A DNA stretch of 51,257 bases. Source: Candidatus Paceibacter sp. (GTDB lineage Bacteria; Patescibacteriota; Minisyncoccia; UBA6257; JAGOQP01). The notes below the pieces were generated by a model. It did no database searches and was not told the origin of the DNA. It was given only the letters and a program-made list of their open reading frames with translations. Position numbers and translations under genes: made by a program. Positions within the stretch are counted from its first letter, which is position 1. Every line of letters begins with the position of its first letter. Below are positions 1 to 51,257 of the stretch, in pieces. Location of the stretch: the NCBI GenBank assembly GCA_020724905.1, contig DYGB01000001.1, forward strand, positions 129,866 to 181,122, given 5' to 3'.

Positions 1-1633
1 CAGCTTGAAGAAGTAAGTTTTTCTCAGCCTCAGTAAGGTTAAATGTCTTTGCAACAGTATCAATAGTTGCAGGAGACTGTTTTAGAAGAAGTTGTAGGGA
101 CGAGTTGGTAATAATAGGTTTTCCATATGGAGAATTCATGAAGTCATCAACTTCTTGAGTAATCGTAGAAAGCCCCAGATAATACTTTCGTCCTCTCTTT
201 GCCATACCATACAAGAATGCAGCACCCTCAGGGTATTTCATCATCACCCATGCCTCATCGATAATAAGAAGTCTCTTTTTAAGTTGTGCCCGTACAAGAT
301 TCCAGATAAAGTTCAAAATAACATACATGGCAATAGGACGAAGCTCATCTTCAAGGTCTCGAATAGAAAAAACAATTAACCGATTGGTAATATCGATATT
401 TGTTTTTTGATTCACAAACCCTGCATAGCTTCCCTGTGTATATTTATATAATCGATCAGCGATAGATTTCCCTCCTTCCATGTTCTTTACCACTGCCTCA
501 AAATCAGAAAGAAGTGGAGGATCAATACTCATGAAATCAGGATTCTCTGGAGTAATGTCAAATGACGCATATGTTTCAATAAGTGCACGATCTAAAAGTG
601 CCTCCTCCTCAACAGTAATATCCCCAAGCATAATCTTTAACAGTCCCGTGAGGCTAAGAATATGAGACTTAAACACATCGGCAGGCTCTTCATCATCAGG
701 AACGATAGGAATATCAAAAGGATTAATATGCTGATCTGAGGTAAGAGAGATTTTAAAGTATGTTCCCCCTACAGAATCAGAAAGGTTCTTGTACTCATCC
801 TCCGGGTCAATGACAATAACATCAGTACCCATCATAAGTGTACGCAGTATTTCCAGTTTCGTTGCATATGATTTTCCAGCTCCAGATTTTGCAAATACAA
901 CCTGGTTTGCATTCTCAAGTGAGAACCGATCAAAGATAACTAACGTACTATTGTGCAAATTTACCCCATACATAATTCCCTCATCAGAGGTAAGGTCCAT
1001 TGAAACAAAAGGAAAGAATGAAGAAACAGGCCCAGAGTTAAGCGGGGTATGAATACCTAACTTATCTCTTCCTAAAGGAAATGTTGAAAAAAGACCATCA
1101 GCCTGTTGAAAGATAGCAGGTTTGATATAAATCAACTTGCTTTCAAATAAGTTAATAATTGTATCTTCAAGTTGAGCTAACTTCTCAGTAGAATCACCAT
1201 AGATAGTAATATACACAGACGTATCAAATAACTTTTCTTGTGACTGTTGTAAATTGTCACGAAGTGATTCTATGTCTTGAAATGCTGTTTCAAGCATTGG
1301 GTCACGAACATATCCCTTATCTTGACGTTCGATAATTTCAGATTCAATCTGAGCTGCTTTTTTTCGAAGATCTCGAAGTGCAAGTGAAGTATCAACAGGG
1401 TGTACAAAAATAGAGATATCAAATAACTCAGAAAGGTTAATAATCTGAGAAAACCATCCACTTGAAAGATAGCGAGGGTAAGAAAACACAAAAAATGTCT
1501 TGGCGTATTTATCTCCAATCTTCACATGATTCTGACTTACCTCGAGTGCTGAAGGAGCGACAAGATTCTTCATCTTCCTCTTTTTAGAAGAACCCTCATC
1601 AAATGGTTGTGGAACGCGAATAGAATCTGACAT
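1..1633 (-). CDS. VirB4-like T4SS/conjugation ATPase (3' end truncated by window edge)
   Basis: Read by hand on the minus strand from ATG at 1633 (open to the window edge, so absent from the ORF track). Contains Walker A FAKSGAGKSYATK, ..VIVIDPEDEYKNL.., Walker B KRLLIIDEAWVMM and GLSTITQEVDDF, typical of VirB4/TraC ATPases. Confidence 0.9.
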   Translation of the reverse strand, partial: MSDSIRVPQPFDEGSSKKRKMKNLVAPSALEVSQNHVKIGDKYAKTFFVFSYPRYLSSGWFSQIINLSELFDISIFVHPVDTSLALRDLRKKAAQIESEIIERQDKGYVRDPMLETAFQDIESLRDNLQQSQEKLFDTSVYITIYGDSTEKLAQLEDTIINLFESKLIYIKPAIFQQADGLFSTFPLGRDKLGIHTPLNSGPVSSFFPFVSMDLTSDEGIMYGVNLHNSTLVIFDRFSLENANQVVFAKSGAGKSYATKLEILRTLMMGTDVIVIDPEDEYKNLSDSVGGTYFKISLTSDQHINPFDIPIVPDDEEPADVFKSHILSLTGLLKIMLGDITVEEEALLDRALIETYASFDITPENPDFMSIDPPLLSDFEAVVKNMEGGKSIADRLYKYTQGSYAGFVNQKTNIDITNRLIVFSIRDLEDELRPIAMYVILNFIWNLVRAQLKKRLLIIDEAWVMMKYPEGAAFLYGMAKRGRKYYLGLSTITQEVDDFMNSPYGKPIITNSSLQLLLKQSPATIDTVAKTFNLTEAEKNLLLQA

Positions 1634-1635
1634 AG

Positions 1636-2295
1636 TTATGATGTAGTAGGTGACTGTTTCGACGAAAGATCTTTAGATACATCTTGAGGATTATAGAGGT
1701 TGTAATACAGCTCTAAAATCTCATCATCATTAAGTTGAATAGCTCGTAGTCCAATCTGTTCAATTCCTCCAACAACCTCATCAATTCTTTGACGAAGTTG
1801 TCCTACTTTCTGTTCTCGAGACTCATCAACTGTCTGTTTCTTCTTTTTTAAAAAAGGAATAAACCGGGAAATTCCTCTTTGTATTTCTTTTACTCCATTC
1901 CCATCATAGGGAACGATGGCAAAGAAATTTTTTGTCATAATGTCATTCTTCTTCACAAATCCTTTGATAAACTCGATATATTCTGATGCCTGATTTTTCA
2001 ATAATTCATTGCTCTCCTGTTGCTGTATCGCAACCATCTTATCAAGATAGTTTTGAATATTAAGTTTTCGAGAATGAATGATTAACTGAAGACTAAAATC
2101 AAGTGCATTTAAAAAACTTTGATACGCACCAACAATAGCATCCTGCTCTTGTTCTGATTTCAATTCAAAGTTAATACCACTCACCATGATAATAGCTCTC
2201 ACAGAACCGTTCTTTAGATACACAACACCGTCTTTGATATCATCAATATCAACAAGTTGTTGTGTAGCATTTGGTGGATAGGTTACATCACTCAT
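1636..2295 (-). CDS. VirB4 N-terminal/TraC-like domain protein encoded as a separate ORF
   Basis: 219 aa; DIKDGVVYLKNGSVRAIIMVSGINFELKSEQEQDAIVGAYQSFLNALDFSLQLIIHSRKLNIQNYLDKM resembles the VirB4/TraC N-terminal domain; directly upstream of the VirB4-like ATPase. Confidence 0.75.
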   Translation of the reverse strand: MSDVTYPPNATQQLVDIDDIKDGVVYLKNGSVRAIIMVSGINFELKSEQEQDAIVGAYQSFLNALDFSLQLIIHSRKLNIQNYLDKMVAIQQQESNELLKNQASEYIEFIKGFVKKNDIMTKNFFAIVPYDGNGVKEIQRGISRFIPFLKKKKQTVDESREQKVGQLRQRIDEVVGGIEQIGLRAIQLNDDEILELYYNLYNPQDVSKDLSSKQSPTTS

Positions 2296-2322
2296 ATAGG
2301 TATAGTATAACAGATAACACCC

Positions 2323-2844
2323 TTAACGATAATCAATTCGACGAGCAACAGCTTTCTCTCCAGAAAGCTTTTGAATAACTTGATACTGTTCTTGTATCTC
2401 AGTAAGGGATTTTTTAGGAACACTTTTCTCACGTTTTGGAATAGGGTTTTTCTTTGTATTCATATCTCGCCACAATGCACCAAGACGAGACACTTCCTTT
2501 GCAATCCTATCAAGATCATGACGCTTCTTTTGAATGTCAGGAACTTCAATTTTCTTCTCAACAATAGCTTGTTTCCACAAAAAGAGCTTTGGGTCCCAAA
2601 AGAATGCAAGTCCTTTAAATAAGATAACCCAGAGTGGTCGTCCTCCCACCTTCACAAAAGCAAATGCAATTCCTCCAGATACTAAGACAATAGCGACAAC
2701 AATCCATACAACAAAGTTTAAAACAAAGAATAACAAAAACGATACCAACGAAGGAATGGCAATAAAAGCAAATTGTTTGATAGTGAGCGGACCAACAATC
2801 TTGCTTTCAATATCTATGAATTGTGGAACGGAAAATCGTGCCAT
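2323..2844 (-). CDS. PrgI family protein (T4SS-associated membrane protein)
   Basis: MARFSVPQFIDIESKIVGPLTIKQF plus two hydrophobic segments and ..FFWDPKLFLWK; PrgI-like, located beside VirB4. Confidence 0.75.
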   Translation of the reverse strand: MARFSVPQFIDIESKIVGPLTIKQFAFIAIPSLVSFLLFFVLNFVVWIVVAIVLVSGGIAFAFVKVGGRPLWVILFKGLAFFWDPKLFLWKQAIVEKKIEVPDIQKKRHDLDRIAKEVSRLGALWRDMNTKKNPIPKREKSVPKKSLTEIQEQYQVIQKLSGEKAVARRIDYR

Positions 2845-2883
2845 AGAGGCAGTATACTATAAATTAATGCTCTCTGCAGTACT

Positions 2884-3627
2884 TTATGAAGACTCGTAAT
2901 CACTGTAATGTACAGTTTTTACCTCTTCCCCACCCTGAGGAATTTCAACTTGTGCCTGAGAAAGAGACGATGATGTATCCCTGGAAGATACCGAAGATCC
3001 AAACACACCACTCACACCACCAAGTGACCGTCGAATACGAGGTTTTTGTACTGACTGAGAAGAGGTGACCTCATCACTACTGTGAATCATAAATGGTTCA
3101 TCAGAAACAACCTGATTATCCTCCTTTTGAGGAGTAGCCACCTCTTCTTTCTGAGGCACTTCTTCTTGAGGAGATGTTTGTACCTGAGAAAATGAAGCTG
3201 GAGTATATTCTTCTCTCTGCCTAACTTCCTGAGACTTCTGTTTTAATGAAACGGTTTCTTGTGTTTGAGGCTCTTCAACATCTTCGACATATTCTTGTGT
3301 TTTAAAAGACACAGAAAATGAACGAAGCTCTTGAGCAACGCGAGAAAATATTTTTTCGTCAAGAACTCGAAAAACATCAAGTGCCTGCTGAGGAGAGAGC
3401 GGTACAGAATTTTGAAGCTCTCTTATCATTTCTTTTGGTTGTAAAAATCCTAAAAGAACATAGAGAACAAGATTAGACACGGTATTGTATTGATCATCAT
3501 TTAAAGAATACTGCTCTGCAGCAGCTTCAAGAAGAGCATCATTATCAACAGAAAACACCTCCCATCTCAATACATCAGGAAGAGAGTTCCAACGATTATT
3601 TATGTCTTTTTGTGCTACTTTTATCAT
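2884..3627 (-). CDS. Hypothetical protein with helical N-terminus and disordered Q/E/S-rich C-terminus, in T4SS locus
   Basis: 247-aa ORF in tight array with T4SS genes; low-complexity C-terminal half. Confidence 0.7.
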   Translation of the reverse strand: MIKVAQKDINNRWNSLPDVLRWEVFSVDNDALLEAAAEQYSLNDDQYNTVSNLVLYVLLGFLQPKEMIRELQNSVPLSPQQALDVFRVLDEKIFSRVAQELRSFSVSFKTQEYVEDVEEPQTQETVSLKQKSQEVRQREEYTPASFSQVQTSPQEEVPQKEEVATPQKEDNQVVSDEPFMIHSSDEVTSSQSVQKPRIRRSLGGVSGVFGSSVSSRDTSSSLSQAQVEIPQGGEEVKTVHYSDYESS

Positions 3628-3630
3628 GGA

Positions 3631-5955
3631 TTATTTGTTTGGATCAAATCCAGGTTTCATCTTAAATGTCTTTTCTTCTTTATTTTCATCTTTATCTTTG
3701 TCTTTATCATCTTTCTTGTCTTTGCTCTTTTTATCATCATCGTCATCAATAAGTCCTATTCTTGTGCCTATGACTTTCTTAAACTTCTTTGCAAAGTTTG
3801 AAACCCTAACAGCGTTACTAGATTTCAATATATCCATCACAGCATCAAAGTTAGTAACACTAATATCATCTCCAGCTTCAAGAAGCCTCTTAACGCTTTC
3901 TTTTATTCCAGGATCGTTCTTATCTACAACACTATAGATAACATTCTTATAGTACTTCATTAAGTCTTTGCCATTTTCAAGTCGAGAAGATACTCCGTGC
4001 AACGCTCCTTTCATTATTTCACCAGAAAGATCTTCAATACTGTCTTTAAGAGCTCTTCCTACAGTTTCACCTCCAGGAAAATCTTTTAGATCACCTACCA
4101 TCGCTGCTTTAATAATGTCTTTATCGATATTACCGAGATCATCTTTAGAAAAGCCACCGTGGAACTTCTTCGCTGCTTCAGCAAGATTGTTCTCTGCTTT
4201 TGTTTTTTCAGTTGGATTCTTTGCTGAATTAATATTAGATGCTGCCTCCAACATATCAGTGTTCATCGCTATCTTCTTCTCTATAGCAGAAACATCTTTT
4301 CCTTTTCCTAGATTCTTTCCATGTTCAAGAACTTTAAGTAGTTTTTCAGGACCAAGTGTTGAAATTGTTTCTATTCCAACCTTATCCATGTCAGAAAGTT
4401 TCTTAAGAGCAACCAGAGTATCCTCTGTATTAAGAGCTGGCAGAATGTCCTTAATATCACTGTGTGAATAATCTTTAATCTTCTTCTCAAAGGCACTTGA
4501 CGATTCCTGGGATACCTTTTCCGTTGCTTTTTGCGCAGACTTTAATCCGATACCGGCTTGTCCCATTACGGCTCGTTTCGCAATACCAATACCTGTAACC
4601 TTGGAAAGGGTTTTCCCGACCATCTTAGTTCCATACATAGCACCCGCAGTAGCTCCTGCAAAACCACCCTTTTTCTTTGCGGCTTCTTTTTCTTTTCTTA
4701 AATCATCAACACTCTTAAACTTCCCCCATGAAGCAAGCTTTCTTTGAGTAGTAGTCCCCGCAGTACTGTTAAGAATTTTTCTTCCAGTACGAGCTGCCCC
4801 TCTTCGAGCAATATTCTTTGCCTTACCAGTAGTCCAACTTTTTGCCTTATCAGCAAAAGAAAATGCAAGTCCAGCTCCTTCTTCTCCCATCTTTTTCGCA
4901 ATTTTCATTCCCCCGATAAGGAGTGCTAGGGAAACAAGGCTTGATACAATGACACCAATATCTAATCCTTCTCCTGAACTATATTTTTCTGACGCATATT
5001 CCGTATATCTTTCATTCACAGCGAGAGATAGGTACACAAAGAATAAGACAAGCGGAGCATACAACACCCAATTTAAGAATGATGACCACCACTTTCCCCA
5101 ATGTTTTTTCGTATCTGGAAATATCCAAAGCAACCATACAATAGGAGAAATAATTAAAAGAAATGAAAGATAAAAGTAACGCAAAAAAAGAAGAATACAG
5201 AAAGCAAGCAAAGAAATAAAAACCATGATAGAGAATACGAGAAACACACCCATATTTACAGCAGAAAGAAGTTGAGTGCCCGCAGACTGCATGTTAAAAT
5301 GAGAGCTATTTTCATCAAGACCCCATTTTCCAATCGTGTCTTGTAATTCAAAAAACTTAAATGAATCTCCTATACGGGCAACACCGGTTCCTATCTCATC
5401 AGATCCACCCGCACCAATATATGAAACGACATAAGATGAAAATGAGTTCGAGACCTGTATAAATGATCCTGCTATAACAAGACTGAAATTAACAATGAGA
5501 GCAGCAACGATAAGTTTCCAAAGAATCTCTTGAGCTCTATAGTTTTTGATTCTAAGAATAGTGGCGACACCAATAACAATAATACCCAAAACAAAGCCTA
5601 GATTTGCAATATCCCTAAATATTTGCCATCCAGTAACAATAAACGGAGGATCAAAATCAAGAATCGAGATGTTAAGGTCAAGGGCAGCAGAAATAAGATA
5701 TCCCAGAAGATATATAAGTCCAGAAACTATCGAAATAATAACATAAAGAATTCCCTTTAAGAGGAAAGATACCGCTTCAATAGTAAAACCCCCAACAGCA
5801 TTTGTAACTGTTTCAGCAACATCCACTTGCATCTCAATAGTCTCAGGAGCATAAGGATCATAATATATTTGAGCAGAAACATCTCCATGAAATGCAAAAA
5901 ACGCAATAAATATGCTGATGAAGAGTAAATATTTATATACCGAAAGTAGCTTCAT
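3631..5955 (-). CDS. VirB6/TrbL-like polytopic membrane protein with long charged cytosolic C-terminus
   Basis: 774 aa; signal-like N-terminus, multiple TM segments in the first ~370 aa, then ~400 aa hydrophilic region ending in DDDDKKSKDKKDDKDKDKDENKEEK. Confidence 0.7.
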   Translation of the reverse strand: MKLLSVYKYLLFISIFIAFFAFHGDVSAQIYYDPYAPETIEMQVDVAETVTNAVGGFTIEAVSFLLKGILYVIISIVSGLIYLLGYLISAALDLNISILDFDPPFIVTGWQIFRDIANLGFVLGIIVIGVATILRIKNYRAQEILWKLIVAALIVNFSLVIAGSFIQVSNSFSSYVVSYIGAGGSDEIGTGVARIGDSFKFFELQDTIGKWGLDENSSHFNMQSAGTQLLSAVNMGVFLVFSIMVFISLLAFCILLFLRYFYLSFLLIISPIVWLLWIFPDTKKHWGKWWSSFLNWVLYAPLVLFFVYLSLAVNERYTEYASEKYSSGEGLDIGVIVSSLVSLALLIGGMKIAKKMGEEGAGLAFSFADKAKSWTTGKAKNIARRGAARTGRKILNSTAGTTTQRKLASWGKFKSVDDLRKEKEAAKKKGGFAGATAGAMYGTKMVGKTLSKVTGIGIAKRAVMGQAGIGLKSAQKATEKVSQESSSAFEKKIKDYSHSDIKDILPALNTEDTLVALKKLSDMDKVGIETISTLGPEKLLKVLEHGKNLGKGKDVSAIEKKIAMNTDMLEAASNINSAKNPTEKTKAENNLAEAAKKFHGGFSKDDLGNIDKDIIKAAMVGDLKDFPGGETVGRALKDSIEDLSGEIMKGALHGVSSRLENGKDLMKYYKNVIYSVVDKNDPGIKESVKRLLEAGDDISVTNFDAVMDILKSSNAVRVSNFAKKFKKVIGTRIGLIDDDDDKKSKDKKDDKDKDKDENKEEKTFKMKPGFDPNK

Positions 5956-5979
5956 ATGTAGTATCCAAAGGGAGTAGTC

Positions 5980-7791
5980 TTACGTTCTAAATTCACAATA
6001 ATAAAAATTGTCGTCGGGCTGATTAGGGATAGGAGTTCCTGTGTCAGGAAACACTAATGATCTTAAAATACTCTCGGCGGCATAGATCGTCTTTTTTTGT
6101 ACAGTCCCACCGTGAGATCCTGGACCTCCTCCAGCGTATGGAATCGTTACTTCATTTGCGTATCGATACTTAGAGGCAAAATCACTAAGAGCCGCAACCT
6201 CATCCCGGAGAATCTTAAGGAAATCAATCCCCTTGTCCTCGGTCTCTATAGCATCACCATCTAAGACCCGTTTCTGTTCAGTGTTTCCGGTAGGAGAAGG
6301 TTCGTCATCAAATTCACCTCTGTCATATGCCTCAAGAATACCCTGAACACGCACTAACGCTTCCTCAGCGATAGGAATACCTTCATAAACCCCTTCATAA
6401 ATTTCTCTAAAGTAATCTTTTATGTAATCGACGCCTGAAAAATCGGAAATACCAAGTCTTACGTGAGATCGTGTACCATATTCATTTGCATATGCAAGCC
6501 AACCAAATTGCTCTCCGGTAACTGGAACAACTTCTCGATTTTTATTCTGATCATCAGCGAGACACACGCATCGAGCAAGATCAACAATTGAAACCGAGTC
6601 AGTAGAAGATGTTGCTTGAGCTCCAAGAGCACAAGCTTCATACAAATCTTCTTCCTGGTCTCGCGTGATATCAGATCCCGGAACAGGATATTCTCCTATA
6701 ACATTACGAGGAAACTTAAACCAATATTGGTCACCAAGAGGATAACCAGAAACGTACTTGGAAGTGAAAAGAGCCGCTGCCCCTCTATCTCTTAGCTCTT
6801 GGAAATAGATAGTAATTGCCCCCCATTTATCAACGATTTCCTCCAAACGATCTCTTTGATCATCTCTGTCTCCAGTATTAAAAGATATACTAGAACCACT
6901 TCCAGCGGCAGCAAGTCCTCCACCAGGACTTGGAGAAAACACACTTGCAATAATTTTATTTACCACAGCAGAAATAACGCTTTGTACATTCTCGATATAT
7001 GGAAAGTCTTTTAGTGTAGCCTTTGTGGCAGCAGAAGCAGCAACATCACCAGGTGTAACAATTCTCTCCTTTAAGCACATTTCTTCTCCTGTTTCTGGAT
7101 TAACATAAGACTCATCACACACTCTCTGTGACAAGAATCCTTGTGAAGCAATCGCTTCACTCTGCCTCGCCTGAGCTCTATTAGCAGTATTTCTCGTAAA
7201 CGCGTCATCAATAAGAAGTGTTGCTCCAAAGAAATTATTCGCCGGATCATTATACATCTGCCTGAAACTTATCCACCCATTCCTCTCAATCAAGTATTTA
7301 TACGAATACTGAACATTCCTCTGGAAATCAGATATAGAACATCTCACTGGAACTCCTAATCGATTTTTATTACCTAAAAATGAAAGATATACTTGGAGTT
7401 GTGGACGTATAGGAGAACATAAGTCTATCCCAGTTTCATCACTGAGATATGTATTAAGTTCATCAAACGCAATATCAGCAGACTTTCCTAAAAATCCCTG
7501 CCAGTCCTCGACAAAAAGAGGTGTCTCTCCTGTAGCGATAGCATTTACGAGGTCATCAGTCATATCATCAATTATTCTCTTCACAACTTGGTCACGAAGA
7601 ATCGGAATCAATGCATCATTAACCCATTTCGCTGCCGTTGCACCCCATTCAGCTATATCATTGGCTAAGATCGCCCACCCAGAACCATCAACCTGAGCAT
7701 GAGCATTAGATGGTAAAAAAGTATTGCCTACAAAGAGTATTGCACTGGACATGAAAACTCCTAATAAGAAACCGATGAAAGCTTTCTTCAT
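5980..7791 (-). CDS. Large secreted hypothetical protein of the T4SS locus
   Basis: 603 aa; signal peptide MKKAFIGFLLGVFMSSAILFVGNTFLPSNAHAQ; several Cys residues; no recognised family. Confidence 0.75.
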   Translation of the reverse strand: MKKAFIGFLLGVFMSSAILFVGNTFLPSNAHAQVDGSGWAILANDIAEWGATAAKWVNDALIPILRDQVVKRIIDDMTDDLVNAIATGETPLFVEDWQGFLGKSADIAFDELNTYLSDETGIDLCSPIRPQLQVYLSFLGNKNRLGVPVRCSISDFQRNVQYSYKYLIERNGWISFRQMYNDPANNFFGATLLIDDAFTRNTANRAQARQSEAIASQGFLSQRVCDESYVNPETGEEMCLKERIVTPGDVAASAATKATLKDFPYIENVQSVISAVVNKIIASVFSPSPGGGLAAAGSGSSISFNTGDRDDQRDRLEEIVDKWGAITIYFQELRDRGAAALFTSKYVSGYPLGDQYWFKFPRNVIGEYPVPGSDITRDQEEDLYEACALGAQATSSTDSVSIVDLARCVCLADDQNKNREVVPVTGEQFGWLAYANEYGTRSHVRLGISDFSGVDYIKDYFREIYEGVYEGIPIAEEALVRVQGILEAYDRGEFDDEPSPTGNTEQKRVLDGDAIETEDKGIDFLKILRDEVAALSDFASKYRYANEVTIPYAGGGPGSHGGTVQKKTIYAAESILRSLVFPDTGTPIPNQPDDNFYYCEFRT

Positions 7792-7795
7792 GTAT

Positions 7796-8581
7796 TTATT
7801 CTATCACGTTTAATTGTAGTACAAAATCTGACCATTGTTCTTGAATTTTTTGATAGTATTCAGCTGCAACAACAGCGCGAAACGGATCGGTATCCATATT
7901 AACCATAGCATCAAGAAAAAGTGAAAAATTCCACAATGGAACAATCATACTTTTATGAAAATCAATATATGTACCAGGAACTGGAACAGACTGTATATCA
8001 GAAATTGCCTCATTATATGTGTTAATAATTAAAGAGATTTTTGATTCATCTCCTTTACTAGTGAGTTCTGAGAGTGCCTGTTCTAGGGTTTTTGTATTAT
8101 TCTCGAAATCAATTTCTGAAAGTATCGAAAAAATAGAATCTAAATATCTCTGTTTATCAGAAGGGAGAGAGGAAAGTGAAGTGGTAATATATGCATCAGG
8201 AATAGTATCTATATTTATAAATCCAGCACTCTCTGGAGAAAGATTCTCGGCAATAGTGTCTGTATCAATACTCTTATTCTCTATCTTTCGCATAATATCA
8301 TCTACATCTCCCTGAGTTGAAATATCTGTACTAGATAAAAGTTCACTACTAATTCCTTGAGAAATAATATCGGTAATATTACCAAAGAAATCTGGCGAAG
8401 AAGATTTTAGCGCTGAATCCTTGATACTAGAATCGTAGAGAAGTTGATTATTAACTGATAGATATTCTTTAGGTCCAATAGTAGAACTACTAGAGGCGGT
8501 ATTAGATTGAGATAGTAAAAAATATCCCAAAAATACAAAAGAAATACCAGCAAATATACCAAATAAGACTTGCTTATTCAT
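7796..8581 (-). CDS. Membrane-anchored hypothetical protein (T4SS locus)
   Basis: ORF track start 8587 is TTG; ATG start (MNKQVLFGIFAGISFVFLGYFLLSQ) at 8581. Single N-terminal TM. Confidence 0.7.
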   Translation of the reverse strand: MNKQVLFGIFAGISFVFLGYFLLSQSNTASSSSTIGPKEYLSVNNQLLYDSSIKDSALKSSSPDFFGNITDIISQGISSELLSSTDISTQGDVDDIMRKIENKSIDTDTIAENLSPESAGFINIDTIPDAYITTSLSSLPSDKQRYLDSIFSILSEIDFENNTKTLEQALSELTSKGDESKISLIINTYNEAISDIQSVPVPGTYIDFHKSMIVPLWNFSLFLDAMVNMDTDPFRAVVAAEYYQKIQEQWSDFVLQLNVIE

Positions 8582-8596
8582 TATCAATAGTATACA

Positions 8597-9346
8597 TCAC
8601 TTATTCTCAAGCAACAACGCAATACGACACAATATATCAAATGTAAGATCTCCAGGACGAAGATTCATATCAACACCACTCGCCTCAATTGTCTCTATCT
8701 CCTTGTTATTATACGTCCCCAACATGATATTCTTTCGTAGTGTCTTTCGAGGATGCGCAAAGAGTGTCTTTACTAATTGTGTATAGACAGATTCATTCCC
8801 ACTGTATCCTTTCTCTGTTTTAGTAATTGAAACAACAGCAGAATCAACACGAGGAGGAGGAGAAAAATACCGAGCAGAAACCCCAAACTCATATACCGGA
8901 TCTCCCCACAACAATACAAACGCACGAAGCATATTCATATGAGACGTATCAGTTAATTTCTCAGCAACCTCTTTCTGTATTAAAAAAACACACCTTTCAG
9001 GTTTCACTTCAAGCTCTCCAATCATTCGAAACAAAAACCCACTCAGGTAGTAGGGAATATTTCCCACAATTTCATACGGAGAAGAAAAAGATGAAACAAC
9101 TTCAGAGAGCACCTCTCGCACATCACCCTCAACAACTCTTAAAGAAGGAAATGTTTCCTTAAGATATGGGATAAAACGACTATCCTTCTCTATTCCAACA
9201 ATGCCTCTTTTCTCAGTTACTAAATGTCGTGTCAGAGCACCTTTCCCCGGACCAATCTCAATTACCTGATCAGAAGAAACGAGTGAAGCAATACGACGTT
9301 GATAACGTTCAGAGGTAAGAAAATGTTGTCCAAGTCGAGATCCCAT
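8597..9346 (-). CDS. rsmA: 16S rRNA (adenine1518/1519-N6) dimethyltransferase
   Basis: GQHFLTSERY, VIEIGPGKGALTRHL, VGNIPYYLSGFL: KsgA/RsmA motifs. Confidence 0.93.
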   Translation of the reverse strand: MGSRLGQHFLTSERYQRRIASLVSSDQVIEIGPGKGALTRHLVTEKRGIVGIEKDSRFIPYLKETFPSLRVVEGDVREVLSEVVSSFSSPYEIVGNIPYYLSGFLFRMIGELEVKPERCVFLIQKEVAEKLTDTSHMNMLRAFVLLWGDPVYEFGVSARYFSPPPRVDSAVVSITKTEKGYSGNESVYTQLVKTLFAHPRKTLRKNIMLGTYNNKEIETIEASGVDMNLRPGDLTFDILCRIALLLENK

Positions 9347-9349
9347 ATA

Positions 9350-11170
9350 TTAACTATACTCTATATATCGTTCATCATCATCAAGATCCCGCTCCCCACG
9401 AAACGAAATATGTTGTGGAGCTATCTCATAGAGAAACCGGGAAGGAAAATCATAGAACGAAAGGGAAAGATCTTTTCGTGCACGTGTCATAGCTACATAG
9501 AGTAATCGTCGTTCCTCTTCAAGGTCATCTCCTTTAAACAATGATCGTTCATGGGGTAATAGTCCCTCATTAACTCCAACAACATGTACGCCGTCAAACT
9601 CAAGACCTTTGGCAATATGAATCGTCATAAGATATATTCCTGCTTCCCCAGAGAAATGAGATTTCTTTCCTTTTGTATCAGACCCTGATTGTAGTGCATC
9701 AGATAATGTCGCTTGTTCTAAAAATGCTTCAAGAGAATCAAATTCAGATGCAAATCGAATTAATTCCTGAATGTTTTCAATTCTCTCATCAATATTTTCA
9801 TGGACACGAGCAACACGTTCTATATACGCCGTCTCTTTTAAAAAGACATTAATAGCATTCGCAGGAGAAGACCCGCTACACCGAGAGAATAGAGAGTTAT
9901 ACTCTTCCATCTGTTTTTTAGTAAAAAGACTCTCAACACGCCCTAAAGATACTACATCAGCAGGATTTGATACGACTCGTAAAAATGCCAATACATCCTT
10001 TACTTCTTTTCGATCATAGAAACTTAACGCCCCAAAGAGTTGATAGGAAACCCCGTAAGAACGAAGTACATGTTCAAGTGGACGTGATTGTGCATTTGTT
10101 CGAAATAGTATTCCAACACACTTCCCTTCTTCCATCTGCGCACGAGCAGCCTCAATAACTCCATCAGCTTCGCTGTAGGCATCGGGATATTCAACGACCT
10201 CTATTTTTTCTCCCTCATGATTATCAGTCCAAAGTACCTTCTTCTTTTGAAGAACATTTTTTTCAATCAGAGAGGAGGAGGCTTCAATGATACGCTGAGA
10301 AGAACGATAATTCTGTTCAAGCATAATAACCTGCGCCCCTTCCCACTCCTTTTCAAAAGAAAGGAAGGTTGTAAAATCAGCATGACGAAATCCATAAATA
10401 GATTGTGCATCATCCCCCACAACACTCACACTTCCTTTCTTTCCCACAAGAGCTCTAAGTAACACATACTGTGCTCGATTAATATCTTGATACTCATCAA
10501 CAAATACATGAGTAAAGCGATGTTGATATTCTTTTACAACAGCAGGGTGTGCTTCAAATAACAATAATGTTTTATAAATAAGATCATCAAAATCAAATGC
10601 ATTATTCTTCTTGAGTGTTGCCTCATACGCATGAAGGAGTGCTGCTTTTTCACCAAATTCTTCTTCATATTTCTCAGGATAAATAACAGTATTTTTAGCA
10701 CGAGCAAGAAGAGAAAGAAGCTGAGCTGGTTTTATAGCAAATGAACTGTCCTTGCAAACAGCCTTAGCAACTTTTAAAGAATCATCTCGATCATAGATAG
10801 AAAATCCAGAGGTGCGTCCCTGTTTCTGAGCAAATCGTCTCAACACAAATGCTCCAAACGAATGAAATGTTCCTGCGAATAGTTTTGATGCATCAATCTT
10901 CTGAGATGAAAGAATTTCTCCAATTCTTTTTTTCATCTCAGTTGCAGCTTTATTAGTAAACGTAAGAGCAAGCACAGATGACGGTTTTACGATTCCCTTC
11001 CCTATCATATAAGCAATTCGTGTGGTAAGGGTCTTTGTCTTCCCAGAACCAGCCCCTGCAACAATAAGAAGTGGCTTCTCATCTGCCTTCACTGCTTCTC
11101 TCTGTTTTATATTTAGTTGTTCTAACATCTCATCCATACATATCAACGATACAAAATAAAAAGGGAGCAC
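9350..11170 (-). CDS. UvrD/PcrA-type superfamily 1 DNA helicase
   Basis: LNIKQREAV, VAGAGSGKTKTLTTRI, FVDEYQDINRAQ, GDDAQSIYGFRHAD, VAMTRARKDLSLS. Probable start MDEMLEQLNIKQ, downstream of the ORF-track start. Confidence 0.95.
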   Translation of the reverse strand: MLPFYFVSLICMDEMLEQLNIKQREAVKADEKPLLIVAGAGSGKTKTLTTRIAYMIGKGIVKPSSVLALTFTNKAATEMKKRIGEILSSQKIDASKLFAGTFHSFGAFVLRRFAQKQGRTSGFSIYDRDDSLKVAKAVCKDSSFAIKPAQLLSLLARAKNTVIYPEKYEEEFGEKAALLHAYEATLKKNNAFDFDDLIYKTLLLFEAHPAVVKEYQHRFTHVFVDEYQDINRAQYVLLRALVGKKGSVSVVGDDAQSIYGFRHADFTTFLSFEKEWEGAQVIMLEQNYRSSQRIIEASSSLIEKNVLQKKKVLWTDNHEGEKIEVVEYPDAYSEADGVIEAARAQMEEGKCVGILFRTNAQSRPLEHVLRSYGVSYQLFGALSFYDRKEVKDVLAFLRVVSNPADVVSLGRVESLFTKKQMEEYNSLFSRCSGSSPANAINVFLKETAYIERVARVHENIDERIENIQELIRFASEFDSLEAFLEQATLSDALQSGSDTKGKKSHFSGEAGIYLMTIHIAKGLEFDGVHVVGVNEGLLPHERSLFKGDDLEEERRLLYVAMTRARKDLSLSFYDFPSRFLYEIAPQHISFRGERDLDDDERYIEYS

Positions 11171-11206
11171 ACAACGCCCCCCTTTTTTATATCTCTATAG
11201 TATTAC

Positions 11207-11548
11207 TTATTCACTACGCTTCTCTTTTATGTGTTGTGGGTGAAAACGAAGTTTTGGATTCACATCAAGTGCTTCTTTTGGAATTTCTTCTCCTGTGTTT
11301 TCATCAACTCCATAGGTTCCATTTTCTATTTTTTCAAGTGCACGATCAATATCATCAAGACCTTCTCGAAGTATAGCTGCAGAAGATGTATTATTAATAT
11401 CTTCTCCAGCTTCTTGTGTTTCATCACTCTCACCAGGCTCATCACCAAAATCACTTGGCGTTTCAAGTTCTGCAATTTGTTTTACAAGCTCCTCTTTTTC
11501 TACAAGGAGTTTCTCTTTATATGTTTCAAGCTCTTGTTTGCTAAGCAT
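11207..11548 (-). CDS. DksA/TraR-like protein lacking zinc-finger cysteines
   Basis: 113 aa coiled-coil ..DIDRALEKIENGTYGVDENTGEEIPKEALDVNPKLRFHPQHIKEK; the TraR/DksA C-terminal layout without Cys. Confidence 0.75.
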   Translation of the reverse strand: MLSKQELETYKEKLLVEKEELVKQIAELETPSDFGDEPGESDETQEAGEDINNTSSAAILREGLDDIDRALEKIENGTYGVDENTGEEIPKEALDVNPKLRFHPQHIKEKRSE

Positions 11549-11587
11549 AGATAGGTATATATAATACTTAATACCATCTCACCATAC

Positions 11588-12703
11588 ATGAAAAACCATT
11601 CAACAACAAGATATCTCTTTTTTCCATTCTTTATCATCCTTATACTTGCAGGTGTTCTCTTTTATACCTCCTTTAATACACCCTTACGCTCGCAGACAGC
11701 AACGATCTATACTCCACAAGAGGAACCATCTCTTTCACTTCAACATCTCCTTGGGCAATCGATAATGATTGGCATACAGGGTACAACACTTACAGAAGAA
11801 GAAAAAAACCTACTACGTACCTATGGAATTGGAGGGGTTATGTTGTTAGAAAAAAATATAGTATCAGAAGAACAACTTACCTCTCTTATATCTGATATAC
11901 AAGCAATCGCACAAAAAGAAAACATACCCCCTCTTTTTATCGCGATAGACCAAGAAGGAGGAGCTGTTTCACGTATCAAAACAGACCCTACATACGATAT
12001 ACCACAATCAAAGATCACCACACCAGATACCGCATACACTACTGCATACACACGAGGAACACACCTAAAGAAACTTGGCATCACGATGAATTTTTCCCCT
12101 GTTATCGATCCAATCACTATAGAAGAATCATTTCTTTGGGATCGTGTATTTCACACACCATTAGAAAAAAGAATATCGCTTGCAGTACAGATGATAAAGG
12201 GATACAAAGATGCACATATTACCCCTGTCCTTAAACATTTCCCAGGACACAATAATGAGTCACGTGATACTCACCAATACATTACTGATTCATTCCCACT
12301 TAAAACAGAATATACACAACACTTCTCATCCCTCTTTGCTCAAACATACGTACCAGCCGTTATGATAAGTCACACGACATCAGAAACAGATGAGCTCCCC
12401 GCAACACTTTCAAAAACAGCACTTTCATACCTCACTCATGAACTTCTCTATACAGGAATAACGGTGACAGATGATCTTGAAATGAATGCTCTTTCATTAT
12501 TCTCACCAAAAGAAAGAAGCTTAAAAGCCCTTCAAGCAGGAGTTGATATCCTTTTATTTTCTGGATATCAATATAATAGCGCTGTCCATGAAGATATCCT
12601 CTCCTATCTCGTATCAGAACTTTCTCTTCGTCCAGACCTCTCTTCATCATTACAATCGCGATATACAAAAATTACCTCCTACAAAGAAAAACACCTCCCT
12701 TAA
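11588..12703 (+). CDS. Glycoside hydrolase family 3, beta-N-acetylhexosaminidase-like
   Basis: FIAIDQEGGAVSRI, ..PVLKHFPGH, VTDDLEMNAL: NagZ/GH3 signatures; N-terminal TM. Confidence 0.9.
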   Translation: MKNHSTTRYLFFPFFIILILAGVLFYTSFNTPLRSQTATIYTPQEEPSLSLQHLLGQSIMIGIQGTTLTEEEKNLLRTYGIGGVMLLEKNIVSEEQLTSLISDIQAIAQKENIPPLFIAIDQEGGAVSRIKTDPTYDIPQSKITTPDTAYTTAYTRGTHLKKLGITMNFSPVIDPITIEESFLWDRVFHTPLEKRISLAVQMIKGYKDAHITPVLKHFPGHNNESRDTHQYITDSFPLKTEYTQHFSSLFAQTYVPAVMISHTTSETDELPATLSKTALSYLTHELLYTGITVTDDLEMNALSLFSPKERSLKALQAGVDILLFSGYQYNSAVHEDILSYLVSELSLRPDLSSSLQSRYTKITSYKEKHLP

Positions 12704-12717
12704 AGGAGGTGTTTTTT
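12687..12717 (+). terminator. Rho-independent terminator after GH3 gene
   Basis: AAAAACACCTCC-CTTAAA-GGAGGTGTTTTTT. Confidence 0.85.
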
Positions 12718-12734
12718 ATACTCTTATATATTTC

Positions 12735-13976
12735 TTATTCTTCTGTTGAGGTTGACGTATCTCCACCTCCAATTTCTTCAATACCAGTTGGTGTTGGTTC
12801 AACAACTTGAGCTGAAATAGTACTTACATCTTGTGCGGAAAGTCTTTCTAGAATATCTACCATCTGTCTATATGATGTTGTAAAGACAAGGTGTCTTTCT
12901 CCACCTGAAGCAAAGAGTGCATATTCAAAGACGTACTGATTAGGAACAGAAAATGGGAAATATCGTACAGTAATTCCTTCGATAGGTGCCTCTTCAAACA
13001 CCGCATCTCCTCCACCTGAAACATCTTGAAGGAAGAATGATGCGATAGCATCTGTTGAGCTTTCAAGTGATGCCATAGCAAGTTTCACATCATCAGCAGA
13101 AGCATCTGCCTTTAATGTAAACACTGTACCAATCTTATTTCCTCCTGTCCTGTCTCCAAACACCCATGTAGTAAAGTCATCTTCAAGGTATGAAGAAAGT
13201 GTCCCTGCTACTGATGGAAAGTATGCTCCTAAAAACGCATCAGAAGAAACAAATAATCCATCATTAGTTTGGAATGAAATATCTTTTACCGCTCCAAAAA
13301 TAAGAGGGGTATCAGCTGTATCAGCAAGTGCTGTTTCAAATCCATCACGAGTTGTATTTTCAACAACAATCGCTTCTTGTTCATCAGGGCTTAGGATGAG
13401 AGAAGTGTGTATAAGAGGTTCTGGTGTTGGTGTTGGCTCTGGTGTTTCAAGCACTTCTTCACTAAATGGTGTTGATGTTGGCTCTGGTGTCTCTCCAACC
13501 GGAAGGCTTGGTTCAGGAAGTGTTGGTTCACCAGGAACGTCCTGTGAAGATAATGAAGTAACAAGATAGTAAACTCCAAACCCTACCGCTGCAGCAACAA
13601 TAATAATCCCAATAACAATAAGAATTGTTTTGAGTGGTGAACCCCCTTTCTGTGGTGGTTCTTCTTGCATATTACCTCCTGTAGCTGGGGGTGGTGTATC
13701 TCCTCCTCCAAAAAATTCCCCTGGAGAGAACTCTCCATCAGAAGGACTTGATGATCCAGATGCAAATGGATTCTGTTCTTGTTGACCTTGAGGTGAACCT
13801 GATCCAACTGCTTCCGAAGCACTAAAAACTTGTGACTGAGGTGCTCCTCCTCCCGACTGATTCATTGACTCAGTATCTGATTCCATACTACGTACCCCAA
13901 CCTGTTCATCAGGTGAAGGAGGTGGTGGTACACTTCCTCCTTGAGGTTGTGGATTAGTGTTGTATTGTTGATCCAT
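12735..13976 (-). CDS. Hypothetical membrane protein, P/G/Q-rich N-terminus, one TM, extracellular domain with PEPTPTPEP linker
   Basis: 413-aa ORF; TM KTILIVIGIIIVAAAVGFGVYYLV; low-complexity linkers. Confidence 0.75.
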   Translation of the reverse strand: MDQQYNTNPQPQGGSVPPPPSPDEQVGVRSMESDTESMNQSGGGAPQSQVFSASEAVGSGSPQGQQEQNPFASGSSSPSDGEFSPGEFFGGGDTPPPATGGNMQEEPPQKGGSPLKTILIVIGIIIVAAAVGFGVYYLVTSLSSQDVPGEPTLPEPSLPVGETPEPTSTPFSEEVLETPEPTPTPEPLIHTSLILSPDEQEAIVVENTTRDGFETALADTADTPLIFGAVKDISFQTNDGLFVSSDAFLGAYFPSVAGTLSSYLEDDFTTWVFGDRTGGNKIGTVFTLKADASADDVKLAMASLESSTDAIASFFLQDVSGGGDAVFEEAPIEGITVRYFPFSVPNQYVFEYALFASGGERHLVFTTSYRQMVDILERLSAQDVSTISAQVVEPTPTGIEEIGGGDTSTSTEE

Positions 13977-14068
13977 ACGAAAAATAACCTTTAATTACTT
14001 GTGTGTAATTAGTATATCACATACATACAATTGAAAACAAAATACGAGCTCTATGATACACTATAGAT

Positions 14069-16396
14069 ATGAAGAAAAAGGACGAATTGCTTCTTATCGA
14101 TGCGCACTCATTGATCCATCGAGCATACCATGCGCTCCCTCCTCTAACCGATACAGCAGGCAATCCATCAGGAGCACTCTATGGAGTTGCATCGGTACTG
14201 ATAAAAATACTTTCAACAAAACAACCAACGCATGTTATTGCGTTATTTGATAGACCTGAGGAAACATTTCGAAAAAAACTCTATACAGAATATAAAGCTC
14301 ATAGAAAAAAAGCTGATGATGAACTTATTCACCAATTACAAGAAGCACCGCATCTTTTTGAAACATTTGGAATTACATGTATGAGTAAAGTAGGGTTTGA
14401 AGGAGATGACCTTATTGGAACATGTGTTTCACAATTTAAAAAAGATCATACTATCCGTATTCTTACCGGAGATCTTGATGCGCTTCAACTTGTTGAACCT
14501 GGAGTTGTGGTGGAAACATTTAAACGAGGAGTTGGAGATGTTGTAGTATACGATAGTAAAGCGGTAAAGGAGCGTTTCTCAATCACCCCAAAACAACTCC
14601 CTGATTATAAAGCGCTAGTAGGAGATAGCTCTGATAATATCCCAGGAATTCAAGGAATAGGACCAAAAACAGCAGCAAAAATACTTACTACCTATCAATC
14701 AATAGAAACTCTTATCAAAAAAAATCCAGAGGAATATAAAGATATTGTATCCCAAAAAGAACAACTTGTTCTTTCAAAAAAACTCGCAACAATAGATACC
14801 TCAGTAGATATACACATACCACAAGAAGATACTGCTCTTTCGTTTGATAAAGAACGAGTACATTCTTATTTTCAAGAAAAGAAATTTACCTCTCTTATTC
14901 CACGACTCGAAAGTGTACAAAAAGATACAACACCTTCTGAACCTATAACTCCTCAAAAGGGAATTCTGTATGAGAATGTATATATAACTCACTCCCTCAA
15001 AGAAGACATAAAAAAAGAACATACTATTCCTGATAATCCATTTGATATATCACTTGCTACACGACTTCTGGGGTATACAGACACCTCATACACAGTCCTA
15101 AGAGCAATATTCACCTCTTCATCTCATTCACATGAAGAGTTCCTTCAACAAGCATATAAAAAACTTTCACATACACTTGCACAACAAGGACTCGAATATG
15201 TATATAACGATATAGAACTCCCTATCGTTCCCATCATCGCTCACATGGAAGAGAAGGGAATGTGTGTTGATATAAAAAAACTCAAAACAGTAAAGAAAAA
15301 AATAAAAAAAGAAGTAACACTCCTTCATGAAAAGATCGATACTATTACAAACAGAACAATAAACCCAAATTCTCCAAAACAAGTAAAAGAATTTATCACC
15401 TCACAGTATGATATTCCACTCAAATCAACTGCAGCAGGTGCACTTGAAGCATATAGAAATGATATCCCTTTCATTAACACACTCCTTGAGTATAGAGAGG
15501 TATTTAAACTCTACACTACATACATACAAGGTATAGAAAAAGATATTCTAAATGAAAAAGTATTCCCTATTATTCATCAGATTGGAGCAGCAACAGGACG
15601 GTTCTCATATCAAAATCCAAACCTTCAAAATATTCCTCAAGAATCATCATGGTCACAAGAAATACGTAATATATTTATTCCTTCTCCTTCATATACATTT
15701 ATTTCTTTTGACTATTCTCAAATAGAACTTCGTGTTCTTGCATCAATAACAAAAGATCCTGGTCTTGTGAGTGCATTTAAAGAAGGAAAAGATATTCACA
15801 CACTCACTGCTCAGAAAATATTTAATACAGATACAATAGATCCTTCTATGAGACGTCTCGCAAAAACATTAAATTTTGGAATGGTATATGGAATGGGAGC
15901 ACGAGCATTTGCACAACAGAGTGGACTTTCAACAAAAGAAGCAAAACGATTTATAAAAACATACTTTAAAGAATTTTCTTCTATTAAATCCTGGCATGAA
16001 GAAATAATTAATACCGTACGTAAAGAACAAAAAGTTACCAACCCACATGGACGTATTCGGTTTCTTCCAGATATACACTCTCCTCAACAACATAGAGCTG
16101 CTGCAGCAGAGAGAGAAGCGATTAATATGCCTATACAAAGTATGGCAGCAGATATTATAAAAATAGCAATGAAACGAGTTAACGATGTTTTAAAAAAGAA
16201 GTATACAGATTCTGCTCGTATCGTACTTTCAGTACATGACGAACTTCTTCTAGAAGTTGATAAAAAAAATATAGATACAGGAAAAGAGAGTTCTATTATC
16301 AAAGATAGTATAGAGGCTATGTGTACTAACATGCCTCTTGATATACCACTCCATGTAGATGTGAAACTAGGAGACTCGTGGGGAGAGATGAGTTAA
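14069..16396 (+). CDS. polA: DNA polymerase I (5'-3' exonuclease + polymerase; degenerate 3'-5' exonuclease region)
   Basis: LLIDAHSLIHRAYHALP, GDSSDNIPGIQGIGPKTA, ..FSYDYSQIELRVLA-like FDYSQIELRVLASI, LNFGMVYGMGARAFA, VHDELLLEV. Confidence 0.95.
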   Translation: MKKKDELLLIDAHSLIHRAYHALPPLTDTAGNPSGALYGVASVLIKILSTKQPTHVIALFDRPEETFRKKLYTEYKAHRKKADDELIHQLQEAPHLFETFGITCMSKVGFEGDDLIGTCVSQFKKDHTIRILTGDLDALQLVEPGVVVETFKRGVGDVVVYDSKAVKERFSITPKQLPDYKALVGDSSDNIPGIQGIGPKTAAKILTTYQSIETLIKKNPEEYKDIVSQKEQLVLSKKLATIDTSVDIHIPQEDTALSFDKERVHSYFQEKKFTSLIPRLESVQKDTTPSEPITPQKGILYENVYITHSLKEDIKKEHTIPDNPFDISLATRLLGYTDTSYTVLRAIFTSSSHSHEEFLQQAYKKLSHTLAQQGLEYVYNDIELPIVPIIAHMEEKGMCVDIKKLKTVKKKIKKEVTLLHEKIDTITNRTINPNSPKQVKEFITSQYDIPLKSTAAGALEAYRNDIPFINTLLEYREVFKLYTTYIQGIEKDILNEKVFPIIHQIGAATGRFSYQNPNLQNIPQESSWSQEIRNIFIPSPSYTFISFDYSQIELRVLASITKDPGLVSAFKEGKDIHTLTAQKIFNTDTIDPSMRRLAKTLNFGMVYGMGARAFAQQSGLSTKEAKRFIKTYFKEFSSIKSWHEEIINTVRKEQKVTNPHGRIRFLPDIHSPQQHRAAAAEREAINMPIQSMAADIIKIAMKRVNDVLKKKYTDSARIVLSVHDELLLEVDKKNIDTGKESSIIKDSIEAMCTNMPLDIPLHVDVKLGDSWGEMS

Positions 16397-16398
16397 AT

Positions 16399-17517
16399 CT
16401 ATCCTGATTTTATCGAGGTAATAACATACAGATATGTCTCATCTTGAGGAGATTGTATAAGACTTGGTTTTTGTTCACTATTAAATCCAAAAAACACCGT
16501 ATCAGAAGATACATGTTTTAAACCATCAAATAAGAATTTCCAGTTAAATGAAAGGGAAAGAGGTTTCCCTTCAACTTTTACCGTAAGAAGGTGTTCACTT
16601 TCACCAACCTCATGTGATGAAGAAAGAAGTTTCATATGCTTAAGATCTTCATCAATTTCTAACTTCACTTCATGAAGTCTATTTGAAAGAGAACTCACTA
16701 CTTTTAGTGCCGAAACAAATTCATCTTTGTTACACGTTACCTTTGTATCAAATTCTTTTGGTATAACAAGTTCATAATCAGGAAAGTTTCCTTCGATAAG
16801 GCGTGAGATAAGTGTTGTTGATTCTGTTTCAAATAAAACCTGACGCATATCACAATCAATACGAAGTGTACCTTTCTCATTAGAAAATATACGAACAACT
16901 TCTTGTACTGTTTTTAAAGGAATAATAAATGAATCATCATCTTGAAATGATGTATCTATTTTCTTTCCAATGTATTCTTTTTTTGCTAATCGAAAACTAT
17001 CAGTTGCAACAAACCGAAATGTAGAATGGAGCATGTGAAGAAGTACACCACTTAACTCAGGTCTAAAATCAGACATCTGAGACGCATTCATCACAGAAGA
17101 AAAACCATCAAGAAGTGTATTAATATCAAATACAACATGTTGTTTCTTTGATTCTTCGATAGAAGGGATAATAGGGAAATCATCAGGAGGTGTAGTTGCT
17201 ATCTTTGCAGTATAGTTGTCGGTATACACACGTAATACATTTCCTTCTTTTTCTAAATGTATTCTTTCAGATGAAACATTTTGAATAATTTGAAGAAATA
17301 CAGAGAACGGAATTGCAACTGATCCTTTTTCAAGAATCTTTGCAGGTATTCCATGTACTACCGCAATCTCAAGATCTGTTGCAGTGACATACACCTTATC
17401 ATCTCGAGCCTCAAGAAGAATATTTTTAAGAACAGGGAGTTGAGATGATTCCTTTTTAATACCAGAAAGTATAGAGAGACCTTCCTTTAAATTGTTTTTT
17501 AAAATAATAACATTCAT
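16399..17517 (-). CDS. dnaN: DNA polymerase III beta subunit (sliding clamp)
   Basis: 372 aa; MNVIILKNNLKEGLSILSG.., SGVLLHMLHSTFRFVATDSFRLAKKE; adjacent to dnaA. Confidence 0.93.
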   Translation of the reverse strand: MNVIILKNNLKEGLSILSGIKKESSQLPVLKNILLEARDDKVYVTATDLEIAVVHGIPAKILEKGSVAIPFSVFLQIIQNVSSERIHLEKEGNVLRVYTDNYTAKIATTPPDDFPIIPSIEESKKQHVVFDINTLLDGFSSVMNASQMSDFRPELSGVLLHMLHSTFRFVATDSFRLAKKEYIGKKIDTSFQDDDSFIIPLKTVQEVVRIFSNEKGTLRIDCDMRQVLFETESTTLISRLIEGNFPDYELVIPKEFDTKVTCNKDEFVSALKVVSSLSNRLHEVKLEIDEDLKHMKLLSSSHEVGESEHLLTVKVEGKPLSLSFNWKFLFDGLKHVSSDTVFFGFNSEQKPSLIQSPQDETYLYVITSIKSG

Positions 17518-17563
17518 ATATATATATATTATAGCTTGTAGTAGTAGTTAGTGGTGTGTGTTA

Positions 17564-17625
17564 TGTGTATAACAGTGAAACAGGTCTATTTTATCGGCTC
17601 AATGCAGTGTTGGCGGTGTGGATAA
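17564..17625 (-). promoter_or_regulatory. Two DnaA boxes in dnaA-dnaN intergenic
   Basis: TGTGTATAA 17564-17572 and TGTGGATAA 17617-17625 (reverse of TTATACACA / TTATCCACA). Confidence 0.7.
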
Positions 17626-17659
17626 AAGACTCACAACTCCTGAACGAGGAGTGGATGAA

Positions 17660-19042
17660 TTAGGAAGGGTTTTTCTGTATCTGTTCTTTAATAAGAATAA
17701 CTTTCTGATTTAAGCTTTTATTCTTCATGATTTCTTTAGAAATCTTATCATAGGAATGGATAGCAGTTGTATGATCTCTTTTACCCATCTTGTCCCCAAT
17801 ATCTGGATAGGACATCCCCAACATATCCCGCATCAAAAACATGGCAATTTGACGAGGAAGAACAATTTCTTTTCGACGTGATTTATTAATAAGATCGGCA
17901 TGTGATACTTCAAAAAAGTCTTCAACAGTCTGAATAATTTGTTGTGGTTGGATATGAACAGTATTTTGTTGCAGAGTGTTGGTGATAATATCCTCTGCAG
18001 TACGAATATCAATATCACTGTTTTTTAATTCTTTATAAAAATAGAGTTTATTCAATACTCCCTCAATTTCTCGTACATTTCTCTGTATTTTAGAGGCGAT
18101 AAGACCACACACTTCATCAGAAAGTGAAAATCCTTTCTCTTGAAGTTTATTTTTTATAATCGCTAACTTCATTTCATAATCAGGATAGGTGATATCAACA
18201 ATCATTCCCCCCTCAAATCGAGAACGGAGGCGTTCTTCAAGGGTTGGGATAGCAGCAGGGGGCCTATCTGATGAGATAATAATCTGTTTATTGTTCTGAT
18301 AGAGGATATTAAAGGTATGAAAAAACTCCTCTTCGCTTCGTTCTTTACCACCAATAAATTGAATATCATCGATAATAAGAACATCGATATTACGATACTT
18401 ACTTTTAATATCATCCATGCGTCGAGATCGAATAGCCCAGACCACATCATTTACAAAACGTTCTGAAGGAACATACTTCACTTTTTTTCTTTTTTTATGT
18501 ACGCGAACAATCTCATTTCCAATAGCTTGGATAAGATGTGTTTTCCCGAGTCCCGTACTTCCGTATACAAAAAGAGGATTGTAGCGCTTCCCTACTTCAC
18601 GAGATACAGCACTTGATGCTGCGTAAGCAAGTTCGTTTGAAGATCCAACAACAAACGAATCAAAAACATAACGAGGATGAAGATTTGTCTCAGGATCAGC
18701 TGAGAATTCTATAAAACCAACCTGATTTCCAGAAGGTTGTTCTTTTACTTTTTTAGTTTTTTCAAATAACTTCTTTTCAACTTCTTTACTACTTAGAACA
18801 ATATATTCAATACGAGTAATGGTATCATCGATGTTTTGAAGGATGTCCAAAAGCACTTTATTATATTTTCCTTGGATCCATTCCTTTGCAAAGTGACTAC
18901 TTACTCCGATAACGACAGCACCAGTATCATCATTCTTTTCAACTAATTTACTATTCTTAAACCATGTTAAAAAATTTGCTTTTGATATATGCAGTTCTAT
19001 ATCAGCGAGTGCTTGTTGCCAGAGTGTTTTAAGATCGTCCAT
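17660..19042 (-). CDS. dnaA: Chromosomal replication initiator DnaA
   Basis: Start placed at MDDLKTLWQQALADIELHISKANFLTWF (19042), not the ORF-track 19123. YNPLFVYGSTGLGKTHLIQAIGN, DVLIIDDIQFIGGKE, GKRDHTTAIHSYDKI. Confidence 0.96.
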   Translation of the reverse strand: MDDLKTLWQQALADIELHISKANFLTWFKNSKLVEKNDDTGAVVIGVSSHFAKEWIQGKYNKVLLDILQNIDDTITRIEYIVLSSKEVEKKLFEKTKKVKEQPSGNQVGFIEFSADPETNLHPRYVFDSFVVGSSNELAYAASSAVSREVGKRYNPLFVYGSTGLGKTHLIQAIGNEIVRVHKKRKKVKYVPSERFVNDVVWAIRSRRMDDIKSKYRNIDVLIIDDIQFIGGKERSEEEFFHTFNILYQNNKQIIISSDRPPAAIPTLEERLRSRFEGGMIVDITYPDYEMKLAIIKNKLQEKGFSLSDEVCGLIASKIQRNVREIEGVLNKLYFYKELKNSDIDIRTAEDIITNTLQQNTVHIQPQQIIQTVEDFFEVSHADLINKSRRKEIVLPRQIAMFLMRDMLGMSYPDIGDKMGKRDHTTAIHSYDKISKEIMKNKSLNQKVILIKEQIQKNPS

Positions 19043-19100
19043 ATGTAGATAGTATTGTATAGAAAGTAATTCAAAATGAAAGTGTTGAGAAATACACAAA

Positions 19101-19120
19101 TGTGTATAACATGTGTATAA
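19101..19120 (-). promoter_or_regulatory. Tandem DnaA boxes in dnaA-rpmH intergenic
   Basis: TGTGTATAA at 19101-19109 and 19112-19120, 11 bp apart. Confidence 0.7.
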
Positions 19121-19166
19121 CACTATTCATTGCTTTTTCAAAATCGCTTTGCTACACTGCTTGGGT

Positions 19167-19301
19167 ATGTCAACAACATATAATCCAAAACAGAGAAAAA
19201 GAAAGAAATCTCACGGTTTTTTGGTCCGTATGAAGAAGAAGCCTGGAAGGAATGTAATTCAGAGACGACGCTTAAAAGGAAGAAAAAAACTTAGTGTGTA
19301 A
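19167..19301 (+). CDS. rpmH: 50S ribosomal protein L34
   Basis: [44 protein letters not shown] (44 aa), start ATG 19167; upstream TTGCTT-N17-TACACT. Confidence 0.95.
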
Positions 19302-19303
19302 CT

Positions 19304-19630
19304 ATGATTGAAAAAAAGTACCGTCTCGGTGCACGTTTTTTTACATCACAAAAAGTATATACACAACACAAAGACAAAATAGTACTTCCTGGAGCACATA
19401 TTTTTTTCTTTCCATCAGATAACAACTATAGCAGATATGCATGTGTGCTGAAGAAACAACTCTTCTCTTCGCACGTTTCCAAAAACCGGTTCAAAAGGTC
19501 TTTTTTTTCGCTTATACAAGAAAAAAAGTTACACACACAAATTACAGGAAAAGATATTGTCGTTATTATTAAAGAACCAACAGAAAAGACACTGCAGGAT
19601 ATAACCAACACCCTTACCACATTATTATGA
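19304..19630 (+). CDS. rnpA: Ribonuclease P protein component
   Basis: Position between rpmH and yidC; ..LFSSHVSKNRFKRSFFSLIQEKK.., TGKDIVVIIKEPT. Confidence 0.85.
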   Translation: MIEKKYRLGARFFTSQKVYTQHKDKIVLPGAHIFFFPSDNNYSRYACVLKKQLFSSHVSKNRFKRSFFSLIQEKKLHTQITGKDIVVIIKEPTEKTLQDITNTLTTLL

Positions 19631-20379
19631 GCTATCTCTTTAACGAATTTTTATACAAACCACTATTAAACCTCCTGTTTATTATTTATGACTTTGTTAT
19701 ATCTGATTTAGGTATCGCAATTATTATCATGACAATGGTAATTCGATTTGTACTCCTTCCTATTTTTTATAAGAGCGCAAAAGATCAAACAATTCTTCAA
19801 AGAATAGCCCCTCAAATCCAAGAAATTCAAAAGAAACACAAAGAGAACAAGGAACAACAGGTACAGGAGATTATGGCTGTGTATAAAGAACACAAAGTAA
19901 ATCCATTCTCTAGTTTTGGACTTCTCTTCTTGCAACTCCCTATCCTCTTTGCGGTGTATCGAGTCTTTTTGAATGGATTTGACCAAGGTGTTATGGATCT
20001 TCTCTACTCATGGGTCCCTCAACCAGAGAACATTCACAATATGTTTCTTGGGGTAATTAATCTTAGTAACCCTCACGTAGTACTTGTTCTTGTCGCAGTG
20101 GTGCTTCAGTATCTCAATACACGTCTGATTATGCACATCCAGAAACAAAGGAAGGATAAGATGAAAAAAGACAATAAAAAGGATACGACACTAGACGTTG
20201 CACAAAAAGCACAAAACATCTCTAGAAAGCTCATATTTATCATGCCATTTGTCACAGGGATTATTCTTTGGAACCTTCCTTCAGCTGTTGCTCTCTACTG
20301 GTTAACGACATCCCTCTTTTCAGTTGTCCAACAAGTTGTTATAAATAAGAAGATAGAAAGAAATGAACAACACGCATAA
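19627..20379 (+). CDS. yidC: YidC/Oxa1 family membrane protein insertase
   Basis: DLGIAIIIMTMVIRFVLLPIFYKSAKDQ.., NPFSSFGLLFLQLPILFAVYRVF, NLPSAVALYWLTTSLFSVVQQ. Confidence 0.94.
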   Translation: MSYLFNEFLYKPLLNLLFIIYDFVISDLGIAIIIMTMVIRFVLLPIFYKSAKDQTILQRIAPQIQEIQKKHKENKEQQVQEIMAVYKEHKVNPFSSFGLLFLQLPILFAVYRVFLNGFDQGVMDLLYSWVPQPENIHNMFLGVINLSNPHVVLVLVAVVLQYLNTRLIMHIQKQRKDKMKKDNKKDTTLDVAQKAQNISRKLIFIMPFVTGIILWNLPSAVALYWLTTSLFSVVQQVVINKKIERNEQHA

Positions 20380-20803
20380 TATAGAACAGGTAGTAGAAGA
20401 TTTAATTGCTCGAATGGGATTTCGAGATTTTTCAGTTTCTCATCATGAAGAGACACGACGTGTATCTATCTTCATTAACGATGGTCCATTTCTTGAAAAG
20501 CACCTCCCCTCATTTGTACAGGACATGGATTTTATTTTAAAACTTATTCTAAAGAAGAGAAACGCTGAATTCGTATTTGTTGATATCAACAGCCACAAGA
20601 AAAAAAGAGAAGAGTTGATTGCAAAGTTGGCAAAAGCTGCAGCAAAGAAAGCAGCAACTACAGGGAGTACAATAGAACTCCCTCCTATGAATGCATATGA
20701 GAGGAGAATTATTCATACAGAACTAGCCATTCACCCTGATCTACGAACAGAAAGTGAAGGAGAAGGAAAACACAGGAGGGTAGTTATCTATCCAATTACC
20801 TAG
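20363..20803 (+). CDS. Jag/KhpB-like KH-R3H RNA-binding protein (no Jag_N)
   Basis: 146 aa; ..ELPPMNAYERRIIHTELAIHPDLRTESEGEGKHRRVVIYP R3H motif; 17-nt overlap with yidC. Confidence 0.85.
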   Translation: MNNTHNIEQVVEDLIARMGFRDFSVSHHEETRRVSIFINDGPFLEKHLPSFVQDMDFILKLILKKRNAEFVFVDINSHKKKREELIAKLAKAAAKKAATTGSTIELPPMNAYERRIIHTELAIHPDLRTESEGEGKHRRVVIYPIT

Positions 20804-22959
20804 AGTCCAGTCTGATACAAACTTCGTTTATTATACATCTCTTCAAATGAAGGGATGTTTTTTCGTGCCCATTCAAGAACAGGTATTTCCCAGTTATAAA
20901 ACTGAGAATCAGTAGCAGGATTAAATCCAGGAGACAGTTCAGATTGAGGATTATTTTTATCAATATAGTAGAGTATTGAGTGCACGAGTGGGAATGATAC
21001 TGTTTCAGAATCTTGGACGTCATTAACTGTATATACATAGTTTCCATTCAACATAGGGACCTCAGAAGTGAGAGGTTCTGGTTCTGGGAACTGTGTAGTA
21101 GGAAATTCATGGACAACTTTATTCATAAAAGAACTCCACATAGGAAGGGCTGCAAGAATACTTCCTCCTTGTTGTCTCATGGGTGTGTTGTTACTATTCC
21201 CTGCCCACACACCAACAACAAATGAAGGAGTGTATCCAATAGTCCATGCATCTTTGTAACTATTTGTTGTTCCAGTCTTTAGAGCAACATCGTATCCTTC
21301 AAAAAGAGTAAGAGGAAGACTTGATGAGAACAAACCAGCACGGAGATGGGTGTCAGTGAGGATATCATTGATATGTCGGATATAGGTAGAATCAACAACT
21401 TGAACAGGGGTATCGGCATATTCTTCAAGAACAGTACCATTACTATCCTCAACACGAAGTACTGATGTTTGAGAGTGAAGAACGCCGTCTTGAGCAAATA
21501 CTGAATAAGCACGAATAAGGTCAATTAATTTTACCTCACCTCCTCCAAGAACAAGAGAAAGACCATATTGAGAGGGATTAGTAAGGGTCGTAATGCCCAT
21601 ACGCTGAGCAGTCTCAAGAACATTTGGCATACCAGTAAGGTACAGTGTCTTTACCGCAGGTACGTTAATAGATTGTGCGAGTGCTTGTCGAAGAGATACT
21701 GGTCCTCTAAATATTCCATCGAAGTTCTCAGGAGTATATGAGGCATAGGGATTCGAAGATGCATTAAAATCTGTCTCTACATCAAATACAATAGTATCGG
21801 GGGTATACCCTCTCATAAAGGCGGTAAGATACACAAGGGGTTTGAAGGTTGATCCAGGCTGTCGTAATCCTTGAGTCGCAACGTTAAAGTTTCCATCAAT
21901 AGTTTCGTCAAAGTAATCAGCAGAACCAACAAGAGCAAGAATGTGTCCATTTTGTGCATCTTGCATAACAAGTGCACCATTGTGACCATCGTAGAGCTCT
22001 GAGTTTCTCTGAACCCCTTCGGCTACCGACTCCTCTGCTAATTGTTGGAAATTCCAATCAAGTGTTGTAATAACACGGAGTCCACCATTTTCAACAAACT
22101 CAAGTCCATAACGATTAACAAGATAATCTTTTACCCCAAGAACAAAATGAGGAGCTTTAATAGAACCAAGGTTTTGTTTTTGAAACTTGAGTGTTTGGTT
22201 TTTTGCCTGAGCATACTGATCTTCATCGATATATCCATTCTTAAGCATCTGAGAAAGTGTGTAGTCTTTTCTTTCAAGCGCCTCATCAAGATGGGGTCCC
22301 CATGGAGAGTAATAACTTGGTACCTGTATAAGAGAAGCAAGAAAAGCGCTTTCAGCAATGGTAAGGTCTCTAACTGATTTTCCAAAGTAAAGTTGGCTTG
22401 CAGACTCTACCCCATAACTATTCGATCCATAACTAATCTGATTTAAATAGAGGGTAAGAATTTCATCTTTCGTATACTGTCCCTCAATCCAATATGAAAG
22501 AATTAATTCTTTTATTTTTCTTTTTATTGTTTTTTCTGGGGTAAGAAATACATTCTTTACCAACTGCTGGGTGATTGTTGATCCTCCTGAGTAGGTAAAT
22601 TCTCCACGTTGTATGTTAGTAACAAGGGCTCGTATAATTCCTTTCCAATCAAGAGCAGCATGTGTGTAGAATGTTTGGTCTTCTATTGCTATTGTTGCCT
22701 GCTTCACATGGTCAGGTATCTCCTCAGATGAAACAAGCGTTCTATTCTGATCTCCATGAATTTCATACAGAAGCACATCTCCTGTTCTGTCATATATCTT
22801 TGTTGCTTGTGATGGTTGGAATGAGGTTATTTTTTCAGGACGAGGCAATTCACGCACAAGGTCGATAAGGTAAAAGACAAATACAATTGCAGCGACAAGT
22901 AATAAAACAAGGCCAATGAGTATTCCGTTGCGTACTCGTTTCTTTGTTTCTTTTTTCAT
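20800..22959 (-). CDS. Class A penicillin-binding protein (PBP1A-like transglycosylase/transpeptidase)
   Basis: AIEDQTFYTHAALDWKGI, GGSTITQQLVKN, RQPGSTFKPLVYL, LKTGTTNSYKDAW. Confidence 0.95.
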   Translation of the reverse strand: MKKETKKRVRNGILIGLVLLLVAAIVFVFYLIDLVRELPRPEKITSFQPSQATKIYDRTGDVLLYEIHGDQNRTLVSSEEIPDHVKQATIAIEDQTFYTHAALDWKGIIRALVTNIQRGEFTYSGGSTITQQLVKNVFLTPEKTIKRKIKELILSYWIEGQYTKDEILTLYLNQISYGSNSYGVESASQLYFGKSVRDLTIAESAFLASLIQVPSYYSPWGPHLDEALERKDYTLSQMLKNGYIDEDQYAQAKNQTLKFQKQNLGSIKAPHFVLGVKDYLVNRYGLEFVENGGLRVITTLDWNFQQLAEESVAEGVQRNSELYDGHNGALVMQDAQNGHILALVGSADYFDETIDGNFNVATQGLRQPGSTFKPLVYLTAFMRGYTPDTIVFDVETDFNASSNPYASYTPENFDGIFRGPVSLRQALAQSINVPAVKTLYLTGMPNVLETAQRMGITTLTNPSQYGLSLVLGGGEVKLIDLIRAYSVFAQDGVLHSQTSVLRVEDSNGTVLEEYADTPVQVVDSTYIRHINDILTDTHLRAGLFSSSLPLTLFEGYDVALKTGTTNSYKDAWTIGYTPSFVVGVWAGNSNNTPMRQQGGSILAALPMWSSFMNKVVHEFPTTQFPEPEPLTSEVPMLNGNYVYTVNDVQDSETVSFPLVHSILYYIDKNNPQSELSPGFNPATDSQFYNWEIPVLEWARKNIPSFEEMYNKRSLYQTGL

Positions 22960-22993
22960 ATCCTCTTACTATAAACGAAAAATGTAAAAAAAG

Positions 22994-23020
22994 AAAAACC
23001 CTCCATAAAGAAGGGTTTTT
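22994..23020 (-). terminator. Rho-independent terminator
   Basis: AAAAACCCT-CCATAAAGA-AGGGTTTTT downstream of the acidic small ORF. Confidence 0.75.
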
Positions 23021-23029
23021 CAAGAACAT

Positions 23030-23200
23030 CTATTCATCTTCATCCTCATCATCTCCATCAACTTCGAAATCATCATCCGCATCAAGTTCATCATCAGAGA
23101 AATCTTCATCGATCTCTGAGTCATCAACGATGTCATCATCTTCATCCTCGTATTGGTTCAACACAAGTAATGAAGAAAGACGAATGTCTGTTTGTGTCAT
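23030..23200 (-). CDS. Small extremely acidic protein (56 aa), missed by ORF track
   Basis: Hand translation: MTQTDIRLSSLLVLNQYEDEDDDIVDDSEIDEDFSDDELDADDDFEVDGDDEDEDE*; followed by its own terminator. Confidence 0.65.
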   Translation of the reverse strand: MTQTDIRLSSLLVLNQYEDEDDDIVDDSEIDEDFSDDELDADDDFEVDGDDEDEDE

Positions 23201-23235
23201 ATAAAATTTTCCATTTATAAAGTGCGACCAACACT

Positions 23236-23294
23236 TTATGCACAGACACTATATCGCAGGGAATACTTTTGTCAATAAGGGGTTCTGTGAATAA
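23236..23294. promoter_or_regulatory. Two DnaA-box matches upstream of the acidic ORF
   Basis: TTATGCACA 23236-23244 (+) and TGTGAATAA 23286-23294 (TTATTCACA on minus). Confidence 0.5.
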
Positions 23295-23299
23295 GTTTT

Positions 23300-23785
23300 C
23301 TAGTGCTGGGATAATTTTGATGTTGCAAAAAAACCAGTCGTAATTGCGACAGCTAAAGCATCAAATGCATCATCAACACCTGAGAAATCTTTAAGCTTTA
23401 ATGTGGTTTCTACAGCACGTTGTACATCTTTCTTTGGAGATGATCCGTGTCCGGTAAGGGATTGTTTTATTTGATTTGGGGTGAAGTTGTATACCGGTAT
23501 ATTGTGTTGAGCAAAAGCAAGAAGAAAGACTCCTTGGGCTTGAGAAACTTCAATAGCAGTTTTCTTGTTCTTGGAAACATACAATGTTTCAATTCCAGCA
23601 CACATGGGTTTATGTGTTTGTATAAGGGTATTAAGAGAGGCATAGAGATCTACAAATACATCAGGGCGTTTGGTTGTAGAGATGTGTAAAATTCCACCGT
23701 CTATAAAAGAAGGAGTTCGTTTATCAAATGAAATAATTCCATATCCTGCTCGTATTGAACCAGGATCAATTCCTATAATAGTCAT
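23300..23785 (-). CDS. ruvC: Holliday junction resolvase RuvC
   Basis: MTIIGIDPGSIRAGYGII, GIETLYVSKNKKTAIEVSQAQG, KKDVQRAV, DDAFDALAVAI. Confidence 0.94.
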   Translation of the reverse strand: MTIIGIDPGSIRAGYGIISFDKRTPSFIDGGILHISTTKRPDVFVDLYASLNTLIQTHKPMCAGIETLYVSKNKKTAIEVSQAQGVFLLAFAQHNIPVYNFTPNQIKQSLTGHGSSPKKDVQRAVETTLKLKDFSGVDDAFDALAVAITTGFFATSKLSQH

Positions 23786-24318
23786 GAAGTAGTAAGAGAT
23801 GTATTGGTATACACCTCAGAGACATCAGGATGATCATCTAATGCCTCAAGAAATGAAATAATGCTATCTTCTTGTTCATCTGAAACATCTTGAGGAAATT
23901 GTGCTTTCCATTCAGCTCCAGATTTTTCAAATGCCCACGTAACACTTCCTGGGTCAGCCCACTTCCCTCCCTTGTCAGTGATTATTTTTTTTAACTCAGC
24001 AACAGTACGATTCCTATTGTCGGTAAGGGCAGCGATAAGAACCGCAATACTATGAGGTCCGTACGCTTCTATAAGTAGTTCATCTACATTAGATTGTTCA
24101 CTCGATTTTTTAATAGCACGCTCAATATTATCAGAAGGAACATTTGCTTCTTTTGCTTTTTCAATAGCAGCTCTTAGGGCAGGATTAAATTGAGGATCAC
24201 TTTCTTGCCGCGCTGCTACGGAGATAAGTTTTAGAAGTTTAGAAAACACAGCACTCCTCTTTTGATCGTTCGCTGCTTTTTTGTGTTTTATTTGAGACCA
24301 CTTACTGTGTCCAGACAT
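23782..24318 (-). CDS. YebC/PmpR family protein, shortened
   Basis: MSGHSKWSQIKHKKAANDQKRSAVFSKLLKLI..; 178 aa versus ~240-250 aa typical; 4-nt overlap with ruvC. Confidence 0.92.
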   Translation of the reverse strand: MSGHSKWSQIKHKKAANDQKRSAVFSKLLKLISVAARQESDPQFNPALRAAIEKAKEANVPSDNIERAIKKSSEQSNVDELLIEAYGPHSIAVLIAALTDNRNRTVAELKKIITDKGGKWADPGSVTWAFEKSGAEWKAQFPQDVSDEQEDSIISFLEALDDHPDVSEVYTNTSLTTS

Positions 24319-24473
24319 GATATATAGAAATGGATGTTAAATATACTAGAACTCTACAAGGGAATATAAGAACATTCAATATTGACAAAAATACATATAA
24401 TCGTTCTTATATATGTATAGTGACATAGTACATAAAAATCATCATATATTTTTTCCGGAAATTTCCGGAAAAG

Positions 24474-24512
24474 TGTGGATAAGAGATTGCCGCATTATGT
24501 ATCTGTGCATAA
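24474..24512 (-). promoter_or_regulatory. Two DnaA boxes at left end of the parS-containing intergenic
   Basis: TGTGGATAA 24474-24482 and TGTGCATAA 24504-24512 (TTATNCACA on minus). Confidence 0.65.
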
Positions 24513-24666
24513 GGTGTAGATACCTATTTAAACGTCTATTTAGCTATGTATTTTAATCCTACAGGATTGATCGTATGCATAATAGATAGTATTGCCGGAT
24601 ATATATCACCCAGGATATCCACAGAAGGTTATTTTTTGATTACAGTTTATTTTTTTATCTTCATTC

Positions 24667-24702
24667 TGGGTGAAAATGTTTCACGTGAAACATTTTCACC
24701 CA
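24667..24702. promoter_or_regulatory. parS: parS-type ParB-binding site in a 36-bp perfect palindrome
   Basis: TGGGTGAAAATGTTTCACGTGAAACATTTTCACCCA; core TGTTTCACGTGAAACA at 24677-24692 equals the canonical parS. Confidence 0.9.
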
Positions 24703-24722
24703 CTTTAACATCGAAATATGAG

Positions 24723-24750
24723 ACAAAATGTTTCACGTGAAACATTTTGT
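24723..24750. promoter_or_regulatory. parS: Second parS-type site in a 28-bp perfect palindrome
   Basis: ACAAAATGTTTCACGTGAAACATTTTGT; core 24729-24744. Confidence 0.9.
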
Positions 24751-25029
24751 TTAAAATGAAAAAGTCCGGCAAAACACGAAATGGCTTAAAATAGGGCTAT
24801 ATGTGAATTATTGCCAGACTTTGCCGGAAAAAAGAACACGAAAATGTTTCACACTATGTTTCACACCTAAAATAGCTTTATTTTAAGCGGTAGATGACTT
24901 TTTGCCGGAATATAAACGAGTCTGGCAAAAATTATAAAGTATGCAAAGATTTTTTCTTTAACAATGTTTTCATAAATTATAAGTGTATTATCGAATCTAG
25001 TAGGTATAAGGTATAATAAAAACACTAAA

Positions 25030-25518
25030 ATGATTTTAATAAATCATATATATAACATTCCTTTCTGTGAAAAGAGACGAGCAGGAATAATCGTTCTTTT
25101 TAAGGCGACGATATTTTTTCTTGTAATTAAAATACCACTAGTCCTTCTTGAAATTGATAGTTTTTTTCTAAACGTATGTTTATATGGAATTGTTATACTG
25201 TTTGTGATCTACAAATTTCTCAGAATACATTTTTTCTGTTTTTCTTTTGGAGAAGAAACCTTAACAATACACTGTGGAATAACAGGTAAGATACGAGATA
25301 GAGTTCCATACAAAAGGATAGAAAAGATACACATAAAGAAAAGAAAAGAATGTATTAGTGTATTACAGGTACATGTAAGAAAGGACCATGAAGAGATAGG
25401 GCTCATTGATAGCGTGTCATTCATCCTGGGGTGTGCTCAGAAAAAAAGAATGTATGAACTGTACATGATTGATTCCCATGCAATGTCGGCTCAATCGTTT
25501 ATAGAAGAGAGGATGTAA
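25030..25518 (+). CDS. Membrane protein with bacterial PH-like (bPH2/YdbS-type) domain
   Basis: Two TM helices followed by FGEETLTIHCGITGKIRDRVPYKRIEKIHIKKRK. Confidence 0.6.
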   Translation: MILINHIYNIPFCEKRRAGIIVLFKATIFFLVIKIPLVLLEIDSFFLNVCLYGIVILFVIYKFLRIHFFCFSFGEETLTIHCGITGKIRDRVPYKRIEKIHIKKRKECISVLQVHVRKDHEEIGLIDSVSFILGCAQKKRMYELYMIDSHAMSAQSFIEERM

Positions 25519-25550
25519 AAAAACACACCTTACTTAAAAAGTGTGTTTTT
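25518..25550 (+). terminator. Rho-independent terminator
   Basis: AAAACACAC-loop-GTGTGTTTTT after 25518. Confidence 0.7.
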
Positions 25551-25557
25551 TATTCTG

Positions 25558-25631
25558 TGGACGATATAGGGCTCGAACCTATGACCTCCTCGGTGTAAAC
25601 GAGGCGCTCTAGCCAACTGAGCTAATCGTCC
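25558..25631 (-). tRNA. tRNA-Val (UAC)
   Basis: Minus strand GGACGAT TA GCTC..GAGC.. CCTCG TTTACAC CGAGG ..TTCGAGC.. ATCGTCC A; cloverleaf folds by eye. Confidence 0.93.
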
Positions 25632-25659
25632 CTAAATTGTTCTGCTAGTATATAGACTT

Positions 25660-26283
25660 TTATTCCTCTTTGCAATCCCCAGAGAGTGTATCTCCAATAC
25701 CCTTGTTACTACCGAAAAACCGAAACACAATTTTCTTTATATATATCTCAAAGAGAATAATAAGAAGAATGATTCCAAAAATGAGGAGACCAACCACTTC
25801 TATTCGTTGCTTAAATATATCTGTCTCTTCAGCGAATATATATCCAATAGACATATACGAAAAGGGCCAAAGAATAGAAGATACAATTGAGTAGCGGAGA
25901 AGTTTTTTAAGGGGGAGAGCTATATATCCAAAGGCAACAATAACAATTCTATTAAAGTTCCAGGCAAACTTAGAGAAGATAATAAAGAGACCAGCGTGTT
26001 TACTCATTCTCTCAAGGAATGAGGTGAAATTCGTGATATTGAAGTATAGGTACTTTTTTCGTTTCAGTTTTCCTAGTTTTTTTCCAATCTTCCAGAAGAT
26101 AATATCATGTACCATTGTTGCAACGAGTGCGACAAGGAACATCCCCGTAAAGCTTACATACTTCTCTTTACTTAATGCTCCAAGAATAAGGAGCATGATG
26201 TCACCTTCAATAAACATTCCTACAAAGGCAACAAGGTAGAAAAGATACGGGTGAGCATCATTAAAAGCTATAAACCAATCCAT
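25660..26283 (-). CDS. DedA family membrane protein
   Basis: 207 aa; FVGMFIEGDIMLLILGALSKEKYVS, FSKFAWNFNRIVIVAFGYIALPLKKLLRYSI. Confidence 0.85.
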   Translation of the reverse strand: MDWFIAFNDAHPYLFYLVAFVGMFIEGDIMLLILGALSKEKYVSFTGMFLVALVATMVHDIIFWKIGKKLGKLKRKKYLYFNITNFTSFLERMSKHAGLFIIFSKFAWNFNRIVIVAFGYIALPLKKLLRYSIVSSILWPFSYMSIGYIFAEETDIFKQRIEVVGLLIFGIILLIILFEIYIKKIVFRFFGSNKGIGDTLSGDCKEE

Positions 26284-26381
26284 GCTACATAGTGTAGAAT
26301 GAAATGGAGAAAAATCAAAGGGAAAAGGTCTCTATTGAACTTTTTCTCAATATGATTACAATACCCATAGTTATGCGTTCT

Positions 26382-26454
26382 GCGCCTGTAGCTCATTGGT
26401 TAGAGCAACGTTCTTATAAAGCGTGGGTAGATGGTTCGATTCCATCCAGGCGCA
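26382..26454 (+). tRNA. tRNA-Ile with UAU anticodon
   Basis: GCGCCTG TA GCTC ATTGGTTA GAGC A ACGTT CTTATAA AGCGT GGGTA GATGG TTCGATT CCATC CAGGCGC A; loop CTTATAA gives anticodon TAT. Confidence 0.92.
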
Positions 26455-26457
26455 CAT

Positions 26458-26493
26458 AAAAAAAGACACCATATATTAGTGGTGTCTTTTTTT
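26458..26493. terminator. Bidirectional-looking terminator between tRNA-Ile and ftsH
   Basis: AAAAAAAGACACC-ATATATTAGT-GGTGTCTTTTTTT. Confidence 0.8.
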
Positions 26494-26503
26494 AATGTTT
26501 TAT

Positions 26504-28342
26504 CTACAACGTTACTTCAAGTTGTTTTAACTTAGACTTCTCTATAAGTGCATCGAACTCTTCCTTTTCCAGAGTCTCTTTTTTCATAAGCTCTTGGGCA
26601 ATAATTTCAAGGAGCTTTTTCCTTTTCTTGAGAATATCTTTTGCGAGAGAATACCCAAGGTGTATAAATCGAGAAACTTCAGTATCTATTTCATGAGCAA
26701 TAACATCTGAGTAGTTTTTCTCGGTGGTCATTTCCTTTCCAAGGAATACCATTTCTTGTGTCTTCCCAAATGTCATAGGACCAAATTTTCCCATACCATA
26801 TTTGGTAACCATTTTTCGTGCAATATCAGAAGCAACAGAGAGATCGTTTGAAGCACCGGTACTCAAATCATTAAAGATGAGCTCTTCGGTTGCATAGCCA
26901 CCAAACATAACAGCGAGATCTGCAATAAATTGTTTTCGCGTTTTTAAGTATCGATCCTCAGTAGGAAGTTTAAGCGTATATCCACCAGCATGTCCTCGAG
27001 AAATAATTGAAACCTTGTGAACAGGGTCTGCGTGCTTGAGGCTTGCTGCTACAAGCGCGTGTCCTGCTTCATGATACGCAGTTACCTCTCGTTCCATCTT
27101 ACTAAATGCTCGGTTTCTTTTCTCAGGACCCAAAAGAACTTTCTCGATAGATTCTAAAAGATCTGATTGTTCAACTTGTTTTTTATTCTTTCGCGCAGCA
27201 AAGATCGCAGCTTCATTCATAAGGTTTTCAAGGTCAGCTCCAGAAAATCCAGGTGTTCGTACAGCAATAGGACGAAAATCTATATCCTTTGCTAGTGCTT
27301 TGTTTCGAGCATGGATGCGAAGTATTGCTTCACGGTCATTAATATCAGGAAGGTCCAAAAGTACATGCCGATCAAATCGTCCTGGACGAAGAAGTGCTTT
27401 ATCAAGAACATCTGGTCTGTTTGTTGCAGCGATAACCACAACACGAGAATCTTTGTCAAACCCATCCATCTCAACAAGAATCTGGTTAAGGGTCTGTTCT
27501 CTCTCATCGTGTCCTCCTCCAAGCCCAGCGCCACGTTCTCTTCCAATAGCATCAATCTCATCAATAAATAAAATTGAAGGAGCTGCTTTTTTTGCAGTAG
27601 CAAATGCATCACGAGTACGTGATGCTCCTACTCCCACAAACATCTCAACAAATTCAGATGCAGACATATGAAAGAAAGGAACGCCTGCTTCACCGGCAAC
27701 AGCACGAGCAAGAAGTGTTTTTCCTGTTCCTGGAGGCCCAAGAAGAAGAACTCCTCGAGGACTTTGTGCTCCGAGTCCTTCATACTTCTGAGGATTTTTA
27801 AGGAAGTCTACAATCTCCATGAGTTCCTGTTTTTCTTCCGCAAGTCCTGCAACATCACTAAAGGTTATTTTATTCTTAAATGAATTGAACAGCTTCATCG
27901 TTGATTTTCCAAAGGTGAGCGCTTGTGATGCACCAGATTGAGCTCGTCGCATCATAAACCATAGAAGTCCTCCGATAATAAGAAGGGGGATAAGAGAAGG
28001 GAGTAAAATACCTGCCCAGTATGAGAATCCAGATTCATCCTGTATGGTGATAGGGATAGAGCGAAGTGTTTCCTGTGTTACCCCAAGTTGAGCAAGAGAT
28101 TCAAAGATACCAGATTGAGAATCCTTCCGTGTTTCAAGAATTGAATCATCAGAAAGTGTTGCTCGGATAGTATCTCCCTCTACAACAAGTTCAGTGACAT
28201 CTCCTTGTTCAATGCGTTCTACGATAGATCCAAGAGAAACTTCCTGTGGGGAAGACGTAGGAGGGAAAGAAGAGAAAAGAAAAACGATACTGATAAATAC
28301 CAGGATAGTAATAGAGAAATAGCGTAGTAATTGTTTATTCAT
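26504..28342 (-). CDS. ftsH: ATP-dependent zinc metalloprotease FtsH
   Basis: [29 protein letters not shown]-like [24 protein letters not shown]. Confidence 0.97.
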
Positions 28343-28388
28343 GAATATAGTTAAATGTAGTTAGTACTCTCCTATTGTAGCGGAAAAA

Positions 28389-28414
28389 ATAAATCCGCCA
28401 AGTGGCGGATTTAT
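28389..28414 (-). terminator. Terminator after S1-domain gene
   Basis: ATAAATCCGCC-AAGT-GGCGGATTTAT with U-tract on the minus strand. Confidence 0.85.
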
Positions 28415-28431
28415 CTGAGGAGCAATAAGCT

Positions 28432-29541
28432 CTATTTTTTCAGGGTAAGTATTGCTCGTTTCTCATCAGGCTTTAATTGATTGATGATAAAGGTATAGGT
28501 TTCACCTTCTTTAAGAACCTCTTTCATATTCTCAGGACTTTCAAATTCTGAAACATGAATAAGTCCTTGAAGATCATGATCAAGAGCAATAAGAGCTCCA
28601 AACTGATTGAATGCAGAAACCTGTCCCTGTACTTCTTGGTCAGCAGCAAAGTGTTTTTCTGCTTCATCCCAAGGATTTGGTTTTAATGATTTTAGTGAAA
28701 GGGAAACTTTTCCTTCTTTTATTTCTATAATCTTTGCTTTTACCGAATCACCAACATCAACGATTTCTTTTGGAGATTCAATAAGTTTGTGATCAAGTTC
28801 TGAAATATGAACGAGTCCTTCAACATTAGGATCATCAACAAATCGAACAAAGACTCCAAAGTCTGCAATACCAGAAACAGTAACATCAACGAGATCACCC
28901 TCACTATATGAAGAGAGTGTCTTTTTTACTTGTTCTCCAAGCACTTCTTTTTCTGAGAGAATGAGTTTGTCATTTTTCTGGTTAAAGTCTAACACCTTTG
29001 CTTTCATGTCTTGTCCAACAAACTTCTTCAACTCTTCAAGAATTTTATTCTTGTTTCCATCTTCAACATGAGGATAGTTTTCAGTACTAAGTTGAGAAAC
29101 AGGAATAAATGCCTTTACTCCAAAGAGTTCAGTGATAAGACCACCAGTGTTTGCCGCCTTAATAACAACTGAACAAATTTCTCCCTCATCTTTCAACTTC
29201 TTTATCTCTCTCCAGCTCTGTTGTCTAAGAGCTCGTACCAGAGACAATTCAACATAGCCGTCTTCATTCTCTGGCAAAATAACTGTGGCAGGAAGAGATG
29301 TTTCCTCAGTCATCTTTTTTATAATATGCTGTGCGCTTAAAAACTCTATCCCAAATACAATACCCGTTGCACCATAATTTGGAATATCAAAATATGCCTT
29401 CTTTTTGTCTTTGTGAAGAAGTGTTACATCAACAACATCCCCTTCTTTTAATGAAGAGATAAGGTGTCCATGTGTTTTGAGCATCCGAGAGAGCGGGTGC
29501 CCTCCTTTCTGTACATCGTCCTGTGTTTGTGTGTGTTCCAT
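28432..29541 (-). CDS. Multi-S1-domain RNA-binding protein (ribosomal protein S1-like)
   Basis: Repeated S1 motifs (VTVSGIADFGVFVRFVDDPNVEGLVHISELD; VSAFNQFGALIALDHDLQGLIHVSEFE); likely start MEHTQTQDDV at 29541. Confidence 0.9.
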   Translation of the reverse strand: MEHTQTQDDVQKGGHPLSRMLKTHGHLISSLKEGDVVDVTLLHKDKKKAYFDIPNYGATGIVFGIEFLSAQHIIKKMTEETSLPATVILPENEDGYVELSLVRALRQQSWREIKKLKDEGEICSVVIKAANTGGLITELFGVKAFIPVSQLSTENYPHVEDGNKNKILEELKKFVGQDMKAKVLDFNQKNDKLILSEKEVLGEQVKKTLSSYSEGDLVDVTVSGIADFGVFVRFVDDPNVEGLVHISELDHKLIESPKEIVDVGDSVKAKIIEIKEGKVSLSLKSLKPNPWDEAEKHFAADQEVQGQVSAFNQFGALIALDHDLQGLIHVSEFESPENMKEVLKEGETYTFIINQLKPDEKRAILTLKK

Positions 29542-29648
29542 AAAAAAATAAAGAACGGTTCTACCGTTACCACAAACCCTATCAAAAAGCGGGTTGCAAA
29601 TCAAGGGAGAGGTGTGAGATAATAGACGGGTTAGTAAGACATTAATAC

Positions 29649-30281
29649 ATGGTAATTTCCTGGTACGGAGAAGGTTCATTTCGTTTTCAAAATGGAGAAA
29701 CGTCACTGTTATGTGATATTCCTCTCACATCATCTGGAGCATCAATTCCTCGAGGGAAGGTGAATGTATACCTTCAAACGATAACAAAGTGGGATGAAAA
29801 GGGCCCACAGATTACAAGTCCTCTTGAGGCAAACACTCATATCTATGGAGGGGGTGAATATGATTCTGATGGGATACGAATAAAAGGGTTTCAATTAGAA
29901 AACGATTCTGAAAAAACAGTGATCAAAACAACATACCAGATCACATGGGACGATATTATTATTGGGTTATTAGGACATATTTCCCAACCACTTCCTCCTT
30001 CTATACAAGAACATATGAATGAAGTTGATGTCCTTATCGCTCCTGGAGGAGGAGATCCATTTCTTGAACAAGCACAAACAATTAAGTTGGTAAAACAGCT
30101 TAACCCTAAAATCTATATCCCTTCTTTTATTCCATTTAAAGGACTTAAGAGAAAAACAGCAGATCCAAAGGATATATATACAGCATTTGACGCATCAGGG
30201 GATGCAAAAGATAAGTTTACGTTTAAAAAGAAAGATTTGATTGATATAAAAAAGACGCAGGTTGTTGTTCTTAGTGTATAG
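29649..30281 (+). CDS. MBL-fold metal-dependent hydrolase-like protein
   Basis: ISWYGEGSFRFQ.., DVLIAPGGGDPFLEQAQTIKLVKQLNPKIYIPSFIPF. Confidence 0.75.
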   Translation: MVISWYGEGSFRFQNGETSLLCDIPLTSSGASIPRGKVNVYLQTITKWDEKGPQITSPLEANTHIYGGGEYDSDGIRIKGFQLENDSEKTVIKTTYQITWDDIIIGLLGHISQPLPPSIQEHMNEVDVLIAPGGGDPFLEQAQTIKLVKQLNPKIYIPSFIPFKGLKRKTADPKDIYTAFDASGDAKDKFTFKKKDLIDIKKTQVVVLSV

Positions 30282-30287
30282 TGCTCT

Positions 30288-30521
30288 ATGTCCCTACCAA
30301 AAAGAAAAAAAATACTGTTTATCAGTCTTGTAGGAATCATATTTCTTGTTGTTGTGGTAGGATGGGTTATCTTTCTTTTCACGCAGCAACCACAGCAAAG
30401 AGAAACATCAGAACAATCATCGTTTCAATGGGAAAAAGTTGAAGAAGCATTTGGAGGGGTAAAACAGTCGATACAGGAACTTTCTATTATTTTGGGAGGA
30501 GAGGCATCTCTTGAGGAGTAA
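30288..30521 (+). CDS. Small single-TM protein
   Basis: 77 aa, TM ILFISLVGIIFLVVVVGWVIFLF; between MBL and gyrA. Confidence 0.65.
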   Translation: MSLPKRKKILFISLVGIIFLVVVVGWVIFLFTQQPQQRETSEQSSFQWEKVEEAFGGVKQSIQELSIILGGEASLEE

Positions 30522-30545
30522 TCTCATCTCATATACTATCCATAT

Positions 30546-33014
30546 ATGGCACAAGAATCATCAAAGAAGAAAATAGAAGATAAGAGTGGTGTTATCGAAG
30601 ACGCTGAAATTACCAGTGAACTTGAACGATCCTACATAGATTATGCGATGTCAGTTATTGTCGCTCGAGCTCTTCCTGATGTTAGAGATGGTCTCAAGCC
30701 AGTACATAGACGTATTTTGTGGGCTATGTGGGATTCAGGCCTTACCCATACAGCAAAGTACAGAAAATCAGCAAACGTTGTTGGTGAGGTGCTTGGAAAA
30801 TACCATCCCCATGGGGATTCTTCTGTATATGATGCAATTGTGCGTATGGCACAAGACTTTTCACTTCGTTACCCCCTTATCGATGGACAAGGAAACTGGG
30901 GATCTATCGATGGAGACAATGCTGCTGCAATGCGATATACAGAATGTCGTCTTACCAAAATTGCTCAAGAACTCTTAACTGATATAGAGAAAGGTACAGT
31001 TGATTTTGCTCCTAACTACGATGATTCAAAGATAGAGCCACTCGTACTTCCTGCAAAAATTCCACACATGCTTATTAATGGAGGTGTGGGAATTGCGGTG
31101 GGAATGGCAACAGATATCCCTCCTCACAACTTAACTGAGATTATTGATGCGACACTTCATGTGATTCGTAATGATAGCGTTACCACAGCTGATCTCATGG
31201 AGTATGTGCAAGGGCCTGATTTCCCTACCGGAGGAATTATCTATGACAGGAAGTCTATTATAAAAGCATATGAAACGGGACAAGGTGCAATTACCTGTCG
31301 TGCAAAAGCAGACATTATTGAAAGAAAAGCAGGCACTTTTAGTATTGCAATATCAGAGATTCCGTACCGCGTGAATAAATCTCAACTCATTCTTAAAATT
31401 GCACAGCTCGTCAATGACAAAAAGATCACAGGAATAAAAGACATACGAGACGAAAGTGATAAAGAAGGACTTTCTATTGTTATCGATTTGAAAAATGATG
31501 CAGTTCCTCAAAAAGTACTCAATCAACTATATAAATACACAGAACTTCAAAAAGATTCTCACCTTAACATGATTGGTCTTGTTGAAGGTATTCAACCACA
31601 ACAACTCTCCCTTAAAGACATACTTGAACAGTATGTTGAGCATAGACAAATTGTAGTACGACGACGAACAGAATTTGACCTTGGAAAAGCAAAAGAACGA
31701 GCACATATCCTGGAAGGATTAGTGGTTGCTCTTGATCATATCGATGAGGTTATTGCGACGATAAAGAAATCAAAAGATAAAGAAGAAGCACATGTAAACT
31801 TGATGAAGAAGTTTAAATTAACTGATGTACAAGCAACTGCCATCCTTGAAATGAGACTTCAGACACTCGCTTCTCTTGAACGAAAGAAAATTGAAGATGA
31901 GCTTGATGAAAAGAAAAAACTTATTAAAGAATTAGAAACTATTCTTTCTTCAGAAAAAAATATCCTCAACGTTATTGAAACAGAGCTTGAGGAAATGAAA
32001 GAAGCATATGGAGATGATCGTCGAACACGCGTGGTAAAATCTGGTCTTGGAGAATTCCAAGAAGAAGATTTTGTTACCAACGAAGAAGTTATCATCACCC
32101 TTTCCTCAGGAGGATATATTAAACGATCACGACCTGATATCTTTCGAACACAGCACAGAGGAGGAAAAGGCCTTTCAGGCTCAACGGTAAAGGAAGATGA
32201 TTTCCTCACCCATATTATCAGCGCAGAAACACACGATAATATCCTCTTTTTCACTGATACAGGAAAAGTATTTCAAACGAAAGTATATGAGGTTCCTGAA
32301 GGATCTCGTATTGCTAAAGGAAAAGTAGTACAACAGTTTCTCGATATTCCTTCCCAAGAAACAGTACGTGCTATCGTTGCATACAGTGAGAAAAACTCAG
32401 AATATAAATATCTGGTAATGGCTACCAATAAAGGAGTTATCAAAAAGACGTCATTGGATGAATTTGCAAATGTACGACGAAATGGCATTATCGCCGTGAA
32501 ACTAAAGAAAGGAGATTATCTCCGTTGGGTCCGTCCTGCAGTTGAAAAAGGATTTGTGATGCTTGCAACAAAGAAAGGACAAGCAATTCAATTCCCTCTC
32601 AAGGATCTCCGTGCCATGGGACGAAATGCTACAGGAGTAAAAGGAATTACTCTTGGGAAAGATGATGAGGTGGTTGGACTAAGCGTCTTTTCAAAAGAGA
32701 AAGCTGATGATAAACAATCACACATTCTTGTGGTTATGGAGAAAGGATTTGCAAAACAAACACCACTCAAAGAATATCGAGCACAGTCTCGAGGAGGTAA
32801 AGGAATTAAAACAGCAAAGGTAACCGATAAGACAGGAAATGTCGCTGCACTTTCTCTTATCATTGAAGATACAGAACTTATGGTGCTCTCTCAAAAAGGA
32901 CAGGTGATAAAAACAGCACTCAGCGATATACGCAAAAGTTCACGTGCAACAAGTGGAGTAAAAGTTATGCGCGTTGACAGTGGAGACAAGATTGTCTCTA
33001 TGACGTGTCTCTAA
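30546..33014 (+). CDS. gyrA: DNA gyrase subunit A
   Basis: [82 protein letters not shown]-terminal repeats including QHRGGKG. Confidence 0.97.
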
Positions 33015-33057
33015 CTATCTTGAGTGTCGTATATAAAGTACGCTACACTACAAGTAT

Positions 33058-34368
33058 ATGAAGTTATCGAAATACCAACTTATTATTATTGCGGTCGTTC
33101 TTGCGATTGTTATATTTGTGGTCCTTGCTATTCTTGGAGTCTTTAAAAAAGACAATGTTTCTCAAAACCCCTACCTTCCCACAAGCCAGATAACACTGTC
33201 ACTATGGGGGTATGATATTTCAGGTGTTGCGATGAATGATGTTATTTCAGCCTATCAGCAGTCTGAGCCTCTCGCGAAAAACGTAAAGATTACATACCAA
33301 GAGTTTAGCGACAAAGCTACCTATGAACAGGAGCTTTTACAAGCACTTGCTGAAGGACGAGGTCCTGATATATTCATGGTTCAGAGTCCAAATGCATACC
33401 AAAAAGCTCCTACCCTCTATCCAGCACCAGAAACCTTCATCTCTCCCCAGGTATTTTTAGAATATTTCCCACAGGTGGTTTTTGATGATGGGGTATTTTC
33501 TTCTGGAGACATTTCGGTTGTATACATGGCCCCTCTTCACCTTGATGTTCTTGGATTGATATACAACAAAGACATGTTTGATGGAGCAGGAATCGCATTT
33601 CCTCCAACAACATGGGAGGATGTTGTTACGATATCAAATCAACTAAAGGAAACAGGAAGTCAGGGAGAAATTTTGCGGGCAGGAATATCACTAGGGGGTG
33701 TGAGCAATGTATCTTATCTTGATTCTCTTCTTTATGCGCTCTTTTTCCAAAACAAATCACAATTTTTCGATCAAGCAAAACAAGAGGTACGCTTTGATGA
33801 TCAGTCACGACAGGCAATAGAGTTTTATACACAATTTTCAAACCCTCTTCACCCTTACTACACCTGGAATGAATCGATAAAACAGGATATTGAAGCATTT
33901 AGTGATGGGTCAACTGCAATGATTGTCGGAACACTCGATTCCCTTAAAGACATTCAAGAGAAAAATCCATTTCTTCGTGTTGGAATGAGTCCACTTCCCC
34001 AAGTAGCCAGTGACCCTGGTTCATTTAGAACAACAGGTGTATATACATTCCTTGGTGTGTCTCGACAAACTACCTATCCAGCAACGGCATGGCATCTTGT
34101 ACGGGCACTTACTATGACACCACTCAATGATCTTTACAGAGAAAAAACAAACACTTATCCAGCCTTAAGAGAGAGAATCGATGCGTATAGTGGAACATAT
34201 AAAAATATTGTTACTTCATTTCTTGGGGCTCGTTCATGGCATAAGCCAGCACAGGGTAATATACTTCCAATACTCAAGCAACTATTCATTGATATCCGAG
34301 AAAGAGGACTTGATACAAATCGTGCACTCAGAGCAGCTGAGGAGAAAATAAATGCACTCTTTCGGTAA
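33058..34368 (+). CDS. Membrane-anchored ABC-type extracellular solute-binding protein
   Basis: 436 aa; N-terminal TM; LSLWGYDIS..AEGRGPDIFMVQSP.., TAMIVGTLDSLKDIQEK.. Confidence 0.85.
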   Translation: MKLSKYQLIIIAVVLAIVIFVVLAILGVFKKDNVSQNPYLPTSQITLSLWGYDISGVAMNDVISAYQQSEPLAKNVKITYQEFSDKATYEQELLQALAEGRGPDIFMVQSPNAYQKAPTLYPAPETFISPQVFLEYFPQVVFDDGVFSSGDISVVYMAPLHLDVLGLIYNKDMFDGAGIAFPPTTWEDVVTISNQLKETGSQGEILRAGISLGGVSNVSYLDSLLYALFFQNKSQFFDQAKQEVRFDDQSRQAIEFYTQFSNPLHPYYTWNESIKQDIEAFSDGSTAMIVGTLDSLKDIQEKNPFLRVGMSPLPQVASDPGSFRTTGVYTFLGVSRQTTYPATAWHLVRALTMTPLNDLYREKTNTYPALRERIDAYSGTYKNIVTSFLGARSWHKPAQGNILPILKQLFIDIRERGLDTNRALRAAEEKINALFR

Positions 34369-34386
34369 TATTGATATACTATATAT

Positions 34387-34737
34387 ATGAAATGGTTTTA
34401 TAGCATACTCATTCTTTCCTTCCTGGTTGTGCCAATTGCATTTGCACAAGATGAAGGAATTGTTCGATGTGGGAATACAGATGATCCAAGTGATATCTGT
34501 ACCTACCAGGACCTTGTTGAGACAGTTAATCGAGTTGTAGAATCAGCACTACTCTATATTGCAATTCCTGCTGCAGTCATTGTTATTATTATTGGAGGAT
34601 TTAATATTCTTACCTCTGCTGGAAGTGAGGATAAGGTAAAGACAGGAAGAACGATGATCCAGGCTGCTGCGATTGGTCTTGCGATGGCATTTGGGGCATG
34701 GCTCATTGTTGAAACGATATTGCAGGTTCTCTATTAA
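34387..34737 (+). CDS. T4SS pilin (VirB2/TrbC-like) paralogue 1
   Basis: Signal peptide ..PIAFAQ; two TM segments; ..FNILTSAGSEDKVKTGRTMIQAAAIGLAMAFGAW.. Confidence 0.8.
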   Translation: MKWFYSILILSFLVVPIAFAQDEGIVRCGNTDDPSDICTYQDLVETVNRVVESALLYIAIPAAVIVIIIGGFNILTSAGSEDKVKTGRTMIQAAAIGLAMAFGAWLIVETILQVLY

Positions 34738-34783
34738 AACCTTGATTGATTTTAGATACAGCGAGTGATAGCATAATACATAT

Positions 34784-35134
34784 ATGAAATACAGAGTATT
34801 AGGATTTCTTCTTCTTTTCCTTGTTATGGGGGTATCTTCTATTGCATATGCACAAGATCCTCCAGATGGAGTGAACCACCTTGCAAACCCTTCAGGACTG
34901 ACAAATATTCAGGACCTTTTAGATTCTGTTATTGACTTTTTTAATCTTGTTCTTGGACCTATCCTTGTGATTGTTATTTTGATAGGAGCATTTAAGATGC
35001 TTACCGCTCAAGGGAATGAGAACAAGTATACAGAAGGAAAGAAAACCGTTCAGTATGCAGTTATTGGTGCCATTGTTATTCTTGTTGCTGATGGAATTAT
35101 TTTAATTATTAAAGAAATATTAGAGGTATCATAA
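34784..35134 (+). CDS. T4SS pilin-like paralogue 2
   Basis: ..SIAYAQ; ..FKMLTAQGNENKYTEGKKTVQYAVIGAIVIL.. Confidence 0.8.
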   Translation: MKYRVLGFLLLFLVMGVSSIAYAQDPPDGVNHLANPSGLTNIQDLLDSVIDFFNLVLGPILVIVILIGAFKMLTAQGNENKYTEGKKTVQYAVIGAIVILVADGIILIIKEILEVS

Positions 35135-35136
35135 GT

Positions 35137-35496
35137 ATGAAAAAAATAGTATACGGAATGGGAACTCTTCTTGTCGTTTTTAGTATGACAGCACCGGTGT
35201 TTGCTCAACTGGGGGGTGGCGAAGATGGATCGAATGGAAGTGATTCTCCAATTCAAAGTACACAAGACGTTATTGATATTATTACCAATATTGCTGAACT
35301 AGCATTTCAGGTGTTCTTTATTATTGCAGTTCTTTTCATTCTCTTTGCTGCATATACCTATCTAACAGCTGGTGATGATGCATCAAAGGTAGATAAAGCA
35401 AAGGTGTCATTGAAAAATGCAGTCATCGCAATTGTTATCGCCCTTATTTCTACAGGAGCAGCAACTATTATTGATGAATTTTTGAGAAATAATTGA
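35137..35496 (+). CDS. T4SS pilin-like paralogue 3
   Basis: ..PVFAQ; ..AAYTYLTAGDDASKVDKAKVSLKNAVIAIVIALI.. Confidence 0.8.
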   Translation: MKKIVYGMGTLLVVFSMTAPVFAQLGGGEDGSNGSDSPIQSTQDVIDIITNIAELAFQVFFIIAVLFILFAAYTYLTAGDDASKVDKAKVSLKNAVIAIVIALISTGAATIIDEFLRNN

Positions 35497-35507
35497 TCAC
35501 TTTATTT

Positions 35508-35951
35508 ATGAAAAAACTATTTGTAGCAATCATACTTGGGTTTATATGTATGTCGGGAACAGTCATGGCACAGGGAATTATCGATCCTCTTAACCAAGGG
35601 GATATGCAGTCTCCTATCCAGAGCGTTGATGATGGGAAGAATGTGTTTATCACAATTGTGCAGTGGGTCTATACCATATTCTTCATTGTCGCAGTTCTCT
35701 TTATCCTTATCGCTGCATATAACTTTATCGTTGGAGGTTCTGATGAAAAAAAGATAGAACTTGCAAAGAACCAAATTAAATATGCAGTTATAGCAATTGT
35801 TATTGCACTTATCGCAAGTAGCCTTTCACTGGTTGTTAAAAACTTCCTTGAATCTTCAGGGGGTGGTGGAGGGGGAACAACAACGCCTACACCCACAGGT
35901 CTTCCCATAACATTGCAGGATACAACTGTTGCTCAGAATGTACTTTCCTGA
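35508..35951 (+). CDS. T4SS pilin-like paralogue 4 with Gly/Thr/Pro-rich C-terminal extension
   Basis: ..TVMAQ; ..AAYNFIVGGSDEKKIELAKNQIKYAVIAIVIALI..SSGGGGGGTTTPTPTG; start at MKKLFVAI (35508) more likely than 35493. Confidence 0.8.
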   Translation: MKKLFVAIILGFICMSGTVMAQGIIDPLNQGDMQSPIQSVDDGKNVFITIVQWVYTIFFIVAVLFILIAAYNFIVGGSDEKKIELAKNQIKYAVIAIVIALIASSLSLVVKNFLESSGGGGGGTTTPTPTGLPITLQDTTVAQNVLS

Positions 35952-36001
35952 TACACTTTTTAGTAAGAACAAAGGTCGTTTGTTTGTAAAAATTATTTAG
36001 T

Positions 36002-36385
36002 ATGAAAATTACACGTGTATTAGTTCTCTCACTTCTCGTGTTGCCTATGGTAGCAGGAGTTGCGTTTGCTCAGTCACCAGGTCAGTTTCCTGGAGCTGGC
36101 GATATCGGTATTGATCAGTATGGACCACAGAACGTTACAACATGGGTTGAAGTTGTAATAACAGTTGTACAATGGTTCTACACAATTGTATTTGTTGTTG
36201 CTGTTCTCTTTATTCTTCTCGCTGCATATAACTTTATTACCAGCGGTGGAGATGAAGAAAAGACAGGCACAGCAAAGAAGCAGTTGATGTATGCTGTTAT
36301 CGGTGTTGCAGTTGCATTACTCTCATACGGTATTGTAACCTTCGTCAGAAATACAGTTATCGATTCAGGATCAGGAGGATTTTAA
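36002..36385 (+). CDS. T4SS pilin-like paralogue 5
   Basis: ..VAFAQ; ..AAYNFITSGGDEEKTGTAKKQLMYAVIGVAVALL.. Confidence 0.8.
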   Translation: MKITRVLVLSLLVLPMVAGVAFAQSPGQFPGAGDIGIDQYGPQNVTTWVEVVITVVQWFYTIVFVVAVLFILLAAYNFITSGGDEEKTGTAKKQLMYAVIGVAVALLSYGIVTFVRNTVIDSGSGGF

Positions 36386-36412
36386 TAAATCTTTCTTTAT
36401 TGAATAAAAAAG

Positions 36413-36437
36413 AAACCCCGCTATGTGCGGGGTTTTT
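36413..36437 (+). terminator. Terminator at end of pilin array
   Basis: AAACCCCGC-TATGT-GCGGGGTTTTT. Confidence 0.85.
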
Positions 36438-36448
36438 GATTAGTGGGT

Positions 36449-36892
36449 TTATAGTACCCAAAAGACTAAAGGAGTTTTTGTATTAATTTTCAATACAAGG
36501 GTACGAGGGTGTACCCTTTCAAGATGTTGAGGAATTTCGGTATAGACTCCATACTCTGTATCAATTTTCAGATCAATGATCTTGGGATTTGGCTCAATAT
36601 AATCGAGCCTCCATTCGCCCATATCCTTCACATTAATGATGTAGGTTGTATGGGGATTGTCTAGGATGATGTTTCCACCAGATCTTTTTACAAATCTCGG
36701 AGTTACAAGTAAAACAGTTTGTGATACATCTAACTGCTCTACTTTTGGATTACCAGTAAATTTAGGTGGCGAGTCATCTCTCTGATTTTCAAAAAGAAGG
36801 AATATGATAAAAAGAAAAAGAAAAAAAGCTGCGATGATGATAAAAATACCCCTCTTTTCTTGTAATAACTTGAGTTTTTTTACGCTTTCCAT
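36449..36892 (-). CDS. Hypothetical single-TM protein
   Basis: 147 aa; Shine-Dalgarno GGAG upstream (AAATTAGGAGAGAACACATG); directly downstream of the SPFH gene. Confidence 0.7.
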   Translation of the reverse strand: MESVKKLKLLQEKRGIFIIIAAFFLFLFIIFLLFENQRDDSPPKFTGNPKVEQLDVSQTVLLVTPRFVKRSGGNIILDNPHTTYIINVKDMGEWRLDYIEPNPKIIDLKIDTEYGVYTEIPQHLERVHPRTLVLKINTKTPLVFWVL

Positions 36893-36902
36893 GTGTTCTC
36901 TC

Positions 36903-38027
36903 CTAATTTTTCTTCGAATTTACAAGAAAGGTTGCGAGGGCTCCATCAAGACCTCCATCGAATACATTTTCTTGGATAGAGGCAGATTTTATCTTTCCAG
37001 ATTCTATCTGCATTCTTCTGATAACCCTCTCTCTTTCCTGAGGATCTGATAGAACTTCAAAGGATTTTTTCGTTGCTTCTTTTTTAGCAGCAACTTTTTC
37101 ATCCTCTGGAAGACTTTCAAAATCAGGGGGAAGGAAGGAACTAAAAACATAGTTCGCAACAGCAAGTCCTCGTGTAATACTCTCTGTCACCTCTTTTGTT
37201 CTTTCTATCTCTTCTTTTGATTTGCTCGCAATAGCTTCTATCATTTCATCATTTGGTTTTACGGACGAGACTTTTAATAGATGAATTCTAGAGCCAAAAC
37301 GTTTTAATCTTACTTCGTCTTCACCAGAGGATCCTAATCCCATAGCGACATTTTTCGTTTCCTCTTTCCTTTCTTTTTCCTCAGGAGACATGTGTATCTT
37401 TTTAACATGGGATCCAAGGACAATATTATCAAACTCTTCTTGAGTTATGCCGTCCTCTGTTCCTATTTTTTTTTTCAACATACGGAGTCTTTCCTCTGTA
37501 TATTTGGGTATCCTGTGACCTAGTATTGCTGCAACGACCATTTCAAGAAATTTATCACCCATTCCAAGAGCCTGTTGCCAGTTCTTAGGTTCCTCATATG
37601 GGTCTGCTGCAAAATTTCTTATGATATGATCTAGGTCTGCACTAAACTGAGTGTAGATATCATCAATACTTTCAAAATTCATGAAATTAAGAATTTCATC
37701 GAATGTGTCACCAGGAACGATGGCTACTTCTATTTCTATTTTGACATCAGTACTTACACCAAATGAATTTTCTTTTTTTGCCGTATCATCTGGGGCAAAG
37801 ATATCGTCGATGAGTATCTTCCTTGATTTTATCGCCCTAGAAAAAACAGAAGCTTTTTCAAGGAAAGGAATTTTTAAGTGAAGTCCTTCTCCTCTTGAGC
37901 GGACTCTTTTCCCGAAACAAGTAATCATTGCCACATGGTTTGTTCTTACAAGAAAAAAAGTGTCAGACAAAATGGCAACAACAACAAAGATCAGAGCAAG
38001 ATAGAAAAAAATCGTACTGAGTTCCAT
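36903..38027 (-). CDS. SPFH/Band 7 domain membrane protein
   Basis: 374 aa; FFLVRTNHVAMITCFGKRVRSRGEGLHLKIPFLEKASVFSRAIKSRKI..; SD AAGGAG upstream. Confidence 0.85.
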   Translation of the reverse strand: MELSTIFFYLALIFVVVAILSDTFFLVRTNHVAMITCFGKRVRSRGEGLHLKIPFLEKASVFSRAIKSRKILIDDIFAPDDTAKKENSFGVSTDVKIEIEVAIVPGDTFDEILNFMNFESIDDIYTQFSADLDHIIRNFAADPYEEPKNWQQALGMGDKFLEMVVAAILGHRIPKYTEERLRMLKKKIGTEDGITQEEFDNIVLGSHVKKIHMSPEEKERKEETKNVAMGLGSSGEDEVRLKRFGSRIHLLKVSSVKPNDEMIEAIASKSKEEIERTKEVTESITRGLAVANYVFSSFLPPDFESLPEDEKVAAKKEATKKSFEVLSDPQERERVIRRMQIESGKIKSASIQENVFDGGLDGALATFLVNSKKN

Positions 38028-38148
38028 TGTATTTCTCCTTATATTGTTTTTAAATTATAAATGTTCGTGGCTATATATTAGCATTTTTATAGCATATTGT
38101 CAATCTGTTGAGAATGAGGTATTTTGTGTATGATAAGTGAGGTTTAGC

Positions 38149-38231
38149 GGGCAGGTGGCGGAATTGGTAGACGCGCTAGGTTTAGGACCTAGTGTCCTCG
38201 CGACGTGAGGGTTCGAGTCCCTCTCTGCCCA
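38149..38231 (+). tRNA. tRNA-Leu (UAG)
   Basis: GGGCAGG..CTAGG TTTAGGA CCTAG, long variable arm, ..GGTTCGAGTCC..TCTGCCC A. Confidence 0.93.
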
Positions 38232-38240
38232 CATAATTTC

Positions 38241-38270
38241 TTGCGATATTCTTTGTATCGGTGCTATGAT
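38241..38270 (+). promoter_or_regulatory. Promoter candidate for hppA
   Basis: TTGCGA-N18-TATGAT; -10 lies between arms of the inverted repeat TATCGGT/ACCGATA (38256-38278). Confidence 0.5.
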
Positions 38271-38304
38271 AACCGATAGTTAGTAATGTAAGTAAATAAA
38301 CTAT

Positions 38305-40353
38305 ATGGAATATTATCTCATATTTATTCCTGTGGGACTTGCTATCCTCTATACGGTATACCTTATAGGGTGGCTCAAAAAGAAACCATCAGGAAATGAA
38401 CAAATGATTGCCATTTCAAAGGCAATTCAGGAAGGATCAAAGGCATATTTAAATAGACAGTACAAAACAGTCGGTATTGTTGCTGTCGTACTTGGAGCAT
38501 TGATATGGGGCTTTCTAGGATGGATAAGTGCTCTTGGGTTTATTATCGGAGCAGCGGCATCAGCGCTTGCAGGCTATATTGGAATGAACATTGCAGTTCG
38601 TTCAAATAGTAAAACAGCAGAGGGAGCAAAAACAGGACTTTCTAGTGCTCTTTCTATTGCATTTCGAGCAGGAGCGGTGACCGGTCTTTTGGTGGTATCA
38701 CTTGGACTTCTTGCTGTTGCTGGATTTTTTATTCTTAGTGATTTTAATATCAACGCATTGATAGGGTTAGGATTTGGAGCCAGCCTTATTTCTGTATTTG
38801 CACGACTTGGAGGAGGAATCTTTACCAAAGCAGCTGACGTGGGAACAGATATGGTTGGAAAAGTTGAAGCAGGTATCCCAGAAGATGATCCTCGTAACCC
38901 TGGTGTTATCGCAGATAACGTAGGAGACAACGTAGGAGATTGCGCTGGTATGGCAGCAGACTTGTTTGAGACATACGCAGTTACACTAACTGCAGCAATT
39001 CTCCTTGGGTCTGTCTATTACGCAGGAGAAACATCACAGATTATCTTCCCTCTAATTCTTGGTGGCCTTGCTATTATTTCTTCTATTGTGGGAACACTTT
39101 TCGTTCGTACAAACAAAAAGGAAGGAATTATGAATGCGCTCTACAAAGGACTTGGAGTGTCACTCGTCGTTTCTGCTGTCCTCTTTTATTTTGCATCAGC
39201 ATATATCTTTCCAGATCAGGTATGGGATGTATTCATTCCAGCACTTATCGGATTGATTGTAACAGTACTTATGGTGATCATTACCGATTACTACACTGCA
39301 ACAAAGTTTAGACCAGTACGAAGTATTGCCGAAGCCTCAGAATCAGGACATGGAACAAACATTATCATGGGACTTTCTGTTGGAATGAAAGCTACCTTCC
39401 TTCCTGTTCTTGTGATTGCAGCAGGAATTCTTGTTTCATACTTTCTTTCAGGAGTATTTGGTGTTGCGATTGCAGCAACAGCAATGCTTTCTGTAGCTGG
39501 TATTATCGTTGCGATTGATTCATTTGGCCCTGTAACAGATAATGCAGGAGGTATCGCTGAAATGTCAGGAGCTTCTGAGGAAGTACGAGACATTACCGAT
39601 GCACTTGATGCAGTTGGAAACACAACAAAGGCGGTAACAAAAGGATATGCGATTGCTTCAGCAGGGCTTGCTGCGCTTGCTCTCTTTGCTGGGTACACAG
39701 AAGAAATTACAAAACTCTATGAACTTCCAAGTTCATTCGCATTGGTGGGGATGTTTGATATCACCAGCCCCTTTGTTCTTGTAGGGCTCTTGATTGGAGC
39801 AGCTATTCCATATCTATTTAGTTCTATTGCAATGAAATCTGTTGGAGTTGCAGCAGGTGCCATTGTTACTGAAATTCGAAGACAGTTTAGAGAGATTCCA
39901 GGAATTATGGAAGGAACAGGAAAGCCTGAGTATGACAAAGCAGTTGATATTGTGACTCGATCAGCGCTCAAAGAAATGGTTGTTCCCGCACTTCTCCCTA
40001 TCGTTGCAGTACTTCTGGTTGGGTTTGGATTTAAGGTTGTTATTGGTGCTATCCTTACTCCAGAATCAGGATCAGTTGCAGCATTTCAGGCGCTTGGAGG
40101 ACTTCTCATCGGAACAATTATCTCTGGACTCTTTGTTGCTCTTTCTATGACATCAGGAGGAGCTGCATGGGACAACGCAAAGAAATATATTGAAGATGGA
40201 AACTTTGGAGGAAAAGGATCAGAAGCTCACAAAGCTGCTGTTACCGGGGACACCGTAGGAGATCCATACAAAGATACTGCAGGACCTGCAATCAATCCAT
40301 TGATTAAGGTTATTATGATTGTTGCTCTCCTCATCGTCCCATTCCTTATGTAA
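38305..40353 (+). CDS. hppA: Membrane-bound proton-translocating pyrophosphatase
   Basis: [78 protein letters not shown]. Confidence 0.97.
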
Positions 40354-40371
40354 GAAAAACCTATGAGATAG

Positions 40372-40402
40372 AAAAAAGCCACAGAGTTCTGTGGCTTTTT
40401 TT
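40372..40402. terminator. Terminator between hppA and xer (convergent)
   Basis: AAAAAAGCCACAGA-GT-TCTGTGGCTTTTTT. Confidence 0.88.
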
Positions 40403-41309
40403 ATCTTCTCCGTGTCCCATGAAAACTCTTGTGAACATCTTTAAGTTGTTTGTTGGTCAGATGCGTATACATCTGTGTAGTAGATATATTGGAATGTCCT
40501 AAAAGTTCTTGTACAGCACGAAGGTCAGCACCATTCATTAAAAGGTCAGTCGCATACTGGTGACGAATTTGGTGAGGAGTTACCTTTCCCATAATACCGC
40601 TTTTCTTTGCGTATCGTTGTACCATTCTCTGTACGGTGCGAGGTTGTATTCTTCCAAGAACAGAGGGTTTTTTTGCCTTACTAAAACTCACAAAGAGAGC
40701 TTCATCAGCATCTCCTCGTTTTTCAAGGTACGCAGCAAGAGCTTTCTGAGCCCGTGAAGAAAGAAATACCACACGTAATTTCCCTCCTTTTCCTCTGACG
40801 GTAAATTCTCCTCTCTTAATATCAATATAGCGAGAAAGATTACAGAGTTCAGAGATACGAAGGCCGGTAGAAAAGAGGGTTTCAAGGAGTGCTCGATCTC
40901 GAAGTGCAACGATACTATCCCCCTGTGGAGCATTTAGGAATCGTTCCAAATCAGCGTATTCAATGATATCGATTTGATGTTGAGATAGTTTTGGAAGCTC
41001 TATCTGTTCTGGGAGCACAGGAACAGTACTATCCTGGCGTATGAGATACTTTAAAAGATTTCTTAGGGCAATAGCATAGAAGCTTTGTGTCTTTTTTGAG
41101 AGATAATTCCCCTGTGGTGTCTTTTTTCGTGCAAGAAAGAGACGAAATGAACGAATCGTTTCAAGTGAAATATCATCTAATACGTCATGTCCTAGATATT
41201 CTTGAAATGCTTCTAAGTAGCGTCGATAATTTTCGACGGTTTTTGGAGATCTGTCCTTTTCTATCTCAAGATGTTCCAAATAGTGGCGAATTGCTTCTGA
41301 GAGCTTCAT
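40401..41309 (-). CDS. Tyrosine recombinase XerC/XerD-like
   Basis: LLETLFSTGLRISELCNL, TPHQIRHQYATDLLMNGADLRAVQELLGHSNISTTQMYTH. Confidence 0.94.
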   Translation of the reverse strand: MKLSEAIRHYLEHLEIEKDRSPKTVENYRRYLEAFQEYLGHDVLDDISLETIRSFRLFLARKKTPQGNYLSKKTQSFYAIALRNLLKYLIRQDSTVPVLPEQIELPKLSQHQIDIIEYADLERFLNAPQGDSIVALRDRALLETLFSTGLRISELCNLSRYIDIKRGEFTVRGKGGKLRVVFLSSRAQKALAAYLEKRGDADEALFVSFSKAKKPSVLGRIQPRTVQRMVQRYAKKSGIMGKVTPHQIRHQYATDLLMNGADLRAVQELLGHSNISTTQMYTHLTNKQLKDVHKSFHGTRRR

Positions 41310-41349
41310 ATAGGTGAGTATACCATAAAATATTGTGCGACATAATTCG

Positions 41350-41378
41350 TTGACTTTGTATATGGAAAGAAGTATACT
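41350..41378 (+). promoter_or_regulatory. rpsO promoter
   Basis: TTGACT-N17-TATACT, -10 ends 9 nt before ATG. Confidence 0.75.
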
Positions 41379-41387
41379 GGCACCGTT

Positions 41388-41654
41388 ATGTTGACTAAAA
41401 GAAAAAAGCTAAACGCTATCAAAGAAACACAAAAACACGAGAATGACACAGGTTCTGCGCAGGCTCAGGTGAGCATTCTTTCTCGTCGCATTGATGAACT
41501 CACAAAACATCTCAAAGACAACGCAAAAGATAATGCGTCACGACGAGGTCTTTTGAAAATGGTCTCTCGTCGTAGAAAACTTCTTGATTTTCTCTCAAAG
41601 AACGATGAGAAATCATACAACAGCGTTGTGAAGAAATTGGGATTGAAGAAATAA
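41388..41654 (+). CDS. rpsO: 30S ribosomal protein S15
   Basis: DTGSAQAQVSILSRRIDELTKHLKDNAKDNASRRGLLKMVSRRRKLLDFL. Confidence 0.96.
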   Translation: MLTKRKKLNAIKETQKHENDTGSAQAQVSILSRRIDELTKHLKDNAKDNASRRGLLKMVSRRRKLLDFLSKNDEKSYNSVVKKLGLKK

Positions 41655-41656
41655 GC

Positions 41657-42172
41657 ATGATTCGAAAAAATCAGCGTGTAGGAGTCTTTATCGATATACA
41701 AAATTTGTATCATTCTGCAAAGAATGTATATAACGCACGTGTTAACTTTGAAAACCTTCTCTCGCTTGCCGTAGGTAAACGAGATTTAGTACGAGCAGTT
41801 GGATATGTGGTAAAAAGCGATACGTCTCTTGGAGAAAGTTCTTTTTTTGATATGCTTGAAAATCTTGGAATAGAGCTCCGAGTAAAAGATCTCCTTATTT
41901 ATACTGATGGTGAGAAAAAAGCTGACTGGGATGTTGGAATGTGTGTTGATGCTATCCGTATGGCTGATATGTTTGATGTGATTGTGCTAGTTACTGGGGA
42001 TGGAGACTTTGTCCCACTCGTTGAATACTTACAATCAGCACGAGGACGATTTGTCGAAGTAGTATCATTTAAACGATCAACATCATCACAACTTCGAGAT
42101 GCATGTGATAGACACGTTGATCTTGATGGGAACGCGAAACTTCTCATTCCAATAAAAAAGAAAAAGAAATAA
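41657..42172 (+). CDS. NYN (LabA/DUF88) domain protein, predicted PIN-like nuclease
   Basis: RVGVFIDIQNLYHSAKNVY.., KADWDVGMCVDAIRMADMFDVIVLVTGDGDFVPLVEYLQ. Confidence 0.88.
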   Translation: MIRKNQRVGVFIDIQNLYHSAKNVYNARVNFENLLSLAVGKRDLVRAVGYVVKSDTSLGESSFFDMLENLGIELRVKDLLIYTDGEKKADWDVGMCVDAIRMADMFDVIVLVTGDGDFVPLVEYLQSARGRFVEVVSFKRSTSSQLRDACDRHVDLDGNAKLLIPIKKKKK

Positions 42173-42177
42173 GATAT

Positions 42178-44313
42178 ATGAAACAAGAACAATTTAGTAC
42201 AACAATAGGAGATCAGACGATATCATTTACACTCTCAGATGTTGCGCCACAAGCAGGTGCGGCAGTGATTGGAACACACGGAGAGACGAGTGTTCTGGCA
42301 ACAGTCGTTATGGGGAAAGAGGATAAGAATATGGGATTTTTTCCCCTCACCGTTGACTACGAAGAACGTTTTTATGCAGCAGGAAAAATACTAGGAAGTA
42401 GATTTGTTCGTCGTGAGGGGCGTCCTTCACAAGACGCAATCCTTTCAGGACGTCTTATTGATAGAACAATTCGTCCACTCTTTAACGATAAATTACGAAG
42501 AGATATACAGGTTATTATCACTATTCTTTCGTATGATGAGAAAAATGATCCAGATATCATTGCGCTTCTTTCTGCGTCATTAGCACTTGGACTCTCAGAG
42601 ATTCCATGGAATGGGCCAGTTGCAGGAGTGCGAGCTCTTTTTGATCCAGAGACAGGAGAGGTGTCATACAACAGACCCGCTCAAGACGTAGAAACAGTAT
42701 TGCAAAAAACAGGAGGAGGAGAGATTCTTTTTGCAGGCACTGATGAGAAGGTGAATATGATTGAGCTTGAAGGAAATGAAATTCAAGAGACAACACTTGA
42801 AACAATGTTCCTGAAGTCTCAAGAAGAATTAAAAAAACTTATATCATTACAGAACGATATAATTAAAAAACACGGAAAAGAAAAGGCAACTGTTTCAGGT
42901 ATTGTATTTAACGAACAGCTTGTTGCAGATATTCGTACACAAGGAGAAGCCCTTCTTACAGAAGCAGTTCTTAAAAAAGGAAAACAGGAACGAGATGAAG
43001 CCCTTTCTGACGCAATGGGAAAACTACGAGATATGCTTGTAGAAAAATCATACACAGAAGAAGACCTTGAACATTTTCCTCTCATTTGTGATGAATTTAT
43101 AAATGAAATTGTACACAAAAAAGCCCTTAATGAAGGTATTCGTGTTGATGGAAGAGGAATGGATGAGATTAGACCTCTTGAGAGTACAGTAGGTATCATT
43201 CCTCGAGTACATGGATCAAGTCTCTTTAAAAGAGGACTTACCCATGCACTTGCAGTAACAACACTCGCTCCCCCAGGATCACACCAGCTTGTTGAAACAA
43301 TTGAAGCAACTTCAAAGAAACGATTTCTTCTTCACTATAACTTCCCTCCTTACTCTGTAGGAGAAACGGGAAGAATAGGATCTCCAGGAAGACGGGAGAT
43401 AGGGCATGGTGCTCTTGCTCAAAAAGCCCTCAAGGCAGTAATTCCAAGCCAAGAGGTATTCCCATACACCATTCGTTTAGTATCTGAAATTGTTTCATCA
43501 AATGGATCTTCATCAATGGCAACAGTATGTGCAGGTTCACTGTCTCTTATGGATGCAGGGGTGCCAATTAAAAAACCTGTTGCAGGAATAGCGCTTGGTG
43601 TTATGACGCATCAAGGATATAACTCTCAGACAACAGAGAAAGACTATGTTGTCCTTACAGATATTCAGGGTCCAGAAGATCATTATGGAGATATGGACTT
43701 TAAGGTGGCAGGAACAAGAGATGGTATTACCGCTATGCAGATGGATGTAAAAATAGAGGGGATTGATAAGGATGTATTCATGCAAGCCCTCGGGAAAGCA
43801 AAAGAAGCTCGTATGAAGATACTTGAAAACATCACCAGTGCCCTTCCTGCTCCTCGAGAACGTATATCTCAGTATGCGCCAGTAATAAAGATTACCTCAG
43901 TACTTCCAGAACAGATTGGACTGGTCATTGGCCCTGGAGGGAAAACAATAAATGGATTGATAGAAAAGTATGATATTGAATCAATTGATATTGATGATGA
44001 TGGAAAAGTATTTATCTCAGGAACAAATATAGAAGATGTAGAGAAAGTACTAAGAGAAATAGAAGGAATGACACATGTATTTCATGTAGGAGATATTGTT
44101 GAAGGAGATATTATAAAAACATTAGACTTTGGAGCCATTGTTGCTCTTGGGGGAGGAAGGGATGGCATGATTCACGTTTCAGAATTGAAAGATGGGTATG
44201 TAAAGCAGGTTGAAGATGTGGTAAAGCTAGGGGATCACGTGAAAGCAAAAGTCATCAAAGTTGATGAGTCGAGTGGGAAGATTAGCCTTTCTATAAAAGC
44301 TCTTGAGAAATAA
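42178..44313 (+). CDS. pnp: Polyribonucleotide nucleotidyltransferase
   Basis: Two RNase PH domains (FFPLTVDYEERFYAAGKI; YSVGETGRIGSPGRREIGHGALA), KH GLVIGPGGKTINGLIEKY, C-terminal S1. Confidence 0.97.
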   Translation: MKQEQFSTTIGDQTISFTLSDVAPQAGAAVIGTHGETSVLATVVMGKEDKNMGFFPLTVDYEERFYAAGKILGSRFVRREGRPSQDAILSGRLIDRTIRPLFNDKLRRDIQVIITILSYDEKNDPDIIALLSASLALGLSEIPWNGPVAGVRALFDPETGEVSYNRPAQDVETVLQKTGGGEILFAGTDEKVNMIELEGNEIQETTLETMFLKSQEELKKLISLQNDIIKKHGKEKATVSGIVFNEQLVADIRTQGEALLTEAVLKKGKQERDEALSDAMGKLRDMLVEKSYTEEDLEHFPLICDEFINEIVHKKALNEGIRVDGRGMDEIRPLESTVGIIPRVHGSSLFKRGLTHALAVTTLAPPGSHQLVETIEATSKKRFLLHYNFPPYSVGETGRIGSPGRREIGHGALAQKALKAVIPSQEVFPYTIRLVSEIVSSNGSSSMATVCAGSLSLMDAGVPIKKPVAGIALGVMTHQGYNSQTTEKDYVVLTDIQGPEDHYGDMDFKVAGTRDGITAMQMDVKIEGIDKDVFMQALGKAKEARMKILENITSALPAPRERISQYAPVIKITSVLPEQIGLVIGPGGKTINGLIEKYDIESIDIDDDGKVFISGTNIEDVEKVLREIEGMTHVFHVGDIVEGDIIKTLDFGAIVALGGGRDGMIHVSELKDGYVKQVEDVVKLGDHVKAKVIKVDESSGKISLSIKALEK

Positions 44314-44346
44314 AAAACAGCCCTCATCATGAGGGCTGTTTTTTTT
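44312..44346. terminator. Terminator between pnp and 3D-domain gene
   Basis: AAAAAACAGCCCTCATCATGAGGGCTGTTTTTTTT. Confidence 0.9.
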
Positions 44347-44349
44347 GTC

Positions 44350-44844
44350 TTATAGAATTTCGATTGTTGTTTTTCGTTTTCCAAAATCAATTGCTTGAAT
44401 TTTGTTATCGAACCAGATATCAACGATGTGAACATTGTTGTAACGGGCATTCATTCTGTCTTCAACAACGAAGACTTGTTCTCCAAAGAGTTCAGGAAGT
44501 TTAAATTCCGTTCCCATTGGAAGAAAGTTTGCCGCTGCAACACCATCTCGTACATGTGACCCTGATGCAGTGATAAATGGTGTATCGTCTGTTTCATCGG
44601 GGTGACTGGTATATGCGGTTGCCCATACACTCATGACATGTGAGTCTTGAGCGATAGGGGGAGCATGTGTAACGAGTGGCTTTTCGCTCACAACGCCTTC
44701 TATGGCTACAGACTGAGAAAGAGAAACTGATGCAAGATCATCCCCATTTCCAGTTTGTGATGCTTCTATAAGGTTCGAGGTCGTTTGAGTAGCGAATAAG
44801 AATAATAGTATTACGCTACCAAATACAATGCTACGTTTACCCAT
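44350..44844 (-). CDS. 3D-domain (peptidoglycan-active, RpfB/YocH-type) secreted protein
   Basis: SVWATAYTSHPDETDDTPFITASGSHVRDGVAAANFLPMGTEFKLPELFGEQVFVVEDRMNARYNNVHIVDIWFDNK.. Confidence 0.82.
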   Translation of the reverse strand: MGKRSIVFGSVILLFLFATQTTSNLIEASQTGNGDDLASVSLSQSVAIEGVVSEKPLVTHAPPIAQDSHVMSVWATAYTSHPDETDDTPFITASGSHVRDGVAAANFLPMGTEFKLPELFGEQVFVVEDRMNARYNNVHIVDIWFDNKIQAIDFGKRKTTIEIL

Positions 44845-44938
44845 ACAATAATGTTAGTTGTAATGGGCTCTGTACCAGGTGTCTGCGATATGCACGCACA
44901 GAGCGGGTTCGTATCTATACTGATGTTGTATAGCAAAC

Positions 44939-44964
44939 AAAAAAGTCCCACTACGGGAACTTTT
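44939..44964 (-). terminator. Terminator-like hairpin at predicted TSS of 3D-domain gene leader
   Basis: Minus strand AAAAGTTCCC-GTAGT-GGGACTTTTTT, immediately downstream of TTGACT-N16-TATACT (44970-44997). Confidence 0.6.
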
Positions 44965-45035
44965 GCATAAGTATACACGCATAAAATTAAAAGTCAAGTG
45001 GTTGTATTTAAGGGGTAAGAGGATACAATATTCTC

Positions 45036-45611
45036 ATGGAAGAGGTATTAGACAAGGGATGTATACTAGAAAGAACAGCAACAGGAGAGCATGATGCTCT
45101 TTTTTCTCTGTTTACCAAACAACATGGAAAGATTCGTCTCAGGGCACAAGGTATCCTTAAACAAGAGGCTCGTCTTGGGGGTATCCTCCAACCTCTTCGA
45201 TTTGTTCAGGTACGATATATACAAACTCCAGGGACAATACATAAACTGGTTGATGCAGCCCTTGATGTATCATTTCATGAACTACACACCTATAACAGGA
45301 AAGATCTTCTCCCCATGCTTCAGTGTGTAGACTATATCACATTTGATGCACATCAAGATGGTCAGATGTGGTTTTTCCTTCAAAGTATTTTTTCTCATAC
45401 ATTTAACATAGAAGAAATGGCTCGAGCCCTTTGGAAGATAGAGGGAGGGAATATTTCATTTCCTCATCGATGCCAGGTCTGTCAAAAGAGACAATCAGAG
45501 GTATTTGTCGCATCACAAAAAAATGTACTCTGTCATGTGTGTGCAAAGGGGTATGATACACGTGAAGTTATTCCGCTTTCTTTTTTTAATTCCCCTGATG
45601 AGGTAAGATAG
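45036..45611 (+). CDS. recO: DNA repair protein RecO (short)
   Basis: GCILERTATGEHDALFSLFTKQHGKIRLRAQGILKQEARLGGILQPL; Cys pairs CQVCQ/CHVC. Confidence 0.85.
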   Translation: MEEVLDKGCILERTATGEHDALFSLFTKQHGKIRLRAQGILKQEARLGGILQPLRFVQVRYIQTPGTIHKLVDAALDVSFHELHTYNRKDLLPMLQCVDYITFDAHQDGQMWFFLQSIFSHTFNIEEMARALWKIEGGNISFPHRCQVCQKRQSEVFVASQKNVLCHVCAKGYDTREVIPLSFFNSPDEVR

Positions 45612-45616
45612 GATAT

Positions 45617-47491
45617 ATGTCACTTGAAGATGTTGAGCGAATGCTCTATAGCAAAAGTAAAAAACAGAGAAAGACTTCCTCTCAAAGGGAAGAAAAGGAC
45701 GATGATACAAAGGATTCTTCTCCATGGGCCCAAGCAGAGCCAATCAAACGGCCATTTCTAAAAGCAGGGTCCTCACAGACAACAACAATAGAACATGTTG
45801 GAAAAAAGGCGCTCTTTATCCTTATCGCTATATTATGTATCGGTCTTGGGTTTGCAGGATACTATTTGTTCCAGTATTTCTCAGGATATGATATCAGCGT
45901 AACCCTTTCTGTCCCAAGAGAAGTAGAGGTTGGCGATCCGTTTCTTGCAACACTCCTTATTGATAACAAATCAGATAGAGACTTATTTGATGCACAGGCA
46001 TTTTTTACACTTCCTGGAGGAATTATTTCCATAGAGCATCCAAACAAGAAGGTTGTTACATTCCCAAAAGAGGATTTTCTCAAAGGTTCTCTTATTAAAA
46101 AAGAGATAGAACTTGTTGCTCAAGGAGAGCCATATAGCACCATAGAGCTTGGGGGAGGAATCTCATATCAATACGGTGAATCAGTGTTTTCAAACGCGTT
46201 TGAGCGTCGGGAAACAACATCTATTGCTCTTAAAGATAGTGTTATTGGACTTGATGTAACACTTCCAGAAAGTGTTATTGAAGGAGAAGAATTTGAAATC
46301 CATGCAGAATATTACAACAGGGGAAATGAACAGATTCCAAATATTGAGGTGGAATATGTATTACCTCGATCATTTACACTACAAGGATCAGATCCTGTAC
46401 TTACTAGTGGAACACAGTTTATTACTACCCTCAATGGGTCACAAGAAGAAGCAGCAGTTGCTTCTGGTTTTTTGAGTGAGGTTGGAGGAACAGATGTAGA
46501 GATAGGAATACGTGTGTGGAGACGAATGGGGGCTGCACGAGTTCTTGTGGCTCAGAAGAATCAATTTGTTACCATCGCACAATCTCCTCTACAGGTATTT
46601 ATTGAAGCTGAGCCCGATGAAACTGTTGCACTGTCCCCTGGGGCACGTATCAGATACAGTGCTATTGTGAGTAATACAAGCCGTGAGGATGTCTACGATG
46701 TTGTCCTTCAGGCAGTATTGCAGAGTGATGTATTTAACCTTGGGGCATATGATGGAGAAGGATATGTTGATGATGCTCAAAGAACAATCACCTGGAGAGG
46801 TTCTGATGTGTCATGGTTGAGACATCTTTCTCCAGGATCATCTCAGACACTAGCATTTGATCTTATTCTGCAGAATACATTTGAAGAGCAATACACAAAC
46901 AAAACAGCTGATGTAGAAGTAGTCGTCACATCTCCTACCGTTCCTTTTGGAGTAATAGGAAGACAGATAGAGGGACGTGATACAATTCAACACTCTATTG
47001 GAGGGGCACTTGCCCTAAAGGCAAATACCTATGCACTATCACCTCATACAGATATACAAAACAGTGGCCCTATCCCACCACAGGTAGGGAAAGAAACAAC
47101 ATACGTTGTTGTTCTTGAACCACATACACAAGGAACAGCATTTCAAGGAGTATCAGTTCAAGCAGATCTGTCTGCAGGAGTTGTGTGGACAGGAAAAGTT
47201 GTTGTGGAGGGAACCCAAAGAGCTCCTTCATATAATCCACAGACAAAGAGAATTACCTGGAGCAGTGAACGTCTTAGTATAGGAGAAACCCCAAGAATTA
47301 TGTTCCAAATAGCATTAACACCTTCACAATCAATGGCTGGAGGAGCAGTTGATCTTATTAAAAACATAGAAATACGAGGAATAGACTCATTTACACAACA
47401 AACAAAGCGAGAAACCCTAAAACCGATAACAACACGAACCATTAGTGATGCCGGAGAGTTTCAGCTTGATTATTACAAAGTATTACCGTAG
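45617..47491 (+). CDS. Membrane-anchored protein with repeated Ig-like/DUF11-type extracellular domains
   Basis: 624 aa; one TM (ALFILIAILCIGLGFAGYYLFQYF), repeats such as EVEVGDPFLATLLIDNKSDRDLFDA and VIEGEEFEIHAEYYNRGNEQIPNIEVEYVLP. Confidence 0.75.
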   Translation: MSLEDVERMLYSKSKKQRKTSSQREEKDDDTKDSSPWAQAEPIKRPFLKAGSSQTTTIEHVGKKALFILIAILCIGLGFAGYYLFQYFSGYDISVTLSVPREVEVGDPFLATLLIDNKSDRDLFDAQAFFTLPGGIISIEHPNKKVVTFPKEDFLKGSLIKKEIELVAQGEPYSTIELGGGISYQYGESVFSNAFERRETTSIALKDSVIGLDVTLPESVIEGEEFEIHAEYYNRGNEQIPNIEVEYVLPRSFTLQGSDPVLTSGTQFITTLNGSQEEAAVASGFLSEVGGTDVEIGIRVWRRMGAARVLVAQKNQFVTIAQSPLQVFIEAEPDETVALSPGARIRYSAIVSNTSREDVYDVVLQAVLQSDVFNLGAYDGEGYVDDAQRTITWRGSDVSWLRHLSPGSSQTLAFDLILQNTFEEQYTNKTADVEVVVTSPTVPFGVIGRQIEGRDTIQHSIGGALALKANTYALSPHTDIQNSGPIPPQVGKETTYVVVLEPHTQGTAFQGVSVQADLSAGVVWTGKVVVEGTQRAPSYNPQTKRITWSSERLSIGETPRIMFQIALTPSQSMAGGAVDLIKNIEIRGIDSFTQQTKRETLKPITTRTISDAGEFQLDYYKVLP

Positions 47492-47500
47492 CCTAATCAC

Positions 47501-48853
47501 ATGACTCTATTTGATGAAATTGTTTCATTAACGAAACGCCGAGGATTTATATTTCAAAACTCCGATATCTATGGAGGACTTGCGAATGGATGGGATTGGG
47601 GACCACTTGGAGTACTGCTTAAAAACAACATAAAACAACTATGGTGGAGAGAATTTGTGACCAAACGAGAAGATGTAGTTGGCCTAGACTCATCAATTAT
47701 TCTTCATCCACAGGTGTGGGAGGCAAGTGGACACACAAAAGAATTTTCAGATCCACTTATCGAGTGTAGAACATGTCATAAACGATTCCGTGCAGATGAT
47801 ATAGAAGGATTTATAGGTGATGAGGGGACATGGAATGAAGATGTAGTAAAAACATTTCAGTGTCCCTCATGTGGGACGAAAGGAAACATGACTTCTCCTG
47901 CATCCTTTAACCTCATGTTTAAGACATTTCTAGGGGCTTCAGAAGAATCAGCAAATGAAGCATTTCTTCGTCCAGAAACTGCACAAGGTATTTTTATTCA
48001 TTTTAAAAATATTGTTGATACACTTGCTCCAAAGCTTCCATTTGGTATTGCTCAAATAGGAAAGGCATTTCGAAATGAAATAACACCGGGGAACTTTATC
48101 TTTCGAACACGTGAATTTGAACAGATGGAGATAGAATATTTCATTCGTCCTGAAGAATGGGAGATGCATTTTAATCACTGGGAAGAAGAATTAAAACGAT
48201 GGATAGAGCTAGTAGGAATAGACATGGGAAAAGTTCATTTTGTTGAAGTTCCTGAGACTGAACGAGCTCACTATTCTAAAAAAACAATTGATGTAGAATT
48301 TGATTTCCCTTTTGGAAGAAAGGAGCTGTATGGGTTGGCATACAGAGGAGATTTTGACCTCTCAAATCATGAAAAAGGAAGTAAAAAGAGTTTGGGATAC
48401 TATGATGAAGCATCAAAGGAAACATTCCTTCCTCATGTAATTGAACCAAGTCTGGGGGTAGAAAGAACAATTCTTGCACTTCTTTTCTCTGCATATAAAA
48501 AGGATGTTGATGAAAAGGGAGAAGAGCGAGTATATCTTGACCTTCCTCCTGCAGTAGCTCCCTACAGAGTAGCGGTATTTCCACTGCTTTCTAATAAGCC
48601 AGAACTAATTGAGAAAGCAAAGGAAGTCTATGTGATGCTTCAGAACAAAAATATTCCAGCAATATTTGATAAAGGAGGAAATATTGGAAAACGATATCGA
48701 AGACAAGATGAAATTGGAACACCGCTCTGTGTTACCATAGATTTTGAATCACTTGAAGATAGCGCTGTCACTGTACGAGAGAGAAACACAATGAAGCAGG
48801 AGAGAATTGCGATACAAGATCTTGATTCTTACATTCGTACCACTACACAGTAA
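47501..48853 (+). CDS. glyS: Glycyl-tRNA synthetase (class II, alpha2 type)
   Basis: RGFIFQNSDIYGGLANGWDWGPLGVLLKNNIKQLWW, FLRPETAQGIFIHFKN, FRNEITPGNFIFRTREFEQMEIEYF. Confidence 0.96.
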   Translation: MTLFDEIVSLTKRRGFIFQNSDIYGGLANGWDWGPLGVLLKNNIKQLWWREFVTKREDVVGLDSSIILHPQVWEASGHTKEFSDPLIECRTCHKRFRADDIEGFIGDEGTWNEDVVKTFQCPSCGTKGNMTSPASFNLMFKTFLGASEESANEAFLRPETAQGIFIHFKNIVDTLAPKLPFGIAQIGKAFRNEITPGNFIFRTREFEQMEIEYFIRPEEWEMHFNHWEEELKRWIELVGIDMGKVHFVEVPETERAHYSKKTIDVEFDFPFGRKELYGLAYRGDFDLSNHEKGSKKSLGYYDEASKETFLPHVIEPSLGVERTILALLFSAYKKDVDEKGEERVYLDLPPAVAPYRVAVFPLLSNKPELIEKAKEVYVMLQNKNIPAIFDKGGNIGKRYRRQDEIGTPLCVTIDFESLEDSAVTVRERNTMKQERIAIQDLDSYIRTTTQ

Positions 48854-48865
48854 CTATATATACCT

Positions 48866-50134
48866 ATGAACATATCACAAAAGACATTCCCTAATGGCCT
48901 TTCGGTTATCGTGTCATCTATTAAAGACTCTCCTTCGGTCACTATGGGGGTATTTGTAAAAACAGGAAGTGCCTATGAAAAAAAGGAGCATAACGGAATA
49001 TCACATTTTCTTGAACACCTCTGTTTTAAAGGTACCTCTAAACGTCCTCGTCCTCGTGATATTACAGAAGAACTAGAAGGAATGGGGGCACAATACAATG
49101 CATTCACCTCTCGTGACATGACAGGATATTATGCAAAAGTTGCTCCTCGTTTCTTTTCAAAGGCATTTGATGTAATTGCAGATATCTATTTGAATAGTAC
49201 ATTTCCAGAACATGAATTTGAAAAGGAAAAGGGAGTTATTATTGAAGAGATGAGGATGTATGAAGATTTTCCTCGTTGGAAAGTAGGAGAACTTATGGAG
49301 CAACAGCTCTATGGAGATCAACCAGCAGGATGGACCATTATTGGTCCAGAAAAGACAGTGCAAGGCATCAGTAGAGACGATGTTGTTGCATACAAAGAGA
49401 AACACTATATTCCTCACAATACAGTTGTCGTTGTTGCAGGACCAGTTCGTGCTCAGGATGTATTCAAAGAAACTGAGCGATATTTTTCTCACATCAGTAC
49501 AAAGAAACGGACAGAACCAGCAAAGGTGAAAAAACATACTCCAAAGGGACATATGGAATATCGAAAGCTGGATCAGACACATTTCTCATTGGGATTTCAA
49601 ACGATTCCTCTCGCACATAAGGATAGGATCCCCTTGGTACTTCTTGCTAATATCCTTGGAGGAGGAATGGCATCTCGACTATTTCAAGTGGTACGAGAAG
49701 ATAAAGGTGCTGCGTATTATATTGCAGCAGGGAATGACTTCTTCACTACCCATGGGTATCTTAAAATCTTTGGAGGACTCAATCACAAGAAGTCCGATGA
49801 GGTCTATACCCTTATCGCACAAGAACTTAAAAAGATAAAAAAGGAGGGCGTCTCTTCTGAGGAATTGAAACGAGTACGTGACTATACCGCAGGTACATTC
49901 TTGCTTTCTGTTGAGTCTTCAAGTGATATTGCATTCTTTCTTGGTGAACAGGCATGTGCTCAAAAAGAAATACGAAAACCTCGTGACATTGTAAAAGAAA
50001 TATATACGTATCATGAGAAGGATATAATGCGCATTGCAAGAAAATATCTTAAAAAAGAAAAACTTGCTGTTGCTGCTATTGGTCCTCGAAAAGAAGCTGC
50101 GCAGAAAGTATTTAAAGCATTTAAGACTATCTAA
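48866..50134 (+). CDS. M16 family zinc metallopeptidase
   Basis: GISHFLEHLCFKGTSKR (HxxEH), ..ILGGGMASRLFQVVREDKGAAYYI. Confidence 0.95.
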   Translation: MNISQKTFPNGLSVIVSSIKDSPSVTMGVFVKTGSAYEKKEHNGISHFLEHLCFKGTSKRPRPRDITEELEGMGAQYNAFTSRDMTGYYAKVAPRFFSKAFDVIADIYLNSTFPEHEFEKEKGVIIEEMRMYEDFPRWKVGELMEQQLYGDQPAGWTIIGPEKTVQGISRDDVVAYKEKHYIPHNTVVVVAGPVRAQDVFKETERYFSHISTKKRTEPAKVKKHTPKGHMEYRKLDQTHFSLGFQTIPLAHKDRIPLVLLANILGGGMASRLFQVVREDKGAAYYIAAGNDFFTTHGYLKIFGGLNHKKSDEVYTLIAQELKKIKKEGVSSEELKRVRDYTAGTFLLSVESSSDIAFFLGEQACAQKEIRKPRDIVKEIYTYHEKDIMRIARKYLKKEKLAVAAIGPRKEAAQKVFKAFKTI

Positions 50135-50135
50135 T

Positions 50136-50912
50136 ATGGATATTATCGACGCACATACGCACGTTCAGTTTCCTCAGTTTGATGAAGATAGAGATGAGGT
50201 TATTGCTCGAGCAAAGGAGAAAGGAATTGGTATGGTTCAAGTGGGGACTGATCTAGTAATGTCTCAAAAAGCATGTGAGCTTGCTTCGCAACATGATGGT
50301 ATGTGGGCAACTGTCGGAATACATCCTCATGGAGCGGCGGACATGAATAAATTTCCCCTTGAGGAAATGAAGAATCTTCTTTCTCAAGATGTTGTGGTTG
50401 GTGTTGGGGAGTGTGGGTTTGATTTCTATAACATGTCTCAAGAAGAAAGACATAGCGCCAGAGAGACACAGCAACCACTATTCAAAGAGCAGATAGCTTT
50501 GAGTGTAGCGTTTAAAAAACCACTCGTAATTCATACGCGTGACGCATTTGAGGAAACACTCTCTGTATTAGAAGAACAGGCGCAAAAAAACTCTCTACGA
50601 GGTATTGCTCACTTCTTTACTGGAGGAAAAGAAGAAGCACAGCGATTTTTAGATCTTGGTTTTTATTTCACTTTTGGAGGCCTTATCACTCACAATAGAT
50701 CATTTGATGATGTTATTAGATTTATTCCAAAAGATAGAGTGCTTGTTGAAACAGATGCTCCTTATGTTGCTCCTGCAGGGCAGAGGGGAAAACGAAATGA
50801 ACCCTCATATATAACCGAAACTATTCAGGCCCTTGCAGATATATACGATGAATCATATGAGAAGGTAAAAGAGAGAGTAAGAGATAACACAAAAGCTATC
50901 TTTGGTATATAA
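50136..50912 (+). CDS. TatD family deoxyribonuclease
   Basis: Start at MDIIDAHTHVQFPQFDEDR (50136); VGVGECGFDFY, LVIHTRDAFEETL, VLVETDAPYVAP. Confidence 0.95.
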   Translation: MDIIDAHTHVQFPQFDEDRDEVIARAKEKGIGMVQVGTDLVMSQKACELASQHDGMWATVGIHPHGAADMNKFPLEEMKNLLSQDVVVGVGECGFDFYNMSQEERHSARETQQPLFKEQIALSVAFKKPLVIHTRDAFEETLSVLEEQAQKNSLRGIAHFFTGGKEEAQRFLDLGFYFTFGGLITHNRSFDDVIRFIPKDRVLVETDAPYVAPAGQRGKRNEPSYITETIQALADIYDESYEKVKERVRDNTKAIFGI

Positions 50913-50935
50913 AAGCCACCTAACGGTGGCTTTTT
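50911..50935 (+). terminator. Terminator after tatD
   Basis: AAAAGCCACC-TAAC-GGTGGCTTTTT. Confidence 0.88.
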
Positions 50936-50945
50936 GTTGTTTAAA

Positions 50946-51119
50946 TCAAGAAAGGGAGGGTATTTTTCCGACTGACCCAAGTAAGAAAATAAGATTACAA
51001 GGCCTGGATCGTAAAAAATCTTTTTGTATCTTGTTCTGTTGAATAATTAATTTTTCCTGTACATGTTGTGGTAAGTCATGTAAGGAAACGGGTATGGTGG
51101 CGCGGTTCTTCTTGCGCAT
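50946..51119 (-). CDS. Small hypothetical ORF with strong SD (57 aa)
   Basis: AGGAGGTTGT-ATG on minus strand; MRKKNRATIPVSLHDLPQHVQEKLIIQQNKIQKDFLRSRPCNLIFLLGSVGKIPSLS*. Not in ORF track. Confidence 0.5.
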   Translation of the reverse strand: MRKKNRATIPVSLHDLPQHVQEKLIIQQNKIQKDFLRSRPCNLIFLLGSVGKIPSLS

Positions 51120-51257
51120 ACAACCTCCTCTTTTATTTAGTAACAGTGTAACAACGTACTAAAAAAAGAATAACCCATAAAATTGAAAACGTCAATATTC
51201 TGTGGTAATGTGCACACACATATGGCGGTTTTTCATATAATGAGAGTATGAGTATTT

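Follow-up and report, generated by a model that had tools for sequence, protein, structure and literature searches.

Results

The window, that is, the whole stretch of 51,257 nucleotides analysed here (G000:C7:129866-181122), belongs to a 575,572-bp assembly (G000) that is 98.5% complete. At positions 24319-25029 it holds an intergenic region with divergent genes on either side: yebC (TACO1/YebC; 23782-24318, minus strand), which is also the left neighbour in relatives, and ORF162 (25030-25518, plus strand), whose 162-amino-acid product has no Pfam family and a weak match to the bacterial PH domain. In relatives, other ORFs take the place of ORF162 on the right of the putative origin. The gene dnaA (17660-19123, minus strand) is located 5.6 kb from the parS sites described below and is accompanied by dnaN (16399-17517, minus strand). 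An Rfam search of the window returned tRNAs only, and no other structured RNA.

Two parS sites, both exact copies of the 16-bp consensus (TGTTTCACGTGAAACA), were found in this region at 24677-24692 and 24729-24744, with a start-to-start distance of 52 bp. The first is contained in a 36-bp perfect palindrome (24667-24702) and the second in one of 28 bp (24723-24750). The canonical cores and the lengths of symmetry proposed in a first-pass annotation of this DNA were thus borne out, whereas its statement that the flanks differ between copies held for the outer arms only, the inner 24 bp (AAAATGTTTCACGTGAAACATTTT) being common to both. The region was also non-coding as proposed, though partly made up of an eroded yraN (UPF0102) remnant (24440-24640, approximate limits, minus strand). 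With up to three mismatches allowed, four matches to parS occurred in the window as compared to 0.45 expected, and none of 100 shuffles gave four. The genome-wide scan that the same annotation had called for (up to two mismatches) returned only these two sites in the 0.58-Mb genome, and the pattern read backwards, used as a control, had no match genome-wide.

The inner arm of the second site (24717-24728, plus strand) reads TATGAGACAAAA, and a TATGGTTCAAAA-like element is kept beside this parS in most family relatives. Two half-parS repeats (TGTTTCACAC twice; 24845-24866, plus strand) were the only copies of this sequence on the 181-kb contig, and 8 of the 11 genomes had non-parS copies of TGTTTCAC close to parS. 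In Pseudomonas aeruginosa, ParB binds half-parS motifs (PMC10419367). A 17-bp inverted repeat (88%; 24784-24800 and 24872-24888) flanks the half-parS pair, and a comparable long inverted repeat adjoins parS in several relatives.

As had been noticed from the sequence, neither parA nor parB is present in the window; both lie adjacent to each other at about 46-48.7 kb of the same contig (C7), at a distance of 107 kb from parS. The search of the genome for parB, parA and smc recovered all three, with SMC and ScpA encoded elsewhere in the genome, so a gene of the ParB/Noc family, on whose presence the centromere reading had been made to depend, does exist. ParB, a protein of 381 amino acids, matched TIGR00180 (E 1.6e-51), and its closest structural neighbours were Spo0J, Noc and Caulobacter ParB. 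Aligned with the latter, it displayed G170, K171, S172, R173, N178 and R204, thus including the residues of the parS-type helix-turn-helix (R173, N178, R204), together with a GHRR form of the CTP motif (GxRR). At position 201 it had Ser, the residue seen in 27 of 31 ParBs inspected across the order; Gly201 has been reported as invariant in ParB (PMC7383237). The translation of the adjacent parA contained the deviant Walker A motif KGGVGKT. The SMC (contig C4, L252:645-2798) has only about 717 amino acids, with both head halves and no hinge domain match in Pfam, and may be a short, hinge-less SMC. On contig C8 (5,369 bp), another ParB-like gene accompanies an endonuclease-like ORF and a possible coat protein gene; by its appearance a virus or mobile element, this contig may belong to another organism.

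Among the 80 genomes compared (G000 and 79 relatives), 39 had parS within one mismatch and 76 had a ParB match, which in 72 was above the curated cut-off. The comparison with relatives suggested in the first-pass annotation placed the palindromes at the same location, between yebC and ftsH, in all ten family relatives having parS, where they were flanked by dnaA/dnaN-PBP-ruvC-yebC on one side and by VTT-ftsH(-rpsA-gyrA) on the other, as far as the contigs reach. Some order-level relatives retain one or the other neighbour. In 9 of the 11 family genomes the two sites were separated by 52-54 bp, and in several other families by about 48 bp. Close pairs in other bacteria had spacings anywhere within the range searched (37-67 bp), and helical phasing as a rule was discarded on this ground. 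Thus, of the earlier suggestion that 52 bp corresponds to about five helical turns, the distance itself stood, being typical of the family, and the phasing was not borne out. Regular parS arrays occurred in some relatives (loci L019, L021, L025, L059 and L064): G017 has five sites at intervals of exactly 48 bp, and G024 and G069 have repeats of 52 bp. These arrays resemble the iterons of plasmid centromeres.

In 35 ParB-positive genomes of the order, no parS was found within one mismatch. The f4 genomes had hybrid sites (TGTTCCACGTGAAACA). A second parS family in the ParB-positive genomes without parS was discarded, the pattern TGTTYCRCGYGRAACA having given scattered single matches only. Two genomes, G003 and G063, had parS while ParB was not found, but neither absence was read as genuine: G063 is 84% complete, and in G003 the gene may be concealed by masking near 464-536 kb, for which reason this genome was discarded as a counter-example.

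Symmetric arms of at least 5 bp beyond the 16-bp core were considerably more frequent than in shuffles, both in the order (20 of 72 sites vs. 3.7 expected) and in other bacteria (29 of 189 sites vs. 1.1). The effect is therefore general: the extended symmetry described in the first-pass annotation is real, but instead of being particular to this site it is common at parS in many bacteria. The two arms of one site matched far more often than arms swapped between sites, and the arm sequences varied between species while the symmetry was kept. This persistence, the excess over shuffles and the strong hairpins predicted on the single strand (z -7.2) are what could be expected if the arms were functional, a hairpin, cruciform or bidirectional terminator being selected around parS. 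We regard this explanation as unlikely, given that 26 of the 72 order sites had no extension, that the flanking genes diverge and need no terminator, and that other 16-bp perfect palindromes at the same loci were extended about equally often (arms of at least 6 bp, 21% against 24%, in a small control set). Moreover, in G005 one arm was the exact mirror of a sequence kept on one side only in relatives, as template switching predicts. Template switching has been shown to generate hairpins by mutation and to make them perfect (PMC8794818), and the frequency of extension in other palindromes together with the mirrored one-sided flank of G005 favour it over selection. The arms are thus probably by-products of template-switch repair on the palindrome, and not extra ParB contacts. 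An intrinsic terminator was discarded separately, since there is no convergent transcription between the divergent genes and one weak terminator-like match only was obtained. A search of the open-access literature for papers on parS with cruciforms or palindromes gave nothing relevant.

Two features of the intergenic region had not appeared in the first-pass annotation, namely a likely oriC and a second, undescribed repeat system. Regarding the former, the region contains a DnaA box (TTATCCACA; 24474-24482, minus strand) kept at oriC in all 11 genomes, in one of them via a shifted copy, a one-mismatch box (TTATGCACA; 24504-24512, minus strand) and a DnaA-box-like sequence (GATATCCACAG; 24614-24624, plus strand) identical in the 11 genomes. 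In every one of these, TTATCCACA was at most about 500 bp from parS. In relatives, TTATCCACA and GATATCCACAG lie inside yraN (UPF0102) beside parS, as SYPH and CGY codons, respectively, at a distance of 163 bp in 9 of 10. The UPF0102 gene was not found anywhere in the G000 genome, and alignment of the G000 intergenic region with yraN displayed near-random identity except for the two boxes (CTGTGGATATC identical in 11 of 11 genomes, and TTATCCACA in 10 of 11, G010 differing at this place but carrying another exact box close by). Of the sequence evidence for a role of the two boxes at the origin, their retention after the loss of yraN is the strongest.

The cumulative GC skew of the G000 contig was minimal and flat at 145-160 kb, with parS at 154.5 kb. 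In G003, a single contig, the sampled skew changed from negative to positive between 120-125 and 125-130 kb, with parS at 124.6-124.9 kb, and the opposite switch came at around 400 kb, a distance of roughly half the chromosome. Both a DnaA-box cluster kept in relatives and a GC-skew switch, as expected for a DnaA-dependent oriC, were therefore present, and oriC likely lies in the same intergenic region as parS, a position close to the origin that fits a chromosomal ParABS centromere. The breadth of the skew minimum in G000 would also allow parS to be a genuine centromere while replication starts elsewhere, most likely between dnaA and dnaN, where the intergenic stretch (17518-17659), which could contribute to the origin, has two boxes (17564-17625), one matching TTATCCACA exactly and the other with a single mismatch; the boxes beside parS would then regulate nearby genes or titrate DnaA. 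This appears improbable as compared with an origin beside parS, since the skew switch of G003 is less than 5 kb from parS and the boxes beside parS were maintained in 11 genomes, even without the gene that had encoded them.

As to the repeat system, the intergenic region contained ten copies of TT(G/T)CC(A/G)GA vs. 0.06 expected. They include variant copies (TTTCCGGAAATTTCCGGAAA; 24452-24471) beside the DnaA box, TTGCCGGA at 24592-24599 (plus strand), TTGCCGGACT at 24763-24772 (minus strand), TTGCCAGACT and TTGCCGGA at 24811-24828 (plus strand), and two copies in opposite orientation at 24902-24928 (TTGCCGGA on the plus and TTGCCAGACT on the minus strand). Within 497 of 576 kb (86% of the genome), the full motif TTGCC(A/G)GACT occurred 13 times, with 3 copies at oriC and 10 in one ORF. 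Motif copies bracketed the DnaA box of oriC on both sides in 6 of 11 genomes and on at least one side in 10 of 11. The variant tended to follow the genome, with TTGCCGGACT in G006, G008, G010 and G012, TTTCCGGAAA in G009 and G011, and AATTCGGCAATT in G033.

The ORF carrying the 10 copies (C7:105167-106036, minus strand; L071:5167-6036) is located about 49 kb from oriC, with a DnaA box (TTATCCACA) about 6 bp upstream. In its product, a helical segment at the N-terminus is joined by a variable linker, for which the stretch with the 10 copies codes, to a winged helix at the C-terminus (HTH_DeoR, E 7e-5); comparison with the PDB found no relative of the protein. Homologues, identified by protein similarity and hence independently of the motif, were present in 11 of 13 family genomes and in several members of the order, about 22-62 kb from parS where both share one contig. 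In most of them the region coding for the linker likewise has an array, the G005 homologue, with few copies, being an exception. The arrays are read in different frames (SPAK, SGN, VRQ), indicating that the motif is conserved in the gene as DNA and not as peptide. Repeated 9-mers common to matched gene-origin pairs reached a score of 233 vs. a permuted mean of 94, without kinship correction, and none of 20,000 permutations attained it; the same score averaged 0.16 in 105 control ORFs.

Short repeated uptake signals exist in other bacteria. That the motif, itself short and repeated, is such a DNA-uptake signal or a dispersed repeat unlinked to the origin is nevertheless highly doubtful, in view of the restriction of the full motif, within the 497 kb, to oriC and one gene and the covariation of gene and origin variants between species.

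Discussion

The two palindromes almost certainly represent an ordinary chromosomal ParABS centromere in a reduced genome. The first-pass annotation had already suggested a chromosome-segregation centromere, and the presence of ParB, ParA, SMC and ScpA and the conservation of the sites lend support to it. Against it speak the Ser at position 201 of ParB and the 35 ParB-positive genomes of the order in which parS was not found within one mismatch. The oriC-proximal parS sites of known chromosomal systems (Bacillus Spo0J/Soj, Caulobacter ParAB, P. aeruginosa parS1-4) have the same 16-bp core, and share with G000 multiple sites overlapping or adjoining oriC, the set of ParA, ParB and SMC, and half-parS motifs (PMC7022226, PMC10419367). 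In contrast to them, parAB of G000 lies 107 kb from the origin, the close pair constitutes the whole set of sites, residue 201 of ParB is Ser, and the sites share their intergenic region with conserved DnaA boxes. Nucleoid occlusion by Noc at NBS sites (Q173, R201) was rejected: ParB shows some likeness to Noc, with a TIGR04285 score below the cut-off (203.8 vs. 315), but it has R173, its residue 201 is not that of Noc, and the site is parS and not NBS. No paper on parS in Patescibacteria was found in the open-access literature searched.

The region 24319-25029 would accordingly act as a compound of oriC and centromere. ParB dimers would load at the two parS sites as CTP-dependent clamps, then spread over the origin and recruit SMC, and ParA would move ParB in such a way that the origins, once replicated, are the first to separate. 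DnaA would open the same intergenic region, firing of the origin and segregation thus being coupled by adjacency.

On balance, our data slightly favour the existence, in Parcubacteria of this order, of an undescribed origin regulator, a winged-helix protein binding a species-specific motif (TTGCC(A/G)GACT and variants). The repeats are probably sites of the protein encoded about 49 kb away; these candidate sites bracket the DnaA box of oriC and surround parS, and with an array of the same sites in its own gene the protein could regulate itself or be titrated in step with replication. Origin regulators with dedicated sites at oriC include SeqA, CtrA and RctB. The present case resembles them in having a species-specific repeated motif beside the DnaA boxes of oriC and a candidate DNA-binding protein, and differs in that this protein has no family beyond a weak DeoR-type helix-turn-helix and in that the array lies in its own coding sequence. 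The motif and the winged-helix gene are the new part of this work, and their function is one that we infer from the genomes compared.

The idiosyncratic arms around parS in many phyla provide a data set for examining whether a palindromic protein site can induce mutation by template switching. For this barely studied group with reduced genomes, independent lines of evidence locate the origin and the centromere, with both the ParABS genes and their sites retained at a genome size of about 0.58 Mb, and point to a candidate control of replication initiation that would consist of one gene, one motif and one origin.
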